Of a stretch of 64,000 nucleotides of DNA, positions 1 through 64,000 are shown one piece after another (within the stretch, counting starts at the first letter, position 1; every line of letters begins with the position of its first letter). Under the pieces are notes generated by a model, which did not search any database, was not told the origin of the DNA, and saw only the letters and a list, made by a program, of their open reading frames with translations. Origin of the DNA: Alterinioella nitratireducens (GTDB lineage: Bacteria; Pseudomonadota; Alphaproteobacteria; Rhodobacterales; Rhodobacteraceae); NCBI RefSeq assembly GCF_013155465.1, contig NZ_JABJVX010000001.1, positions 434,001 to 498,000 of the forward strand. Reading direction: 5' to 3'. Made by a program: the position numbers and the translations under genes.

Positions 1-599
1 AGCTTGGTGAACAGCGTCACAAGGTAGCTCTCGGCCTCTGTCATCGGGTCGTGCCCCGGCCCCAGAACGGCGCGAATCTGCACGTCGAAATCGGCGTAAT
101 GCTGCGTCAGCGCCCAGATCGAGATGATCAGGTGATGCGGGTCGATCCGCGCCAGCCGCCCGGCCCGCGACCAGCCCGCGATCACAGTCGCCTTTTCATC
201 GACCAGCCGCTTGAGATCGCCCTCCAATGCCGCCAGCATCCGCGGCGCGCCTTGCAGGATTTCGTTGGCGAAGAGCTTGCTTTCACGCGGAAAATCCCGG
301 CTCATCTGCAATTTGCGCCGGACATAGGCCAAAAGCTCGGCCACCGGGTCGCCGCCGGCATCCAGCTTGCGCAGCGGGTCCAGCCAGGTCTGCATCAGCC
401 GGTCCATAAGGGTGACGTGAATCGCCTCCTTCGAGGGGAAGTAATAGAGCAGGTTGGGTTTTGACAGCCCCGCCTCGGCGGCGATCTGGTCCAGCGTTGC
501 GCCGCGAAACCCGTGGCGCGAGAACACCTCCAGCCCGGCATTCAGGATGTTCTCGGTATTCTTGCGCTGAATTCGTGTGCGCGGCGGCTGCAGGTTCAT
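1..599 (-). CDS. TetR family regulator, RutR-like (partial, C-terminus beyond window)
   Basis: Transcription regulator read leftward; no stop occurs before the window edge, so the C-terminus is missing (199 codons seen). Residues about 12-60 form a TetR helix-turn-helix, with the recognition region followed by LLYYFPSKEA, which is characteristic of RutR/YcdC-type TetR proteins. The ligand-binding half continues with SRDFPRESKLFANEIL, again RutR-like. RutR in Escherichia coli senses uracil/thymine and controls pyrimidine catabolism. Here the gene is divergent from a ureido-hydrolase and dihydropyrimidinase operon, and a RutR-type palindrome lies between them, so control of that operon is the natural inference. 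The ATG at 597-599 is the first one upstream of the HTH. Confidence 0.88.
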   Translation of the reverse strand, partial: MNLQPPRTRIQRKNTENILNAGLEVFSRHGFRGATLDQIAAEAGLSKPNLLYYFPSKEAIHVTLMDRLMQTWLDPLRKLDAGGDPVAELLAYVRRKLQMSRDFPRESKLFANEILQGAPRMLAALEGDLKRLVDEKATVIAGWSRAGRLARIDPHHLIISIWALTQHYADFDVQIRAVLGPGHDPMTEAESYLVTLFTK

Positions 600-668
600 C
601 CCCGTCCCTCGAATCTCGCGCCAAATCCGACAAAGCGCCATGCTATTTCTTGACTGACCATATCCCTC

Positions 669-697
669 TGATAGCCTGTTCTTGACCGATTGGTCAA
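669..697 (-). promoter_or_regulatory. RutR-type operator overlapping a leftward promoter
   Basis: Positions 682-697 read TTGACCGATTGGTCAA, an inverted repeat of TTGACC and GGTCAA. It differs at one position from the published E. coli RutR consensus TTGACCAnnTGGTCAA. On the minus strand its right half supplies a -35 box TTGACC (697-692), followed after 17 bases by a -10-like CTATCA (674-669). A bound repressor would therefore cover the regulator's own promoter and could also affect the rightward operon. The operator match is seen directly; autoregulation is inferred. Confidence 0.75.
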
Positions 698-836
698 AAA
701 GAACAATCAAGCCGGCCGGAGTTTTGTCTGCGGCTGTCAGGACCAGGGGGGAAGATGACCAGGATCAGACCTGTTCGGCGCGGCGCGTTTGACGGTGCCA
801 AGCCCCCCTTTGACATGAACGCGAAGGAGAGCCCGA

Positions 837-2087
837 ATGCCCGCCCCCGGTGAAAACCTCAAGATCGACGGCAGCCGCCTTTGGGACAGCCTGATGGAGA
901 TGGCCAGGATCGGCCCCGGCGTCGCGGGCGGCAACAACCGCCAGACCCTGACCGATGAGGATGCCGAGGGCCGCGCGCTGTTCCAGAAATGGTGCGAGGC
1001 GGCGGGCCTGTCCATGGGGCTTGACGAGATGGGCAACATGTTCGCGCGGCGTGAGGGCACGGATCCGGAAGCACTGCCGGTCTATGTCGGCTCTCACCTC
1101 GATACGCAGCCCACGGGCGGCAAGTATGACGGCGTGTTGGGCGTGCTTGGGGGCCTCGAAATCATCCGCACGCTCAATGATTTGGGCATCAAGACGAAAC
1201 ACCCCATCGTGGTGACGAACTGGACCAACGAGGAGGGCACGCGCTATGCCCCCGCGATGCTGTCCTCGGGCGTCTTCGCGGGCAAGCATGACCGCGATTG
1301 GGCCTACGACCGCATCGACGCGGAGGGCAAGCGTTTCGGCGATGAGCTGGAGCGCATCGGCTGGAAAGGCACCGAGAAGGTCGGCGAGCGCAAGATGCAC
1401 GCCATGTTCGAGCTGCATATCGAACAGGGCCCGATTCTGGAGGCCGAGGGCAAGGATATCGGTGTCGTCACCCACGGGCAGGGTCTGCGCTGGATCGAAT
1501 GCACCGTGACGGGCAAGGAAAGCCATACCGGCTCGACCCCCATGGCGATGCGCAGGAATGCGGGGCGCGGCCTCGCGCTGATCACCGAGCTGGTGCATGA
1601 AATCGCCATGGACAACCAGCCCAATGCCGTGGGCGCGATCGGCCATATCGACATCTACCCCAACAGCCGCAACATCATCCCCGGCCGCGCGGTCTTCACC
1701 GTCGACATGCGCACCCATCTTCTGGACAAGCTCAACGGGATGGTGGAGGAGTTCAACGCCCGCGCGCCGAAACTCTGCGAAGATATCGGCGTGGAATTCT
1801 CATCCGAGATCGTCGGCCAGTTCGACCCGCCCGCCTTTGACGAGGGCTGCGTCGCCGCCGTGCGCAATGCCGCCGAACGGCTTGGCTATTCGCATATGGA
1901 TATTGTCTCGGGCGCGGGCCATGATGCGTGCTGGATCAATGATGTGGCGCCGACGGCGATGGTGATGTGCCCCTGTGTCGATGGCCTCAGCCATAACGAG
2001 GCCGAGGAGATCAGCCCGGAATGGGCCGAGGCCGGGGCCAATGTGCTGATGCACGCGGTGGTCGAAACGGCGGAGATCGTGGAATGA
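837..2087 (+). CDS. Zn-dependent hydrolase, M20 family (beta-ureidopropionase / N-carbamoyl amino acid hydrolase type)
   Basis: 416 aa amidohydrolase of the family that includes beta-ureidopropionase, N-carbamoyl-L-amino acid hydrolase and allantoate amidohydrolase. It removes the carbamoyl group from a ureido acid, releasing ammonia and CO2. Metal-site motifs are visible: GSHLDT (His87), GKYDGVLG (Asp98), TNEEG (Glu132/133), HIEQGP (His194) and GLSHNEAE (His386), with the lid/dimerisation domain between about 210 and 330. Start: ATG at 837 follows an AAGGAG at about 823. Next to dihydropyrimidinase the most likely role is the last step of reductive pyrimidine breakdown (N-carbamoyl-beta-alanine to beta-alanine). 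A hydantoin-derived substrate cannot be excluded. Confidence 0.88.
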   Translation: MPAPGENLKIDGSRLWDSLMEMARIGPGVAGGNNRQTLTDEDAEGRALFQKWCEAAGLSMGLDEMGNMFARREGTDPEALPVYVGSHLDTQPTGGKYDGVLGVLGGLEIIRTLNDLGIKTKHPIVVTNWTNEEGTRYAPAMLSSGVFAGKHDRDWAYDRIDAEGKRFGDELERIGWKGTEKVGERKMHAMFELHIEQGPILEAEGKDIGVVTHGQGLRWIECTVTGKESHTGSTPMAMRRNAGRGLALITELVHEIAMDNQPNAVGAIGHIDIYPNSRNIIPGRAVFTVDMRTHLLDKLNGMVEEFNARAPKLCEDIGVEFSSEIVGQFDPPAFDEGCVAAVRNAAERLGYSHMDIVSGAGHDACWINDVAPTAMVMCPCVDGLSHNEAEEISPEWAEAGANVLMHAVVETAEIVE

Positions 2088-2291
2088 GAACAGCCATTGC
2101 TCTGATCGGGGTCGGGCCCGCCGATCGCCTTGGATCACATCCCCGCGGACATGCCCGGGGAGTCGATCCGGCAGGGCACGGTCGATGGCTGCGATCGGGA
2201 CAGGCAACACGTGCCACGGGACTCGATCCAGAGTCCGGTGCGTGATGAGGAAAACGTGCCGGTCTGCCTGTAGGGAGCGTGGTAAAACTCA

Positions 2292-2639
2292 ATGAATCTA
2301 AGTGAATTTGTCAAACAAACCTTACTCCAGATCACGGACGGAGTTGCTGATGCGCAAGAAGAAGCAAAGCTGTTTGTTGCGCCCGGCATGGTCGAGGGTG
2401 TCAGTAAAACTGATGGGCAATTGGTCACGTTTGAAGTTGCGGTGACTATCAATGCTGAGGGTGGCGGTGGAATCTCCGTTCTCAGTTTTGGAGAATTGAA
2501 GGGTAATGTCGCCAAGGAGTCAGTGAGTCGAATATCGTTCGAAGTGCCGGTCCACTTCAATGCACCGACGCGAGCGAACCGTAGGCACTGGGAAAACGAC
2601 GGCCCGCTAAATCCAGTTAACTTGGAGGAAAAACAATGA
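2292..2639 (+). CDS. small conserved-looking protein of unknown function inserted in the pyrimidine operon
   Basis: 115 aa, not confidently recognised. An amphipathic N-terminal helix (LSEFVKQTLLQITDGVADAQ, residues 3-22) is followed by a beta segment VTFEVAVT, a Gly-rich turn and a closing strand SRISFEVPV. This helix-plus-beta pattern loosely recalls small trypsin-co-occurring (Trypco2-like) domains, but that is only a resemblance. Base composition is close to even, clearly less GC-rich than the genes on both sides, and codons ending in A or T are common, which suggests a foreign origin. Its stop overlaps the start of dihydropyrimidinase (ATGA), and the dihydropyrimidinase ribosome site TTGGAGGA lies inside its last codons, so the two may be translationally coupled. 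Confidence 0.6.
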   Translation: MNLSEFVKQTLLQITDGVADAQEEAKLFVAPGMVEGVSKTDGQLVTFEVAVTINAEGGGGISVLSFGELKGNVAKESVSRISFEVPVHFNAPTRANRRHWENDGPLNPVNLEEKQ

Positions 2640-4099
2640 CCACGAAAGTGATCAAGAGTGGCATGGTCTGCACCGCCGACCGCACCTGGAGGGCCGATGT
2701 GCTGATCGAGGGCGAGACCATCAAACAGATCGGCGAGGATCTGAAAGGCGATGAATATATTGACGCGGAAGGCGCCTATGTCATCCCCGGCGGCATCGAC
2801 CCGCATACCCATCTGGAAATGCCCTTCATGGGCACGACGGCGGCGGAAACCTTCGAATCCGGCACCTGGGCGGCGGCGACGGGCGGCACCACGATGGTGG
2901 TCGATTTCTGCCTGCCGGGCGCCGATGGCAGCATCAAGAACGCGATCAATGAGTGGCACCGGAAATCGGCGCCACAGATCTGCTCGGATATCGGCTATCA
3001 CATGGCCGTCACGGGATGGGATGAGAGCGTCTTCAACGAGATGAAGGATGCCGTCGATATGGGCGTCAACTCGTTCAAGCATTTCATGGCCTACAAGGGC
3101 GCATTGATGATCGAGGATGACGAGATGTTCGCCTCGTTCAAGCGCTGCAAGGAGCTTGGCGCGCTTCCCATGGTGCATGCCGAAAACGGCGATCTGGTCG
3201 CCGACATGCAGGAACAGATGATGGCGAAGGGCATCACCGGGCCGGAAGGCCACGCCTATTCGCGCCCGCCCGAATTCGAGGGCGAGGCAGCGAACCGCGC
3301 GATTACCATCGCCGATGCGGCGGGCGTGCCTCTCTACATCGTGCATGTCTCCTGTGAACAGGCGCATGAGGCCATAAGGCGCGCGCGGCAAAAGGGGATG
3401 CGGGTCTATGGCGAGCCTCTCATACAATTCCTGACGCTCGATGAATCGGAGTATTTCAACAAGGATTGGGACCATGCCGCGCGCCGCGTGATGTCGCCGC
3501 CCTTCCGCAACAAGGAACACCAGCAGAGCCTCTGGGCGGGGTTGCAGGCCGGATCGTTGCAGGTCGTGGCCACCGATCACGCCGCCTTCAATACCGAACA
3601 GAAACGCGCAGGGAGAGACGATTTCCGGATCATTCCCAACGGCTCGAACGGGCTGGAGGAGCGCCTGGCCGTCTTGTGGACGGAAGGCGTGGAAACCGGT
3701 CGCCTGACGCCGAACGAATTTGTCGCGGCCACTTCAACGAACGTCGCCAAGATATTGAATATCTACCCTAAAAAGGGCGCGATCGTCGAAGGGGCGGATG
3801 CCGATATTGTGGTCTGGGATCCCAAGATCTCCAAGACGATCAGCGCGTCGAACCACCATTCGGTGCTGGATTACAACGTCTTCGAGGGCTTCGACGTGAC
3901 CGCTCAGGCGCGCTACACGCTGAGCCGGGGCGAGGTCATCTGGGCCTGGGGGCAGAACAGCCAGCCGCAACCGGGCCGGGGCCGCTTCGTGCCGCGCCCG
4001 CCTTTCCCCTCGGCGCATGAGGCGCTGAGCAAATGGAAGGCGCTGACCGCACCCAAGCAGATCAACCGCGATCCGCTGAACATTCCGGCGGGGATCTGA
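2636..4099 (+). CDS. hydA: dihydropyrimidinase / D-hydantoinase
   Basis: 487 aa cytosolic amidohydrolase that opens 5,6-dihydrouracil or dihydrothymine (or hydantoins) to the N-carbamoyl acid. Metal motifs are in order: DPHTHLEMP (His57, His59), the lysine segment SFKHFMAYKG (146-155) that holds the carboxylated lysine in this family, MVHAENGD (His181), YIVHVSCEQA and VATDHAAF. Length is normal for the family. ATG at 2636 is preceded by GGAGG and overlaps the upstream stop. It works with the 837-2087 hydrolase in the reductive pyrimidine route. Dihydropyrimidine dehydrogenase, the first enzyme of that route, is not in the window and may lie beyond its left edge. Confidence 0.95.
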   Translation: MTTKVIKSGMVCTADRTWRADVLIEGETIKQIGEDLKGDEYIDAEGAYVIPGGIDPHTHLEMPFMGTTAAETFESGTWAAATGGTTMVVDFCLPGADGSIKNAINEWHRKSAPQICSDIGYHMAVTGWDESVFNEMKDAVDMGVNSFKHFMAYKGALMIEDDEMFASFKRCKELGALPMVHAENGDLVADMQEQMMAKGITGPEGHAYSRPPEFEGEAANRAITIADAAGVPLYIVHVSCEQAHEAIRRARQKGMRVYGEPLIQFLTLDESEYFNKDWDHAARRVMSPPFRNKEHQQSLWAGLQAGSLQVVATDHAAFNTEQKRAGRDDFRIIPNGSNGLEERLAVLWTEGVETGRLTPNEFVAATSTNVAKILNIYPKKGAIVEGADADIVVWDPKISKTISASNHHSVLDYNVFEGFDVTAQARYTLSRGEVIWAWGQNSQPQPGRGRFVPRPPFPSAHEALSKWKALTAPKQINRDPLNIPAGI

Positions 4100-4510
4100 A
4101 TGAGAGGTCCCGAAGCGGTGCTGGAAACGGCGCTTTATGCACGGAATCTGGACGAGACCGCCGGGTTCTACGCCGATGTGATCGGGCTGCGGGAACATTC
4201 GCGCAGCGAGGGGCGGCACGTGTTTTTCGAATGCGGGCCGGGCATGGTGATGCTGTTCAATCCCGATGCGACCGAAGTGCCCGGCGGCAAGCTGCCGGTG
4301 CCGCCGCATGGCGCGCGCGGGCCGGGGCATGTGTGTTTTCGCGTGGATGCTCAGGCACTTGACGGATGGGCGTCGTGGTTCGAAGGGCAGGGGGTCGGGA
4401 TCGAGTCCGATTTTTTCTGGCCCAACGGGGCGCGGTCGATCTATGTGCGTGATCCTGCGCGGAACTCGGTCGAGGTGAGCGAGCCGAAACTTTGGGGGCG
4501 TCCGGTATGA
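4100..4510 (+). CDS. VOC (glyoxalase/bleomycin resistance) superfamily protein
   Basis: 136 aa with the paired beta-alpha-beta-beta-beta modules of the vicinal oxygen chelate fold: LETALYARNLDETAGFYAD at the N-terminus, HVFFECGPGMVMLF, then GHVCFRVDA at mid-length and YVRDPARNSVEVSEPKLW at the C-terminus. GHVCF and the late NSVEV segment supply typical metal-ligand positions. The substrate cannot be told from sequence. Start ATG directly follows the hydA stop and its own stop overlaps the next gene (ATGA), so it belongs to the operon. It may act on an intermediate or by-product of the pyrimidine pathway, but this is inference. Confidence 0.8.
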   Translation: MRGPEAVLETALYARNLDETAGFYADVIGLREHSRSEGRHVFFECGPGMVMLFNPDATEVPGGKLPVPPHGARGPGHVCFRVDAQALDGWASWFEGQGVGIESDFFWPNGARSIYVRDPARNSVEVSEPKLWGRPV

Positions 4511-5283
4511 GTGTCATTCAGGCCAAGAATCTCGACCTGACCTTCCAGACCAATGACGGTCCGGTCCATGCGCTCAAGGATGTCTCGCTCGAAATCGGGA
4601 AGGGCGAGTTTGTCAGCTTCATCGGCCCCTCGGGCTGTGGCAAGACGACCTTCCTGCGCACGATGGCGGCGCTTGAAAACCCCACCGGCGGGAGCATCAC
4701 CGTCAACGGGATGAGCGCGGATGAGGCGCGGCGCAACCGGGCCTATGGCTATGTCTTCCAGGCGGCGGGGCTCTACCCGTGGCGGACCATCGAGAAGAAC
4801 ATCAAGCTGCCGCTGGAGATCATGGGATTCGACCGCGCCGAGCAGGAGCGGCGCGTGAGGGACGTGCTGCAACTCGTTGATCTGGAAGGATTTGGCAAGA
4901 AGTACCCCTGGCAGTTATCGGGCGGGATGCAGCAGCGGGCCTCCATCGCGCGGGCGCTGGCCTTCGATGCCGATATCCTGTTGATGGACGAGCCGTTCGG
5001 GGCGCTCGACGAGATCGTGCGCGACCATCTGAACGAGCAATTGCTCAAGCTTTGGGCGCGCACGACCAAGACGATTGCCTTCGTCACCCACTCGATCCCC
5101 GAGGCGGTCTATCTCTCCACCAAGATCGTGGTGATGAGCCCGCGGCCGGGGCGGATCTCGGACGTGATCGAGAGCGATCTGCCGACGGAACGCCCCCTCG
5201 ATATCCGCGATACGCCGGAGTTTCTGGAGATCGCGCATCGGGTGCGCGACGGGCTCAGGGCGGGGCATGCCTATGACGATTGA
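4507..5283 (+). CDS. ABC transporter ATP-binding protein (nitrate/sulfonate/NMT1-type importer)
   Basis: 258 aa ATPase energising the importer encoded by the next three genes. Visible motifs: Walker A GPSGCGKTT, Q-loop VFQAAGLYPW, signature LSGGMQQR, Walker B ILLMDEPFGALDE and switch His in VTHSIPEA. The sequence is of the SsuB/TauB/ThiZ type. ATG at 4507 overlaps the upstream stop; an in-frame TTG at 4492 is less likely because it has no ribosome site. Import of a pyrimidine or related ring compound is inferred from the operon and the NMT1-like binding protein. Confidence 0.93.
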   Translation: MSVIQAKNLDLTFQTNDGPVHALKDVSLEIGKGEFVSFIGPSGCGKTTFLRTMAALENPTGGSITVNGMSADEARRNRAYGYVFQAAGLYPWRTIEKNIKLPLEIMGFDRAEQERRVRDVLQLVDLEGFGKKYPWQLSGGMQQRASIARALAFDADILLMDEPFGALDEIVRDHLNEQLLKLWARTTKTIAFVTHSIPEAVYLSTKIVVMSPRPGRISDVIESDLPTERPLDIRDTPEFLEIAHRVRDGLRAGHAYDD

Positions 5284-5296
5284 GGCCGTGAAACCC

Positions 5297-5334
5297 GTGT
5301 ACACCCCCTGTACACCCCCCCATGCACCCCCCGT
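5297..5334 (+). repeat. tandem C-rich direct repeats between ATPase and permease genes
   Basis: The 69-base spacer between the ATPase and permease genes contains GTGTACACCCC, then CTGTACACCCC, then CATGCACCCC and CCGTGCAG in succession, about three imperfect copies of a TGTACACCCC-like unit. No other operon junction in this locus has such a spacer; the rest overlap or abut. Purpose unknown; it could be a slippage-prone repeat or a structure affecting translation of the permease. Confidence 0.5.
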
Positions 5335-5352
5335 GCAGACGAGGGGCGCGCG

Positions 5353-6405
5353 ATGACGGCGCTGACCAATCCCGCCCCGCGCCGCACCCTGCTGGCGCAT
5401 CTCTTCGCCAGCCTGCGCGGCGCGCTGCCGGTCGTGGTGGTGGTGGCGGCGCTTCTGGGCCTTTGGCTGGCCGCCGTCGCGCCGATGAATTTCCGGCTGG
5501 CGCTGGATGCGGCGATGCGCGGCGGCGAAGACGTGACGCCCGCGACGCCGGACGAACAGGGCGAGACCGGGCTGGTGCGGCTGATGATCGACAATCCCGG
5601 CGTCATCCCCGCCGCCTACGCGTTCGAGCGTCCGCGCCTGCCGAGGCCGCAGGATGTCGTGGTGGAGATGTATGAAAACACCATCGGCCTCGCGCGCGGT
5701 TGCGAGTTCACCGGGTGGGGCGCGGGCCGCGAGCATTGGACGGGCCTTTCCGAGGGCTGCCTGCGGGTCGTCAACAACCGCCGGTCGCTGCTGTTCCACG
5801 CCTGGCAGACGCTGGCGCCGACGCTGTTGGGCTTTGCCATCGGCACCGGGCTTGGGATTCTGCTGGCCGTGGGGATCGTGCATAACCGGACCATGGATCT
5901 CAGCGTGATGCCCTGGGCGATTGCCTCGCAGACCATCCCGATCCTTGCCATCGCGCCGATGGTCATCGTGGTGCTGAACGCGGTCGGGGTGCAGGGGTTG
6001 CTGCCGAAATCGCTCATATCGAGTTACCTGAGCTTCTTTCCCGTCGTGGTCGGCATGGTGAAGGGGTTGCGATCCCCGCGCGGCATGGAGCTGGACCTGA
6101 TGCGCACCTATTCGGCCAGCGGCGCCCAGGTGTTCTGGAAGCTGCGGCTGCCCGCCTCGCTGCCCTATCTCTTCGCCTCGCTCAAGATCGGCATCGCGGC
6201 GGCCCTGGTCGGCACCATCGTGGCGGAACTGCCGACGGGGGCGCGGTTCGGGCTTGGGGCGCGGCTGCTCTCGGGCAGTTATTACGGGCAGACTGTACAG
6301 ATCTGGGCCGCGCTCTTGATGGCCGCACTTTGCGCGGCGGTGCTGGTCTGGCTGATCGGCGCGGTGGAGCGCAGGGTTCTGGACAGAATGGGGTTGGCGC
6401 GATGA
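5353..6405 (+). CDS. ABC transporter permease with large N-terminal periplasmic insert
   Basis: 350 aa inner-membrane subunit of the BPD_transp_1 family. A first membrane segment (about residues 25-45) is followed by roughly 100 hydrophilic residues containing two cysteines (GCEFTGW and GCLRVV). The usual five-helix core runs from about 145 onward. The ATPase-docking EAA loop appears as DLMRTYSASGAQVFWKLRLP. The insert makes it longer than typical SsuC/ThiX-type permeases and may contact the binding protein. ATG at 5353; the stop overlaps the next permease (ATGA). Confidence 0.88.
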   Translation: MTALTNPAPRRTLLAHLFASLRGALPVVVVVAALLGLWLAAVAPMNFRLALDAAMRGGEDVTPATPDEQGETGLVRLMIDNPGVIPAAYAFERPRLPRPQDVVVEMYENTIGLARGCEFTGWGAGREHWTGLSEGCLRVVNNRRSLLFHAWQTLAPTLLGFAIGTGLGILLAVGIVHNRTMDLSVMPWAIASQTIPILAIAPMVIVVLNAVGVQGLLPKSLISSYLSFFPVVVGMVKGLRSPRGMELDLMRTYSASGAQVFWKLRLPASLPYLFASLKIGIAAALVGTIVAELPTGARFGLGARLLSGSYYGQTVQIWAALLMAALCAAVLVWLIGAVERRVLDRMGLAR

Positions 6406-7352
6406 ATGCGGGAGGGAATGAGGTCCTTCGAAGGACCTCACGAGGCACTTCGAAGAGCCTTGTGCGCCTTGGGCTGATCGCGGGGCTGGTTGTCATTGCC
6501 GCGGCTCTGGACTGGCGCGCGGGGCTGCTCCTGGCGATCTGGTTCGGGGCCTGGGGGCTGAACACGGTGCTCTCGGTCCGGCCCACGCAGGTGACGCGGT
6601 TCGCGGTGCCGGTGATCTTCGGGCTGACGCTGCTGGTGCTGTGGCAGGTTTCGGTCCGGCTCTATGATGTGAACCAGGTGATCCTGCCCGCGCCGTCCGA
6701 TATCTGGGTCGAGATCCGGACCAACGGGCCGATCCTGTGGGCCGATTTCGTGCAGACCGTCGTGAAGGGGGCGCTGAGCGGCTATATCATCGGCGCGGCT
6801 CTGGCCATCGGGACGGCGATCGCGGTGGACCGCTCGCCGTTTCTGCAACGCGGTCTGCTGCCGGTCGGCAATTTCATCGCGGCGCTGCCCATCGTGGGAA
6901 CCGCGCCGATCCTGGTCATGTGGTTCGGTTTCGGCTGGCAATCCAAGGCCGCCGTGGTCGTGGTCATGGTGTTCTTTCCGATCCTGGTGAACACGGTCGC
7001 GGGCCTCAAGGCCAGTGACGCGATGCAGCGCGACCTGATGCGCACCTATGCGGCAAGCTATTGGCAGGGCCTGTTCAGGCTGCGCCTGCCTGCGGCCTTG
7101 CCCTTTATCTTCAATGGCCTCAAGGTCTGCACCACGCTGGCGCTGATCGGGGCGATTGTGGCGGAATTCTTCGGCTCGCCCATCGTGGGCATGGGGTTCC
7201 GCATCAAGACCAGTTTCGGCGCGCTGGAACTGGCGATGGTCTGGGCCGAGATCGCGGTGGCCGCCGTGGCGGGCTCGGCGCTTTACGGGCTGGTTGCCTG
7301 GATCGAGGCGCGCATGACCTTCTGGCATCCGTCGCAGCGCGGCAAGACATGA
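6402..7352 (+). CDS. second ABC transporter permease of the importer
   Basis: 316 aa BPD_transp_1 permease. Two hydrophobic segments at about 22-60 and another at about 66-85 precede the five-helix core. The EAA loop is DLMRTYAASYWQGLFRLRLP, closely resembling the first permease, so the two probably form a heterodimer. ATG at 6402 overlaps the preceding stop; a longer in-frame reading to 6330 lies inside the upstream gene and is rejected. Codons 7-20 coincide with a pair of palindromes (6419-6460), which encode the polar stretch EVLRRTSRGTSKS. Confidence 0.9.
   Translation: MNAGGNEVLRRTSRGTSKSLVRLGLIAGLVVIAAALDWRAGLLLAIWFGAWGLNTVLSVRPTQVTRFAVPVIFGLTLLVLWQVSVRLYDVNQVILPAPSDIWVEIRTNGPILWADFVQTVVKGALSGYIIGAALAIGTAIAVDRSPFLQRGLLPVGNFIAALPIVGTAPILVMWFGFGWQSKAAVVVVMVFFPILVNTVAGLKASDAMQRDLMRTYAASYWQGLFRLRLPAALPFIFNGLKVCTTLALIGAIVAEFFGSPIVGMGFRIKTSFGALELAMVWAEIAVAAVAGSALYGLVAWIEARMTFWHPSQRGKT
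6419..6460 (+). repeat. two adjacent palindromes centred on TTCGAA inside the permease 5' coding region
   Basis: Positions 6419-6440 form a perfect 22-base palindrome centred on TTCGAA (left arm TGAGGTCCTTC). It is followed directly by an imperfect 18-base palindrome at 6443-6460 (AGGC..TTCGAA..GCCT). Both fall within the first 20 codons. In RNA they would form two back-to-back hairpins just downstream of the start codon. A REP-like insertion or a translational damper is possible; neither is shown. Confidence 0.7.
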
Positions 7353-7381
7353 CAAGAACCATAACTCTGGGAGGAAAGACA

Positions 7382-8368
7382 ATGAAAAGACTGATGACGA
7401 CAACGCTGGCCCTCGGCCTTGCCGCGGGCGCGGCGCAGGCGCAGGACGAGGTGACCCTGCAACTGAAATGGGTCACCCAGGCGCAGTTCGCGGGCTATTA
7501 CGTGGCGCTGGAGAACGGCTATTACGAGGAAGAGGGCTTGGATGTCACCATCAACCCCGGCGGGCCGGATATTGCCCCGCCGCAGGTTCTGGCGGGCGGC
7601 GGCGCCGATGTGATCGTCGAATGGATGCCCGCCGCGCTGGCGGCGCGCGAACGCGGCCTGCCGCTGGTCAATATCGCGCAGCCCTTCGCCCGCTCGGGCA
7701 TGATGCTGACCTGTTGGGCGGATTCGGGCATCGAGGGGCCGGAGGATTTCCGGGGCAATACCCTGGGGGTCTGGTTCTTCGGCAACGAATACCCGTTCCT
7801 GAGCTGGATGAGCCAGCTTGGTATCCCCACCGAGGGCGGCGAGGACGGGGTCGAGGTGCTGCAGCAGGGCTTCAATGTCGACCCGCTGTTGCAGCGCCAG
7901 GCCGATTGCATCTCGACCATGACCTATAACGAATATGGCCAGGTCCTGGATGCGGGCGTCAGCGAGGATGACCTGATCACCTTCCAGTATGAGGACCAGG
8001 GGGTCGCGACGCTGGAGGACGGGCTCTACGTCTCCGAGGAGAACCTGGACGATCCCGCGTTCGTCGACCGCATGGCACGTTTCGTGCGGGCCTCGATGCG
8101 CGGTTGGGACTGGGCCGAGGAGAACCCCGAAGAGGCCGCGATGATCGTGCTGGATTACGATGAAAGCGGGGCGCAGACCGAGGCGCATCAGATCCGTATG
8201 ATGGGCGAGATCGCGCAGCTGACCGAGGGCTCGGACGGGCGCCTGGACGAGGCGGCCTATCAGCGCACGGTCGACACGCTTCTGGCGGGCGGGTCCGACC
8301 CGGTGATCACGCAAGAGCCCGAGGGGGCGTTCACCCATGCGGTGACGGACGCGGCGCTGAATAACTGA
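7382..8368 (+). CDS. ABC transporter substrate-binding protein, NMT1/THI5-like
   Basis: 328 aa exported binding protein. Signal peptide at residues 1-22 (MKRLMTTTLALGLAAGAAQA, cut before QDE). The mature start VTLQLKWVTQAQFAGYYVA with ENGYYEEEGLDV is the classic NMT1/THI5-like motif shared with proteins binding pyrimidine, riboflavin or thiamin precursors. GGPDIAPPQVLAGGGADV follows. ATG at 7382 has a strong GGGAGGAAAG ribosome site; the upstream in-frame extension overlaps the permease and is rejected. Last gene of the operon, closed by the terminator at 8394. Likely ligand: a pyrimidine-type ring; inference from family and operon. Confidence 0.92.
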   Translation: MKRLMTTTLALGLAAGAAQAQDEVTLQLKWVTQAQFAGYYVALENGYYEEEGLDVTINPGGPDIAPPQVLAGGGADVIVEWMPAALAARERGLPLVNIAQPFARSGMMLTCWADSGIEGPEDFRGNTLGVWFFGNEYPFLSWMSQLGIPTEGGEDGVEVLQQGFNVDPLLQRQADCISTMTYNEYGQVLDAGVSEDDLITFQYEDQGVATLEDGLYVSEENLDDPAFVDRMARFVRASMRGWDWAEENPEEAAMIVLDYDESGAQTEAHQIRMMGEIAQLTEGSDGRLDEAAYQRTVDTLLAGGSDPVITQEPEGAFTHAVTDAALNN

Positions 8369-8393
8369 GACCTGGCGAGTGCTGTCGAATTGA

Positions 8394-8430
8394 GGCGCGG
8401 CCCTGCAAGATGCAGGGCCGCGCCGCTTTG
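8394..8430 (+). terminator. strong rho-independent terminator of the pyrimidine/ABC operon
   Basis: A perfect 14-base-pair stem (8394-8407 with 8411-8424, arm GGCGCGGCCCTGCA) with a three-base AGA loop is followed by GCTTTGTT. It lies 26 bases after the binding-protein stop. Confidence 0.9.
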
Positions 8431-8500
8431 TTCCTGATTGGCGCTTGTGGCGGCGGGGTGTTTTTGGCCGGACGGGCGGCGCGGGATTTGAGCGCGGACC

Positions 8501-8531
8501 CTCCGGGGGGGATATTTGCCGAACAAAGAAG
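8501..8531 (+). repeat. dispersed intergenic repeat, copy 1
   Basis: Core GATATTTGCCGAACAAAGAA preceded by CTCCGGGGGG. Matching sequences lie at 17906-17933 and 27408-27437, both on the minus strand. Each copy sits downstream of a gene on the same strand, here 133 bases after the binding-protein stop. Confidence 0.75.
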
Positions 8532-8620
8532 CTGGGGCGGCGTGCGGGGTGTCATGTCTTTGACGGCGCTTGCAAAGGTTGTTAATTTCTTTTCAGACCC
8601 TTGACAGGAGCGGCCCCGAG

Positions 8621-9934
8621 ATGGCGCGCAGCACCCCCCCCTCGCGCAGGCATGCGCTGACCGGCAGCCGGATCCGCGAGCGGCGGCTGGCGCTGGGAAT
8701 GAAGCAGGGCGATCTGGCCGAGCGGGTCGGGGTCTCGGCCAGTTACCTCAACCTCATCGAGCACAACAAGCGGCGCATCGGCGGCAAGCTGCTCCTGGAC
8801 CTGGCCCGCGCGATGGAGGTGGAACCGGCGCGGCTGTCGGATGGCATGGATGCCAGCCTGAGCGACATGGTTCATGCCGCGGCAGGCGCCGGGTTGCCGG
8901 CGCTCGGGCCGCCTGCCGAGCTGGATCGGATCGAGGAATTCGCAGGCCGCTTTCCCGGCTGGATCGGGATCATCGCGGCGCAGCAGAAACGGATCGCCGA
9001 TCTTGAAGCGGCGGTGGAGGGGTTGCGCGACCGGCTGGCGCATGACCCGGTACTGGCGGGCGCGATGCACGAGATGCTGTCGACCGTGGCCGCGATCCGT
9101 TCGACCTCGGATATCCTGGTGCGCGAGCCCGACCTGGAAGCGGTCTGGCGGGGGCGGTTTCATCGCAACCTGCACGAGGAGGCGGAGCGGCTGTCGGACA
9201 ATGCCACCGCGCTACTGCGCCATTTCGAGCGGCAGGGCGCGCGGACCGACCTGGTCTCGACCCCGCAGGAGCGGGTGGAGGCGGCTTTCGACGCGGCGGG
9301 GCATCATTTTCCGGCCATCGAGGCGGGCGGCGTGGCGTCGGTTGCGGAGGTCATCGAGGGCATGGAGGGGCTGGACGCGGGCGCGGCGCGGCTGGCGCGA
9401 GACCGGCTGACGCGCTACGCCGAGGATGCGGCGCGGCTGCCGCTGGGGCCGTTCCTGGCGGCGGCGGCGGCGGTTGACTTCAACCCCGAGGCGCTGATCG
9501 GGATGGGCGGCGGCGACGTGGCGCTGGTGCTGCGGCGGTTGGCGAGCCTGCCCGAGGGTGGCGCGGAAGGCGTGCCGGGGTTCGGCCTTGCGATTTGCGA
9601 CGCGGCCGGGGCGCTGATCTTTCGCCGCCGCATCCCGGCCTTTTCGGTGCCGCGCTACGGGGCGGGCTGCGCGCTCTGGCCGCTTTACGGGGCGTTGGCG
9701 CGGCCCATGGTGCCCGACCTGGCGGTGCTGGAGCAGCCCGACGGGGCGCGGTTCCGGGCCTGGGCGGTGGCGGCGCCGGTGGGGGCCACGGGCTTCGGCG
9801 CGCAGCCGGTGATGCAGGCGGTGATGCTCCTGCGCGCGGTGCCCGAGGACGAGGCGCTGGCGCAGGGGCCGCGCCCGGTGGGGCCGGGCTGCGAGATGTG
9901 CCCGCGCGAGGAGTGCGCGGCGCGGCGGGGATGA
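8621..9934 (+). CDS. XRE-type short-chain fatty acyl regulator (ScfR/RamB family)
   Basis: 437 aa transcription regulator. HTH_3 domain at about residues 14-70 (IRERRLALGMKQGDLAERVG, then SYLNLIEHNKRRIGG). A long middle region carries a coiled segment near 120-145. The C-terminal half resembles DUF2083 of RamB/ScfR regulators, with FRRRIPAFSVPRYGAGCALWPL and a terminal cysteine cluster CEMCPREEC. RamB-type proteins control acetate and propionate metabolism. It precedes a transporter-like histidine kinase set of the acetate-sensing kind, which supports that theme. ATG at 8621 follows CAGGAGCGGCC; the in-frame start at 8570 lacks a ribosome site. No HExxH (DUF955) motif is visible in the middle. 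Confidence 0.85.
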   Translation: MARSTPPSRRHALTGSRIRERRLALGMKQGDLAERVGVSASYLNLIEHNKRRIGGKLLLDLARAMEVEPARLSDGMDASLSDMVHAAAGAGLPALGPPAELDRIEEFAGRFPGWIGIIAAQQKRIADLEAAVEGLRDRLAHDPVLAGAMHEMLSTVAAIRSTSDILVREPDLEAVWRGRFHRNLHEEAERLSDNATALLRHFERQGARTDLVSTPQERVEAAFDAAGHHFPAIEAGGVASVAEVIEGMEGLDAGAARLARDRLTRYAEDAARLPLGPFLAAAAAVDFNPEALIGMGGGDVALVLRRLASLPEGGAEGVPGFGLAICDAAGALIFRRRIPAFSVPRYGAGCALWPLYGALARPMVPDLAVLEQPDGARFRAWAVAAPVGATGFGAQPVMQAVMLLRAVPEDEALAQGPRPVGPGCEMCPREECAARRG

Positions 9935-10025
9935 GGGGGCCCGCCACTCAATGTTTGACATTCGCGCGCGCGCATCGGCACTCTTACGGTGTGTGTCGCC
10001 ATGAGCGAGACCAGGGGAGGTGCCG

Positions 10026-10397
10026 GTGAAGGGTCGCGTTCTGCTTGTCGAGGATGAGGTCAACATCTTCGAGGCCATCAGCTTCATCCTGTCGCGCGAC
10101 GGGTGGGAGGTGCATGGCCATGGCAATGGCGCGACCGCATTGGCCGAGATCGCCCGCCAGGCCCCCGATGTGCTGGTCCTCGACGTGATGCTGCCGGGGC
10201 GCTCGGGCCTCGATATTCTGCGCGATCTGCGCCGCGATGCCGCGACCGCCGATCTGCCGGTGCTGATGCTGACCGCCAAGGGCCAGACCAAGGATCGCGA
10301 CCTGGCGCTGGCGCTGGGGGCCAATGCCTACCTGACCAAGCCCTTTTCCAACGCCGAGATGGTGGCGACGCTGCGCGACGTGGCGGGCGCGTCATGA
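10026..10397 (+). CDS. single-domain response regulator (CheY-like receiver)
   Basis: 123 aa, one receiver domain and no output domain. The acidic pair is in LLVEDE, the phospho-acceptor is Asp53 in VLVLDVMLPG, Thr is in MLTAKG and the conserved Lys in YLTKPFSNAE. GTG at 10026 is preferred because GGGGAGG ends five bases upstream; the GTG at 10020 overlaps that ribosome site. The stop overlaps the next gene (ATGA). It is the likely phosphate acceptor for the kinase two genes downstream. Such a lone receiver would act through another protein. Confidence 0.9.
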   Translation: MKGRVLLVEDEVNIFEAISFILSRDGWEVHGHGNGATALAEIARQAPDVLVLDVMLPGRSGLDILRDLRRDAATADLPVLMLTAKGQTKDRDLALALGANAYLTKPFSNAEMVATLRDVAGAS

Positions 10398-10663
10398 GCC
10401 GGCGGCTGTTTCTCGAACGGCGCACCTATCGGCGCAACCGGTTGCAGGATGCCGCAAGGCTGGCCCCGGTGCTGGCGATGTTCCTGTTTTTCGGACCGGT
10501 CTTCATCCTGACATCGAATACCGGCATCAGCGGCGAGACCGGCGGCTGGCTGGTCTATTTCCTGGGCGTCTGGGCCGGGCTGGTGGTGTTGTCGGGCGTG
10601 TTGTCGGGGGCGCTGGCGCGCGCCTTCCCCGATGAGGGGCCGGACGCGGATGGCGGCGACTGA
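10394..10663 (+). CDS. small two-helix membrane protein of the kinase operon
   Basis: 89 aa. A basic N-terminus (MSRRLFLERRTYRRNRLQDA) is followed by two hydrophobic segments (about 22-42 and 52-75) and an acidic tail. It overlaps the receiver gene by ATGA and the kinase gene by TGATG, so the three are probably co-translated. Small membrane proteins of this shape accompany sodium/solute symporter-type proteins. An accessory role for the kinase's transporter domain is plausible; the family is not recognised with certainty. Confidence 0.75.
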   Translation: MSRRLFLERRTYRRNRLQDAARLAPVLAMFLFFGPVFILTSNTGISGETGGWLVYFLGVWAGLVVLSGVLSGALARAFPDEGPDADGGD

Positions 10664-13338
10664 TGCTGTCGCTGGACGGGCTCATCGCGATTTGCGTGCT
10701 CTACGTGTTGGGCCTGTTCGCGGTCGCCTTCTGGGCCGAGAAGCGCGCCGCCGAGGGGCGGGCAGGCTGGCTGAATTCGCCCCTGACCTACACGCTGTCG
10801 CTGTCGATCTACACCACGGCCTGGACCTTCTACGGCGCGGTCGGGTCGGCGGCGCGCTCGGGGCTGGAGTTCATGACCATCTACCTTGGCCCGGTGATCG
10901 TCTTCGTCGGCTGGTTCTGGCTGCTCAGGAAACTGGTCCGGATCGGGCGGGCGCAGCGGATCACCTCGATCGCCGACATGATCTCCAGCCGTTACGGCAA
11001 ATCGGGCGGGTTGGCGGCGCTGGTCACGGTCCTGGCGGTGGTCGGCACCACGCCCTACCTGGCGCTGCAACTGCAATCGGTGACGTTGTCCTTCTCGGTC
11101 TTCGCGCAGCCCGGCGCCTTCGGGCAGGTCGGATCGGACGTGACCGCGATCTGGGTGGCGGGGGGCATGGCGCTGTTCACCATCATCTTCGGCACCCGCA
11201 GCCTGGATGTGAACGAACGCCATCCGGGGCTTGTGTCCGCCATCGCGCTGGAGGCCATCGTCAAGCTGGCGGCCTTGCTGGCGGTGGGGGTCTTCGTGGT
11301 CTGGGGCGTGGCCGACGGGCCGTCGGACATATTGGACCGCATCGCGGAAAGCCCGCTGGCGGAATGGCAGCTCAATGGCGCGCGGTGGGTCGGGCTGACC
11401 ATGCTGTCGGCGGCCGCGATCCTGTGCCTGCCGCGCATGTTCCAGGTGCTGGTGGTCGAAAACGCGGATGAGCGGCACCTGGCGACGGCGGCCTGGGCCT
11501 TTCCGCTCTACCTGCTGCTCATGAGTCTCTTCGTGCTGCCCATTGCCGTCGTGGGGTTGCAGGTGCTGCCGGGGGCGAACCCGGACCTCTACGTGCTGAC
11601 CCTGCCGCAGGCGATGGGGCAGGAGGGGCTGGCGCTGCTGGTGTTTCTGGGCGGGTTCTCCAGCGCCACCTCGATGGTGATCATCGCGGCGCTGGCGCTC
11701 AGCACTATGCTGTCGAACCATATCATTGTGCCGATCTGGCTGCGGCTGACGGCGGGCGACGATCCGATGTCGGGCGATATGCGGCGGGTGGCGCTGATGG
11801 CGCGGCGCTTGTCGATCATCGGGGTGATGGCGCTTGGGCTCATTTACTATCGCGCCTCGGGCGGGTCGGCGGCGCTGGCCTCGATCGGGCTGATCGCGTT
11901 CCTGGGTGTGGCGCAGGTCTTGCCCGCCCTCATCGGCGGCATCTTCTGGCGCGGCGCGACACGGGCAGGCGCGGGCGCGGGCATTGCCGTGGGCTTTGGC
12001 ATCTGGGCCTGGGTGCTGCTTCTGCCCAATGCCGCGACCTCCGGGCTGATGGAGGGGATGCTGGCGGGCGGTCCCTTCGGGATCGGCTGGCTGCGCCCGG
12101 AAACGCCGCTTGGCATCACCGGGGCCGATCCGCTGCTGTTGACGATGGTGCTGTCGCTGGGGTCGAACCTGGCCATGTTCACGCTGGTCTCGCTGGTGAC
12201 GTTCCCCTCGCCGATGGAGCGGTTGCAGGGCGCGCAGTTTGTCAATGTCTTCGACCATTCCGCGCCCGCGATCGGCTGGCAGGCGGGGGTGGCGGCCGCC
12301 GATGACCTGCTGGTGATGGCGCAGCGGATCCTGGGCACGGGCCGGGCGGGGCGCCTGTTTCAGGAGGCGGCCCGCGCGCAAGGCCGGGCCGCGCGGCTGC
12401 CCGACCCGGACCCCGATTTCCTGAAGATGCTGGAGCGTGAACTGGCCGGGTCCGTGGGGGCCGCGACGGCACATGCGATGGTCTACCAGATCACCGGCGG
12501 CACCACGGTGTCGGTGCAGGACCTCCTGGCCGTGGCCGATGAGACCGCGCAGATGATGGAATATTCCAGCCGCCTGGAACGGCAGAGCCAGGAACTGACC
12601 CGCTCGGCCCGGCAATTGCGCGAGGCCAACCAGAAGCTGACTCAACTGGGCGAGCAGAAGGACGCTTTCCTGAGCCAGATCAGCCATGAATTGCGCACGC
12701 CGATGACCTCGATCCGGGCGTTTTCCGAATTGCTCAAGTCCGGCGATCTGGACGAGGCCGCCCGCGCGCGGTTTGCGGGGATCATCCATGCCGAGAGCCT
12801 GCGCCTGACCCGGCTGCTGGACGATCTGCTTGATCTCAGCGTGCTGGAACATGGCCGCGTCAGCCTGAACGAAAGCGCGGCAAGCCTTGGCGACGTGCTG
12901 GACAGGGCCATCCACGCGAGCGGCGTGATCGAGGCGGGCGAGGGGTTGCGCATCCTCCGCGACGTTGAAGCTGAGCGCATATCGCTCTGGACCGATCCCG
13001 ACCGGCTGGCGCAGGTCTTCATCAATATCCTCTCCAACGCGCGGAAATATTGCGATGCCGAGGAGCCGGAATTGCGCATCACGGTCTCGCGCCTGGGGCC
13101 GCATGTGGATGTGGATTTCATAGATAACGGATCGGGGATACCCGAACGCCAGCGCCGCCTGATCTTCGAGAAATTCACCCGGCTGGAGACGGCGCGCGAT
13201 GCGCAAGGCGCGGGGCTTGGCCTGGCCATCAGCCGCGAGATCATGGCGCGGCTGGGGGGCGGGCTGACCTATGTGGCGGGCCATGGCGGCGCGGCATTTC
13301 GGGTGCGCCTGCCGGCCCGCGCCCTGCGCGCGGCTTGA
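10663..13338 (+). CDS. transporter-like sensor histidine kinase (SLC5/SSSF-STAC-HisKA-HATPase, CrbS/CbrA-like)
   Basis: 891 aa membrane kinase. Residues 1 to about 520 form a sodium/solute-symporter-like domain with about 13 membrane segments. A STAC-like linker follows (FLKMLERELAGSVGAATAHAMVY region), then a coiled coil, the dimerisation domain with phospho-acceptor His675 in SQISHELRTPM, and an ATPase domain with N box NILSNARKY, G1 IDNGSGIP and G2 GAGLGLAIS. It lacks the fused receiver seen in some relatives; the separate receiver at 10026 may replace it. CrbS-type kinases sense acetate-linked signals and control acetyl-CoA synthetase. That function is inferred from architecture and the neighbouring ScfR-type regulator. 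Confidence 0.9.
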   Translation: MLSLDGLIAICVLYVLGLFAVAFWAEKRAAEGRAGWLNSPLTYTLSLSIYTTAWTFYGAVGSAARSGLEFMTIYLGPVIVFVGWFWLLRKLVRIGRAQRITSIADMISSRYGKSGGLAALVTVLAVVGTTPYLALQLQSVTLSFSVFAQPGAFGQVGSDVTAIWVAGGMALFTIIFGTRSLDVNERHPGLVSAIALEAIVKLAALLAVGVFVVWGVADGPSDILDRIAESPLAEWQLNGARWVGLTMLSAAAILCLPRMFQVLVVENADERHLATAAWAFPLYLLLMSLFVLPIAVVGLQVLPGANPDLYVLTLPQAMGQEGLALLVFLGGFSSATSMVIIAALALSTMLSNHIIVPIWLRLTAGDDPMSGDMRRVALMARRLSIIGVMALGLIYYRASGGSAALASIGLIAFLGVAQVLPALIGGIFWRGATRAGAGAGIAVGFGIWAWVLLLPNAATSGLMEGMLAGGPFGIGWLRPETPLGITGADPLLLTMVLSLGSNLAMFTLVSLVTFPSPMERLQGAQFVNVFDHSAPAIGWQAGVAAADDLLVMAQRILGTGRAGRLFQEAARAQGRAARLPDPDPDFLKMLERELAGSVGAATAHAMVYQITGGTTVSVQDLLAVADETAQMMEYSSRLERQSQELTRSARQLREANQKLTQLGEQKDAFLSQISHELRTPMTSIRAFSELLKSGDLDEAARARFAGIIHAESLRLTRLLDDLLDLSVLEHGRVSLNESAASLGDVLDRAIHASGVIEAGEGLRILRDVEAERISLWTDPDRLAQVFINILSNARKYCDAEEPELRITVSRLGPHVDVDFIDNGSGIPERQRRLIFEKFTRLETARDAQGAGLGLAISREIMARLGGGLTYVAGHGGAAFRVRLPARALRAA

Positions 13339-13395
13339 CGCTTTCTTAACCCTGGGCCTGCCATAAAGGCGCGGATGGATATGGACAGGTAGGCC

Positions 13396-14385
13396 ATGGC
13401 GGAAAGCGGCTTCAACGCGGCATTGCGGAAGAAACTGGCAGGGACGGGGGCAGGTGCCGCCCGCGCGGCGTTGCGCCCCGATGGCTTGTCGGCGGCGCTG
13501 ACCCGCGCGCTGCGAAAGGCGGCGGCCCCCTATGAGGGGCTGATGGCCACGCCCGACCCGCAAGAGGCCCAATGGGACATGACGCTGGCCGAGGCCCGCG
13601 CGGCGCTGCCCGAACATCGCCTGCTGGCGGTGCTGGAGGGGGGGCCGGGCGCGCGCGCGCTTTGCATCCTGGAAAACGGCGTCGTCGATGCGCTGGTCGA
13701 GGTGCAGACCACGGGGCGCGTCGATACCGCGCCTGCGATGCTGCGCGCCACCACCCAGATCGACGCCGCGCTGAGCCGCGATTTCATCGGGCTGTTCCTC
13801 AGCGGGTTTGCCGCCGAGATGGGCGGGCAGGCGGGCGTCAACTGGCCCCTCGGCCTGACCTATGGCGCCTGCGTCACCGATGATCGCCAGTTGGACCTGC
13901 TGCTGCCCGACCGGCCCTATCACCTGATCACGGTGCAGCTGTCACTGGGCGACGGGGCCAAGACGGGCCGGATCATGCTGCTGGTGCCGGTCACCGGCGA
14001 GACCGCGTATCAGGCCGAGGACGGCCCCGGCGACGGGTTGGCCTGGGCGCGGCTCTGGCCCGCCATCGCGTCCGAAGCGCCGGTTGCGCTCGAGGCGGTG
14101 CTGTTGCGCCAGACCATGCCGCTGGCGCGCTTGCAGGGCCTCGATGTCGGCGACGTGCTGGAGTTCGACCGCGCCGACCTGGCGCAGATGCGGGTCACGG
14201 ATGTGAAGGGCAAACCGGTCCTGCGGGCGCGGTTGGGCGCGGTTGCGGGCAAGCGCGCGCTCTGCCTGATGCCAGGCGCGGGGCTGCCGCCGCAGAAGAT
14301 CGTGGCCAAGCCAGCGCCCGAACCGGCACCCGAGAAAACCCCAGCCGAACGCCTGATCGACGCCGCCATGCCTGGCCCCGGCTGA
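13396..14385 (+). CDS. FliM/FliN-type SpoA-domain protein (flagellar switch-like)
   Basis: 329 aa. The C-terminal region (about 230-300: VALEAVLLRQTMPLARLQGL, DVLEFDRADL, then KPVLRARLGAVAGKRAL) is a SpoA/FliMN_C domain. The N-terminal two thirds resembles the FliM middle domain (AMLRATTQIDAALSRDF, LFLSGFAAEM) but is diverged. No EIDAL-like CheY-binding peptide is seen at the N-terminus. The tail is Pro/Ala-rich. No flagellar genes surround it, so it may be an orphan C-ring subunit or a divergent FliM paralogue. ATG at 13396 follows AGGTAGG. Confidence 0.8.
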   Translation: MAESGFNAALRKKLAGTGAGAARAALRPDGLSAALTRALRKAAAPYEGLMATPDPQEAQWDMTLAEARAALPEHRLLAVLEGGPGARALCILENGVVDALVEVQTTGRVDTAPAMLRATTQIDAALSRDFIGLFLSGFAAEMGGQAGVNWPLGLTYGACVTDDRQLDLLLPDRPYHLITVQLSLGDGAKTGRIMLLVPVTGETAYQAEDGPGDGLAWARLWPAIASEAPVALEAVLLRQTMPLARLQGLDVGDVLEFDRADLAQMRVTDVKGKPVLRARLGAVAGKRALCLMPGAGLPPQKIVAKPAPEPAPEKTPAERLIDAAMPGPG

Positions 14386-14458
14386 GCATGGCTTGACCCT
14401 GCGCGCGCTTCGGGTCTTTCTGTCGCCAGACATCCGAACATCGAAAGGGACAAGGGCG

Positions 14459-15283
14459 ATGAAATTCTTGCGCTATGGCGAACCGGGGCGGGAAAAGCCC
14501 GGCATTCTGGACGGGAACGGCGTGCTGCGCGACCTTTCGGGGCAGGTGGATGACCTGGCGGGTGACGTGCTGGCGCGGCTCGACAGCCTGACCGCCGATG
14601 GCCCGGTCGTCGAAGGCAACCCGCGCCTCGGTCCTCCGGTCGCGGGCACGGGCAAGATGGTCTGCATCGGCCTCAACTACCGCGATCACGCCGCCGAAAC
14701 CGGCGCCACCCCGCCGCCCGAGCCGATGATCTTCATGAAGGCCACCTCGGCCATTTGCGGCCCGAACGACACCATCGAATTGCCGCGCGGCTCGACCAAT
14801 ACCGATTGGGAGGTGGAGCTTGGCATCGTCATCGGCAAGCGCGCGAAATACATTACCGAAGATCAGGTGATGGACCATATCGCGGGCTTCGTCGCGGTCA
14901 ATGACGTCTCCGAGCGCGAGTATCAGAAACGCCGCGCGGGCCAGTTCACCAAGGGCAAGAGCTGCGACACGTTCGGCCCCATCGGCCCCTGGCTGGTCAC
15001 GCCCGACGAGATCGCGGACCCGCAGAAGCTCGGCCTGCGCCTCATGGTGAACGGCGAGACGCGGCAGGACGGCAATACCGCCGACATGATCTTCGGCGTG
15101 GCTTTTTCGGTCGCCTATCTGAGCCAGTTCATGACCCTGCATCCCGGCGACATCATCGCCACCGGCACGCCCGCGGGCGTCGGGCTTGGCATGGACCCGC
15201 CGACCTTCCTGAAGGCGGGCGACGAGGTCGTGCTGGAGGTTGACGGGCTTGGCCAGCAGCGCATGATTGTGGCGCAGGGCTGA
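14459..15283 (+). CDS. fumarylacetoacetate hydrolase (FAH) family protein
   Basis: 274 aa. The FAH fold occupies about residues 70-270: VCIGLNYRDHAAETG, the metal-binding WEVELGIVIGK, VNDVSEREYQ, SCDTFGPIGPWLVT and the closing IIATGTPAGVG. Members include 2,4-didehydro-3-deoxy-L-rhamnonate hydrolase, ureidoglycolate lyase-type enzymes and acylpyruvases; the length and N-terminal domain fit the sugar-acid/ureidoglycolate group. ATG at 14459 follows AAAGGGACAAGG. Substrate not determined; it stands apart from its neighbours, followed by a possible terminator. Confidence 0.9.
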   Translation: MKFLRYGEPGREKPGILDGNGVLRDLSGQVDDLAGDVLARLDSLTADGPVVEGNPRLGPPVAGTGKMVCIGLNYRDHAAETGATPPPEPMIFMKATSAICGPNDTIELPRGSTNTDWEVELGIVIGKRAKYITEDQVMDHIAGFVAVNDVSEREYQKRRAGQFTKGKSCDTFGPIGPWLVTPDEIADPQKLGLRLMVNGETRQDGNTADMIFGVAFSVAYLSQFMTLHPGDIIATGTPAGVGLGMDPPTFLKAGDEVVLEVDGLGQQRMIVAQG

Positions 15284-15387
15284 CACAATATTGGGGATGG
15301 ATCCGAAACAATCCCCATGAAAACAGGCGATAGGGCGCGAATGTGATCGCCACAATTCGCGTCGCATTTGCCTTGATTTTGCACCAA

Positions 15388-15421
15388 ATGGCCCCGGATT
15401 GGCACCGGGGCCATCCTTTTT
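15388..15421 (+). terminator. rho-independent terminator-like hairpin
   Basis: ATGGCCCCGG pairs perfectly with CCGGGGCCAT around a seven-base loop and is followed by CCTTTTT. It lies 105 bases after the FAH-family stop, in a 221-base gap that also holds a seven-base inverted repeat (TGGGGAT, 15292-15317). Confidence 0.8.
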
Positions 15422-15504
15422 CCGCCCTCATTCACTGTCATGATCATGCCATCGAGCAACCAAAGAGCCCTGTGAAAACAAAAACCAGGCACGGGGCAGG
15501 AGAG

Positions 15505-16125
15505 ATGAGCATGAACCGCTTCGTAGTCGCATTTCTTGGCCTTGCCGCACTTGGCGTTTCGGCCTGTTCCACCGTTCCCGGCGTCGACGTGACGCAGGAT
15601 CTTCCCGCGCCCGGCGCGCTGCCCACCCATATCGTCAGCGCCGATTGGGACGTGCAGGAGATCATCATCGACGTCCCCGCAGAATTGACCGTGTCCGAGG
15701 CCAACCGCCTCAAGCCGCGCGCCGATATCGTCTGGCGCGAGGATCCGCTTGGCGACCGTCATGCCCAGGTGCAGGCGATCATGGCCGAAGCGATGGAGTT
15801 TGCCCTGACCCCGATGGAGGGCTCTGTCCCCGTCATCGTCGAGATCGAGATGACCCGGTTCCACGCGCTTACCGAACGCACCCGCTATACGATCGGCGGC
15901 CAGCACGAGATCGAGTTCCTGTTCACCGTGCGCCATGCCGAGACCGGCCAGGCCCTGACCGGCCCGCGCCAAATCGACCTGACCTTCCGCGCATTGGGCG
16001 GCCAGCGCGCCATCGAATCGGAACGCAACGGCATCTTCCAGCGCGACCGCATCCAGAGCCAGGTGGTCAGGTGGGCGCAACAGGAGTTCGGGCTGACACC
16101 ACCGGTGCCGGGCTTCACCTCCTGA
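15505..16125 (+). CDS. lipoprotein, DUF6778-like
   Basis: 206 aa. Signal sequence with lipobox LGVSAC (Cys at about 22), so probably lipid-anchored. The mature part has IVSADWDVQEIIIDVPAEL near its N-terminus and later IGGQHEIEFLFTVRHAETG. The pattern matches a lipoprotein family largely restricted to Rhodobacterales (DUF6778); function unknown. ATG at 15505 follows CAGGAGAG, and the upstream in-frame extension has no ribosome site. It is 41 bases upstream of the methyltransferase gene and may be co-transcribed. Confidence 0.8.
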   Translation: MSMNRFVVAFLGLAALGVSACSTVPGVDVTQDLPAPGALPTHIVSADWDVQEIIIDVPAELTVSEANRLKPRADIVWREDPLGDRHAQVQAIMAEAMEFALTPMEGSVPVIVEIEMTRFHALTERTRYTIGGQHEIEFLFTVRHAETGQALTGPRQIDLTFRALGGQRAIESERNGIFQRDRIQSQVVRWAQQEFGLTPPVPGFTS

Positions 16126-16166
16126 TCCCCGTTTCCAACGGTAAGAAATCCCGATAAGGGGGGCGC

Positions 16167-17369
16167 ATGACAGCGTCCCCCTTTCCCGTTCTGCGGCTCA
16201 AACCCAAGGCCGATGCGCGCCGCATCCGCCATGGGCATCCCTTCGTCTGGTCCGATGAGCTTGTGCTCGACCGCCGCGCGCGCGGGGTCGCCCCCGGTGC
16301 GATTGCCGTGCTTGAGGATGGCGAGCGTCAGCCGCTGGCCATCGGCACCGCGAGCGTTGAGGCGAAGATCGGCTTTCGGGTGCTGGACCGCGATCCGGGC
16401 GCGACGCTTGACGGGGATTGGCTGCGCGCGCGTCTGTCCGCCGCGCTGGCCTTGCGCGCGCGCCTCTTCGACGCGCCCTTCTACCGGCTCGTCCATGCCG
16501 AGGGCGACGCGCTGCCCGGTCTCATCGTGGACCGTTTCGGCGATGTATTGGTGCTGCAACCCAACGCGATCTGGCTGGAGGACCGGCTCGATGAGATCAC
16601 CGCGATCCTCACCGATCTGACCGGGGCCACGACCGTGATCAAGAACGGCCAATCCCGCGCCCGCGCCCAGGAGGGCCTGCCGGAGGAGAGCGCGATTCTG
16701 ACCGGCACCGCCCCCGCCGCGGCCCTGCCGGTGCAGATGACCGGGGCGACCTATCTGGCCGATGTGACGGGCGGGCAGAAGACCGGCCTTTTCTATGATC
16801 AGCGGCCCAACCACGCCTTCGTGGCAGGCATGGCGCGGGGGGCACGCGTGCTCGATGTCTTCGCCCATGTCGGCGGGTTCGGCCTTGCGGCGCTGGCCGG
16901 TGGCGCGGAGAGCGCGCTGGCCGTCGATGCCTCGGCACCCGCTTTGGCGCTGGCCGAACAGGGCGCCGCCGCGATGGGGCAGGGCGCCAGGTTCGAGACA
17001 CGGCAGGGCGATGCCTTCGCGGTGCTGGAGGCGATGGCGGGGGAACCGGCCCGCTTCGACATCGTCATCGCCGACCCGCCCGCCTTCGCGCCGTCCAAAT
17101 CCGCATTGACGCAAGGTTTGCGCGCCTATGAACGCATCGCGCGGCTTGCGGCCCCGCTGGTGGCGCCGGGCGGCACGCTGGTGCTCTGCTCCTGCTCGCA
17201 CGCCGCCGACCTGGGCAGGTTCCGCGCCGCCTGCCTGCGCGGGATCGGACGGGCGGGCCGCGATCCGCGCCTGATCTACACGGGCTTTGCCGGGCCGGAT
17301 CACCCGCAACACCCGGCGCTGACCGAGACCGGCTACCTCAAGGCGCTGGCCTTCCGCCTCCTCCCATGA
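16167..17369 (+). CDS. class I SAM-dependent rRNA methyltransferase, RlmI-like
   Basis: 400 aa. An N-terminal PUA-like RNA-binding domain (LRLKPKADARRIRHGHPFVW, residues about 9-80) is followed by a central EEHEE-type segment (LVHAEGDALPGLIVDRFGD) and a Rossmann methyltransferase domain. Motif I is VLDVFAHVGGFGLAAL, and the catalytic region shows IVIADPPAFA and LVLCSCSHAA. RlmI methylates cytosine C5 of 23S rRNA. The DPPAF plus CSCS pair fits that class. The stop overlaps the PIN gene start (ATGA). Confidence 0.9.
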   Translation: MTASPFPVLRLKPKADARRIRHGHPFVWSDELVLDRRARGVAPGAIAVLEDGERQPLAIGTASVEAKIGFRVLDRDPGATLDGDWLRARLSAALALRARLFDAPFYRLVHAEGDALPGLIVDRFGDVLVLQPNAIWLEDRLDEITAILTDLTGATTVIKNGQSRARAQEGLPEESAILTGTAPAAALPVQMTGATYLADVTGGQKTGLFYDQRPNHAFVAGMARGARVLDVFAHVGGFGLAALAGGAESALAVDASAPALALAEQGAAAMGQGARFETRQGDAFAVLEAMAGEPARFDIVIADPPAFAPSKSALTQGLRAYERIARLAAPLVAPGGTLVLCSCSHAADLGRFRAACLRGIGRAGRDPRLIYTGFAGPDHPQHPALTETGYLKALAFRLLP

Positions 17370-17902
17370 GGGCGGTGCTGGATGCCTGCGTGCTCTACCC
17401 GACCGTGCTGCGCCAGATCCTGCTTGGCGTGGCCGGGGCGGGGCTGATCACGCCGCTCTGGTCGGCGCGCATCCTCAAGGAATGGTATCTGACCGCGGAA
17501 CGGCTCAATCCCGGCGACGGGGTCTTCGCGCGCGGGGAAATGGCGCGGATGGCGGCGCGCTGGCCCGAGGCCGAAATCGCGGCCAGCCCCGCGCGCGAGG
17601 CCGGTCTCTGGCTTCCCGATCCGGGCGATATCCATGTGCTGGCCACCGCCATCGAGGGCCGCGCCGACACCATCATCACCTTGAACCTGAAGGATTTTCC
17701 GGCGCGACAGCTTTCCGCCCACGGCCTTGCCGCCCGCCATCCCGATGCGGTGCTCCATGACCTCTGGCTCTCCGACCCCGACCCTGTCGCCGCCGCCGCA
17801 CGACAGGTCCATGCCGAGGCGGAGCCCCTGACCGACCTGGCCCTGCGCCCGCTCCTCAAGCGCGCCCGCCTGCCGCGTCTGGGCAAGGCCCTTACCCGCT
17901 GA
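17366..17902 (+). CDS. PIN domain ribonuclease-like protein (RSP_2648 family)
   Basis: 178 aa. It begins RAVLDACVLYPTVLR, the first PIN acidic residue being Asp6. A central Glu lies in ARILKEWYL, and the later acidic pair is in DPGDIHVLATAIEGRAD with TLNLKDFP following. This resembles the PIN family known in Rhodobacter as RSP_2648. PIN proteins are usually Mg-dependent RNases and often toxins, but no antitoxin gene is adjacent. It overlaps the rRNA methyltransferase by four bases, suggesting a link to RNA metabolism rather than a toxin role. Confidence 0.82.
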   Translation: MRAVLDACVLYPTVLRQILLGVAGAGLITPLWSARILKEWYLTAERLNPGDGVFARGEMARMAARWPEAEIAASPAREAGLWLPDPGDIHVLATAIEGRADTIITLNLKDFPARQLSAHGLAARHPDAVLHDLWLSDPDPVAAAARQVHAEAEPLTDLALRPLLKRARLPRLGKALTR

Positions 17903-17905
17903 TTT

Positions 17906-17933
17906 CAGTTTGCCGAAAATACCTCCCCCGGAG
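17906..17933 (-). repeat. dispersed intergenic repeat, copy 2
   Basis: On the minus strand this reads CTCCGGGGGAGGTATTTTCG followed by GCAAACTG, related to 8501-8531. It lies in the convergent gap between the PIN and M48 genes, 95 bases past the M48 stop and on that gene's strand. Confidence 0.65.
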
Positions 17934-18027
17934 GGCCCATCCGCCCCGGGGCGCGATGCTGGAGGGAGGGGTCCCGCCATGCGTTCACGCATGGCCCCCG
18001 GTCGGACGCGGCAGCGTTCGACGCCCT

Positions 18028-18717
18028 TCACGCCTTCACCCACCGGGCCTCCAGCGTCTCGATCGCGGCAATGCGTTCCGCCGTCTTCGGGTGGCTCATC
18101 AGCCAGGCCGGGGTGCCGCGCCCGCGCATCCCCGTCAGCCCTTCCAGCTTGGTCAGCAGCGATTTCTGCGGGCCCGTTCCGATGCCGGCCTTCGTCAGCA
18201 GCGCCGCGGCATAGGCGTCGGCCTCATACTCATCGCCCCGGCTGAGACGCGCGGCCAGGAGCGACATCAACAGGTTCGCGATCATCGGCCCGACCCAGGG
18301 GATGAATCGGCCCAGGACCGTCACCAGCACCGTGCGCACCGCGTTCTGGCCGGAAAAGTCGATCATCCGGCGGCGCGCATGGCCAAGCGCCACATGGCCC
18401 AGTTCATGCGCGATGACGCTGGCCATTTCCTCGCCGGTCACCTCGCCCTTGCGGTATTTCTCGTAAAACCCGCGCGTCAGGAAGATCCGCCCATCGGGCG
18501 CGGCAAGCCCGTTCACCGGGTCGACCTCGTAGATGTCGACGCGGATGCGCGCGATCTCCAGCGCGCGCGCCATCCGGGCGCAGAGCGCGCGCAGGCCGGG
18601 ATCGGCCAGTTCGGTGGATTTCGCATCCAGCTCGCGCCGGGTGCGCCAGGCCGAGAAATGATACATCACCAGCCCGTAGGCGATGGCAAGCAGGATGGGG
18701 GTCAGGCGCAAAATCAT
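18028..18717 (-). CDS. M48 family zinc metalloprotease
   Basis: 229 aa membrane-associated protease of the HtpX/Ste24 superfamily. One N-terminal membrane segment (MILRLTPILLAIAYGLVMY) and a second hydrophobic stretch near 128-155. Zinc motif HELGH (His104, Glu105, His108), with the third ligand in DEYEADAYA (Glu165). ATG at 18715-18717 begins the membrane segment; the longer in-frame reading runs into the OsmC gene and is rejected. Role: probably turnover of membrane or envelope proteins. Confidence 0.9.
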   Translation of the reverse strand: MILRLTPILLAIAYGLVMYHFSAWRTRRELDAKSTELADPGLRALCARMARALEIARIRVDIYEVDPVNGLAAPDGRIFLTRGFYEKYRKGEVTGEEMASVIAHELGHVALGHARRRMIDFSGQNAVRTVLVTVLGRFIPWVGPMIANLLMSLLAARLSRGDEYEADAYAAALLTKAGIGTGPQKSLLTKLEGLTGMRGRGTPAWLMSHPKTAERIAAIETLEARWVKA

Positions 18718-18781
18718 GGCGCAGATATGGGGCCTGCGCGCCCGCGCGGCAATGGCGCGGGCGGCAGGTGGGGCGTGATTG

Positions 18782-19213
18782 TCAGACCAGGGCGGCGTCC
18801 ATGGTGATCTCGGCGCCCGCCAGAAGCTTGGAGATCGGGCAGTTGACCTTGGCGGTCTCCGCGGCCTCCAGGAATTTCGCGGCATCCGCGCCGGGGATCT
18901 GCGCCTCGACATCCAGATGCACCCGCGTCACCGCAAAGCCGTCATCGACCTCTTCGAGATAGACCGTCGATGTGGCGTCGATGTTCTCGGGCGTCATGCC
19001 GGCCTCGCCCAGGATCATCGACAGCGCCATGGCGAAGCAACTGGCATGGGCCGCGCCGACCAGTTCCTCGGGGTTGGTGCCGCCCTGACCCTCGAAGCGG
19101 GTGTTGAAGCCATAGGGCTGGTCCGAGAGGTGGCCGGACTGGGTCGAGACAAGGCCCTTGCCGTCCTTCAATCCGCCCTTCCAGTTCGCGCTCCCGTGTT
19201 TTTCGATAGCCAT
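18782..19213 (-). CDS. OsmC family peroxiredoxin-like protein
   Basis: 143 aa, full length for OsmC. Redox cysteines Cys59 (HASCFAMALS) and Cys125 (VNCPISKLL), plus the family Arg39 and Glu50 (GTNPEELVGA). OsmC/Ohr proteins reduce organic hydroperoxides with help from a dihydrolipoyl thiol. This one starts MAIEKHGSANWKGGLKDGKG, typical of the OsmC rather than Ohr branch. AAGGAG lies just before its start. It is transcribed with or just after the DedA gene. Confidence 0.93.
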   Translation of the reverse strand: MAIEKHGSANWKGGLKDGKGLVSTQSGHLSDQPYGFNTRFEGQGGTNPEELVGAAHASCFAMALSMILGEAGMTPENIDATSTVYLEEVDDGFAVTRVHLDVEAQIPGADAAKFLEAAETAKVNCPISKLLAGAEITMDAALV

Positions 19214-19289
19214 GTCGCGGTCTCCTTTTGTGAATTGTCTTGGAGGTCCAATGCGCGGGGGGCGGTAAAGGTTGCATATGAAAATCGCC

Positions 19290-19898
19290 TCAAGGGGCCC
19301 TGGCGCGGCGCTGTTGGCGCAGGATGGTGCGGATCCACAGGCCCATGGCGATCGCCACGGTAACGGCCACCAGCAACCCGACGATATTGCCCATCACGTC
19401 GGCCACGGTGCCGATGCTGCTGGAAAACGCATAGCCGAGCCCGACATAGCCGGTGACCCAGATGACCTCGCCCAGGATGTCCCAGAGCGCGAACCGCGCC
19501 CAGGAAAACCCCGTCGCCCCGGCCACGAAATTCACCCAAGGTCCAAGCGGGGCCAGAAGCCAGGTGGAAAAGAACACACCCACCGCGCCACGACGCTCGA
19601 CAAGGGCGCGGGCCCGGTCCAGCGCGGCGCGGCGCGCAGGCGCGCGGGCAAGGTGGGCCAGCAAGGGCGCACCGCCCCACCGGGCCAGCATATACCCGGT
19701 CTGGTCGCCCAGGACCGCGCCCGCATAGGCCGCAAGCACAACGGTCCAGAGCGACAGGTCGCCCGTGGCCACGAAGGCCCCGCCCGAGAGCATCATCAAC
19801 GAGGTGGGGATCGGCAGCGCGAGGCAGGACAGGAAGGCCGAGGCAAAGATGACATAGGCCCCGAACTCGGTCACCAGCGACAGGACGAGATCGCTCAT
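19290..19898 (-). CDS. DedA family membrane protein
   Basis: 202 aa with about five hydrophobic segments. DedA signatures are visible: LPIPTSLMMLSGGAFVATGD near the N-terminus, AGAVLGDQTGYMLARWGG and the FSTWLLAPLGPWVNFVAGATG re-entrant region. The family transports or flips lipid carriers such as undecaprenyl phosphate or phosphatidylethanolamine in some bacteria. Its start overlaps the stop of the upstream small membrane protein (ATGA), so the two are likely translated together. Confidence 0.88.
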   Translation of the reverse strand: MSDLVLSLVTEFGAYVIFASAFLSCLALPIPTSLMMLSGGAFVATGDLSLWTVVLAAYAGAVLGDQTGYMLARWGGAPLLAHLARAPARRAALDRARALVERRGAVGVFFSTWLLAPLGPWVNFVAGATGFSWARFALWDILGEVIWVTGYVGLGYAFSSSIGTVADVMGNIVGLLVAVTVAIAMGLWIRTILRQQRRARAP

Positions 19899-20254
19899 TC
19901 CGCGCCCTCCGTGGCGCGGAAGGCGGCAATCGCGGCCTCGGTGGCGGCGATCAGGTCCGCGACCGGGATGCCGGATTCCGCGGCGATGCGGTCGAAATTC
20001 ATCGGCCTTGCGGGGCGCGCGCCGAACGCGTCCAGCGCGTCGCCCACCGTCTCACGCGGGACGCGCCAGGACTGCGCGACATAGCCCGGCGTCATCCAGG
20101 GCTCGATGGCCTGTTCCTGGTGGGCCGGATCGTTCCAGTAGATCGCGCGGCTGATCACCCTGGCCCCGAAAAAGACCGATGCGGTCAGCGCGAGGGCCAG
20201 GATCACGGTCGCGACCGGGGCGGCCTGCCAGATGCGTCTGAGAAATCGGATCAT
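19895..20254 (-). CDS. small single-pass membrane protein coupled to DedA
   Basis: 119 aa, family not recognised. One membrane segment (about 12-33, PVATVILALALTASVFFGAR) followed by a soluble domain with WMTPGYVAQSWRVPRETVGDALD and a C-terminal helix rich in Ala. The SWRVPRETVGDAL segment resembles an N-terminal helix bundle and might bind a partner. The internal ATG at 20252 starts just before the membrane segment and is preferred to the longer reading. Four-base overlap with the DedA gene implies a functional pair. Confidence 0.7.
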   Translation of the reverse strand: MIRFLRRIWQAAPVATVILALALTASVFFGARVISRAIYWNDPAHQEQAIEPWMTPGYVAQSWRVPRETVGDALDAFGARPARPMNFDRIAAESGIPVADLIAATEAAIAAFRATEGAE

Positions 20255-20324
20255 GCGGGTGGCCCCTGCCTTGGCCCGGATCGGCGGGCGGTTTGCGGTA
20301 ACACGCGGCAGGCGGGCGTTTCCG

Positions 20325-21509
20325 TCACCGCGACAGCATCCGCATGCCCGTATCAATGCCTTCCAGCGTCATCGGCACCATGCGGCCCTGGAATATCTCG
20401 CGGATCATGGCGATGGATTGGGTATAGGGCCAATGCGTGCGCGGGGTCGGGTTGATCCAGAGGTGATCGGGCCAAGCGTTGCGCGCGCGGTCCAGCCAGA
20501 CCTGGCCCGCCTCCCGGTTCCAATGCTCGTTCGCGCCGCCGGGGATCGCGATCTCATAGGGGCTCATCGCCGCATCGCCCACGAAAATGCACTTGTAATC
20601 AGGCCCGTAGGTGTTGCGCACGTCAAAGGTGGGGATCTGCTCGGTCCAGCGGCGGCGGTTGTCGCGCCAGACGCCTTCATAGAGGCAGTTGTGGAAGTAA
20701 TAGTGTTCCAGGTGCTTGAATTCGGACCGCGCGGCGGAGAACAGCTCCTCCACCACCTTTACATGCGGGTCCATCGAGCCGCCCGCATCGAGAAACAGCA
20801 CCAGCTTGACCGCATTGTGCCGCTCGGGCCGGGTCTTCACGTCGATATAGCCCTTCTCGGCGCTGGATCGGATGGTGCCGTCGAGGTCCAACTCCTCCTC
20901 GGCCCCGGTGCGGGCCCATTGGCGCAGGCGTTTCAGGGCCACCTTGATGTTGCGGGTGCCAAGCTCCACGCTGTCGTCGAGATTGCGGAACTCGCGCTTG
21001 TCCCAGACCTTGACCGCGCGCTGGTGGCGGCTTTCCTTCTGCCCGATGCGCACGCCCTCGGGGTTGTAGCCATAGGCGCCGAAGGGCGAGGTTCCGGCGG
21101 TCCCGATCCACTTGTTGCCGCCCTGGTGGCGGCCCTGCTGCTCCTTCAGGCGCTCGCGCAGCGTCTCCATCAGCTTGTCGAAGCCGCCAAGTGCCTCGAT
21201 CTCGGCGCGTTCCTCGGGGCTGAGGTGTTTTTCGGCCAGTTTCTCCAGCCAGTCCGCGGGGATCTCGGCGGCCTCCAGCACCTCTTGCGGCGTGATCGCC
21301 TCAAGGCTGCCGAAACTGTGGGCAAAGGCGCGGTCGAAGCGGTCGAGATGGCGTTCATCCTTCACCATCGCGGTGCGCGCGAGGTAGTAGAAACCGTCGA
21401 TGTCATAGGTGACCAGCCCCGCGCCGACGCCTTCCAGAAAGGCCAGGTATTCGCGCAAGCTGACGGGGATTCGGGCGGCGCGCAGGGTCTCGAAGAAGGG
21501 CAGGAACAT
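20325..21509 (-). CDS. VWA domain-containing CoxE-like protein
   Basis: 394 aa cytosolic protein. It starts MFLPFFETLRAARIPVSLREYLAFLEG, typical of CoxE-type VWA proteins. The von Willebrand A fold occupies about 230-394, with a MIDAS-like DAGGSMD (Asp241, Ser245). Such proteins work with a MoxR AAA ATPase as a chaperone pair for metal or complex assembly. A MoxR gene lies on the same strand 3 kb upstream (24630-25481), separated by unrelated genes. The target complex is unknown. Confidence 0.88.
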   Translation of the reverse strand: MFLPFFETLRAARIPVSLREYLAFLEGVGAGLVTYDIDGFYYLARTAMVKDERHLDRFDRAFAHSFGSLEAITPQEVLEAAEIPADWLEKLAEKHLSPEERAEIEALGGFDKLMETLRERLKEQQGRHQGGNKWIGTAGTSPFGAYGYNPEGVRIGQKESRHQRAVKVWDKREFRNLDDSVELGTRNIKVALKRLRQWARTGAEEELDLDGTIRSSAEKGYIDVKTRPERHNAVKLVLFLDAGGSMDPHVKVVEELFSAARSEFKHLEHYYFHNCLYEGVWRDNRRRWTEQIPTFDVRNTYGPDYKCIFVGDAAMSPYEIAIPGGANEHWNREAGQVWLDRARNAWPDHLWINPTPRTHWPYTQSIAMIREIFQGRMVPMTLEGIDTGMRMLSR

Positions 21510-21514
21510 CGCCC

Positions 21515-21676
21515 TTACCCGCGCAGCAGGAACACGCCGACAAGGGTGCCGAGGATCAGCCCGATCAGGCCGAAGACGCCCGCGTAATGCGCCATATCCA
21601 TGCGGTTGCCGCCCTTGCGGCGCGCAAGGAAGAGGCCGATCGCCACGCCAAGGAACAGTCCCAGAAGGTTCGCCAT
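21515..21676 (-). CDS. small two-helix membrane protein
   Basis: 53 aa. N-terminal hydrophobic segment MANLLGLFLGVAIGLFLARR, a short polar loop (KGGNRMDMAHY) and a second segment AGVFGLIGLILGTLVGVFLL. It lies five bases upstream of the VWA gene on the same strand and 23 bases downstream of the DUF2927 gene, so it is part of that transcript. No catalytic motif. A Rhodobacterales-conserved short membrane protein is likely; function unknown. Confidence 0.65.
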   Translation of the reverse strand: MANLLGLFLGVAIGLFLARRKGGNRMDMAHYAGVFGLIGLILGTLVGVFLLRG

Positions 21677-21699
21677 GTCATCCTATCCCATGGGGTCGG

Positions 21700-23070
21700 T
21701 CAGCTTTGCGGCGGCAGGGCGGCGACCTCGGTCAGCCGTTCGCGCACGGCCTGGTCCGCACCGAAGCCATAGCGCGCCCATCCCAGACTGTCGAGCCGGA
21801 CGGTGGCGGCCTCGGAGGGGCGGCCCTGCAATTCCAGCGCCTCGGCGCGCAGCATCAGGAGGGTTGCCAGAAGCGAGGCGTTTTCGGCCCGCGTCGCGGC
21901 GGGCAGGGCATCGCCGACAAGGGCCAGGACCTGGTCGGCCTCGCCCGCGGACAGGGCAAAGGCGGCAAGCTGCATGTTCACATGCGCGACCTGGATGCCA
22001 TTCGGGTCGATGCGGCGGAAATAGGTGCCGGCAGTGACGAAGGCCCGCACCGAGCGGTTGGCGTCCCGCGCCAGCGTCAGGCGGCCTAGCGCGAAATGGG
22101 AAAATCCGATGCGGGTGTCGCTCCAGCCCTGCGCAACCGCGATCTGCACCGCGCGTTCGGCCGCCGCGATGCGCGATTGCAGCGGCAGCCGGTCGCCAAG
22201 CGCATCCTCCATCGAGGCGATCCATTGCCGGTGCGGACGCGATGGCCCGCTGGCCGCGGCGCGGTTGCCGGTGGGGTTGAGGCGGGACAGGATGGCGGGC
22301 AGGCGGGCGGCGACCTCGGCGCGCGACATGCCCGATACAAGCGCGTCGTCGTAATAGGTGCGCAGGATCAGCATGTCGAACCCGGTCAGCACGGCATGGA
22401 AATTGTCGTCGTTGAAGACCGAGTCCGACAGCCGGTAGAGGTCATTCAGGGGGCCAAGCGCCTGGCCGATCTCCTCGTGTAGGCAATCGCGCACCTCTTG
22501 CGGGCTGACATCACTGGGGATGAAGATGGCCACCCGTTCGCGGGTTTCCAGCGTGGTCCAGTCCAGCGCGCCGGCGCTGCGCCGCGCCTGCCGGAACTCG
22601 GCCCAGGAGGAGACGCGCGGGACCACGAAACAGGCCGCCTGCGGCACCGCGCGCTGCATCCGGGCGCGCGGCAAAGTCTGGATGGTGATCGAGGCGGGCG
22701 CGGGCCCGTTCGCGACCTGGCGAATGTCGATCCGGGCCTCGGCGCGCAGGCGCGCGATCAGCCGTTCGAGGTCGCGGTTCAGCGTGACCGGCGCGCCGGG
22801 GGCCACGGCGACAGTCACCGGCCCTTCGAAGCGCGACAGGGTGGGGATGGCCCGCCCGCTCTCCATCTCGAAGCTGAGTTCCAGGAAATCACGCGCGATC
22901 TCGGTGTTCGACCGGGTGCTGGCCACGGGGCGCGGGGTGCCGAACATGGCCATGGGCGGCAGCGCCGCGGGCAGGGTCGCGCCGCGCCGCTCGGGCAGAT
23001 CGGCAACAGGCGTGGCCGCGCAGGCGGCCACGAAGGCGAGGGACAGGATGGCAAGACTGGTCTTGATCAT
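21700..23070 (-). CDS. DUF2927 lipoprotein
   Basis: 456 aa. Signal peptide with lipobox FVAAC (Cys17). The central region has VPRVSSWAEFRQARR and the DUF2927 hallmark CLHEEIGQALGPLNDLYRLSDSVFNDD (stretches about 198-225), a pattern that recalls a metalloprotease-like HEE core without a full HExxH. The C-terminal third is helical and TPR-like (AAAERAVQIAVAQGWSDTR, then GRLTLARDANRS). Function unknown; likely envelope-associated. Family known in Alphaproteobacteria. Confidence 0.85.
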   Translation of the reverse strand: MIKTSLAILSLAFVAACAATPVADLPERRGATLPAALPPMAMFGTPRPVASTRSNTEIARDFLELSFEMESGRAIPTLSRFEGPVTVAVAPGAPVTLNRDLERLIARLRAEARIDIRQVANGPAPASITIQTLPRARMQRAVPQAACFVVPRVSSWAEFRQARRSAGALDWTTLETRERVAIFIPSDVSPQEVRDCLHEEIGQALGPLNDLYRLSDSVFNDDNFHAVLTGFDMLILRTYYDDALVSGMSRAEVAARLPAILSRLNPTGNRAAASGPSRPHRQWIASMEDALGDRLPLQSRIAAAERAVQIAVAQGWSDTRIGFSHFALGRLTLARDANRSVRAFVTAGTYFRRIDPNGIQVAHVNMQLAAFALSAGEADQVLALVGDALPAATRAENASLLATLLMLRAEALELQGRPSEAATVRLDSLGWARYGFGADQAVRERLTEVAALPPQS

Positions 23071-23077
23071 GGGCGGG

Positions 23078-23533
23078 TCAGTTTGTCTTTCGGCGATAGA
23101 CCATGAAATCGGTCGGGGTGGCGATGCGGTCGTAAAGCGCGCGGGCGGTGGCGTTGCCGGTCTGGGTCAGCCAGTAGACGGCGGGGCGGCCCGCCGCGTC
23201 GGCATCCGCGTAAACGGCGTCGATCAGCGCGCGCGCAACGCCGCGCCCGCGTGCTTGCGGAACGGTGAAGAGGTCTTGCAGATAGGTCACAGGGGCCACC
23301 CGCCAGCCATGCGGATGTGCGATGGCATGCGCAAGGCCAAGCGCGGCGTCCCCCTGCCAGGCGAGCCAGGCGCGCATATCCGAATTGTCCGGGTCGGCGT
23401 AGCGGGCAAAGGTTGCATCATAGACCTGCCCATCCACCTGCGTCTCATAGAACGCCAGATAGGCCCGCCAGAGCGGTTGCCAGCTGTCGCGGTCGCGGGC
23501 CGCAAGGGGCCGGATAACAAGGTCGGACGTCAT
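23078..23533 (-). CDS. GNAT family N-acetyltransferase
   Basis: 151 aa. The acetyl-CoA binding motif A is DLFTVPQARGRGVARALID (about 87-105), with the preceding beta-strand VTYLQ. The C-terminal motif B includes WLTQTGNATARALYDR, in which the Asn and Tyr match the family. Substrate not determinable. Its stop is 7 bases from the DUF2927 start, so the two are probably co-transcribed. Confidence 0.88.
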   Translation of the reverse strand: MTSDLVIRPLAARDRDSWQPLWRAYLAFYETQVDGQVYDATFARYADPDNSDMRAWLAWQGDAALGLAHAIAHPHGWRVAPVTYLQDLFTVPQARGRGVARALIDAVYADADAAGRPAVYWLTQTGNATARALYDRIATPTDFMVYRRKTN

Positions 23534-23711
23534 GCGGAGGCGGGCCTTTGCGGGTTTCGGGGGGTCTTAGCCTGCGATTGTGGCACAATTTGGGGGTCGG
23601 ACAAGTCAATCCGCCCGCACTATCCCGTGAGATAAAGCACATTGCGTTGGATTGGAATCGAAAGACGCTGCCTCTCCCTGCGGTCGAACGCGCCTTTCGA
23701 TGCTGTCTGCA

Positions 23712-24629
23712 TCAGATGAAACGCAAAGTGAGATATGCCAGCGACAATATGGAAAGCAAGGTCGAGATCAGCACGACCTTGGCCAGTCGCTCGGTTGCCA
23801 CACCGTATTGCGTGGCGATGACGAAGGGCATGGCCCCGCAGGGACCGGCAGCCACCAGAAGCGTGATGTCGCCGGTAAAGGCGCTGGCTCCGACCAAGGC
23901 CAGCCCGCTGCCGACCAGAACGGGATGGGCCAGCAGTTTCAGCCCGACGACGGTCCAGACCGCGCCCCCGGTGCGCAGCAACGATGAGCCCGCCAGCGTG
24001 ATGCCAAGCGTGAAGAGGAGGACAGGCGCCGCCGACCCGCCCGCGAAGGTCATGAAGGTCATCAGCCCCGCGGGCGCGGCATCCCCCATCAGCCCGATCG
24101 CCACCCCGATGGGCGAGGCGTAGACGAAAGGGTTGCGAAAGAGCAGCCCCGCCAGCCGCCCCTGTCCGCTGCGCCCGCCGCTGAGCCGTGCCACCAGCAG
24201 CACGCTCATCGGGAAGATGAACCCGGCATCCACCATCACGATCCCCGCCATCGGCATGGCGGCATCGGGGCCCACCAGCCGCTCGGCGATGGGCAGGACG
24301 AAGAAGACGTGGTTGACGAAGCTGGTGGCCATGCCGAGCAGCACCGCCTCGCGCATCTCGATCCTGAACAGCAGGCGCAGCACCGCGAAACCGGCCAGCG
24401 CCAGCCCGACCTGAAGCGAGGAATAGACCGCCACCGCGCGCCATTCGATCTGCAAGAAGGGCGTCGTTGCCACGACCGACACGATGAGGGCGGGCACCGC
24501 GAGGTAGAAGGCATAGCGGTTGATGATGCCCGCATGCTCGGCCTCCATCACGCCGATCCTGCGCAACAGGTAGCCCGCCGCCATCACCATGAAGACCGGC
24601 AGGATCGGATCGGCGAGGGTGGCCAGCAT
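23712..24629 (-). CDS. AEC family transporter (auxin efflux carrier superfamily)
   Basis: 305 aa integral membrane protein with about ten hydrophobic segments. The N-terminal half has VMAAGYLLRRIGVMEAEHAG, followed by NRYAFYLAVPALI, which is the AEC signature; the family exports or imports dicarboxylates and other organic anions. The second half repeats the topology (GITLAGSSLLRTGGAVW). Its start directly abuts the MoxR stop (24629/24630), indicating co-transcription with MoxR. Substrate unknown. Confidence 0.9.
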   Translation of the reverse strand: MLATLADPILPVFMVMAAGYLLRRIGVMEAEHAGIINRYAFYLAVPALIVSVVATTPFLQIEWRAVAVYSSLQVGLALAGFAVLRLLFRIEMREAVLLGMATSFVNHVFFVLPIAERLVGPDAAMPMAGIVMVDAGFIFPMSVLLVARLSGGRSGQGRLAGLLFRNPFVYASPIGVAIGLMGDAAPAGLMTFMTFAGGSAAPVLLFTLGITLAGSSLLRTGGAVWTVVGLKLLAHPVLVGSGLALVGASAFTGDITLLVAAGPCGAMPFVIATQYGVATERLAKVVLISTLLSILSLAYLTLRFI

Positions 24630-25481
24630 CTAGCGGGCCGACCGCCCGCCGGAGCGCGCCATGAAGGCGAGCCGTTCGAAAAGCGCCACGTCCTGCTCGT
24701 TCTTCAGAAGCGCCCCGTGCAGTTTCGGCAAGGCGGACGCCCCGTCGCGCTTGAGGTCTTCAGGCGAAAGATCCTCGGCCAGCAGCAGCTTGAGCCAGTC
24801 CAGCACTTCCGAGGTGGAGGGCTTTTTCTTCAGCCCCTGCTGGTCGCGGATCTCGTAGAACTGCGTGAGCGCGGTGGTCAGCAACGCGGGCTTGATGCCG
24901 GGGTGATGCACCTCGACGATGCGTTTCAGCACGTCGATATCGGGAAAGCGGATGTAGTGGAAGAAACAGCGCCGCAAGAAGGCGTCGGGCAGTTCCTTTT
25001 CGTTGTTCGAGGTGATGATCACGATGGGCCTATTGACGGCTTTCACGGTCTCGCCGGTCTCGTAGACATGGAACTCCATCCGGTCGAGCTCTTGCAGAAG
25101 ATCGTTGGGAAACTCGATATCGGCCTTGTCGACCTCGTCGATCAGCAGCACGACCCGTTCGGGCGCCTCGAAGGCCTGCCACAGCTTGCCCTTGCGGATG
25201 TAATTGGCGACGTCATGCACGCGTTCCTCGCCAAGCTGGCTGTCGCGCAACCGGCTGACGGCGTCGTATTCATACAGCCCCTGCTGCGCCCGCGTGGTGG
25301 ATTTCACATGCCACTCGATGATCGGCAGATCCAGCGCCCGGGCCACTTGCCGCGCCAGTTCCGTCTTGCCGGTTCCGGGCTCGCCCTTGACCAGCAGTGG
25401 ACGCTGCAATGTCACCGCGGCATTGACCGCCACGCTCAGGTCTTCCGTCGCCACGTAATCGGCGGTTCCGTCGAATTTCAT
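24630..25481 (-). CDS. MoxR-type AAA+ ATPase
   Basis: 283 aa. Walker A GEPGTGKTE (33-41), Walker B VVLLIDEVDKAD (110-121), sensor 1 ITSNNEKELPDAF and an arginine-finger region FLRRCFFHY fit the MoxR branch. The C-terminal lid helices include TSEVLDWLKLLL. ATG at 25479-25481 gives a start at MKFDGTADYVATEDL, as in relatives; a longer reading lacks support. Partner VWA protein is at 20325-21509. Together they probably remodel or mature a protein complex. Confidence 0.92.
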   Translation of the reverse strand: MKFDGTADYVATEDLSVAVNAAVTLQRPLLVKGEPGTGKTELARQVARALDLPIIEWHVKSTTRAQQGLYEYDAVSRLRDSQLGEERVHDVANYIRKGKLWQAFEAPERVVLLIDEVDKADIEFPNDLLQELDRMEFHVYETGETVKAVNRPIVIITSNNEKELPDAFLRRCFFHYIRFPDIDVLKRIVEVHHPGIKPALLTTALTQFYEIRDQQGLKKKPSTSEVLDWLKLLLAEDLSPEDLKRDGASALPKLHGALLKNEQDVALFERLAFMARSGGRSAR

Positions 25482-25666
25482 ATACTGCCTCAATCGTTTG
25501 GCCTGCCCCGATCGGGCCGGACCATAGCATGCCCTCATTTGGTCACAAGCGGCCATTAGGTGGGGTGACAAGGGGGCGATGTTGGAGTAATCGGGCCGCA
25601 ATGAGGCCGCGTGAGGACGTGATGACTGAGTCGCCCCCTCGTTCCGGTCCCGCGAAAGGGAGAACA

Positions 25667-26089
25667 ATGAAAGCTGAAGTCTTTCTGCCTGATGATTACC
25701 GTCCCGCCGAGGATGAACCGTTCATGAATGACCGCCAGGTGGAGTATTTCCGCCGCAAGCTGATCGCCTGGCGCGAGGACCTTCTTGATGAAAGCCGCTC
25801 GACCGTCGCGGTCCTGCAGGGCGATACCCGCAACATCCCAGACGTGGCCGACCGCGCCTCGGAGGAAACCGACCGCGCTCTGGAATTGCGCACCCGCGAC
25901 CGCCAGCGCAAGCTGATCTCGAAGATCGACTCTGCCCTGCGCCGGATCGAAGAGGGCGAATACGGCTATTGTGAGAAAACCGGCGATCCGATCTCGCTCA
26001 AGCGGCTCGATGCGCGGCCCATCGCGACGATGAGCCTGGAGGCCCAGGAACGCCACGAGCGCCGCGAGAAAGTGCATCGCGACGACTGA
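25667..26089 (+). CDS. dksA: RNA polymerase-binding regulator DksA (single-cysteine type)
   Basis: 140 aa. A coiled coil spans about 20-95, with the functional tip motif DVADRA (Asp59, Asp62), which reaches the polymerase secondary channel. The globular zinc-finger region (GYCEKTGDPISLKRLDARP) keeps only Cys102 of the usual four; the other positions are Thr, Ala and Ser. The one-cysteine form matches what has been reported for the Rhodobacter sphaeroides DksA orthologue. It works with ppGpp on stringent promoters. ATG at 25667 follows AAAGGGAG and the gene ends at its own terminator. Confidence 0.93.
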   Translation: MKAEVFLPDDYRPAEDEPFMNDRQVEYFRRKLIAWREDLLDESRSTVAVLQGDTRNIPDVADRASEETDRALELRTRDRQRKLISKIDSALRRIEEGEYGYCEKTGDPISLKRLDARPIATMSLEAQERHERREKVHRDD

Positions 26090-26135
26090 GGCGCGGTGCC
26101 TCATGGCAATCCCCGGGCGACCGGGGCAGGGATGA

Positions 26136-26168
26136 AACCGGGGCCTTTTGCGGGTGCCCGGTTTTTTC
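26136..26168 (+). terminator. rho-independent terminator of dksA
   Basis: AACCGGG (26136-26142) pairs with CCCGGTT (26157-26163), followed by TTTT. A second small GC hairpin (CCCCGGGCGACCGGGG) lies just upstream at 26111-26126. Confidence 0.85.
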
Positions 26169-26186
26169 ATGCGAAAGGCAGGGGCC

Positions 26187-27347
26187 ATGCTGAATGGGCA
26201 AGAGATCACCGTTCTGGGCGCGGGCATCGCGGGGCTGGCCGTGGCAACCGCCCTGGCGCAGCGCGGCGCGCAGGTGCGCGTGCTGGAACAGGCCGATGCG
26301 ATCCGCGAGGTCGGCGCCGGGTTGCAGGTCACGCCCAATGGCGTGGCGGTGCTGCGCGCGCTCGGGCTGGAAGGCGCGCTGCAGGCGGCGGCCCCGCTCG
26401 CGCGCGCGGTGCAGCTGCGCGATTTTCGCCGCGGCGATCCGGTGTTCCGGCTGGACCTCACCCGCCCCGACCGGCCCTATCACCTGACCCACCGCGCCGA
26501 CCTGATCAATATCCTGCGCCAGGGCGCGAGCGAGGCCGGCGCCCGCATCGAGCTTGGCCAGCACGTCACGGGCGTCGACCCCGAGGCGGGCCAGATGCTG
26601 GTCAACGGCCACACCGAAACCGCGCCGCTGATCATCGGGGCAGGGGGGCTGCATTCGCCCACCCGTGCCGCGCTGAACCCCGGCGGGCAGCCCTTCTTCA
26701 CCGGCCAGGTCGCCTGGCGCAGCACCATCCCCTGGGATGACCCGGCCACCCCGCCCGAGGCGACGATCCATATGGGGCCGGGCCGCCACCTGGTGACCTA
26801 TCCCCTGCGCGGTGGCGCGCTGCTCAATGTGGTGGCGGTTGAAGAACGCGATGCGTGGGCCGCCGAAGGCTGGCACCACCGCGACGACCCCCAGGCGCCC
26901 TGGCGCGCCTTCGTCGATTTCTGCCCCGAGGTGCGCGACATCCTCTACCGCGCCGAGGAGGTCTATCTCTGGGGCCTCTTTCGCCACCCGGTCGCGCGCA
27001 ACTGGGGCCAGGGCCGCGCGGCCATCCTGGGCGATGCGGCGCATCCGACGCTGCCCTTCCTGGCGCAGGGCGCCAACATGGCGCTGGAGGATGCCTGGGT
27101 GCTGGCCGACTGCCTCGACACCCATGCGACGACCGAGGCCGCCTTCGCCACCTACCAGGCCCGCCGCCGCCCGCGCGCCGCGCGTGTCATCGACGCCGCC
27201 TCCCGGAACGCGCGGAACTACCACCTGCATCCCGGCCCCACCCGCGCCGCGGCACATCTGGCCCTGAAACTGGGCACCAGGCTGGCCCCCGGCCTCGCCG
27301 CACGCCGGTTTGACTGGCTCTACGGGCATGACGTAACCCGACATTAA
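26187..27347 (+). CDS. FAD-dependent monooxygenase (3-hydroxybenzoate 6-monooxygenase-like)
   Basis: 386 aa flavoprotein of the aromatic-ring hydroxylase group. FAD-binding GAGIAGLAVATALAQRG (about 11-27) with the strand-end Glu in VRVLEQAD, then REVGAGLQVTPNGV; the middle motif is IIGAGGLHSPTR, where the usual Asp-Gly is replaced by Ala-Gly-Gly; the late GD motif is ILGDAAHPTLPFLAQGANMALEDA. The substrate is a phenol-like compound or similar ring. ATG at 26187 is chosen because the earlier ATG at 26169 touches the dksA terminator. Confidence 0.88.
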   Translation: MLNGQEITVLGAGIAGLAVATALAQRGAQVRVLEQADAIREVGAGLQVTPNGVAVLRALGLEGALQAAAPLARAVQLRDFRRGDPVFRLDLTRPDRPYHLTHRADLINILRQGASEAGARIELGQHVTGVDPEAGQMLVNGHTETAPLIIGAGGLHSPTRAALNPGGQPFFTGQVAWRSTIPWDDPATPPEATIHMGPGRHLVTYPLRGGALLNVVAVEERDAWAAEGWHHRDDPQAPWRAFVDFCPEVRDILYRAEEVYLWGLFRHPVARNWGQGRAAILGDAAHPTLPFLAQGANMALEDAWVLADCLDTHATTEAAFATYQARRRPRAARVIDAASRNARNYHLHPGPTRAAAHLALKLGTRLAPGLAARRFDWLYGHDVTRH

Positions 27348-27407
27348 GGTTAACGCGCGCGCCGTTCACCTTGACGCGCGCCCTTCTTTCCGACGGCCCC
27401 CGCCCGC

Positions 27408-27437
27408 CTTCTTTGTTCCGCAAATATCCTGGGGGAG
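27408..27437 (-). repeat. dispersed intergenic repeat, copy 3
   Basis: On the minus strand it reads CTCCCCCAGGATATTTGCGG followed by AACAAAGAAG, sharing the GATATTTGC(C/G)GAACAAAGAAG core with 8501-8531. It lies 35 bases past the stop of the exonuclease III gene, on the same strand, in a convergent gap. Confidence 0.75.
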
Positions 27438-27471
27438 GGCGCCCGCAGGGCGACCGGGGGCAACGCCCCAG

Positions 27472-28254
27472 CTACGCCGCCAACTCCACCCAGACCGGAA
27501 CATGATCCGACGGCTTCTCGCGCCCCCGGATCTCGGCGTCGATCCGCACATCCCGCATCAGGTCGGCGGCCTGCGGGCTCAGCAGAAGATGATCAATCCG
27601 GATCCCGTCATTGCGCTGCCAGGCCCCGGCCTGGTAATCCCAGAAGGAATAATGCTCGGGGCCCCGGACCCGCGCCCGGAACGCCTCGGTGAAGCCGAGG
27701 TTCAGGATCCGGCGGAACGCGGCGCGGCTCGCGGGCAGGGCCAGCGCGTCGTCTTTCCAGGCTTGCGGGCGCGCGGCATCCTCATCTTGCGGGATGATGT
27801 TGTAATCGCCCGCCATGACCACCGGCATTTCGCTTTGCAAAAGCTCCCGCGCGCGGGCCTCCATGCGGGCCATCCAGGCCAGCTTGTAGTCGTATTTCGG
27901 CCCCGGCACGGGGTTGCCATTGGGCAGGTAGAGACCGCAGAGCCGCACCGCCTGCGCGTCGCCCACCACGGTGGCCTCGATCCAGCGCGCCTGTTCGTCC
28001 GCCTCGTCGCCGGGCAGTCCGCGCACCACTTCCTCGAGCGGGAATTTCGACAAGATCGCGACGCCGTTGAAGCTCTTCTGGCCATGCGTCTCGACATTGT
28101 AGCCGCGATCCTCGAACATCTCGCGCGGGAAATTCGCATCCACCGATTTGATCTCCTGCAACAGCGCGATATCGGGGTGCGATTCGTCCAGCCAGTCGCA
28201 GAGGGCGGCATACCGCGCCTTAATTCCATTGATGTTGAAGGTCGCGATCTTCAT
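27472..28254 (-). CDS. xth: exodeoxyribonuclease III
   Basis: 260 aa Mg-dependent AP endonuclease / 3'-5' exonuclease of the EEP superfamily, acting in base excision repair. Motifs: MKIATFNINGIKAR (catalytic Asn7), LLQEIKS (metal Glu), YLPNGNP, AGDYNIIPQDED and the terminal IDHLLLS then SDHVPV (catalytic Asp-His). ATG at 28252-28254 gives the classic MKIATFN start. Length is normal. Confidence 0.95.
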   Translation of the reverse strand: MKIATFNINGIKARYAALCDWLDESHPDIALLQEIKSVDANFPREMFEDRGYNVETHGQKSFNGVAILSKFPLEEVVRGLPGDEADEQARWIEATVVGDAQAVRLCGLYLPNGNPVPGPKYDYKLAWMARMEARARELLQSEMPVVMAGDYNIIPQDEDAARPQAWKDDALALPASRAAFRRILNLGFTEAFRARVRGPEHYSFWDYQAGAWQRNDGIRIDHLLLSPQAADLMRDVRIDAEIRGREKPSDHVPVWVELAA

Positions 28255-28403
28255 TCTGCCCGCCCTGTTCGTGTTCAAAATACAGATTTACTTGGCATTT
28301 TTGCCTGTCCAGCGGGAAATTGCCAAGGGGCCTTATTGGGGCTTGCCATTAAAGTGTAGATATGACACTTTTGCTGCAGGCGCTTTGAAGGAGGGCAAAT
28401 CCG

Positions 28404-28529
28404 ATGCGCAATCTGTTGACGGCACTGTTTTTTCTCTTCCTTCTGCTGCCGTTGCGCGTGACGGCGGCACCGGCACCGACGGGCCCGGTTGGCCCGGCCT
28501 TGCAGAGCCTTTTGGCGGGCCTGTTCTGA
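28404..28529 (+). CDS. small hydrophobic secreted or membrane peptide, unknown
   Basis: 41 aa. MRNLLTALFFLFLLLPLRVTA forms a signal-peptide-like or membrane segment, followed by PAPTGPVGPALQSLLAGLF. A good ribosome site AAGGAGGG lies ten bases upstream of the ATG. Its stop is 28 bases before the next secreted protein, so it may be a leader or a co-expressed small protein. No homologue recognised. Confidence 0.5.
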   Translation: MRNLLTALFFLFLLLPLRVTAAPAPTGPVGPALQSLLAGLF

Positions 28530-28557
28530 CGATGACAACAAAGGGGGATGCCCCCAG

Positions 28558-29967
28558 ATGAAACGACGCATCATAGCCTTGATCGGCCTTCTCATGCTCG
28601 CGCTGCCCCTGCAGCTGCGGGCCCAGACGGTTGAGCGGATCCCCGAATACCGCGCCATGCTGTCGGATGCGGAGGCCGCGCTGAACGAGGATTTCGCCAT
28701 GGCGCGTGCCCGCGCCGAGTTGCAAGATGCGTTCGATTCCAGTGGCATCGGCTTTTCCAACCGCTACCTGGACCGCTGGAGCGCGACCGTCTTTCAGCGC
28801 TGGTCGCGGATGCGGCTGTTCTTCGACGAGGCCGACGCGCGGCTGGCCGAATGGCAGGCCGCCCTCGACGCGGGCGAGGTGAGCGAGGCCGAGGCCGAAG
28901 CCGCGCTGGCGGTGCCCACGGCGCAATTGCTGGAGGTGGCGCGGCGCATCCCCGAATGGCTGCACGATGACGTCGCGCGGCTGGCGGAACGCGCCTTCTG
29001 GACCGATCTGGCGCAGGATGTGGGCTGTTGCGACGCGCTCTATTACCTCGCGCTGGACGAGGCCGACCGGGTCTGGGCCTCCTCGGCCAGCCCCGATGCC
29101 GCGACGGTGGCGGGGCTCGACCTGATCCCGCCGGTGGGGGACGCCGGCCATGACGCCGAGGCGGCGAATTTCGCGGCGCTTTCCGAACGGGTCGAGACGC
29201 TGGACCTTGAAGGCGGCAACACCGCCACCCTGCGCCGCGTGCTGATCAACGATGCGCTGCTGCTGGCCGACCTTTTCGGCACGGCCCGGTTCGGCGACCT
29301 GGCCGATCTGGCCGCGCGCGAAGGCTTTTCCGCGCGGCCCGTCGCGCCCTTGCTGGCGCTGGCGCGGATCACCGAACCCGGCCCCCTGCGCACCATGCTG
29401 ATCGAGCGCGCAAGGCTGCGGCTGGAGGCGCGCGCGGCGCATCTGGGGCTGGAAGGGCCCGACATGAACCCGGTCACCGACATGGCCGCGAACAACGCGC
29501 CCGAGCCGGAACCGGAGCCGGAGCCGGAGCTTGACCTGCCCATCGCCGATGCGCCGACGGGCGGGGTGACTTTGGGGACCGGGTCCAGCGGCGCCAATTC
29601 TGGTTTGGACGCGTTTCAGGGCGGCGCGCAGGTCGGCTCCGGCGCGGTTACCCAGTCGGGCAACCGGCGCACTGTTGCCCCCAGCATAAGCACGGCCACC
29701 ACAAGCACGGTCACCTCAAGCACCGCCATCATCGCCGCCCCGACCGCCGCCCCTCCGCCCGCCGCTGCGCCCCTGCCGGATGGGCAGATTGCCGCGGTCG
29801 AACGGGCGCTGGAGGCGCTGTCGGATGACAGCCAGGCAGGATTGGCCGCGGCCACCGAGGCCGCCGAGATGGTCGATGCGCTGCTGGAACCCGGCGATAT
29901 AAGGGCCTTGCAGGGTCAAGGCGCGGCCCCGCCGCCGCCGGTCTTTGCCGCGCCGGTCACACCCTGA
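28558..29967 (+). CDS. exported protein of unknown function with Pro/Thr-rich C-terminal half
   Basis: 469 aa. Signal peptide 1-22 (MKRRIIALIGLLMLALPLQLRA). Residues about 23-320 are mostly helical and acidic, with one cysteine pair (GCCDALYYLALDEADRVW). A low-complexity PEPEPEPEPELD linker near 340 is followed by Gly/Ser/Thr-rich and Ala/Pro-rich stretches (TATTSTVTSSTAIIAAPTAA). The last helix region is DGQIAAVERALEALSDDSQ. Not recognised; a periplasmic or surface scaffold is possible. ATG at 28558 follows AAAGGGGGATG. Confidence 0.75.
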   Translation: MKRRIIALIGLLMLALPLQLRAQTVERIPEYRAMLSDAEAALNEDFAMARARAELQDAFDSSGIGFSNRYLDRWSATVFQRWSRMRLFFDEADARLAEWQAALDAGEVSEAEAEAALAVPTAQLLEVARRIPEWLHDDVARLAERAFWTDLAQDVGCCDALYYLALDEADRVWASSASPDAATVAGLDLIPPVGDAGHDAEAANFAALSERVETLDLEGGNTATLRRVLINDALLLADLFGTARFGDLADLAAREGFSARPVAPLLALARITEPGPLRTMLIERARLRLEARAAHLGLEGPDMNPVTDMAANNAPEPEPEPEPELDLPIADAPTGGVTLGTGSSGANSGLDAFQGGAQVGSGAVTQSGNRRTVAPSISTATTSTVTSSTAIIAAPTAAPPPAAAPLPDGQIAAVERALEALSDDSQAGLAAATEAAEMVDALLEPGDIRALQGQGAAPPPPVFAAPVTP

Positions 29968-29979
29968 CCGCCTCGGCCC

Positions 29980-30378
29980 TCAACTGGCCGCCACGCCATC
30001 CAGTTCGGCCAGCCAGGCGCGGGCCTCGGCCTCCTGGTCGGGCGGGAAGGAGTGAATTTCGAGATTGGGGACAAGCAGGCTTTCGACCGCCGCCGCATTG
30101 GCCAGCCACCCCTGATCGGTCAGCACCGCGACCCGGTCGACCTTGCGGATCATCGCCATCAACTGCCCCCAATGGCGCAGCTCGACGCCAATCGCGCCAA
30201 GCGTCGGCCAGGAGACATTGCGCGCCCGCATCAACATGGCCCCATGGTCCATGTCGCGCACCACGGGCACCAGCGTGTTCAGCGCCACCTCCATGGCGAT
30301 GGAATCCATCTTGCCGGAGACCTCCATCACAAGCAGGTTCGGCGCCTCCAGCTTGGCGGTGAATGTGGGCTCGGTCAT
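29980..30378 (-). CDS. STAS/SEC14 domain (SpoIIAA-like) protein
   Basis: 132 aa. Beta-alpha pattern of the SpoIIAA-like STAS/SEC14 family (PF11964-type): NLLVMEVSGKMDS at the start, MLMRARNVSWPTLGAIGVEL in the middle, VDRVAVLTDQGWLANAAAV later. Proteins of this class are small and soluble and may bind nucleotides or lipids; no specific role is known. ATG at 30376-30378 starts MTEPTFTAKLEAPN; the longer in-frame start runs into the erpA spacer. Confidence 0.78.
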   Translation of the reverse strand: MTEPTFTAKLEAPNLLVMEVSGKMDSIAMEVALNTLVPVVRDMDHGAMLMRARNVSWPTLGAIGVELRHWGQLMAMIRKVDRVAVLTDQGWLANAAAVESLLVPNLEIHSFPPDQEAEARAWLAELDGVAAS

Positions 30379-30436
30379 TGGCAGGCACTCCCCGTCTTGA
30401 TCAGGTTGGACATGATCTGACCCGCACGCGCCGGGA

Positions 30437-30766
30437 TCACATCGAAAAGGACGTGCCGCAGCCGCAGGAGGAGGCCGCGTTCGGGTTCTCGATGACAAAC
30501 CGCGCGCCGATCAGTTCCTCGGAAAAGTCGATCACCGCATTGGCGAGGAAGGGCAGCGACACGCTGTCCACCACGACCTTCTGGCCCGCGCCTTCCAGCA
30601 CCAGGTCATCCTCGGTGGGCGCGTCCAGCGTGATCTCGTATTGAAACCCGGAACAGCCGCCGCCCTCGACGGCGACGCGCAGGGCCTTGGCCTCCTTGGC
30701 GTCCTCGTTGATCTCGGACAGGCGCGCAAAGGCGCGGTCGGTGACTTTGGGGGGAACGGTCAGCAT
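30437..30766 (-). CDS. erpA: iron-sulfur cluster insertion protein, ErpA/IscA (A-type carrier)
   Basis: 109 aa A-type carrier. The three conserved cysteines are Cys38 (GGGCSGFQY), Cys101 and Cys103 (SSCGCGTSF). It delivers Fe-S clusters to apo-enzymes. It is divergent from the dGTPase gene, an arrangement common in Rhodobacterales. The erpA name is by similarity; it could equally be annotated HesB/IscA. Confidence 0.9.
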   Translation of the reverse strand: MLTVPPKVTDRAFARLSEINEDAKEAKALRVAVEGGGCSGFQYEITLDAPTEDDLVLEGAGQKVVVDSVSLPFLANAVIDFSEELIGARFVIENPNAASSCGCGTSFSM

Positions 30767-30952
30767 CGTGATCCTTTCGCCATCTTTCCTAGAAACAGGC
30801 TTTGTCTTCTAAAATAGACCCCGCGGGCGCGGCTCACAAGGGCGGGGCGGGATTAAACATGCCCCCTCGCGCCGGGACGCGGGGCCTGATATGGCGTTGG
30901 GAAACAGGTGGTTGGCAGAGCCACCGGACCAGCAGAGAGGGGACGGGGACCG

Positions 30953-32122
30953 ATGGCGGCACCCTATGCCTGCGAACCGGCGGCCAGCCGGGGCAGATAT
31001 TTCGCCGAGGAGGAGAGCGCCTTTCGCTCGCCCTTCCAGCGCGACCGCGACCGGATCATCCATGCGGGCGCATTCCGCCGCCTCAAGCACAAGACGCAAG
31101 TGTTTGTGGAACATGAGGGCGATTATTTCCGCACCCGCCTGACCCATTCCATCGAGGTGGCGCAGGTCGCGCGCACCATCGCCCGCGCGCTTGGCCTGAA
31201 CGAGGATCTGACCGAAGCGGTGGCCCTTGCGCATGATTTCGGCCACACCCCCTTTGGCCATACCGGAGAGGATGCGCTGAACGCGCTGATGGCCCCCTAT
31301 GGCGGCTTCGATCACAATGCGCAGGCGCTCAAGATCGTCACCGCGCTGGAGCGCAGCTATGCCGAGTTTGACGGGCTGAACCTGACCTGGGACACGCTGG
31401 AGGGGATCGCCAAGCATAACGGTCCTGTCGCCGCGCCGCTGCCCTTCGCGCTGGCCGATTACAACGCGCGTCACGATCTGGAACTGGACACCCATGCGTC
31501 GGGAGAGGCGCAGGTCGCCGCCGTCTCGGACGATATTGCCTATAACAACCATGATCTCGCCGACGGGTTGCGCGCGGGCCTCTTCACCGATGAGGAGGCT
31601 GCGGAGCTGCCCATTGTCGGGCCGGCCTATGCACAGGTGGACGCGCTCTATCCCCGGTTGGACAGAAAGCGCCGCCGGGCCGAAGCGCTGCGCCGGGTTT
31701 TCGGTGTCATGGTCGCCGATGTCATCGCCGAGGCGCGGACCCGGCTGGCTGACACCGCGCCCGCCGATGTCGATGCGCTGCGCCGGGCGGGGCGGCCGAT
31801 GGTGCGGTTCTCCGATCCGCTCTTCGCGCAGTTGAAGGAGATCCGCGCCTTCCTCTTTGCCCATATGTATCGCGCGCCGACCGTGGTCGAGATGCGCGCG
31901 CGGGTGACGCGGGTTGTGCAGGATCTGTTCCAGCTCTACATGGACCGGCCCGACCACCTGCCGCGTGAGTGGAGCGCCGATGTCGCCGCGGCGGATGACG
32001 CCACCGCGCGGGCCCGCCTGGTTGCCGATTACATCGCGGGCATGACCGACCGCTACGCCTTCGAGCGGCATGAGGTGCTGGTTGCCGGGACCACTCCGAT
32101 GCCAGCGCGGCCCCATCCGTGA
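30953..32122 (+). CDS. dgt: deoxyguanosinetriphosphate triphosphohydrolase-like HD protein
   Basis: 389 aa HD-domain phosphohydrolase that releases tripolyphosphate from dGTP or related dNTPs. Motifs: RDRDRIIHAGAFRRLKHKTQ, HSIEVAQVARTIAR, HDFGHTPFGHTGE (metal His and Asp), DNHD-like AYNNHDLADGL and QLKEIRAFLF. ATG at 30953 is in phase with MAAPYACEP, as in relatives of the short dGTPase type. It heads a run of same-strand genes leading to argS. Confidence 0.92.
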   Translation: MAAPYACEPAASRGRYFAEEESAFRSPFQRDRDRIIHAGAFRRLKHKTQVFVEHEGDYFRTRLTHSIEVAQVARTIARALGLNEDLTEAVALAHDFGHTPFGHTGEDALNALMAPYGGFDHNAQALKIVTALERSYAEFDGLNLTWDTLEGIAKHNGPVAAPLPFALADYNARHDLELDTHASGEAQVAAVSDDIAYNNHDLADGLRAGLFTDEEAAELPIVGPAYAQVDALYPRLDRKRRRAEALRRVFGVMVADVIAEARTRLADTAPADVDALRRAGRPMVRFSDPLFAQLKEIRAFLFAHMYRAPTVVEMRARVTRVVQDLFQLYMDRPDHLPREWSADVAAADDATARARLVADYIAGMTDRYAFERHEVLVAGTTPMPARPHP

Positions 32123-32240
32123 TCTGTTGGGCCCATCCGAGATGTGCGGTGCCCTGTTCCTGACGGACCCCGAAGATTGACGCGGGCCGCCCGCCTGCCG
32201 CAGGATCAGGACATGTGATTTTGACCAGAAGGACATTGCC

Positions 32241-32618
32241 ATGCCCCGTCTTTTCGCCCCCCTTGCCCTCCTGCTCAGCACCGCGCCGCTGATGGCCGAT
32301 CCGGCCCTCGACGGGCGCTATGAGCTTGACGCCTGCACGGGCCGCGTGGGCGAAAGCACGATCACCCTGTCGGATTACAGCATCGCCTATTGGGAAAGCC
32401 GATGCGACCTGTCCGCGCCGATGCCGGTGCGCGGCATGGGCGAGGCGGTGCTCTATGACGCAACCTGTGCCGGCGAGGGCGAGAGCTGGGAGCGGCGGCT
32501 GATGCTGATGCCGGTCTGGCAGAACGGCCCCATCGGCAGGCCGCCGCATGACGGGCTGATCATTGTCGGCGACAACTACGCCGATTACTACGCCTATTGC
32601 GGCCCGGCCCCCCGATAG
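32241..32618 (+). CDS. small secreted four-cysteine protein, unknown
   Basis: 125 aa. Signal peptide 1-19 (MPRLFAPLALLLSTAPLMA). The mature part carries four cysteines (32, 55, 76, 120), suggesting two disulfides in the periplasm, and the strand-rich WERRLMLMPVWQNG. Family not recognised. It sits between dgt and argS, 72 bases before argS. Confidence 0.7.
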   Translation: MPRLFAPLALLLSTAPLMADPALDGRYELDACTGRVGESTITLSDYSIAYWESRCDLSAPMPVRGMGEAVLYDATCAGEGESWERRLMLMPVWQNGPIGRPPHDGLIIVGDNYADYYAYCGPAPR

Positions 32619-32690
32619 GCCCGCGCGCGGGTGATTGACCTCGGGTTCCCCCGTGATAAACCCGCGCCCAAGCCAATCAGGACCGACGCA

Positions 32691-34421
32691 ATGACCCTTT
32701 TCGCCGATATCCGTGCGCTGGTGATCGCCAGCCTCGACACAATGACCGCTGAGGGCGCGTTGCCCGAGGGGCTCGACATGTCCAATGTCGCGGTGGAGCC
32801 GCCGCGCGATGCGGCGCATGGCGACATGGCCACCAATGCCGCGATGGTGCTGGCCAAACCTGCCGGGATGAAACCGCGCGACATTGCGGGCGCGTTGGCC
32901 GGGAAGCTGGCGGAGGATCCGCGCATCGCCAGCGCCGAGGTGGCGGGGCCTGGCTTCCTGAACCTGCGGCTGTCGGCCTCGACCTGGCAGGGCGTGATCG
33001 CGGGGATATTGCAGGCGGGCGAGGGCTATGGCCGCTCCGACATGGGGCAGGGGCAGAAGGTCAATGTCGAATATGTCTCGGCCAATCCCACCGGCCCGCT
33101 TCATGTCGGCCACACCCGCGGTGCCGTCTTCGGCGATGCGCTGGCGAGCCTGCTGGCCTTCTCGGGTCATGAGGTCACGCGCGAATATTACATCAACGAT
33201 GGCGGCGCGCAGGTCGATGTCCTCGCGCGCTCGGTCTATCTTCGTTACCTTGAGGCACACGGCCAGGAGGTCGCCTTCGAGGATGGCACCTATCCCGGCG
33301 ATTACCTGATCGCGGTCGGTGAGGCGCTGAAGGACAAGGTGGGCGATGCCTATGTCGGCAAGGGCGAGCAGGTCTGGCTGGAAGATGTGCGCAACATCGC
33401 CACCGAGGCGATGATGGACCTGATCCGCGCCGACCTTGCGTCGCTTGGCGTGAAGATGGACCATTTCTATTCGGAGAAATCGCTCTACGGCACCGGCCGG
33501 ATCGAGGCCGCGATCGCCGATCTGGACGCCAAGGGCCTGATCTATCGCGGCACGCTGGAGCCGCCCAAGGGCAAGCAGCCCGAGGATTGGGAGCCGCGCG
33601 AACAGACGCTCTTCCGCTCGACCGCGCATGGCGACGACGTGGACCGCCCGATCCAGAAATCGGACGGGGCATGGACCTATTTCGCGCCCGACATTGCCTA
33701 TCATTATGACAAGGTTTCCAGGGGGTTCGACGCCCTTATTGATGTGTTCGGGGCCGATCATGGCGGCTATGTCAAGCGGATGAAGGCGGCGGTGTCGGCA
33801 CTGTCGGATGGCCGTGTGCCGCTGGACATCAAGCTGACGCAGCTGGTGAAGCTGTGGCAGAATGGCGAGCCCTTCAAGATGTCGAAACGCGCAGGCACTT
33901 TCGTCACGCTGGCCGATGTGGTCGAGATGGTGGGCGCGGATGTGACCCGCTTTGTCATGCTGACCCGCAAGAACGACGCACCGCTGGATTTCGACCTTGA
34001 CAAGGTGCGCGAACAATCCAAGGACAACCCCGTTTTCTACGTGCAATACGCTCATGCGCGGATCTGTTCGGTGCAGCGCAAGGCGGCGGAGGCGGGCCTG
34101 ACATCCGAGGCGGCGGACCTGTCGCAGCTGACCCATGAGGCCGAGCTGGCGCTGGCCGCGAAGCTGGCGGAATGGCCGCGCCTCATCGAGATCGCGGCGC
34201 GCGCGCATGAACCGCACCGGGTGGCCTTCTACCTCTACGACCTGGCCTCCGAATTCCACGCGCTTTGGAACAAGGGCAACGCGGAGACGTCCTTGCGCTT
34301 CCTGCAGGAGGGTGATCCCGCCGCCACGGCTGCGAAACTTGCCCTCATCGGTGCCGTTCAGGTTGTTATTTCCAACGGTCTTGCTATTCTGGGCGTGACA
34401 CCGGTCGAAGAAATGCGCTGA
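32691..34421 (+). CDS. argS: arginine-tRNA ligase
   Basis: 576 aa class I aminoacyl-tRNA synthetase charging tRNA-Arg. An N-terminal additional domain (about 1-110) precedes the HIGH-type motif HVGHTRGA and [17 protein letters not shown] is present in [11 protein letters not shown]. The C-terminal anticodon-binding DALR domain ends at EEMR. ATG at 32691 ([11 protein letters not shown]) is preferred to the in-frame GTG at 32631. Confidence 0.97.
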
Positions 34422-34549
34422 GGTCAGGCCCGGAAAACCGGGTCGGCCCGCAACAATCAGCCAGGCCGCGTGTCACGAGCAGGACCAGAACATCCCGGTA
34501 TGCCGCGCCCCCTTCGCGCACTGCCCATGCCGGGGCAATGAGGGCAGGC

Positions 34550-35476
34550 ATGGCAGATATCGAATATTACGAGGACGAGTCCGACCTTCGCATGGCCCCC
34601 GCAACGGCGGGCCCGTCGGCGGTGAAAACGATCGTCAACTGGGCCGGCGCGCTGATGTCGGTGGGCCTTGTCGTCGGGATGGGGCTTTGGGCCTGGCAAT
34701 TGACGGTGCGCGACGTCTCCGGCGTGCCGGTGATCCGCGCGCTGGAAGGGCCGTTGCGGGTGGCCCCCGAAAACCCCGGCGGCTCGATCATTGATCACCA
34801 GGGCCTGACCGTCAACCGCATCACCGAGGGCGAGGTCGCGGAACCCGCCGCTGACCGGATCGTGCTGGCGCCCGCGCCGCTGGACCTGGAAGAGATCGAC
34901 CTATCCTCGGCCAGCCTGCCGGAAAACGCCGACCCTGCGCCCGATGTCAGCAGCGAGGAAACCATGGCCCTGATCGACCGCCTGGTCGAGGAGGCCCTGC
35001 CGCTGGACGCGCTGCCCGACGCCGAGGAGGGCGACGAGGAGGTCGCCAGGATCGCGCCCGCGCGGCCCGTGATCGAGGTCATTCCCGCCACCATTCCCGG
35101 CGTCAGCCTGTCGCTGCGCCCCTCCACGCGGCCCGAGGAACTGCGCGTCTCGGCCTCGGCCTCGTCCCCGGCGACCCCCGTGCAAACGCCCGAGGTCACC
35201 GAACTGGCCGCCGATGAACTGGCCACGGGCACGCGGCTGGTGCAGCTTGGCGCCTTTGACGATGCGGCGACCGCGCGCGCCGAGTGGGACCGCCTGGCCC
35301 GCGCCCATGCCGATTACTTCCGCGACAAGAACCGCGTGATCCAGCAGGCGGTTTCGGGCGGGCGCGCGTTCTTCCGCCTGCGCGCGCATGGCTTTACCGA
35401 CCTCAGCGATGCGCGCCGCTTCTGCACTGCGCTCAACGCGCAAGGCGCGCCCTGCATCCCCGTCACCCTGCGCTGA
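34550..35476 (+). CDS. SPOR domain-containing single-pass membrane protein
   Basis: 308 aa. One membrane segment (about 29-52, NWAGALMSVGLVVGMGLWAW), then a long acidic, Pro-rich periplasmic linker and a C-terminal SPOR domain (about 230-308) beginning TRLVQLGAFDDAATARAEW and ending FCTALNAQGAPCIPV. SPOR domains bind denuded peptidoglycan glycans at the division septum. It lies upstream of nagZ, linking the operon to cell-wall processes. ATG at 34550 follows GAGGGCAGG; the ATG at 34538 lacks a ribosome site. Confidence 0.88.
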   Translation: MADIEYYEDESDLRMAPATAGPSAVKTIVNWAGALMSVGLVVGMGLWAWQLTVRDVSGVPVIRALEGPLRVAPENPGGSIIDHQGLTVNRITEGEVAEPAADRIVLAPAPLDLEEIDLSSASLPENADPAPDVSSEETMALIDRLVEEALPLDALPDAEEGDEEVARIAPARPVIEVIPATIPGVSLSLRPSTRPEELRVSASASSPATPVQTPEVTELAADELATGTRLVQLGAFDDAATARAEWDRLARAHADYFRDKNRVIQQAVSGGRAFFRLRAHGFTDLSDARRFCTALNAQGAPCIPVTLR

Positions 35477-35477
35477 G

Positions 35478-36476
35478 ATGGGGTTCTCGGCCACCATCCT
35501 GGGCTGTGCCGGGACCGAATTGACGCGTGAGGAAGACGCGTTTTTCCGGGATGTGCAGCCCGTGGGCTTCATCCTCTTCGCGCGCAATGTCGAAAAACCG
35601 CTGCAACTGGCCCGCCTGGTCAGCGACCTGCGCGCGACCGCGCCCGATGCGCCCGTCTTCATCGACCAGGAAGGCGGACGGGTGCAGCGGATGCGCGCGC
35701 CCTATTGGCGCGAATGGACGCCGCCCTTGGATATGGTCGAGGCGCTCGGCGCGGATGCCTCGCGCGCGCTGTATCTGCGCAGCTATATCATTGGCCGCGA
35801 GCTTCTGGATTGCGGGATTGATGCCAATTGCGGACCGCTGGCCGATATTGCCCAGGCCCATACGCATCCGGTTCTGCGCAACCGTCTTTATGGCGACGAG
35901 GCGGGGCAGGTGGCGCTGCACGCCCGCGCCGTCGCCGACGGCCTGCGCGATGCGGGCGTCTTTCCGGTCCTGAAACACATCCCCGGCCATGGCCGGGCAC
36001 GGCTCGACAGCCACCACGACCTGCCCCGCGTCACCACCGATCTGGAGACCCTGCGCGACACCGATTTCGCCCCGTTCCAGGCGCTGGCCGATCTGCCCTG
36101 GGGCATGACCGCGCATCTGGTCTATGAGGCCATCGACCCCGACCTGCCCGCCACGCTGAGCCCGCGCATGATCCGGGTGATCCGAGACGGGATCGGGTTC
36201 CAGGGCCTTCTGATGACCGACGATCTGTCGATGAACGCGCTGCCCGGCCCGGTGGAGGAGCGTGCAGGCCGCGCGCGTGCGGCAGGCTGTGATATCGTGC
36301 TGCATTGCAATGGCGAGATGGAGGAAATGCGCAAGGTGGTCGAGGCCGCCGGGACGCTGGACCGGGACGCGACCGACCGTCTGGCCGCCGTGATGCGCGC
36401 GCGCCCCGACCCGGTTCGCCTTGACATACGCGAGGTTGAAGCCGAATTTGACGCGCTGATTTCGCGGGACAGATGA
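35478..36476 (+). CDS. nagZ: beta-N-acetylhexosaminidase NagZ (GH3)
   Basis: 332 aa cytosolic glycoside hydrolase that removes GlcNAc from muropeptides during cell-wall recycling. GH3 motifs: FIDQEGGRVQRM, GIDANCGPLADI, VLKHIPGHGRARLDSHHDLP (catalytic Asp/His dyad), and LLMTDDLSM with the nucleophile Asp. Length is the usual short NagZ form. ATG at 35478 follows the SPOR stop by one base; the stop overlaps scpA. Confidence 0.95.
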   Translation: MGFSATILGCAGTELTREEDAFFRDVQPVGFILFARNVEKPLQLARLVSDLRATAPDAPVFIDQEGGRVQRMRAPYWREWTPPLDMVEALGADASRALYLRSYIIGRELLDCGIDANCGPLADIAQAHTHPVLRNRLYGDEAGQVALHARAVADGLRDAGVFPVLKHIPGHGRARLDSHHDLPRVTTDLETLRDTDFAPFQALADLPWGMTAHLVYEAIDPDLPATLSPRMIRVIRDGIGFQGLLMTDDLSMNALPGPVEERAGRARAAGCDIVLHCNGEMEEMRKVVEAAGTLDRDATDRLAAVMRARPDPVRLDIREVEAEFDALISRDR

Positions 36477-37270
36477 TGGCCGAAATGCCGATCCAGGACG
36501 ATGACATGTGGGAAACCGTCGCCGAAAGGCGCGCGGCCGAGGCGCTTATCGTCGATGTGGACGGGTTCGAGGGGCCGCTGGATGTGCTGCTGACGCTCAG
36601 CCGCACGCAAAAGGTCGACCTGCGCACGATCTCGGTGCTGAAGCTGGCCGAGCAATACCTGGCCTTCGTCGAAAAGGCGCGGTCTTTGCGCATCGAACTG
36701 GCCGCCGATTACCTGGTCATGGCGGCCTGGCTCGCCTTTCTGAAATCCCGCCTGCTGCTGCCGCCCGACCCGAGCGAGGAGGGGCCGACGGGCGAGGAAC
36801 TGGCCGCGCATCTGGCCTTTCAGCTGGAACGGCTGCAAGCCATGCGCACCCGCGCCGCGCAACTGATGGCGCGCGACCGCCTTGGCAAGGATCGCTTTGC
36901 GCGCGGCCTGCCCGAGGTGGTGGAAACTGCGCGCAACGTGACCTATACCGCCTCGCTTCTGGACCTCATGCAGGGCTATGCCCGCATCCGCACCCGCGAC
37001 GAGTTCCGCCCCTTCACCATGGATCGCGACCGCATCTTTACCATGGAGGAGGCGCTGGACCGGATGCGCGGCATGATCGGATATGGCGGCGACTGGATGG
37101 ACATTATCGGTTTCATCCCCGAGGGCTGGCGCAATGACCCCAAGAAACGCCGCTCGGCCACGGCCTCGACCTTTGCCGCGGCGCTTGAACTGGTCAAGGC
37201 GGGTCGCGCCGACCTGCGCCAGCGCGAGACCTTTTCGCCCATCCACCTGAAACCGAGAGCACCGGAATGA
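36473..37270 (+). CDS. scpA: segregation and condensation protein A
   Basis: 265 aa kleisin partner of SMC. The N-terminal motif is VDGFEGPLDVLLTLSRTQKVDLRTISVLKLAEQYL (parts of residues 23-60). The middle helix has YLVMAAWLAFLKSRLLLP, and the C-terminal winged helix region begins RSATASTFAAALELVKAG. It binds SMC and ScpB to organise and segregate chromosomes. The ATGATG start overlaps the nagZ stop by four bases and the stop overlaps scpB. Confidence 0.95.
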   Translation: MMAEMPIQDDDMWETVAERRAAEALIVDVDGFEGPLDVLLTLSRTQKVDLRTISVLKLAEQYLAFVEKARSLRIELAADYLVMAAWLAFLKSRLLLPPDPSEEGPTGEELAAHLAFQLERLQAMRTRAAQLMARDRLGKDRFARGLPEVVETARNVTYTASLLDLMQGYARIRTRDEFRPFTMDRDRIFTMEEALDRMRGMIGYGGDWMDIIGFIPEGWRNDPKKRRSATASTFAAALELVKAGRADLRQRETFSPIHLKPRAPE

Positions 37271-37950
37271 GCGACGCAGCCGACACGCCCGAGGAAAGCC
37301 TCTTCCACGCGCCGCCCCTGGCCGAGCAGGAGCGTATGGTCGAGGCGATGCTCTTTGCCTCCGCCGATCCGCTGACGACGCGCGAGATGCAGGCGCGGAT
37401 GCCGCATGGCTGCGACGCCGCCGAGGCGATGGTGCTCCTGCGCAAACGCTATGAGGGGCGCGGCGTGCAGGTCGTGCGCGTGGGCGATGCCTGGGCCATC
37501 CGCACCGCCCCCGACCTCGGCTTTTTGATGAGCCGCGAAACCTCCGAGCAACGCAAGCTCAGCCGCGCCGCGATCGAGACGCTGGCCATCATCGCCTATC
37601 ATCAGCCCGCCACCCGCGCCGAGATCGAGGAGGTGCGCGGTGTCAGCGTCAGCCGGGGCACCATCGACCAGTTGATGGAGATGGAGTGGATCCGCTTCGG
37701 CCGCCGCAAGATGACACCGGGCCGGCCCGTGACCTATGTGGTGACCGAGGCGTTCCTCGACCATTTCGGCCTGGAAACCACGCGCGACCTGCCGGGGCTG
37801 AAGGAATTGCGCGATGCGGGCCTTCTGGAAAACCGCCCCCCGCCGGGGGCCTTTCCGGGACCGGGCGAAGGCGGTGACAACGACGACGGCGACGAGGCGG
37901 AGGACGGGCCGGAGCCCGAAAAGGGCCAGGAAGACATGTTCGGCGCGTGA
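37267..37950 (+). CDS. scpB: segregation and condensation protein B
   Basis: 227 aa KITE-type partner of ScpA. Two winged-helix domains are seen: EQERMVEAMLFASADPLTTREM at the start, then SRAAIETLAIIAYHQPATRAEIEEVRGV, and SRGTIDQLMEMEWIRFGRRK with PGRPVTYVVTEAFLDHFGLE. The C-terminus carries an acidic tail (DNDDGDEAEDGPEPEK). In many relatives tatABC follow; here they do not. Confidence 0.95.
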   Translation: MSDAADTPEESLFHAPPLAEQERMVEAMLFASADPLTTREMQARMPHGCDAAEAMVLLRKRYEGRGVQVVRVGDAWAIRTAPDLGFLMSRETSEQRKLSRAAIETLAIIAYHQPATRAEIEEVRGVSVSRGTIDQLMEMEWIRFGRRKMTPGRPVTYVVTEAFLDHFGLETTRDLPGLKELRDAGLLENRPPPGAFPGPGEGGDNDDGDEAEDGPEPEKGQEDMFGA

Positions 37951-38062
37951 TCCGCCTTCTGGAATCCCCCGAAATATGGCACAGTGACGCCAAGTGCCCC
38001 AATTCCGCCGCAGATATGTGCGAGAATCGCCTTAAGCAGAAAAAAGGACCGGAGGCAGAGAC

Positions 38063-38257
38063 ATGGACCGTATCATCAACATGATCCTCAACCGCATCAT
38101 GCGCCAGGCCGTCAATCGCGGCATGGATGCCGGGATCAACGCCTTTCGCAACAGGGGCGACCGCACGATGCCGCAGGACGATCACCAGCCCGACCGCCAG
38201 AACGCGCAGCGCACCCGCCAGATCACTCGTATGGCGCGCCGCATCACGCGGTTCTGA
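38063..38257 (+). CDS. small basic protein, unknown
   Basis: 64 aa, Arg- and Asn-rich. An N-terminal amphipathic helix MDRIINMILNRIMRQAVNRG is followed by a polar linker and RQNAQRTRQITRMARRITRF. No catalytic motif. A GGACCGGAGG region upstream serves as ribosome site. Similar short proteins are found in Rhodobacterales; a membrane-surface or nucleic-acid contact role is only conjecture. Confidence 0.6.
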   Translation: MDRIINMILNRIMRQAVNRGMDAGINAFRNRGDRTMPQDDHQPDRQNAQRTRQITRMARRITRF

Positions 38258-38364
38258 ACGAAAGACCGGCAGCGCAGGCGCGCGGTAAAGGGGGCCATTC
38301 ACTCTGGTCCTTCCTGACGCCCCATGCGACGCTGACGGCATATTTTTAGGAAGGAGCGGTTTTC

Positions 38365-39105
38365 ATGTCTCGATTTGCCCGGATTTTGCCCGCCATTGCC
38401 CTGATCTGCACCAGCGCCCCCCTGGCCGCGCAGCAGGAGGTCACCCCCGAGGAGATCGCGATCCGCGCGGCCTCGCCCGGTATCGTCGAGGGCGATGTGC
38501 CCGGCGAGTTCACCGTGATCGAGCTGGAGCTTCAGGGCTGCCGCCTGGTCCAGACCCTGCTGACCACGGCGGGCCGCAGCGCGGGCAATCCGGTCGGCGT
38601 GCAGGTCCTGCGCATGGATCTGCGCGACCTCGACCCGATCACCGGCGTGCTGCCCGCCGAGGATACCTCGACCGGCAACCGCCGCGTCATGCTGATGCCG
38701 AGCCAGGGGGCCTGGGAACAGATCCAGGCGGCGGGCGATATCTTCACCGGGCTGCGCCAGGCCGCCACCGAACAGGGCGATACCGAGAACCCCAATGCCA
38801 TGGATGGCGCGCGGACCCTGCGCACCCAGGCGCATCGCATCTTTTCCGCCGATGCCGCCTCGGGCCAGTTCGGCACCGTCATGGCGCGCACCCATGTGAT
38901 GCAGATGCGCGGCGACCGGGGCGCGCTGATCTATCCGCTGATCGCGCCGATGCAGATCACCCTGGCCCCCGATACCGCCGAGGCGGCGCTGGCCGCGATC
39001 AACGACCTGCGCGGCAATGCCTGCGCGCCCGATGATGCCATCGTCCCGGCCCCGGCCCCCGAGGAAGAGACCCCCGAGACGGAAGAGGGCGCCGAGACCG
39101 AATAG
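38365..39105 (+). CDS. exported protein of unknown function
   Basis: 246 aa. Signal peptide 1-22 (MSRFARILPAIALICTSAPLAA). The mature region has the pattern ELELQGCRLVQTLLTTAG and LRMDLRDLDPITG, later HRIFSADAASGQF and NDLRGNAC, with a Pro/Glu-rich acidic tail. Two cysteines could pair. It ends six bases before a convergent gene. Family not recognised; probably periplasmic. Confidence 0.7.
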   Translation: MSRFARILPAIALICTSAPLAAQQEVTPEEIAIRAASPGIVEGDVPGEFTVIELELQGCRLVQTLLTTAGRSAGNPVGVQVLRMDLRDLDPITGVLPAEDTSTGNRRVMLMPSQGAWEQIQAAGDIFTGLRQAATEQGDTENPNAMDGARTLRTQAHRIFSADAASGQFGTVMARTHVMQMRGDRGALIYPLIAPMQITLAPDTAEAALAAINDLRGNACAPDDAIVPAPAPEEETPETEEGAETE

Positions 39106-39111
39106 CGGCCC

Positions 39112-39531
39112 TTACGGGTCGAAGGTCTGCACGAACTGCGTCAGCAGCGCGTTCCAGTTGGCGAACACGGCCTGCGCATTGCCTGTCACCGGCATCTCGG
39201 CGGAGAGCGAGACCCATTCGCCGTCCAGCGCCACCTGGCTGCCGTTCCCGGCGGCGTTCCAGGCATCGAGCGTTGCCTGATCCGCCGCGGGGGCAAAGCT
39301 GGAAAACCGGATCGTGTCGCAGCCGGTGGCGCCCGTGCGGCAATCCGGCCCGCCGAGGTTGGCGACATAGGCCGCATCGCCTGCCTGTCCGAAGATCACC
39401 GGCTGCCCCTCGGGCGCGCCCAGTTGCGCGGGCCCAAGCAGCAGCGCCTGATCCAGCAGCGCCTGCGGCGTCTCGGCCCATGCCAGGGAGGGGGCCAGCA
39501 GGGTGGCGAGGGTCGCAATAAGATATTTCAT
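39112..39531 (-). CDS. secreted YbjN-like protein
   Basis: 139 aa. Signal peptide 1-19 (MKYLIATLATLLAPSLAWA). The mature part resembles its neighbour at 39578-40027 in plan: a paired-cysteine segment (CRTGATGCDTIRFSS), then ATLDAWNAAGNGSQVALDGEW and a terminal helix NWNALLTQFVQTFD. This matches the YbjN (PF10722-type) layout with CxxxxxC, though more diverged. Function unknown. Confidence 0.72.
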   Translation of the reverse strand: MKYLIATLATLLAPSLAWAETPQALLDQALLLGPAQLGAPEGQPVIFGQAGDAAYVANLGGPDCRTGATGCDTIRFSSFAPAADQATLDAWNAAGNGSQVALDGEWVSLSAEMPVTGNAQAVFANWNALLTQFVQTFDP

Positions 39532-39577
39532 ACCGGTTTCCTCTTATGGTGTCTGATGACGTCGGCTCAGCGCGCGC

Positions 39578-40027
39578 TCAGCCGTCCAGGTGGGTGACGA
39601 ATTCGGCCAGCGTCAATCGCCAGATATCGAAACTGTCAATGAGGTTCTGGCGCGAGATACCGTAATCCAGGTTGGCGCTCCAATGCAGGAAGATACGTCC
39701 CTCCTGGTTGATATAGGCGGTGCCGAAACGCTGATCCTCGTTCCAGGTGTTCAGGTGCTCCAGGTCGCGGCCGCGCCCGGTGAAGGTGGCGAAGAACTGG
39801 ACCGATTCACAATTCCGCGTGCCGTCGCAGCCATACATCAAGATACCGTAATTGGTTCCCTCGATGGTGCCGTTCAGGATCGGACTCCCGGTCGAGGAGG
39901 TCTGCACGCTGGCCGCCCCGAAGCCGCGCGCGACGGCGGCGATCTCCTCGGGCGTGGTCAGCATCATCTGGGCCTGCGCGGGCGCGGAAAACGCAAGCAG
40001 GGCGGCGGTGACAAGGGCAAGCTTCAT
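39578..40027 (-). CDS. secreted YbjN domain protein
   Basis: 149 aa. Signal peptide 1-19 (MKLALVTAALLAFSAPAQA). YbjN features: TPEEIAAVARGFGAASVQ, YGILMYGCDGTRNCESVQFFATF with a cysteine pair, LNTWNEDQRFGTAYINQEG and FDIWRLTLAEFV. Members are small and often exported; some affect motility or stress. ATG at 40025-40027 is chosen because it begins the signal peptide directly. It is a paralogue of the next gene downstream. Confidence 0.8.
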   Translation of the reverse strand: MKLALVTAALLAFSAPAQAQMMLTTPEEIAAVARGFGAASVQTSSTGSPILNGTIEGTNYGILMYGCDGTRNCESVQFFATFTGRGRDLEHLNTWNEDQRFGTAYINQEGRIFLHWSANLDYGISRQNLIDSFDIWRLTLAEFVTHLDG

Positions 40028-40203
40028 GGCAAAGTGATCCTTCAAATGGGTGGTTCGATACCCCCCAAGGGTAGGGCCGGGGGCCCCGCGCTGTCAAAAG
40101 AAAGACGCTGCCGGGTCGGGGGTGGGCCGGAGCCCGCCGCGACGATCACCTGGATATTCGGGTCCACAGAAACCTGCGTCGCGCGTGCGCAACGGGTGCA
40201 GGG

Positions 40204-40244
40204 AAAAAGCAAAGGGCACCCCTCCGAACCGAAGGGATGCCCTT
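40204..40244 (-). terminator. rho-independent terminator of glnA
   Basis: On the minus strand AAGGGCA pairs with TGCCCTT, extended by CCCT/AGGG inner pairs (40212-40244), and is followed by TGCTTTTTCCC. It lies 25 bases past the glnA stop. Confidence 0.88.
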
Positions 40245-40268
40245 GCATGTCGTGTGGATCAGTCGGTC

Positions 40269-41675
40269 TCAGCAGCTGTAATACATCTTGTATTCCACCG
40301 GGTGGGGCGTGTGCTCATAGGCGTAGACCTCTTCCCATTTCAGCTCCATGTAGCCTTCGAGCTGGTCCTTGGTGAAGACGTCGCCCTTGAGCAGGAAGTC
40401 GTGATCGGCCTCCAGGCTTTCCAGCGCCTCGCGAAGGCTGGCGCAGACGGTGGGGATGCCGGCCAGTTCCTCGGGCGGCAGGTCGTAGAGGTCCTTGTCC
40501 GACGGCTCGCCGGGGTTGATCTTGTTCGAAATGCCGTCGAGCCCCGCCATCAGCAGCGCCGCAAAGCACAGGTAGGGGTTGGCCGCCGGGTCGGGGAAGC
40601 GGGCCTCGACGCGCTTGGCCTTGGGGCTTTCGGTCCACGGGATCCGGACGCAGCCCGAGCGGTTGCGCGCGGAATAGGCGCGCAGCACGGGGGCCTCGAA
40701 ACCGGGGATCAGGCGCTTGTAGCTGTTGGTCGAGGGATTGGTGAAGGCGTTCAGCGTCTTGGCATGCTTGAGGATGCCGCCGATGAACCACAGCGCCTCA
40801 TCGCTGAGGTCGGCGTATTTGTCGCCTGCAAACAAGGGTTTGCCGTCCTTCCAGATCGACATGTTGACATGCATGCCGGTGCCGTTGTCGCCGGAAATCG
40901 GCTTGGGCATGAAGGTCGCGGTCTTGCCATAGGCGTGGGCGACGTTGTGGATGACGTATTTGTATTTCTGGATCTCGTCGGCCTGCTTGGTCAGGCTGTC
41001 GAAGATCAACCCAAGCTCGTGCTGGCATGACGCGACCTCATGGTGGTGCTTGTCCACCTTCATGCCGATCCGCTTCATGGTCGACAGCATTTCGGAACGC
41101 AGATCCTGCGCCGCGTCGGTCGGGTTCACCGGGAAATAGCCGCCCTTGATGCCGGGGCGGTGGCCCATGTTGCCCATCTCGTATTCGCTGTCGGAATTCC
41201 ACGCCGCGTCCTGGGCGTCGACCTCGAAGCTGACCTTGTTCATCTCGACCGAGAAACGGACATCGTCGAACAGGAAGAATTCGGCCTCGGGGCCGAAATA
41301 GGCGACATCGCCGATGCCGGAGGATTTCAGATAGGCCTCGGCCAGGACGGCGGTGCCGCGCGGGTCGCGGTTATAGGCCTCGCCGGTATCCGGTTCCACG
41401 ACGTTGCAATGCAGGCAGAGCGTCTTTTCGGCATAGAACGGGTCGATATAGGCGCTGTCGGTGTCGGGCATCAACTTCATGTCCGAGGCCTCGATCCCCT
41501 TCCAGCCGGCGATCGACGAGCCGTCGAACATGAAGCCTTCTTCCAGGAAATCCTCATCGACCAGGTCGGACACGATGGTCACATGCTGCAACCGCCCGCG
41601 CGGGTCGGTGAACCGGATGTCGACATAGTCGATATCCTCTTCCTTGATCAGTTTCAGAACGGTGTCGTTGCTCAT
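40269..41675 (-). CDS. glnA: type I glutamine synthetase
   Basis: 468 aa dodecameric GSI enzyme that makes glutamine from glutamate, ammonia and ATP. Motifs: [91 protein letters not shown]. The adenylylation tyrosine is Tyr397 ([10 protein letters not shown]), so the GSI-beta regulatory cycle is probably present. ATG at 41673-41675 ([14 protein letters not shown]) is the standard start; a longer reading crosses into glnB and is spurious. Same transcript as glnB. Confidence 0.97.
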
Positions 41676-41712
41676 TATCTGGTATCCTTGATGCGTGGTC
41701 TTCTGGATGTGT

Positions 41713-42117
<405 letters not shown>

Positions 42118-42162
42118 CTAGCGTGAGAGTTGCGCGGCGGATCGGAGGAAACCGGAGCTGGC

Positions 42163-42177
42163 GCACAAAAATTGTGC
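42163..42177 (-). promoter_or_regulatory. NtrC-like palindrome upstream of glnB
   Basis: GCACAAAAATTGTGC is a six-base inverted repeat with a three-base spacer, about 110 bases before the glnB ATG. NtrC sites carry TGCAC and GTGCA half-sites; only a partial match is seen here. It might instead serve the divergent nnr gene 43 bases away. Confidence 0.4.
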
Positions 42178-42219
42178 AAAGCGCACAGAAAGCGGGCAGT
42201 TTGTAAAGCGAGGTGCGGA

Positions 42220-43812
42220 ATGGAGCTTTTGACGGCGGCGCAGATGCGCAGGGTCGAGCACGCCGCGATAGAGGGCGGCACGGTCACCGGGCTGGAGTTG
42301 ATGGAGCGCGCGGGGCGCGGCGTGGTCGAGGCCGCGTATGAGGAATGGCCCGATTTCGCGGCGGCCCCGCAGCGGGCGCTGGTGCTCTGCGGGCCGGGGA
42401 ACAATGGCGGCGACGGGTTCGTCGTGGCGCGCCTGCTGCGCGGGGCCGGGTGGCAGGTGGAAGTGTTTCTATTCGGCGATGCCGACAAGCTGCCGCCGGA
42501 TGCGAAGGCAAACCATGACCGCTGGTGCGACATGGGCGCGGTCGCGGCCTGGGACGCCGACGCCATCATCGGGGCCGAGGCCGATCTCTGCGTCGATGCG
42601 GTGTTCGGGGCCGGTCTGACCCGGCCCGTGGCGCATGAGGTGGTCGATCCGATGGTGCGCGGTTGGGGCAGGCGGCGGCGGACCTGCCGCGCCCTTGCCA
42701 TCGACGCGCCGACGGGGCTGTGCATGGATAGCGGGCGGCTCCTGATCGACAGCGCGGCGGGCGTGCCCAATGCCGATCTGACGGTCACGTTCCATCGCGC
42801 GCGCATCGGCCATCACCTGGCCTCGGGGCCGATTGCCTGTGGAAAACTGCGTCTCAAGGATATCGGGCTGGAGCCGCGCTTTTCGGGGCAGGGACCCCGC
42901 AACAGGCCGGGGCCGACGGGGCTGAAACTGGGGCCGCTGGTCTCGCCCTGTCGGGTTTCGCCGCAGATCCACAAGGGCGCGCAGGGGCAGAAATACAGCC
43001 ACGGCCACGCGGTTGTGCTGTCGGGTCCGATGGGCCGGTCGGGGGCGGCGCGGCTGGCGGCGCGCGGCGCGCTCCGGGTCGGCGCGGGTCTGGTGACGGT
43101 GGCCGCACCGGGATCGGCGATGATGGAATGCGCCACGCAAATGACCGCGATCATGCTGCGCAAATGCGAGGATGCGGAAGGCTTGGCGGCGCTTCTGGAC
43201 GACGACCGGATCAACGCGCTTTGCCTGGGGCCGGGTCTGGGGCTGGAGCGGGCGAAGGCGCTGGTGCAGGTGGCGTGCGGCGGGGTCAAACCCCGTCCCA
43301 TGGTTCTGGATGCCGATGCGCTGACAGCCTTTGCCGAGGCTCCGGACGCGCTTTTCGACATGCTGCACCCGGATGTGATCCTGACCCCGCATGAGGGTGA
43401 ATTTGCCCGGCTCTTCCCCGATCTCTCGGACAGGCTGCGCGACAAGCCAAAGGCAGGCCCGGCCTTCTCCAAGGTCGATGCCGCACGCGCGGCGGCGGCG
43501 CGGGCGGGCTGTATCGTGCTGCTGAAAGGGCCGGACACCGTGATCGCCGCGCCCGAGGGGCGCACCGCGCTCAACGCCGCCACATATGGCCGCGCCGCGC
43601 CCTGGCTGGCGACGGCGGGGGCGGGGGACGTGCTGGCGGGGATCATCACCGGCCTGTTGGCGCGAAAGCTGGCCCCGATGCAGGCCGCGATGACCGGCGC
43701 TGCGCTGCATCTTGAGGCGGCGCTGGAGGTCGGCCCCGGCCTGATTGCCGAGGATCTGCCGGAGCAGCTTCCCGCCGTCTTCAGGCGTCTGCTGGCACCG
43801 GATCGGCGCTGA
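42220..43812 (+). CDS. nnr: bifunctional NAD(P)H-hydrate epimerase / ADP-dependent NAD(P)H-hydrate dehydratase
   Basis: 530 aa repair enzyme. The N-terminal epimerase domain (about 1-215) has CGPGNNGGDGFVVARLL and IDAPTGLCMDSG. The C-terminal ribokinase-like dehydratase domain (about 250-525) has HGHAVVLSGPMGRSGAARLA, LTPHEGEFARLFPD and the phosphate-binding ATAGAGDVLAGIITGLLA. Together they restore damaged, hydrated NAD(P)H. ATG at 42220 begins MELLTAAQMRRVE, the usual start; it is divergent from glnB. Its last 32 bases overlap a convergent gene. Confidence 0.95.
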   Translation: MELLTAAQMRRVEHAAIEGGTVTGLELMERAGRGVVEAAYEEWPDFAAAPQRALVLCGPGNNGGDGFVVARLLRGAGWQVEVFLFGDADKLPPDAKANHDRWCDMGAVAAWDADAIIGAEADLCVDAVFGAGLTRPVAHEVVDPMVRGWGRRRRTCRALAIDAPTGLCMDSGRLLIDSAAGVPNADLTVTFHRARIGHHLASGPIACGKLRLKDIGLEPRFSGQGPRNRPGPTGLKLGPLVSPCRVSPQIHKGAQGQKYSHGHAVVLSGPMGRSGAARLAARGALRVGAGLVTVAAPGSAMMECATQMTAIMLRKCEDAEGLAALLDDDRINALCLGPGLGLERAKALVQVACGGVKPRPMVLDADALTAFAEAPDALFDMLHPDVILTPHEGEFARLFPDLSDRLRDKPKAGPAFSKVDAARAAAARAGCIVLLKGPDTVIAAPEGRTALNAATYGRAAPWLATAGAGDVLAGIITGLLARKLAPMQAAMTGAALHLEAALEVGPGLIAEDLPEQLPAVFRRLLAPDRR

Positions 43813-44263
43813 ACAGCTCCAGCCCATTGGCATAGATGATGTGGGGATGGGCGAAATGCAGGGTGAGCAGCGCCTCTGGCCGCTCATCCGTCCAGGCGAC
43901 GAAGTCCCCATCCACAAGGCGCGACAGCGGCACCCGCGCGGTCGGCGTGCCATAGAGCGCCTGCGCCCGCCAGTCGCGGATCAGCACGCGTTGATGACCG
44001 GGCAGGATGGTCGGCTGCGTCGGCTTGCCGCCAAGCGCGTCGCCGGTAATGCGGACCATGGCCGTGCCCTCCGGAACCGGGCGGCGGCGGATATCCAGCA
44101 GCGTCTGCGCGCCCGCATCGCGGGTGATCACGCGGTCGCCGGGATAGAGCGCCTCGACCGGCAGCGCGCCCGCCAGCGTGTAGATCGTGGTGCCCATCGG
44201 CAGGCCCGCGCCTGCGAATAGGGATGCGGTGCCGCCGGATGCGGGCCCGTGAGACTGTGCCAT
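43781..44263 (-). CDS. Hint-domain protein lacking the catalytic cysteine
   Basis: 160 aa. Resembles the hedgehog/intein (Hint) domain used in Rhodobacterales: GLPMGTTIYTLAGALPVEAL, YPGDRVITRDAGAQTLLDI, ILPGHQRVLIRDWRAQALYG and the closing YANGLELFSADP. Self-splicing Hint domains start with Cys; this protein has no cysteine at all, so autoprocessing is unlikely. It may be a binding or scaffold domain. It overlaps the 3' end of nnr in convergent orientation. Confidence 0.78.
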   Translation of the reverse strand: MAQSHGPASGGTASLFAGAGLPMGTTIYTLAGALPVEALYPGDRVITRDAGAQTLLDIRRRPVPEGTAMVRITGDALGGKPTQPTILPGHQRVLIRDWRAQALYGTPTARVPLSRLVDGDFVAWTDERPEALLTLHFAHPHIIYANGLELFSADPVPADA

Positions 44264-44427
44264 GATGCCTGTCCTGCTCGTGCCTGGCCCATTATGGACC
44301 CGTGTTTTATTGGCATCAGGTTAACCCAAGGCCGAAACATGCCCAAGCAAAAACTGCCCGGAGGGTCTGACGGGGTGGCATTTGGGTCTCGCCTAAGCGC
44401 CCGGGCTTTGCTAGAGAGCGGCGCAAT

Positions 44428-44511
44428 GCGGGTGTGGCGGAACTGGTAGACGCACCAGATTTAGGTTCTGGCGCCTTTGGCGTGGGGGTTCGAGTCCCTT
44501 CACCCGCACCA
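44428..44511 (+). tRNA. tRNA-Leu (anticodon TAG)
   Basis: Acceptor arms GCGGGTG and CACCCGC pair perfectly, with encoded CCA at 44509-44511. The anticodon stem CCAGA/TCTGG encloses TTTAGGT, with anticodon TAG reading CTA-type Leu codons. A long variable arm (CGCCTTTGGCGTG) marks a class II tRNA, and TTCGAGT is in the T-loop. Confidence 0.97.
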
Positions 44512-44593
44512 ATATCTGTCTCACGGCGCGCGCTATACGGGGACTTGGGCAGGCGGCGAAGGGCAGCAGCCCCCCCGCCGCCCGAGGCAGAGA

Positions 44594-46021
44594 TTACGCA
44601 GCGCGCGAGAGCTGCGGCGCGGTTGCCTCTTCGATCAGCGTCGAATGCAGCGTCTTGATCACCGGTTCCAGCGCGTCGCGCTCGATCAGGAACTGCACGT
44701 CCACGTTGCGCGGGCCCTGGCTGGCCCCGATCGCCTCGAAGCCTGCATCCGCGATCGCCCGCAACCCCCGCGACAGGATCGACAGCCCGCGCAGGTCGCG
44801 CCCGATGACTGACACGACGGCCTGCCGCCGGGTGGCGATCTCGGCGGCCGGGAAGAGCTTGGAGATGTCCCGCTCCACCCGTCGCATCGTCTTGAGCGAG
44901 GCATCGAGGTAATGGGTGATCGTGTTGGCGTTCGAGACCTTCGACACGATGCGCACATTGTGGCGCTTGAGGATCTCCAGGATGCCGACATCATAGCCCT
45001 TCACGCCGACCATGTCCTGTTCGAACACTTCCAGCGTGACGATCTCCAGCCCGGTGACGATCTCGGCGGCAGAGCCGTCGGCGGCCTGGTCGTCGATCAG
45101 CGTGCCGGGATCGCCCGGTTCGAACGCGTTGGTGACGCGCAGGGGCACACCGGCCTGACGCAGCGCCTTGGCGGCATTGGGGTGGATCGCCTCCATCCCC
45201 ATATTCGACAGCTGATCGGCCACGTCGTAATTGGTCCGGCCCAGTTTGCGCACGGCATCGACACCGACCAGCTTGGGATCGGCCGAGGAGAGGTGAAACT
45301 CCTTGTGGATGATCGCCTCGCGCGCGCCGGTCAGCGCGGCAAGGTGGCTGAAGGTGATCTCGGAATAGCCGCGGTCAAACTCGCGCATCAGGCCCTCGAC
45401 GCATTGCGCATAGCCGGTCACGATGGGCATTTCCGTCGCGGGGTCGATCCCCTTGAAGGCGTCGGTGATGCGCGCCTCCAGGCTCACGTCGCCCTCGTCG
45501 CGCCAGCCGGTCAGGTCGACCAGCCGCGCCTCGACGCCGTGGCGTTGCAGCATCAAGGTGGTGACAAAGGCGGAATGTGCCTCGCCCAGGCCCGAAAGCA
45601 ACTCGCGGATATGGCCCATATGCTCGGGCAGTCGGAAATGCCCGTAGGAGCACAGCCGTTGCAGGTCGATCAGGCAGTTGCGCGCGCCCAGGATGCGGTC
45701 CTCGACGAACATGTCGGCCTGCTGGATGTCGCCGCCATGGCTCAGGATCTCGCGATGCGCGGATTTCATCGCCTCCGCGACACCGTCCAGCGCGTCCTGC
45801 CATTCATGGTTGCTATCGGCATTGGCAAAGAGCGCGTAGACCCCCAATTCGCCTGATTTCTTGTGTTCCAGCAGCAGGTTGGTGATCCCTGCGAAGGCCG
45901 AGACCACGAAGATGCGGTTGTAGATGTCGGACGGCTCACGATCCCCGATAAACAGGGTCTCGCGCAGCTCCGACAGGCGCGACATCGAGGTGCCGCCGAT
46001 CTTCTCGACCGTATGGCTCAT
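44594..46021 (-). CDS. ask: ectoine-type aspartate kinase (Ask_Ect)
   Basis: 475 aa aspartokinase supplying aspartyl phosphate to ectoine synthesis. The N-terminus is MSHTVEKIGGTSMSRL, where KIGGTSM replaces the usual KFGGTSM; the kinase domain has NRIFVVSAFAGITNLLLEH and TGYAQCVEGLM. ACT-like segments near the end (VSKVSNANTITHYLD) are shortened compared with lysine-sensitive enzymes. It lies two bases from ectC and is last in the ectABC-ask order. The specialised enzyme is thought to escape feedback inhibition by other aspartate-family products. Confidence 0.93.
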   Translation of the reverse strand: MSHTVEKIGGTSMSRLSELRETLFIGDREPSDIYNRIFVVSAFAGITNLLLEHKKSGELGVYALFANADSNHEWQDALDGVAEAMKSAHREILSHGGDIQQADMFVEDRILGARNCLIDLQRLCSYGHFRLPEHMGHIRELLSGLGEAHSAFVTTLMLQRHGVEARLVDLTGWRDEGDVSLEARITDAFKGIDPATEMPIVTGYAQCVEGLMREFDRGYSEITFSHLAALTGAREAIIHKEFHLSSADPKLVGVDAVRKLGRTNYDVADQLSNMGMEAIHPNAAKALRQAGVPLRVTNAFEPGDPGTLIDDQAADGSAAEIVTGLEIVTLEVFEQDMVGVKGYDVGILEILKRHNVRIVSKVSNANTITHYLDASLKTMRRVERDISKLFPAAEIATRRQAVVSVIGRDLRGLSILSRGLRAIADAGFEAIGASQGPRNVDVQFLIERDALEPVIKTLHSTLIEEATAPQLSRAA

Positions 46022-46022
46022 C

Positions 46023-46418
46023 TCAGGCCTCCTCGGGCACGGCATAGGAGCCGTCTTCGCGATGCACCTCGGTGCCGGTCACGGGCGGGTTGAAGCAGCA
46101 GGCCATCACCAGCTCCTCCTCGGCGCGCAGCGTGTGGCGGTCGTGCTTGTCCAGCGCATACATCACGCCCGGCACGATCTCATGCGTCTCGCCGGTGGCC
46201 AGATCGGTGATCGAGCCCTTTCCCTTCATGCAATAGACGCTCTCGAAGTGGTTCTTGTATTCGAACGTGTGTTCCGAGCCTTCGTTGAGGAAGGTGATGT
46301 GGAAGGAAAAGCCCATCTTGTCGTCGGCCAGCAGCATCCGGATGCTGGTCCAGTCGGCATCCGACACCACGCGGTCGCGTTCGTTTTCGATGATCTTGTT
46401 GAAATCCCTGACAATCAT
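46023..46418 (-). CDS. ectC: L-ectoine synthase
   Basis: 131 aa cupin-fold enzyme that cyclises N-gamma-acetyl-diaminobutyrate to ectoine. Characteristic stretches: [50 protein letters not shown] (in part), [16 protein letters not shown] and [19 protein letters not shown]. Full length. Five bases separate it from ectB. Confidence 0.97.
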
Positions 46419-46423
46419 GTTGC

Positions 46424-47716
46424 TTACTCCGCTGCGATGGTGGTCCGCGCCGCCAGCACCTTGTCGGCGGCGTCGAGAAGGATGTTGAAGCCCTTGGCGA
46501 AGGTCTCTTTCGGGGTGGTCAGCGGGGCCAGCACCTTGACGACCTGGCCGTCGCTGCCCGAGGTCTCGATGATCAGGCCCTGTTCATAGGCACGCGCGCA
46601 GATATCCCCGGCCAGCTCGCCCGAGCCGACATCGACGCCGCGCATCAGCCCACGGCCCTTGAGGCGCGCGCCAGGCACCATGTTGGCCAGGTCCGACAGC
46701 GCGTCCTCGATCAATTGCGCCTTCTCGCTCAGCTCTTTCTGGAACCGGTCATCGGCCCAGAATTTCTCGATCGCGACGCGGGCGGTGACGAAGGCGTGGG
46801 TGTTGCCCCGGAAGGTGCCGTTATGCTCGGCGGGGCCGAACACGTCATGGTCCGGGCGCACCAGCACCATCGCCATCGGCAGGCCGAAGCCCGAGACGGA
46901 TTTCGCCATGGTCACGATATCGGGGGTCACGCCCATCTCCTCGAACGAGAAGAAGGTGCCGCAGCGACCGCAACCGGCCTGGATGTCGTCGATGATCAGC
47001 AGCGCGCCGTGTTTCTTCGCAATCCCGGCGATGCGTTTGACCCAAGGCGCGCTGGCGGCGTTCAGACCGCCTTCGCCCTGCACGGTTTCCAGCAGGATCG
47101 CGGCGGGCGCGTCGATGCCGCCTGAGGCATCGCCGAGCATGGTCTCAAGCTGTGCGGCCGTGTCGGTGCCGTCGCCGAAGAAGCCGTCGAAGGGCATCCG
47201 CGTGACGCCCTCCAGCGGCATCGCGGCCCCGCCCCGGTGATAGCCGTTGCCGGTCGCGGCCAGCGCGCCCATGGTCACGCCGTGAAAGCCGTTGGTGAAG
47301 GCGATGATATTGGTGCGGCCCGTCACCTTGCGCGCGATCTTCATCGCGGCCTCGACGGCATTGGCGCCGGTCGGGCCGGTGAACATCACCCGGTGATCCA
47401 TGCCGCGCGGGGCCAGGATGTGCTGCTCGAACGCCTCCAGGAAGGCGGATTTGGCATCGGTGTGCAGGTCCAGCCCGTGGGCGATCCCGTCATTTGAGAT
47501 ATGCTCGATCAGGGCGGCCTTCATGTCGGGGTCGTTATGGCCGTAATTCAGCGAGGAGCAGCCGGCGAGGAAGTCGATCCAGGTGCGGCCTGTCTCATCC
47601 GTCACTTCGGATCCTTTCGCGGTGGCGAAGCTCGCGGGCATCCCCCGGCAATAGGAGCGGGCGGCGCTTTCGCGGCGGTCATAGATCGAAACGTCGGTCA
47701 TCATGTCCTTGGGCAT
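46424..47716 (-). CDS. ectB: diaminobutyrate-2-oxoglutarate transaminase
   Basis: 430 aa PLP enzyme converting aspartate-semialdehyde plus glutamate to L-2,4-diaminobutyrate. Motifs: [59 protein letters not shown] with the PLP-binding lysine in [17 protein letters not shown] at 47714-47716 is preferred because AAAGGA lies seven bases upstream; another ATG at 47720-47722 is too close to that site. Ectoine-type by the neighbours ectA and ectC. Confidence 0.95.
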
Positions 47717-47780
47717 TGTCATGTCCTTTCAAGGATTAAGTCAGAATTGGGAGGGTGAAGTGCGCGCAGGAGGGCCTGGA

Positions 47781-48314
47781 TCAGGCCGCGCGCTTGAGGT
47801 CGCCTTCACGCGGCAGCGTGATCGACACCATGTGTTCGGTGTCGTGGCGGCCCTCGAAATGAATGTCGCGCTTGAAATGGGGCGTATCGCTGAGCTCGCC
47901 GCCGATGGCGCGCGCAAAGCCCCGAAACAGTCCCCAGGAGGCGGCGTTGTCCTTGGTGATCGTGGTCTTGAGATGGGTCGCCCCGTCGCAAACATCCCGC
48001 CGGGTCAGGTCGAGCAGCATGGTCTTGCCCAGACCCAGGCCACGGGCCTTGGGGCTGACGGCGACCTGCCAGACAAAGAGTTCGTCCTGATCGGGGATCA
48101 TGTGGCCGGAAATCCAGCCGACGATCTCGCCATCCAGTTCGGCGACCACGCAGGTGTCCGCGAAATGGTCGGCCTGGACCAGATTGCAGTACATCGAGTT
48201 CTCATCCAGCGGCTTGCAGTCGCGCACAAGCTCCCAGATCGCGGCCCCGTCCTCCGATTCAGGTTTGCGCAGGAGGGGCTTGCGGGGTCGGCTGATGTCA
48301 CTGGTCTCTGGCAT
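47781..48314 (-). CDS. ectA: L-2,4-diaminobutyric acid acetyltransferase
   Basis: 177 aa GNAT enzyme that acetylates diaminobutyrate at the gamma nitrogen. Motifs: WELVRDCKPLDENSMYCNLVQ, VGWISGHMIPDQDELFVWQVAV and the acetyl-CoA loop SPKARGLGLGKTML, with TTITKDNAASWGLFRGFAR. ATG at 48312-48314 is taken; another in-frame ATG at 48326 adds four residues. First gene of ectABC-ask; the divergent regulator ectR and two candidate operators lie upstream. Confidence 0.95.
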   Translation of the reverse strand: MPETSDISRPRKPLLRKPESEDGAAIWELVRDCKPLDENSMYCNLVQADHFADTCVVAELDGEIVGWISGHMIPDQDELFVWQVAVSPKARGLGLGKTMLLDLTRRDVCDGATHLKTTITKDNAASWGLFRGFARAIGGELSDTPHFKRDIHFEGRHDTEHMVSITLPREGDLKRAA

Positions 48315-48334
48315 GTGTCTTTGCATCCTTATTG

Positions 48335-48349
48335 CTTCGGAAGGCTAAG
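48335..48349. promoter_or_regulatory. candidate EctR operator, ectA-proximal
   Basis: CTTCGGAAGGCTAAG, an inverted repeat of CTTCG and C(T/G)AAG with five-base spacing and one mismatch. It is the core of a 31-base element (48332-48362) that recurs with 24 of 31 identical bases at 48474-48504, near ectR. It lies 9 to 21 bases upstream of the possible ectA starts. Confidence 0.6.
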
Positions 48350-48476
48350 TAATGCGATGTGAGCCATAGATCAACCTTAAAGGCCGGATAACAACATATT
48401 TGCTCATTTTTGCTTGTAATGTGGTTTTTCGGGCAAATGTTGATCGTTCCGGATATTTTCTTGCAGCGCCCCGGTG

Positions 48477-48491
48477 CTTCGTAAGGCGAAG
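48477..48491. promoter_or_regulatory. candidate EctR operator, ectR-proximal
   Basis: CTTCGTAAGGCGAAG, a perfect CTTCG-N5-CGAAG palindrome, the right-hand member of the repeated pair. It is 56 bases before the ectR ATG, where a promoter is expected. MarR proteins usually bind such short inverted repeats, so autoregulation is likely. Confidence 0.6.
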
Positions 48492-48547
48492 GGGTGCGAT
48501 GCGATCAAGGATTGCGGGGTCAAGGGGCCTGTGCCAAGGTTTTTTTC

Positions 48548-49048
48548 ATGACCAGGGATGCCAACACCCGCATGGACGAAACCCTTGTCGCGCTCAGGCG
48601 GATCCTGCGCGCGACCGAGCTTTATGCGCGCGACCTGGCCAATGCGGTCGGTCTGACCCCGGCGCAATTGCGGGTGCTTCAGATCGTCGATGCGCGTGAC
48701 AGCGCCACGCCCAAGGCGCTGGCCACGCAGATGGGCGTCAGCCAGGCCACGGTCTCGGCGCTGGTCGACAAGCTGGTGGCACAGGGGTTGGTGGAGCGGG
48801 TGCCCTCGGAACAGGACCGGCGGCAGGTCAACGTGACGGTCACGCGCGACGGGCATGACCGCCTGGGCGCGGCGCCCGACGCGTTGCAGCAGCGCTATGC
48901 GCGGAAATTCCTCGACCTCGCGGATTGGGAACAGGCGCAGCTTGTCGCCTCGCTGGAGCGTGTGGCCGACATGCTGGACGCGCGCGGCTTCGATGCGGCC
49001 CCGGTGCTGATGACGGGCGAGTTGCGGACCGAGCGCAAGGCCGATTGA
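48548..49048 (+). CDS. ectR: MarR family regulator of ectoine synthesis (EctR-like)
   Basis: 166 aa winged-helix repressor. Helix-turn-helix region: ATPKALATQMGVSQATVSALVDKLVAQGLVER, then the wing PSEQDRRQVNVTVT. An N-terminal dimerisation helix (RRILRATELYARDLANAVGL) fits MarR proteins. EctR1 of methylotrophs is a MarR-type repressor divergent from ectABC; the same arrangement occurs here. The start is the first ATG before the domain, though the ribosome site is weak. Confidence 0.9.
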   Translation: MTRDANTRMDETLVALRRILRATELYARDLANAVGLTPAQLRVLQIVDARDSATPKALATQMGVSQATVSALVDKLVAQGLVERVPSEQDRRQVNVTVTRDGHDRLGAAPDALQQRYARKFLDLADWEQAQLVASLERVADMLDARGFDAAPVLMTGELRTERKAD

Positions 49049-49108
49049 ACGCAAGCCGCCTGCCGCGCGACCAACCTGAAAGCCATATCTCTTCAGGACA
49101 TCCCGCAC

Positions 49109-49831
49109 ATGACCCATCGCCTTGCCACCTTTCCCGCGCTCGGGCTTGCCGCCGCGCTGCTCATGGCCTGCCAGGCCACCGGCAACACCGCCACACGCGC
49201 CAGTCAGCAGCTTGGGGCCGACCGGCTCGCGGCGTGCGAGGCCGGGGCCTGCGACCGGCTCAACCTCGACGGGGCCAGCCTGCGCGACTATTCGGTGCTT
49301 GCGGAGATGGATCACATCACCGCCCTGATGATCAGCTACACGGATTTCTCGGATCTCGGGCAGATCGCCCCGATGCGGCAGTTGCGCGAATTGCATATCG
49401 GCAGCAGCGCGGTCACTGATCTTTCCGGCCTTGCCGCATTCCCCGACCTGACGGTGCTGCACGCGCAATGGCTGCCCGCGCGCGACCATGGCGCCATCGG
49501 CGGGCTGACCGGCCTGCGCGAGCTGGCCGTGGGCGGCGGCAACCTGACCGATCTCGGATTTATCGCCGATCTGCCGCGGCTGGAGCGTCTGAACCTGACC
49601 CTGCCGGGAGAGGGCCTGACGCTGGAGGCGCTGCGCGGCCATCCGGCCCTGCGCACGGTGCATCTGGACAATACCGGCCTGACCGATCTGAGCGTGTTCG
49701 AGACCCTGCCGCGCCTGCGCGAGCTGTCCTTGACCGAGTTCGACACCCCCGCCTTGCAGGCGCAGATCGCCCGCCTGCGCGCGCGCGGGATCACGGTCAC
49801 GCTGGACGAGCCGGTGATGGTTGTCTGCTAG
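49109..49831 (+). CDS. leucine-rich-repeat-like lipoprotein
   Basis: 240 aa. Lipobox ALLMAC (Cys21). After a CEAGACDRLNLDGASL start, short leucine-rich units of about 20-24 residues occur: MRQLRELHIGSSAVTDLSGL, LTGLRELAVGGGNLTDLGFI, LPRLERLNLTLPGEGLTLEAL, HPALRTVHLDNTGLTDLSVF and LPRLRELSLTEFDTPALQAQ. Such lipoproteins usually bind proteins at the envelope. Partner unknown. Preceded by a GGACATCCCGCAC-type spacer with no strong ribosome site. Confidence 0.82.
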   Translation: MTHRLATFPALGLAAALLMACQATGNTATRASQQLGADRLAACEAGACDRLNLDGASLRDYSVLAEMDHITALMISYTDFSDLGQIAPMRQLRELHIGSSAVTDLSGLAAFPDLTVLHAQWLPARDHGAIGGLTGLRELAVGGGNLTDLGFIADLPRLERLNLTLPGEGLTLEALRGHPALRTVHLDNTGLTDLSVFETLPRLRELSLTEFDTPALQAQIARLRARGITVTLDEPVMVVC

Positions 49832-49955
49832 GCGCGGCCCGCCTATCGGCCAAATCCCCCGAATGACCCTTGCACGCCTGGGCGCACACGCATAGAAGAC
49901 CGCGAAATTGACGTTCGCGGGGCAGGGGCCCCGCCCATGAGCTATAGGGATTGCA

Positions 49956-51290
49956 ATGCAGGTTTCCGAGACAACCAACGACGGCCTCAAGCGCGGCTAC
50001 GAGATCACCATCACCGGCGACGAGCTGGCCGCCAAGGTCGATGAGAAACTGGCCGAGGCGCAGCCCGAAATCGAGATGAAGGGCTTTCGCAAGGGCAAGG
50101 TGCCGATGGCGCTGCTCAAGAAACAGTTCGGCCCGCGCCTCATCGGCGAGGCGATGCAGGAAAGCGTCGATGGCGCGATGCAGAGCCACCTTGAGGAAAC
50201 CGGCGACCGCCCGGCGATGCAGCCCGAGGTCAAGATGGTCAACGAGGATTGGAAAGAGGGCGACGATGTCGTCGTCTCGATGACCTATGAAAAGCTGCCC
50301 GAGATCCCCGAGGTCGATTTCAAGGCGATCTCGCTGGAGAAGATGGTCGTGACCCCGGCCGAGGCCGACGTGCAGGAAGCGCTGGACGGTCTGGCCGAGT
50401 CGGCACAGAATTTCGAGGCCAAGGACGGCGCGGCGGAAGAGGGCGACCAGGTCGTGATCGACTTCCTCGGCAAGGTCGATGGGGAGGCGTTCGAAGGCGG
50501 GGCCGCCGAGGATTACCCCCTCACGCTCGGCTCGAACAGCTTCATCCCCGGCTTCGAGGAGCAGTTGATCGGCACCAAGGCGGGTGACGAGAAGAACGTC
50601 GAGGTCTCCTTCCCCGAGGAATACGGCGCCGAGCATTTGGCCGGCAAAGCCGCCGTCTTCGAGTGCAAGATCAAGGACGTGAAGGCCCCCGCCAAGGCGG
50701 AGCTGAACGACGATCTGGCCAAGCAGTTCGGCGCCGAAAGCCTGGACGCCCTGCGCGGCCAGATCGAGGAACGCCTGAAATCCGAATATGCCGGGACCGC
50801 CCGCGCCGTGATGAAGCGCAACCTGCTGGACAAGCTGGACGAGGCCGTCAGCTTCGACCTGCCGCCGAGCCTGGTCGAGGCCGAAGCAGGCCAGATCGCG
50901 CATCAGCTGTGGCACGAGGAAAACCCCGATGTCGAGGGCCATGACCACCCCGAGGTCGAGCCCACCGACGAGCACAGGAAACTGGCCGAACGCCGCGTGC
51001 GCCTTGGTCTTCTGCTGGCCGAGCTTGGCCAGAAGAACGACGTGCAGGTGAGCGACGCCGAGATGACCCAGGCGATCATGAACCAGGCGCGGCAATATCC
51101 GGGCCAGGAGCGCCAGTTCTTCGAGTTCATCCAGCAAAACCAGGCCGCACAGCAGCAGTTGCGCGCGCCGCTCTTCGAGGACAAGGTCGTCGATTACGTC
51201 TTCGAGATGGCCGAGATCACCGACAAGGAGGTCTCGAAGGAAGACCTGCAAAAGGCGATCGAGGCGCTGGACGACGACGAAACGGCCTGA
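49956..51290 (+). CDS. tig: trigger factor
   Basis: 444 aa ribosome-bound chaperone and peptidyl-prolyl isomerase. The ribosome-binding signature is in [17 protein letters not shown] (about 43-60). The FKBP-type domain spans about 160-245 ([20 protein letters not shown], then [18 protein letters not shown]). The C-terminal helical arms hold the peptide cradle. Full length. It ends just before a terminator whose core recurs after the mqsRA cassette. Confidence 0.96.
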
Positions 51291-51316
51291 TCTGCGAGGT
51301 CAGCGACGGAAGAACA

Positions 51317-51353
51317 GGGGCCGCGCCGTTGGGTGCGGCCCCCATTTGTTTCT
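51317..51353 (+). terminator. terminator of tig
   Basis: GGGGCCGC (51317-51324) pairs with GCGGCCCC (51335-51342) across a ten-base loop, followed by CATTTGTTTCTT. The 23 bases 51319-51341 recur exactly at 52314-52336. Confidence 0.85.
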
Positions 51354-51415
51354 TGAAGACGCTCCGGCGTCCAGGGCTCGCTTTTCCGAAGAGTTCAGTC
51401 TTTTCTGACAGCGAC

Positions 51416-51435
51416 CGTCGCAATACTGTGCGACG
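51416..51435. promoter_or_regulatory. palindromic candidate operator of mqsRA
   Basis: CGTCGC and GCGACG form an inverted repeat with eight-base spacing (AATACTGT), 40 bases before the toxin start. MqsA-type antitoxins bind palindromes upstream of their operon, so this is a plausible target. Confidence 0.5.
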
Positions 51436-51475
51436 TGGGGGGAAGTGACTTGAAAAGTGACCTTGAAGGTGTATA

Positions 51476-51796
51476 TTGACTGTCAAACGCAAGCGGCATC
51501 ATGATCTCGACGCCATCCAGTCGAAATTCAGGAATGTGGACAGCCTCGAAATTACGCGAACCGCGGTGAAGACGGCAAACGCGCTCGGCTACGGGCTTGA
51601 GGACATCGTGGAGGCGGTCGGAGATTTGGAAGAAGGGGATTTCGTGAGTTCACGGCCCGCGCATAGCCCCCCGATTCCCGGCGTCTGGCACGATACATAC
51701 AACATGTGGTGGGATGAGCGTCATCTCTACATCAAGTTCGCGGGCGAGACGATTATCGATATCACACTGGTGTCGTTCAAGGAGAAGGGCGAATGA
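51476..51796 (+). CDS. mqsR: MqsR-type mRNA interferase toxin
   Basis: 106 aa. Compared with E. coli MqsR, the protein keeps the pattern ITRTAVKTANALGY, a later EEGDFVSS with the W/D/Y core in VWHDTYNMWW, LYIKFAGET and the terminal VSFKEK. MqsR cleaves mRNA at GC-containing sites. The start appears to be a TTG at 51476, with AAGG six bases upstream; no ATG or GTG start would preserve the N-terminal domain. The stop overlaps mqsA by four bases. Confidence 0.85.
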   Translation: MTVKRKRHHDLDAIQSKFRNVDSLEITRTAVKTANALGYGLEDIVEAVGDLEEGDFVSSRPAHSPPIPGVWHDTYNMWWDERHLYIKFAGETIIDITLVSFKEKGE

Positions 51797-52266
51797 CTGA
51801 AACCCGTATTCATCCGGTCACCGGCAAGCGTCTCACGCGTCAGGTCCGGACACAGGTTGTCGCCTTCGGCTCACTGAGTGCAAGCGCGGATGTGCCTGGG
51901 TGGTATCCGGAGGATGACAGCGACTCGATTCACTCGGGGTCGGACCTTTCGGAGCGTGACGAAGTGTTTGCGAAGCTTCGCAAAGCATATGGCGAACACG
52001 TCCGGGAAATCCGCAAGTCATTGCGGTTGACGCAGGTCGAAGCGGGCAATCTGGTCGGTGGCGGGCCCCGTGCCTTTCAGAAATACGAAAAGGGTGTCAT
52101 GCCCCCGAGCGATGCGGCGGTCGGGCTTCTGGAGATTCTCTGGAACGACCCTGCCAAGATCGAGCTCCTGAAGGGGCTCAGAAAGAGCCGGTCGGAAGTG
52201 CCAGAGGGGGGACAGGGATCGCTGCCGATGCGCAAGGCGAGCCGCCGAGGCGATGCGACAGCATAG
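51793..52266 (+). CDS. mqsA: MqsA-type antitoxin with cysteine-free N-terminal domain
   Basis: 157 aa. The C-terminal helix-turn-helix (about 85-130) reads IRKSLRLTQVEAGNLVGGGP followed by RAFQKYEKG, as in MqsA. E. coli MqsA has a zinc-binding N-terminal domain with cysteines; this protein has no cysteine anywhere, and the start is IHPVTGKRLTRQVRTQ, continuing with VPGWYPEDDSDSIHSG. This belongs to a cysteine-less MqsA subclass or has lost the metal site. It neutralises MqsR and probably represses the operon. Confidence 0.82.
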   Translation: MTETRIHPVTGKRLTRQVRTQVVAFGSLSASADVPGWYPEDDSDSIHSGSDLSERDEVFAKLRKAYGEHVREIRKSLRLTQVEAGNLVGGGPRAFQKYEKGVMPPSDAAVGLLEILWNDPAKIELLKGLRKSRSEVPEGGQGSLPMRKASRRGDATA

Positions 52267-52313
52267 GGGGGGCGCGATGTCGCGGTCTCCAATCCGAACC
52301 GCATCCGCTCTGA

Positions 52314-52341
52314 GGCCGCGCCGTTGGGTGCGGCCCTTTTT
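52314..52341 (+). terminator. terminator of mqsRA
   Basis: GGCCGC and GCGGCC pair across a ten-base loop, followed by TTTTT. The 23-base core is identical to that of the tig terminator. Confidence 0.85.
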
Positions 52342-52997
52342 CATGCCGTTTTGCAGCTGAACGCTCAAAATTTTTGTCCGCCCCCAGACGATTTTTCTAG
52401 GCCCATACGGGGTAAGGTGGTTATCCTTGCGGCACGAAACCGGAACCGTCAGATATTTGAGCCAGAATTTTTGAACCTTTTGCGCCAGTTACGACACCTA
52501 TAGCCAGGTGGGGCGTCACGCCCCTCGACGATATGGACCGGACCCCGGGTGAACGGGGCCCCCGCGTCCCGGGTGTCGGACCAAATGAACAAGAGGGCCG
52601 CGAGCGGTCCCGCGACTGGACCGCAAGAACAGGGAAGGATTGGACATGCGAACCGCTTGCCCCTGCGCCGTGCCCTTTCACCGAAAGCCGGTGAAATCCC
52701 GCGCCTGCGCCTCATTCCGACCCCATTGTCATGACAGCCAACACTCCGCGCGCCATGGGGGGCTTCGAATGCTGCCCCGGTGGCTTCACGCTTGAAACAT
52801 TCTTTCGCTGACGCAATGATGCGGGAAAGGAATTGAAATCGGAAACGGCAGGGCGGTTCGTCAACGGATCGGTCTGCTCCACGGCCCCGGGAGAGTGAGG
52901 CGGGGCCGCGTCGGTCGAGAAACGGATCATGTGAGGCCGGCATCCTGGGACAACATCACCACATGATCTCAACCAAATCTCTTGGAGGAAATAACCC
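52342..52997. other. 656-base gene-poor region with several hairpins
   Basis: No convincing protein gene. Three inverted repeats are visible: an imperfect one around 52529-52577 (CCCGGG arms), a perfect seven-base stem GCGGTCC/GGACCGC at 52604-52624 and an eight-base stem TTTCACCG/CGGTGAAA at 52676-52696. A 49-codon cysteine-rich reading frame starts at 52646 (MRTACPCAVPFHRKPVKSRA) with GGAAGGA upstream but is weak. The final 20 bases hold the GGAGGA ribosome site of the next gene. Confidence 0.5.
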
Positions 52998-54407
52998 GTG
53001 AGATATTTAGCCATAGCCCTTTTTGGCCTTTTCGCAACCACCGGCGCGGCGCTTGCCTGCCCGGATTACAGCCAGACCGGTGCGACCTATAATTACACCG
53101 GCGATCAGCTTTACAGCCCGCAATCCTTCAGCGTTGTGGCCGGTGGCCAGAACCAGCTGCGCAACTGCAACATGAACTATCCGGGCTATGCCACCTCGGC
53201 CCCGGATTTCTCGTTCTACCTGAGCGGGATGGACCCGTATTACCTGGTCGCGGATGTCGTCAGCTCCTGCGATTCCCTGCTGCTGGTGAACACGGCCAAC
53301 GCCACCTGGCTGTTCGACGATGACAGCAGCGAGGGGTTGCAGCCCCGGCTTGAAGTGCGCGGCGCGCAGAACCTCAATGGCCGCGTCGATGTCTGGGTCG
53401 GAACCTATAACGGCTCCTATTGCGATGCGACGCTGAACATGGAGACCTGGTATGCCCAGGCCCCGGCCCCGACGCCCACACCGGCGCCGACCCCGGCCCC
53501 GGTGCCGACGCCGACACCCGCCGCCGCGTGCCCGAGCTTTGCCGCGCCCGCGCCGCAATACTACTCGATCACCGGTCAGCAGCTCTACACACCGCAGAGC
53601 TACCAGGTGACCGCCGTGGGCGGTGCCTCGCTGCGCAGCTGCAACCTGCAATATCCCGGCTATGCCAGCCAGGTTCCGCAATATTCCTTCGAGATGAGCG
53701 GGATGGACCCCTATTACCTGGTCGCGGATGTGCAGGCCTCCTGCGATACGCTTCTCTTGGTGAACACGGCGAACGGCACCTGGCTGTTTGACGATGACAG
53801 CGCCGGCAGCCTGCAACCGCAGTTGGAGGTGCGCGGCGCGCAGAACCTCAATGGCCGGGTCGATATCTGGGTCGGCACCTATGGCAACACGTCCTGTCAG
53901 GGAACGCTGAACATGGAAAGCTTCTATGCGCAGGCCCCGACGCCCACGCCGACCCCCACGCCGACCCCGATGCCCACGCCCACGCCGACCCCGGCGGGCG
54001 GGTGCCCGTCCTGGCAGGTGCCGGGCCAGACCTACAACCTGACCGGGCAGCAGCTCTACAGCCCGCAGCGCTATCAGGTCACGGCCAGCGGGTCCGCCAA
54101 CCTGCGTGACTGCCCGATGGAGGGCCGCGGCTATGTCAACCAGCAGCCGCAATATTCCTTCATCCTGTCGGGCATGGAGGAGTATGGCCGGCTCGAGATC
54201 GAGGTCGAGAGCCAGTGCGATCCGACCCTCCTGGTCAACACGCCGAACACGACCTGGCATTTCGACGATGATGGCGGCGGCAGCCTGCAGCCGGAGCTCA
54301 ACATCACCTCGGGCCCGAACCTGAACGGCCGCCTGGATGTCTGGGTCGGGACCTATAACGGCAACTCCTGCCAGGCCACGCTGGAACTGGAGACCTGGTA
54401 CAACTGA
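52998..54407 (+). CDS. secreted protein with three copies of a novel four-cysteine beta domain
   Basis: 469 aa. Signal peptide 1-20 (MRYLAIALFGLFATTGAALA), then three units of about 135 residues joined by TPAP/TPTP linkers (155-175 and 313-333). Each unit has four cysteines at matched places: 21, 57, 91, 142; 178, 215, 249, 300; 336, 372, 407, 458. Consensus pieces are CP..., TGxQLYxPQ, PGYAxxxPxxSF, SGMDPYYLVADV, LLLVNTANxTW.FDDD and NLNGRxDVWVGTY. The acidic FDDD turn and WVGTY strand recall PPC-like beta sandwiches; no Pfam family is claimed. GTG start with GGAGGA ten bases upstream. Confidence 0.85.
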   Translation: MRYLAIALFGLFATTGAALACPDYSQTGATYNYTGDQLYSPQSFSVVAGGQNQLRNCNMNYPGYATSAPDFSFYLSGMDPYYLVADVVSSCDSLLLVNTANATWLFDDDSSEGLQPRLEVRGAQNLNGRVDVWVGTYNGSYCDATLNMETWYAQAPAPTPTPAPTPAPVPTPTPAAACPSFAAPAPQYYSITGQQLYTPQSYQVTAVGGASLRSCNLQYPGYASQVPQYSFEMSGMDPYYLVADVQASCDTLLLVNTANGTWLFDDDSAGSLQPQLEVRGAQNLNGRVDIWVGTYGNTSCQGTLNMESFYAQAPTPTPTPTPTPMPTPTPTPAGGCPSWQVPGQTYNLTGQQLYSPQRYQVTASGSANLRDCPMEGRGYVNQQPQYSFILSGMEEYGRLEIEVESQCDPTLLVNTPNTTWHFDDDGGGSLQPELNITSGPNLNGRLDVWVGTYNGNSCQATLELETWYN

Positions 54408-54435
54408 TACCGGCGATCGCTGGAAACTTAGGAAG

Positions 54436-54465
54436 GGGCCGCTCCGACCGGGGCGGCCCTTTTTC
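54436..54465 (+). terminator. terminator of the three-domain secreted protein gene
   Basis: GGGCCGC (54436-54442) pairs with GCGGCCC (54453-54459), followed by TTTTTCC. The remaining 280 bases to the next gene are AT-richer than the surroundings and show only short repeats. Confidence 0.85.
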
Positions 54466-54745
54466 CGTTTCGGGCGCGGGGCGGCAAAAAATTCTGGACG
54501 TGGCGTCAAGCCTCGATAATACTCTTTGCCAAGGCCGGTGACGTGAACGTCAGCGTCAGCTTCCGGTCGGTCGCTTGTCGATAGCGTGAGGGGGCGGAAT
54601 GCCTTGGGATCATTGAAGAATCCTCCTTTGAACCCCGTTCCCCAATGCCACGACATACAAAAAGTAACGGGTCGATCACTTTTCGTGTAGACAGGACACT
54701 AATCGGGGGCTAATGTCCCCTTGCATGATAATAATGGAGTTTACA

Positions 54746-55213
54746 ATGCGCACCCTAATTGCTTCCTTCTTCGTTCTTTTGTCCCTTTCAGCTGCGGCGG
54801 TGGCCTGTCCCCAGATCCAGCAAGGTCGGGCGTCCTATTCCGTGACCGGCCAGGATCTCTACACCCCCAACCGCTATTCCGTCACGGCCGGCGGCAACCA
54901 GAACCTGCGCAACTGCGGCTGGAACAACACCGGCTATGTCATTTCGCAGCCTGATTTCTCGTTCTATACATCCGGCATGAGCGGATATGGCCGCCTCGAG
55001 ATCGAAGTGACCCAGGCCGCCTGCGACACGATCTTGCTGGTGAACTCGGCCAACGCGTCCTGGTTCTATGACGATGACAGCGCCGGCTACCCGAACCCGC
55101 GCATCAACCTCTATGGCACCGCCAACACCCAGGGCCGTATCGACGTCTGGGTCGGCACATATGGCACCTCGAACTGCTCGGCGACGCTTGAGATGGAAAC
55201 CTGGTACAACTGA
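54746..55213 (+). CDS. secreted single-domain paralogue of the four-cysteine family
   Basis: 155 aa. Signal peptide 1-20 (MRTLIASFFVLLSLSAAAVA), then one domain with cysteines at 21, 57, 93 and 144. It shares with the preceding gene TGQDLYTPNRYSVTAGGNQN, SGMSGYGRLEIEV, ILLVNSANASW.YDDD, and GRIDVWVGTYG ending ETWYN. It is closest to the third unit of the upstream gene (both have YGRLEIEV and end ETWYN). ATG at 54746 follows TGGAG. It has its own terminator. Confidence 0.85.
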   Translation: MRTLIASFFVLLSLSAAAVACPQIQQGRASYSVTGQDLYTPNRYSVTAGGNQNLRNCGWNNTGYVISQPDFSFYTSGMSGYGRLEIEVTQAACDTILLVNSANASWFYDDDSAGYPNPRINLYGTANTQGRIDVWVGTYGTSNCSATLEMETWYN

Positions 55214-55236
55214 GACCGGATCCCATGATCGCAAGG

Positions 55237-55267
55237 AAGGCCGTCCCGCATCGGGGCGGCCTTTCTT
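55237..55267 (+). terminator. terminator of the single-domain gene
   Basis: AAGGCCG-T-CCCG and CGGG-G-CGGCCTT form a long stem around CAT, followed by TCTTCTTTC. It lies 24 bases after the stop. Confidence 0.85.
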
Positions 55268-55504
55268 CTTTCGGGGCAGGGGAGATGGATACGTGTTGCA
55301 TATACACGAACATGAGTCTACCCTCTGCCTTGCGGCCCGATTCCCTGACCGGACTGCAAATGACCCGCAAGCCAGCCCGTCCCCCTGAAGGCCGGACCGG
55401 CCTTGCCAAACCCAACCGGGCCGATCTGTCCCCAATTGCTTTTCCCTACGTTCCGGCCCATCCTTAACCCCAATGTTTTTAAGCCCCTACCTGGAGTCAC
55501 TGCA

Positions 55505-56215
55505 ATGAAATCGATTCTCCTCTCCTCCGCCTTCGTCCTGGCGACAAGCGCCGCCGGCTTTGCCTGCCCAACCTGGGAGCAACCCGGTGAAACCTACAGC
55601 TTCACCGGCGCGCAGCTGGTCGGCGGGCAGCAAGCGCCCGTGGTCGCGGGCGGTCAATTCTCGGTCGCGGATTGCGGTCTGCCGGGCGTCGGTGCCGCCG
55701 CGGCCACGCCGGACTTTTCCCTGATCCTCAGCCAAATGGACGATTATGACCTGGAACTGTCGGTCGAGTCCGCCTGCGACGCGACATTGCTGGTCAACAC
55801 GGTCACCACGACCTGGCTGTTCGATGATGACAGCAATGGCAATCTCGACCCGCGCCTGACCGTGTCGGGGGCCGAGAACCTGAATGGCCGCGTGGATATC
55901 TGGGTCGGCTCCTATGATGGCAGCTTTTGCGAGGCCAGCCTGACGGCGCAAGCGATCCCGGTCGGCGGGGCGGCCCCGGCACCGGGCGGCGGCTTTGCAC
56001 CTGCGCCGGGTTCGGATACGGATACGCCTGCACCGGCGCCTGCACCGGCACCGGCCCCCGCACCTGCTCCGGCGCCTGCACCTGCTCCGGCGCCCGCGCC
56101 TGCTCCGGCGCCTGCACCAACTCCGGCGCCCGCACCTGCTCCGGCGCCCGAACCCGCGCCTGCACCGGCCCCTGCACCAGCTCCGGCTCCGGCCCCTGGC
56201 GGTGACAACAAGTAA
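55505..56215 (+). CDS. secreted four-cysteine domain with Ala-Pro repeat tail
   Basis: 236 aa. Signal peptide 1-20 (MKSILLSSAFVLATSAAGFA). One domain (about 21-152) with cysteines 21, 57, 91, 142 and the family motifs TLLVNTVTTTWLFDDDS and NLNGRVDIWVGSYDGS. The last 80 residues are a PAPAPAP repeat with a few Thr and Glu residues, DNA of near-tandem CCTGCTCCGGCG-type units. The tail is a stiff spacer typical of surface-exposed proteins. Third of three adjacent paralogues. Confidence 0.85.
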   Translation: MKSILLSSAFVLATSAAGFACPTWEQPGETYSFTGAQLVGGQQAPVVAGGQFSVADCGLPGVGAAAATPDFSLILSQMDDYDLELSVESACDATLLVNTVTTTWLFDDDSNGNLDPRLTVSGAENLNGRVDIWVGSYDGSFCEASLTAQAIPVGGAAPAPGGGFAPAPGSDTDTPAPAPAPAPAPAPAPAPAPAPAPAPAPAPAPTPAPAPAPAPEPAPAPAPAPAPAPAPGGDNK

Positions 56216-56235
56216 CGACCTGCCGACCACCATCG

Positions 56236-56269
56236 CGGCCCGCCCCTTGCACAAAGGGGCGGGCCGTTT
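56236..56269 (+). terminator. terminator of the Ala-Pro tailed gene
   Basis: CGGCCCGCCCCTT pairs with AAGGGGCGGGCCG (13-base stem, five-base loop), followed by TTTCTC. Confidence 0.92.
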
Positions 56270-56287
56270 CTCGTCAGCCCGTGACAC

Positions 56288-56320
56288 GAAAAAACCGCGC
56301 CCCGAGAGGCGCGGTTTTCC
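56288..56320 (-). terminator. terminator of the rpsF-rpsR-rplI operon
   Basis: On the minus strand AAAACCGCGCC pairs with GGCGCGGTTTT and is followed by TTCG. The A- and T-rich flanks make it usable on both strands. It is 28 bases past the rplI stop. Confidence 0.88.
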
Positions 56321-56347
56321 TGTCCCTCATCACTGAGGTCGATCGGA

Positions 56348-56995
56348 TCAGGCTTGTTCTTCGGTCTCGTCGCCCGAGCCGTCTTCCGATGTGTCCGTGT
56401 CGATATCCGCCGCTTCGGCCAAGTCCTCGTCATCCGAGGCAGCCGCGCCGATATCGTCGAACAGCTCCGCGATCTCGAAATCGGCCGCGGCCTCTTCCTC
56501 GGCCGCGAGATCCTGGATCGACTTGCCGGACGCCTGCAGCTCGGCCTCTTCCGGCGAGCGGGCGACGTTCAGCTCGATGTCGACCTCGACCTCGGGGTGG
56601 AGGACGACATGCACGACATGCACGCCCAGATACTTGATCGGGCGCGACAGCGCGACCTGCTTCTTGTCAAGCGTGAAGCCCTCGGCGGTGGCGGCATCGG
56701 CGGCGTCACGCGTGGTGACCGAGCCATAGAGCGCGCCCGCATCCGAGGCCGAGCGGATCACGACGAACTGCTGGCCCGCCAGCTTTTCGCCCATCTTCTC
56801 GGCTTCGGCCTTCGTCTCCAGGTTTTGCGCCTCAAGCTGCGCTTTCTGGTTCTCGAAGGTCTTCAGGTTGGTTTCATTGGCGCGCAGGGCTTTCTTCTGC
56901 GGCAGCAGGAAATTGCGGGCATAGCCCTCCTTGACGGAGACGACTTCGCCCATCTGGCCCAGTTTGGCCACGCGTTCCAGAAGGATAACGTCCAT
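56348..56995 (-). CDS. rplI: 50S ribosomal protein L9 with acidic C-terminal extension
   Basis: 215 aa; normal L9 is about 150. The N-terminal domain [39 protein letters not shown] and the connecting helix are standard; the C-terminal domain has [12 protein letters not shown] and [15 protein letters not shown]. Residues from about 160 on are an added Glu/Asp/Ala tail ([20 protein letters not shown] continuing to ETEEQA). Third gene of the rpsF-rpsR-rplI operon. Confidence 0.95.
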
Positions 56996-57007
56996 GGGTC
57001 AGGTTCC

Positions 57008-57235
57008 TTATTTTACGGCGTAGGGCAGCAGGGCCAGGAACCGCGCGCGTTTGATCGCACGGGCCAGGGCGCGCTGGTTCTTTGCCCCAACGGCGGTGAT
57101 ACGGGAGGGCACGATCTTGCCACGCTCGGAGATGTAGCGCTGCAGCAGGCGGGTGTCCTTGTAGTCGATCTTCGGCGCGTTCTCGCCCTCGAACGGGTCG
57201 GTCTTGCGGCGGCGGAAAAACGGTTTTGCGGCCAT
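57008..57235 (-). CDS. rpsR: 30S ribosomal protein S18
   Basis: 75 aa. Typical S18 motifs: [59 protein letters not shown]. Binds 16S rRNA next to S6. Spacing to rpsF and rplI is 12-22 bases. Confidence 0.97.
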
Positions 57236-57256
57236 CTTGTCTGTTCCTTCCCTGGC

Positions 57257-57610
57257 TTAGCGGCGTTCGCGGCGGTCGCCACGTTCTTCGCGCTTCTGCA
57301 TCTGGACCGAGGGGCCCTCGGCGTGGTCGTCGACCTTGATGGTCAGCACGCGCATGACGTCGTCATGCAGGCGCATCAGGCGCTCCATCTCCTGCACGGC
57401 GGTCGCGGGTGCGTCGGTGCGGATGAAGGCGTAATGGCCCTTGCGGTTCTTGTTGATCTTGTAGGCCATCGTCTTGACGCCCCAGTATTCGGTATCGACG
57501 ACCTTGCCGCCATTATCCGAAAGGACGGTGCCGAAATGTTCGATCAGGCCTTCGGCTTGCGTGTTGGACAGATCCTGACGCGCAATCATCACATGCTCGT
57601 AGAGAGGCAT
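57257..57610 (-). CDS. rpsF: 30S ribosomal protein S6
   Basis: 117 aa. Motifs: MPLYEHVMIARQDLSNTQAE, VVDTEYWGVKTMAYKINKNRKGHYAF (parts), RLMRLHDDVMRVLTIKVD. It partners S18 in the small subunit. ATG at 57608-57610 begins MPLYEHV, the standard start. The C-terminus is charged (KREERGDRRERR). First gene of the operon; its promoter must lie in 57611-57878. Confidence 0.97.
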   Translation of the reverse strand: MPLYEHVMIARQDLSNTQAEGLIEHFGTVLSDNGGKVVDTEYWGVKTMAYKINKNRKGHYAFIRTDAPATAVQEMERLMRLHDDVMRVLTIKVDDHAEGPSVQMQKREERGDRRERR

Positions 57611-57878
57611 GAGTTCTCCAGTCTTTTTTACAGGGCGCGTTTCAAAGGCCGGGGCTGATCCTCCGCCCCCCGACCACGAGAGACCGCGCCGGTGCATGGG
57701 CAACGGCGGAGGAAGTCCGCGTTATAGCCATCTGGGCGCGGGGATCAAGCAGGTTTTGCGGGCCAGCACGAATGCCCATGAAGGATCACGCGGCGGTCAC
57801 GATTTCTGCGCAATTCGAGGCGAATTTTCATCAACCGAATCCAGATGATCCAGATTGGGACGAACAATCGTGTTGAAC

Positions 57879-58856
<978 letters not shown>

Positions 58857-59074
58857 TCGCCTCTCGACGCCCGCCCCGGCGATTCGCGCCCGCGCCTGAC
58901 ACAACCTGCGGCTGCTGGAATCGGGCCGATCCCGGTCCGCTCCATCCCGATCGGATGCAGGTAGTCGACAATTTGGCCAAAAAAGTTGACGTAACGTCAC
59001 TTGTCGCGCCTTTGCGGTCCTGTGCCCGCATCCTGAAAGGTGTTACCCTCGATCCCGCAACAGGAGGTCGAGGG

Positions 59075-59464
59075 ATGGTGGCAATAGCGCCGCTGGATTG
59101 GATGGGTTTGCGCGACCTGGCGTGGGGTCTGGCCCTGCCCGGAACGGTCGAGACCGACCGGCCGCAAGGCCCCTGCCTGACCGCGCATGGGCAACTCTGG
59201 ACCTGGTGGGACCGGCAGACCGATGCCCCCGGCTTTCGTATCCTGCCCGTCGAACGCCCGTTCCTGATCGCCGCCGAACCCGAGGTGTTCTTTGTCACAC
59301 CCGAGATCGAGACCCGCCACCAGATGTTCGCGCGGCCCGACCGGGTCAGCCTGGGATGGGTGCAGGGCCACCTGCTGCTGAGCTGGCGGGCGCTGGCGCC
59401 GCGCTCCTTCGTGGAGATGTTTCCGGGCGAAGGCCCCCCGGTGCCGAGCTATTCGCGATTCTAG
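59075..59464 (+). CDS. MmcQ/YjbR-like protein
   Basis: 129 aa. MGLRDLAWGLALPGTVETDR, GQLWTWWDRQTDAPGFRILP, FLIAAEPEVFFVTPE and GWVQGHLLLSWRALAPRSFV fit the YjbR/CyaY-like fold with its ALxLPG start. Some relatives bind DNA; function unknown. ATG at 59075 follows CAGGAGGTCGAGG; the longer in-frame reading back to 58955 has no good start. The 218 bases before it (58857-59074) hold no other gene. Confidence 0.72.
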   Translation: MVAIAPLDWMGLRDLAWGLALPGTVETDRPQGPCLTAHGQLWTWWDRQTDAPGFRILPVERPFLIAAEPEVFFVTPEIETRHQMFARPDRVSLGWVQGHLLLSWRALAPRSFVEMFPGEGPPVPSYSRF

Positions 59465-59557
59465 GATGCGGGGCGATTTGCGAAACGCATTGCCTTGCGG
59501 GGGCCCCGTAAGCCAAGATAGCGTCAGCAAAACAACAAATTCGGGTGCAGCACGACC

Positions 59558-60499
59558 ATGACCAGAGCATTTCTTTTCCCCGGGCAGGGCGCCCAGACCA
59601 TCGGCATGGGCCAGGCGCTGGCGCAGGATTATGCCGCCGCGCAGGCCGTCTTCGACGAGGTCGACGAGGCCCTGGGAGAGAAACTGTCGGACCTGATCTG
59701 GACCGGCAGCCAGGACGATCTGACGCTGACCAGGAACGCGCAGCCGGCGCTGATGGCGACGTCGATGGCGGCGATGGCGGCGCTGAAATCGGAAGGGGTC
59801 ACGATCGAGGCGGCAGCCTATGTGGCGGGCCATTCGCTTGGCGAATACTCGGCGCTGTGTGCGGCGGGGGCGTTGAGCCTCGCGGATACCGCGCGGCTCC
59901 TGCGCACGCGGGGGCAGGCGATGCAGGAGGCGGTTCCGGTCGGCAAGGGCGCGATGGCGGCGCTGTTGGGTCTGGACCTTGCAACCGCGCAGAAAGTGGC
60001 GAAAGCCGCCGCGCAGGGCCAGATCTGCACGGCGGCCAATGACAATGACCCGGCGCAGGTCGTGGTTTCGGGCCACCGTGAGGCGGTCGAACGCGCGGTG
60101 GAGCTGGCCAAGGCGGAAGGGGCGAAACGCGCGATCTTGCTGCCGGTCTCGGCCCCGTTCCACTGCGCCTTGATGGACCCCGCCGCCGAGGTCATGGCCG
60201 ATGCGTTGAGCCATGTCGATATCGAGCGCCCCGCCGTGCCGGTCGTGGGCAATATCACGGCGCATGCCGAAAGCTCGCCCATGCTGTTGCGCAACCACCT
60301 GGTCGACCAGGTGACGGGCGCGGTGCGCTGGCGCGAATCCGTGTTGTGGATGGCGGCGCATGGCGTGACCGAGACCTGGGAGATCGGGGCCGGAAAGGCG
60401 CTGACGGGCATGGTTCGGCGGATCGACAAGTCGCTGGCCACCCGCACGGTCGGCACGCCGGACGAGGTCCGCGCGGCGGCGGAAACGCTGAACGGCTGA
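59558..60499 (+). CDS. fabD: malonyl-CoA ACP transacylase
   Basis: 313 aa enzyme that moves malonyl from CoA to the acyl carrier protein. Active-site GHSLGEY (Ser93), FPGQGAQTIGMG, the partner His in APFHCALMDPA and NITAHAESSP region. Length is normal. First of a fatty-acid biosynthesis set; 42 bases before fabG. Confidence 0.96.
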   Translation: MTRAFLFPGQGAQTIGMGQALAQDYAAAQAVFDEVDEALGEKLSDLIWTGSQDDLTLTRNAQPALMATSMAAMAALKSEGVTIEAAAYVAGHSLGEYSALCAAGALSLADTARLLRTRGQAMQEAVPVGKGAMAALLGLDLATAQKVAKAAAQGQICTAANDNDPAQVVVSGHREAVERAVELAKAEGAKRAILLPVSAPFHCALMDPAAEVMADALSHVDIERPAVPVVGNITAHAESSPMLLRNHLVDQVTGAVRWRESVLWMAAHGVTETWEIGAGKALTGMVRRIDKSLATRTVGTPDEVRAAAETLNG

Positions 60500-60541
60500 G
60501 ACCCGGACAATTTTACATACAAGATGAGGAAGAGGGCGGAG

Positions 60542-61279
60542 ATGGTTGATTTGACGGGAAAATGCGCGCTGGTGACCGGCGCGTCGGGCGGCATCGGGGC
60601 CGAGATCGCGCGCGCGCTGCATGGCGCGGGGGCCACTGTGGGCCTGTCGGGCACGCGGGTCGAGCCGCTGGAGGCGCTGGCGGCAGACCTGGGCGCGCGC
60701 GCCCATGTGCTGCCCTGCAACCTGAGCGATGCCGAAGCCGTCCAGGCGCTGCCGAAACAGGCCGCCGAGGCGATGGGCGCGGTTGACATCCTGGTCAACA
60801 ACGCAGGGATAACCCGCGACAACCTCTTCATGCGGATGTCGGATGAGGAATGGACCTCTGTGCTGGAGGTCAACCTGACCTCGACCATGCGGCTTTGCCG
60901 GGGCGTGTTGCGCGGCATGATGAAGGCGCGGTGGGGGCGGATCGTCAATATCAGCTCGGTCGTGGGCGCCACGGGCAATCCCGGTCAGGGGAACTATGCC
61001 GCGTCCAAGGCGGGCATGATCGGCATGTCGAAATCGCTGGCCTACGAGGTCGCCTCGCGCGGGATCACGGTGAACGCGGTGGCCCCCGGCTTTATCGAAA
61101 CGGCGATGACCGACAAGCTGACCGACGATCAGAAGGACAAGATCCTGACCCAGATCCCGGCGGGCCGCATGGGGAGACCCTCGGAGGTCGCGGCGGCCGT
61201 GCTCTACCTGGCGGCCCCCGAGGCGGGCTATGTCACCGGCACCACGCTGCACGTCAATGGCGGCATGGCGATGATCTGA
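60542..61279 (+). CDS. fabG: 3-oxoacyl-ACP reductase
   Basis: 245 aa SDR enzyme. Cofactor loop TGASGGIGAEIARAL (12-26), NNAG at 86-89, catalytic Ser139, Tyr152 and Lys156 in NISSVVGATGNPGQGNYAAS. It reduces beta-ketoacyl-ACP with NADPH. ATG at 60542 (MVDLTGKCALVTG). The stop overlaps the next gene (TGATG). Confidence 0.96.
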   Translation: MVDLTGKCALVTGASGGIGAEIARALHGAGATVGLSGTRVEPLEALAADLGARAHVLPCNLSDAEAVQALPKQAAEAMGAVDILVNNAGITRDNLFMRMSDEEWTSVLEVNLTSTMRLCRGVLRGMMKARWGRIVNISSVVGATGNPGQGNYAASKAGMIGMSKSLAYEVASRGITVNAVAPGFIETAMTDKLTDDQKDKILTQIPAGRMGRPSEVAAAVLYLAAPEAGYVTGTTLHVNGGMAMI

Positions 61280-62235
61280 TGGTCTCGCTGCGTCAGCGCC
61301 TGAGCAACGGGGTTGCGCGGGCGGTGCAGAAACCCCTGCTGGCCCTGCCGCTGCCCTTCTGGCTGTCGCGGATGACGTTCGAGATGAACGCGTTTCTCCT
61401 CTACAAGAGACCGCGTGACCTGGTCGAGGACGACGCGGCGCTTGGCGGTGTTCCGGGGGTCTGGCTGACGCGCGCGGGGCAGGAGGAGGGGGGCGTGCTG
61501 CTCTTCTTGCATGGCGGCGGGTTCGTCATGGGATCGCAGCGCAGCTATCGCCACCTGGTGGCGCATCTGGCGGCGGAAACCGGGCTGAGGGGCTATCTGC
61601 CGGATTACGCCCTGGCCCCCGAACACCCCTTTCCCGCCGCGCCCGATGACGTGCTGGCGGTCTATCGCGCGCTGCTGGAGGCGGGGCACGATCCGTGCCG
61701 CATCGCGGTGGCGGGTGACAGTGCGGGGGGCTGCCTGGCGGCGGTTCTTCTGCAAGATATTGCGCGCGAAGGGCTGCCCATGCCCGCTGTCGCGGCGCTG
61801 ATCTCACCGGCCACGGATCTGCGCGGGACGGCCCCGTCGCTGGAGGAAAACCGCAGGCGGGATCACCTGCTGCCCGCGTCCTGGGTGCGCCGCGCGGTGG
61901 CGGCCTATCTGGACGGGCGCGACGCATCGGACCCGCGCCTGTCGCCGCTTCTGGGCGCGGTTTCGGGCCTGCCGCCGATGATCGTGCAGGTTTGCGAGGG
62001 CGAGATGCTGCGCGACGATGGCGTGCGGCTGGCCGAGGCGGTCCGGGAGGCGGGCGGCATGGCGGACCTGCGCGTCTGGACGGATGTGCCGCATGTCTGG
62101 CACCTGATGCGCGGGCGCGTGCCCGAGGCCGATCAGGGGCTGGCGGAACTGGCGGAATTCGTCCGTGACAACATGGCGGGCGCGGGGCGGGATCTGCCAA
62201 TTGCCCCGTTGCCTTCGCAACGAGATGTGCTATAG
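61279..62235 (+). CDS. alpha/beta hydrolase of the hormone-sensitive lipase family
   Basis: 318 aa. Oxyanion-hole motif LHGGGFVMGSQRSY, nucleophile elbow GDSAGGCLAA (Ser in AGDSAGG), acid region near MIVQVCEGEMLRDD and the His in VPHVWHLM. These define HSL-type esterases. An N-terminal amphipathic region (LLALPLPFWLSRMTFEMNAF) suggests membrane contact. Inserted between fabG and acpP with translational overlap. It could act on acyl-esters or acyl-ACP-linked products, but this is inference. Confidence 0.88.
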   Translation: MVSLRQRLSNGVARAVQKPLLALPLPFWLSRMTFEMNAFLLYKRPRDLVEDDAALGGVPGVWLTRAGQEEGGVLLFLHGGGFVMGSQRSYRHLVAHLAAETGLRGYLPDYALAPEHPFPAAPDDVLAVYRALLEAGHDPCRIAVAGDSAGGCLAAVLLQDIAREGLPMPAVAALISPATDLRGTAPSLEENRRRDHLLPASWVRRAVAAYLDGRDASDPRLSPLLGAVSGLPPMIVQVCEGEMLRDDGVRLAEAVREAGGMADLRVWTDVPHVWHLMRGRVPEADQGLAELAEFVRDNMAGAGRDLPIAPLPSQRDVL

Positions 62236-62263
62236 GCGGCGCAGATTTTGCCGGGGGACGCTC

Positions 62264-62294
62264 TTGCGTCAGTCGGTAGAGGGGCTTTTATAAT
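62264..62294 (+). promoter_or_regulatory. possible acpP promoter
   Basis: A TATAAT at 62289-62294 is preceded by TTGCGT (62264-62269) at 19 bases, wider than ideal. The leader to acpP would be about 85 bases. Confidence 0.4.
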
Positions 62295-62385
62295 AGTCCA
62301 CGACCACCGCCGGCATCGGCACATTGAAAAACGAAGGCGACCTCGGGATCGGGGACTTTCGCAAAACTGGATGAGGATCGTAAAG

Positions 62386-62619
62386 ATGAGCGATATCGCA
62401 GACCGCGTTAAGAAAATCGTTGTCGAGCACCTGAGTGTCGAAGAAGAGAAAGTGACCGAGAACGCCTCGTTCATCGACGATCTGGGCGCGGACAGCCTGG
62501 ACACCGTCGAGCTGGTCATGGCCTTCGAGGAGGAGTTCGGCATCGAGATTCCCGATGACGCCGCCGAGACCATCCAGACCTTCGGCGATGCCGTGAAGTT
62601 CATCAAGGAAGCCTCCTGA
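62386..62619 (+). CDS. acpP: acyl carrier protein
   Basis: 77 aa acidic four-helix protein carrying growing acyl chains. The phosphopantetheine attachment site is Ser37 in [22 protein letters not shown] at 62386 ([12 protein letters not shown]) follows AACTGGATGAGG; spacing is normal. Followed by a terminator. Confidence 0.97.
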
Positions 62620-62649
62620 GGCGTTCCACGATCTTTGACAGATCCATTG

Positions 62650-62676
62650 CGGCACCCCCCCGGCGGGTGCCGTTTT
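62650..62676 (+). terminator. terminator of acpP
   Basis: CGGCACCC (62650-62657) pairs with GGGTGCCG (62665-62672), followed by TTTTGC. Confidence 0.88.
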
Positions 62677-62801
62677 GCATTTGCACGCGCGCGGATACGG
62701 GCGAATTCCCGCGCGCAGGCCGAGCCCAAGGGATTGCCCCCAAGGGCCGCTTGGCGCTATCAGGGTGGGACGAAAAGCTGCGAAGCGAAGGGGCGGAATA
62801 G

Positions 62802-64000
62802 ATGCGTCGAGTTGTTGTCACGGGCCTGGGGATGGTGTCCCCGTTGGCCTGCGGAGTTGATGAAACCTGGAGCCGCCTGCTGGAGGGCCAGTCCGGGGCC
62901 GGGCCGATCACCAAGTTTGATGCGTCGCATCTGGCCACGACCTATGCCTGCGAAGTGCCACTCGGCGATGGCTCGGGCGGCACGTTCAACCCCGACGACT
63001 GGATGGCCCCCAAGGACCGGCGCAAGGTCGACGATTTCATCCTTTACGGCATGGCGGCGGCGGAACAGGCCGTCACCGATGCCGGGTGGACACCCGAGGA
63101 TGAGGCGGACCGGCTGCGCACGGGCGTGATGATCGGCTCAGGCATCGGCGGGTTGTCCTCGATTGCAGACACGGCCGTGCTGCTGAAGGAAAAGGGACCG
63201 CGGCGGGTGTCGCCCTTCTTTATCCCCGGGTCGCTGATCAACCTCATCTCGGGGCAGGTCTCGATCCGATACGGCTTCAAGGGGCCGAACCATGCGGTTG
63301 TGACGGCCTGCTCGACCGGCGCGCATGCCATCGGCGATGCGGCGCGGCTGATCCAGTGGGGCGATGCCGAGGTGATGATCGCGGGCGGGGCCGAGGCCGC
63401 GATCTGCGAGATCGGGATTGCCGGGTTCAACGCCTGCAAGGCCCTGTCGACCAAGCGGCCCGACGATCCGCAGAAGGCCAGCCGGCCCTATGACGCGGAT
63501 CGCGACGGCTTCGTCATGGGCGAGGGCGCGGGCGTCGTTGTGCTGGAGGAATACGAGCACGCCAAGGCGCGCGGCGCGAAGATCTACGCCGAGGTTCTGG
63601 GCTACGGCCTGTCGGGCGATGCCTATCACATCACCGCGCCGTCGGAGGATGGCGATGGCGGGTTCCGGTCGATGCAGGCCGCGCTGGAGCGGGCGGGCGT
63701 GGACCCCAAGGATATCGACTATATCAACGCGCATGGCACCTCGACCATGGCCGACACGATCGAGTTGGGCGCGGTGGAGCGGCTGATGGGCGACGCGGCC
63801 TCGGGCGCGACCATGTCCTCGACCAAATCCTCGATCGGGCACCTTCTGGGGGCCGCGGGCGCGGTGGAGGCGATCTTCTGCATCCTGGCCATCCGGGACC
63901 AGGTCGCGCCGCCGACGATCAACCTGGACAACCCGGCGGTCGAGCCGGTTCTGGACCTGGCCCCGAACGCCAAGCGCGCGCGCAAGATCGACGTGGCGCT
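62802..64000 (+). CDS. fabF: 3-oxoacyl-ACP synthase II (partial, C-terminus beyond window)
   Basis: At least 399 residues, no stop before the edge. KAS II elongates acyl-ACP by condensation with malonyl-ACP. Visible: MRRVVVTGLGMVSPLACGV, catalytic Cys170 in VVTACSTGAHAIGDA, YINAHGTST (first His) and SSTKSSIGHLLGAAGAVEA (second His and Lys). ATG at 62802 is the standard start, with AAGGGGCGGAA upstream. It follows acpP after a terminator and so has its own promoter. Confidence 0.96.
   Translation, partial: MRRVVVTGLGMVSPLACGVDETWSRLLEGQSGAGPITKFDASHLATTYACEVPLGDGSGGTFNPDDWMAPKDRRKVDDFILYGMAAAEQAVTDAGWTPEDEADRLRTGVMIGSGIGGLSSIADTAVLLKEKGPRRVSPFFIPGSLINLISGQVSIRYGFKGPNHAVVTACSTGAHAIGDAARLIQWGDAEVMIAGGAEAAICEIGIAGFNACKALSTKRPDDPQKASRPYDADRDGFVMGEGAGVVVLEEYEHAKARGAKIYAEVLGYGLSGDAYHITAPSEDGDGGFRSMQAALERAGVDPKDIDYINAHGTSTMADTIELGAVERLMGDAASGATMSSTKSSIGHLLGAAGAVEAIFCILAIRDQVAPPTINLDNPAVEPVLDLAPNAKRARKIDVA

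Follow-up and report, generated by a model that had tools for sequence, protein, structure and literature searches.

PPC domains (PF04151) are modules classically found on secreted peptidases (PMC2605481). Those of collagenases bind collagen, one PPC domain is known to bind collagen without calcium, and the PPC of the Grimontia/Vibrio M9A collagenases carries four conserved cysteines (PMC6168687). A halolysin has at its C-terminus a disulfide-containing jelly-roll that helps it to bind substrate (PMC3158780). A PPC-type calcium site, with one Asp on strand D and an Asp-Asp pair that follows strand E, has been described in DeCLIC, where site 1 consists of Asp76, Asp123 and Asp124 together with backbone carbonyls and overlaps a site of Tk-SP (PMC12664993). 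Our literature search found nothing specific that ties PPC domains to Rhodobacteraceae.

Here we describe a family of exported four-cysteine domains that came to light in three adjacent genes of Alterinioella nitratireducens, at 52998-56215 of the window, i.e., the whole 64,000-nucleotide stretch that was analysed (Table 1). A GGAG-type ribosome site stands in front of each gene, and each product begins with a hydrophobic signal peptide whose A-x-A-like cleavage site abuts the first cysteine; the export call thus rests on signal-peptide features judged by inspection. Lipoprotein anchoring was considered and rejected, also by inspection, since the residues ending in Cys1 (ALAC, AVAC and GFAC) lack the L, V or I at position -3 of a lipobox; an equivalent of Cys1 recurs in internal domains as well. 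Three hairpins that a simple scan had overlooked were later located 3' of the genes. Changes relative to the orthologues in Nioella-like genomes fall mostly at third codon positions, and NG86 dN/dS values of about 0.14-0.28, obtained for orthologue pairs with computable dS, indicate purifying selection. Genes 1-3 are therefore regarded as maintained protein-coding genes.

Table 1. Features of the three-gene locus and of the neighbouring stalk gene (window coordinates).
Feature	Position	Strand	Description
Gene 1	52998..54407	+	Putative exported protein, GTG start, 469 aa, three PPC-like domains, Pro/Thr/Ala linkers
Gene 1 domain copy 1	53058..53453	+	
Gene 1 Pro-rich linker, domains 1/2	53454..53528	+	
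Gene 1 domain copy 2	53529..53927	+	
Gene 1 Pro/Thr-rich linker, domains 2/3	53928..54002	+	
Gene 1 domain copy 3	54003..54404	+	
Terminator-like hairpin 3' of gene 1	54431..54464	+	dG -29.3, z -3.1, TTTTT tail
Gene 2	54746..55213	+	Putative exported protein, 155 aa, a single domain; mature part begins at 54806
Terminator-like hairpin 3' of gene 2	55236..55264	+	dG -28.2, z -3.0
Gene 3	55505..56215	+	Putative exported protein, 236 aa, one domain and long PAPAPA tail ending GGDNK
Gene 3 domain	55565..55957	+	
Hairpin 3' of gene 3	56235..56267	+	dG -35.2, z -6.2, weak T tract
Stalk gene	57855..58856	+	Flp-prepilin-like N-terminus (SG|AVTADY) and Gly-Asn repeat stalk; putatively associated gene

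The five domain copies of the trio share 40-65% pairwise identity, and with the P0002 copy as query the E-values between copies range from 1e-27 to 1e-44, far beyond chance. The sequence-only reading of this DNA had proposed much of this layout, and several of its claims are borne out: adjacent genes in which the same domain occurs three times, once and once, export of all three products, tandem expansion with proline-rich spacers, a terminator for each gene (the third hairpin having a weak T tract), and the shared motifs LLVNTxNxTW, FDDD and GRxDVWVGTY. It had also given the cysteine spacing as about 36, 34 and 51. The first and last values stand, whereas the second varies from 34 to 36, as the cysteines of P0002 lie at 1, 37, 73 and 124 (spacings 36, 36, 51) and those of other copies are spaced 36, 34 and 51. 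Pfam, NCBIfam and PHROGs hold no model for the domain, the window proteins giving only low-complexity or chance matches there, and a four-cysteine profile found no match among PDB sequences.

Four cysteines are present in 94 of the 101 domains of a first collection, made up of loci fetched from other genomes (cited below by L numbers). Of 160 domains, 119 have both C73 and C124, 41 have neither, and none has just one of the two. C1 and C37 also co-occur, save for three rows in which the C1 position is a gap, and this is the only pair left in six members. Such paired loss suggests two disulfides, C1-C37 and C73-C124. On inspection, members from other Alphaproteobacteria lack these pairs and instead show one cysteine before a GY/GF motif and another within W-(Y/H)-C-(D/N)DD, which probably form an alternative bridge.

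An AlphaFold2 model computed from 47 window and related sequences predicts a beta-sandwich (mean pLDDT 95.6, pTM 0.90). Foldseek placed Tk-SP first (3.4e-4), and a second-look structural aligner returned the ColG collagen-binding domain s3b (Z 9.4, rmsd 2.9, 95 residues aligned), the Tk-SP jelly-roll (Z 9.2, rmsd 2.8, 95 aligned), the ColH collagen-binding domain (Z 8.9, rmsd 2.8, 104 aligned) and the PPC of a B. anthracis collagenase (Z 8.2, rmsd 3.2, 98 aligned). PPC-type domains, including the KP-43 subtilase jelly-roll, are at or near the top with both methods. The enterotoxin claudin-binding domain and the SID1/SIDT ectodomains also matched structurally; they are read as the common jelly-roll arrangement because no sequence profile backs them.

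Since Z values of 8-9.4 can reflect a common arrangement, evidence of PPC kinship was sought in the sequences themselves. Against a PPC profile built from PF04151 matches in Rhodobacteraceae, the whole-family profile gave an E-value of 2.1e-6 and a score of 38.5, compared with a maximum of 21.9 in 100 column shuffles and 11.2 for the reversed profile; the four-cysteine members alone reached an E-value of 5.3e-5 and a score of 31.5 against 18.6 in shuffles. The alignment runs in register, matching CD..LLVN to D.yL.l, FDDDS to nDDgg and GR.DVWVGTY to GtYYI. PF04151 itself finds two family members directly at 21.9 and 18.6 bits (E-values 3.4e-4 and 3.5e-3), below the curated Pfam cut-off of 25.9 bits, and has no match among the window proteins at that cut-off. 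Among PDB sequences, the broader members match KP-43 (E-value 0.005), DeCLIC and SubHal best. On the strength of these profile scores, in-register motifs, direct PF04151 matches and PDB sequence matches, the domain is treated as divergent PPC-like. As judged from profiles and model, it is a divergent relative of the PPC/collagen-binding jelly-roll superfamily that falls outside PF04151 as now modelled. The sequence-only reading had called the domain unrecognised and had suggested a structural comparison; that description now applies to the catalogues, which have no model for it, and no longer to its kind, because predicted structure and profiles alike place it with PPC and collagen-binding jelly-rolls.

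The acidic DDD turn, which had drawn attention from the start, is conserved and plausibly forms a calcium site. D74, D91 and D92 are all aspartate in 152 of the 160 domains, and the triad is kept in 37 of the 41 that lack the second cysteine pair. The W121-DDD-GG stretch of DeCLIC (PDB chain numbering) aligns with nDDgg of PPC and with the DDD of the family, so that D91 and D92 fall on the calcium-binding aspartate pair of the channel. Asp76 of DeCLIC lies 47 residues before Asp123, whereas D74 and D91 of the family are separated by 17; thus only the DD pair, and not Asp76, is directly aligned. Conservation and alignment support D74/D91/D92 as a candidate calcium site.

The genomic setting of the family is well defined. 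Of the 17 named relatives that were retrieved, 16 have trio-type genes adjoining rplI-rpsR-rpsF, and the remaining one (L055) has little flank on one side; the opposite flank is the trigger factor gene (tig) wherever the contig extends that far, with fabD-fabG beyond. The idea of a three-gene family proved too narrow, as this tig-rplI/rpsF slot holds from 1 to 9 domains, and elsewhere the domain occurs alone or on proteases. The host genome has three further copies: contig C1 bears a single-domain gene, C33 another copy, and C42 a copy fused to a trypsin-like protease, next to which a caspase-like gene carries an additional weak copy. A tree recovers position-by-position orthologues: genes 2 and 3 have partners in Nioella-like genomes, and the three domains of gene 1 pair with those of two relatives. 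In N. ostreopsis, domain 3 has been amplified to near-identical copies (90-100% DNA identity). An orthologue in an Octadecabacter metagenome bin (L050, 5968-6474) is broken by an in-frame stop and may be decaying or misread. The distribution, which the sequence-only reading had proposed to check, covers 52 of 296 sampled Rhodobacteraceae genera (18%) and scattered other Alphaproteobacteria, and no match was obtained outside Alphaproteobacteria in the phylum sample. Presence in only 18% of the sampled Rhodobacteraceae genera means that the domain is not essential. A mobile-element origin was rejected, as there was no plasmid match and no viral relative and the chromosomal slot is conserved. Directly upstream of gene 1, at 51476-52266, lies an MqsR-like toxin with an MqsA-like antitoxin (PF15723, E-value 3e-16; PF15731, E-value 4e-11), a pair that is absent from the slot in the relatives examined.

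The Pfam domains found on the same protein as the family domain are Trypsin, Peptidase_C14 (caspase), LCCL and HpiC1-like, and a TadE fusion was detected below cut-off. The latter concerns two TadE-like proteins (L089, L091; TadE E-values 0.004-0.009) with a divergent domain copy at the C-terminal end. In one relative (L086, 1886-6514), six tandem domains adjoin a protein that combines a single copy with two LCCL domains. Three genomes, the host among them, have trypsin-like and caspase-like domain-bearing genes side by side; both members of the pair end in versions of the domain (L011, 7937-10784 on contig C42; also L094 and L100), and they appear to form a conserved exported protease pair.

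A second type of fusion is found in the rpsF-fabD slot of Roseibacterium (L046) and of two relatives (L090 and L092), where a Flp-prepilin-like N-terminus is followed by a Gly-Asn or Asp-rich stalk, with the domain as C-terminal head. The stalk gene of the window is the domain-less counterpart of the Roseibacterium gene (L046, 10657-11850) in the same slot, and its product has no Pfam match. The N. ostreopsis counterpart (L041, 5788-7182) carries an extra long DDRDDGDD acidic stalk. Among these stalk genes the N-termini share no more than 20-26% identity and lack Pfam matches, so that they are read as pilin-like on the basis of the motif G-(A/V)-x-T-x-D-(Y/W); the host genome does contain a true Flp pilin gene. 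The strongest indication of a role for the heads at the cell surface comes from the fusion of a Flp-like stalk to the domain, and the TadE-like fusions count in the same direction.

We consider it moderately probable that the trio encodes calcium-stabilised multivalent binding heads that serve in surface or matrix attachment. According to this proposal, Sec export would be followed by disulfide formation in each module, which the bridges and a calcium ion coordinated by D74, D91 and D92 would stiffen. The proline-rich linkers would keep the modules apart, and the spaced modules could then bind an extracellular protein or polysaccharide weakly and multivalently. Calcium is plentiful in seawater, where the proteins would serve as surface or matrix attachment heads. 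A binding role is suggested by analogy with PPC modules, and a marine bacterium may target a polymer other than collagen. A wider scheme, which we advance only tentatively, would be a modular attachment system in which calcium-locked heads are mixed with Flp-pilin-like stalks of the Gly-Asn or Asp-rich type, TadE-like proteins and protease/caspase partners at a fixed slot by ribosomal and fatty-acid genes, and in which the heads of the window act with the neighbouring stalk protein.

As the sole full-length secretin found in the genome adjoins a CpaB-like gene (by inspection), as in Tad pilus loci, and the other match is a short protein, passage of the Sec-exported trio proteins across the outer membrane is hypothetical. 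Protease-partner and periplasmic roles are retained as rivals of attachment. On one hand, the trio proteins might assist exported proteases in trans, by directing them to substrates or by stabilising them, as PPC domains do in cis. The host genome does fuse the domain to a trypsin-like protease, with a weaker version on the adjacent caspase-like protein, and secreted peptidases are the classical carriers of PPC modules. Nevertheless, the slot of the trio in the window contains no protease, and tandem arrays with long linkers and pilin-like stalk fusions suit attachment better, so that we regard the partner role as improbable. On the other hand, the proteins might protect the periplasm or cell envelope, for instance as a type with the fold of the PliG lysozyme inhibitor. 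PliG is a structural neighbour (Z 8.1, rmsd 3.3, 102 residues), and Sec export with a hypothetical outer-membrane route would suit such a role; yet the sequence profiles favour PPC, with PliG not among them, and PliG offers no parallel to the multi-copy arrays, proline-rich rods and pilin-like fusions, which makes this role less probable still. Very improbable, finally, is that the PPC likeness reflects convergence on a common beta-sandwich by an unrelated new superfamily: structural Z values of 8-9 are near the level of common arrangements and the smaller four-cysteine alignment matched PPC more weakly (hhalign probability only 6.7%), but the larger alignments stand far above both sets of controls, PF04151 picks up two members directly, the DD and GxYxIxVG motifs are in register, partner domains such as trypsin are held in common, and intermediate sequences that connect family and PPC with significant E-values are partly seen already.

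The analysis assigns a fold and a probable ancestry to an exported domain that is widespread but has had no model, and it supplies concrete residues for mutation (D74, D91 and D92). It suggests how surface-colonising marine bacteria may make calcium-dependent attachment proteins. What is new is an uncatalogued four-cysteine exported family, the PPC-like kind of fold being known already, and a Pfam family of its own in the PPC-like fold group would be justified. Of greater interest is that the domain is combined with pilin-like stalks and with protease pairs.

In comparison with described systems, the family resembles PPC (PF04151) in its beta-sandwich, in the motifs D..L.V....G....(N/D)DD...G and GxYxIxVG, in its presence on exported trypsin-like proteases and in its tandem occurrence. 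It differs in scoring below the PF04151 cut-off, in having an additional N-terminal region, where Cys1 and Cys37 lie, in two conserved putative disulfide pairs, and in being mostly stand-alone, as single domains or as tandems with proline-rich linkers. Placement at the C-terminus of exported peptidases is seen in the trypsin-like and caspase-like relatives, whereas the window proteins have no peptidase. The s3 collagen-binding domains of Hathewaya (Clostridium) ColG and ColH are the best structural matches (Z 8.7-9.4) and are exported binding modules, as proposed for the family, in tandem in ColG, but they share 10-15% identity with the family and stand at the end of a collagenase. The PPC of the Grimontia/Vibrio M9A enzymes is also exported, with a like number of conserved cysteines (four) and a binding role of the kind proposed for the family, and it too is part of a collagenase, unlike the family. 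The N-terminal lobes of DeCLIC and the Tk-SP and KP-43 jelly-rolls belong to the same fold class, with the DDD turn aligned to DeCLIC calcium site 1; DeCLIC has the longer stretch between calcium-ligand residues, and these domains are regulatory or stabilising, in a channel and in subtilases.
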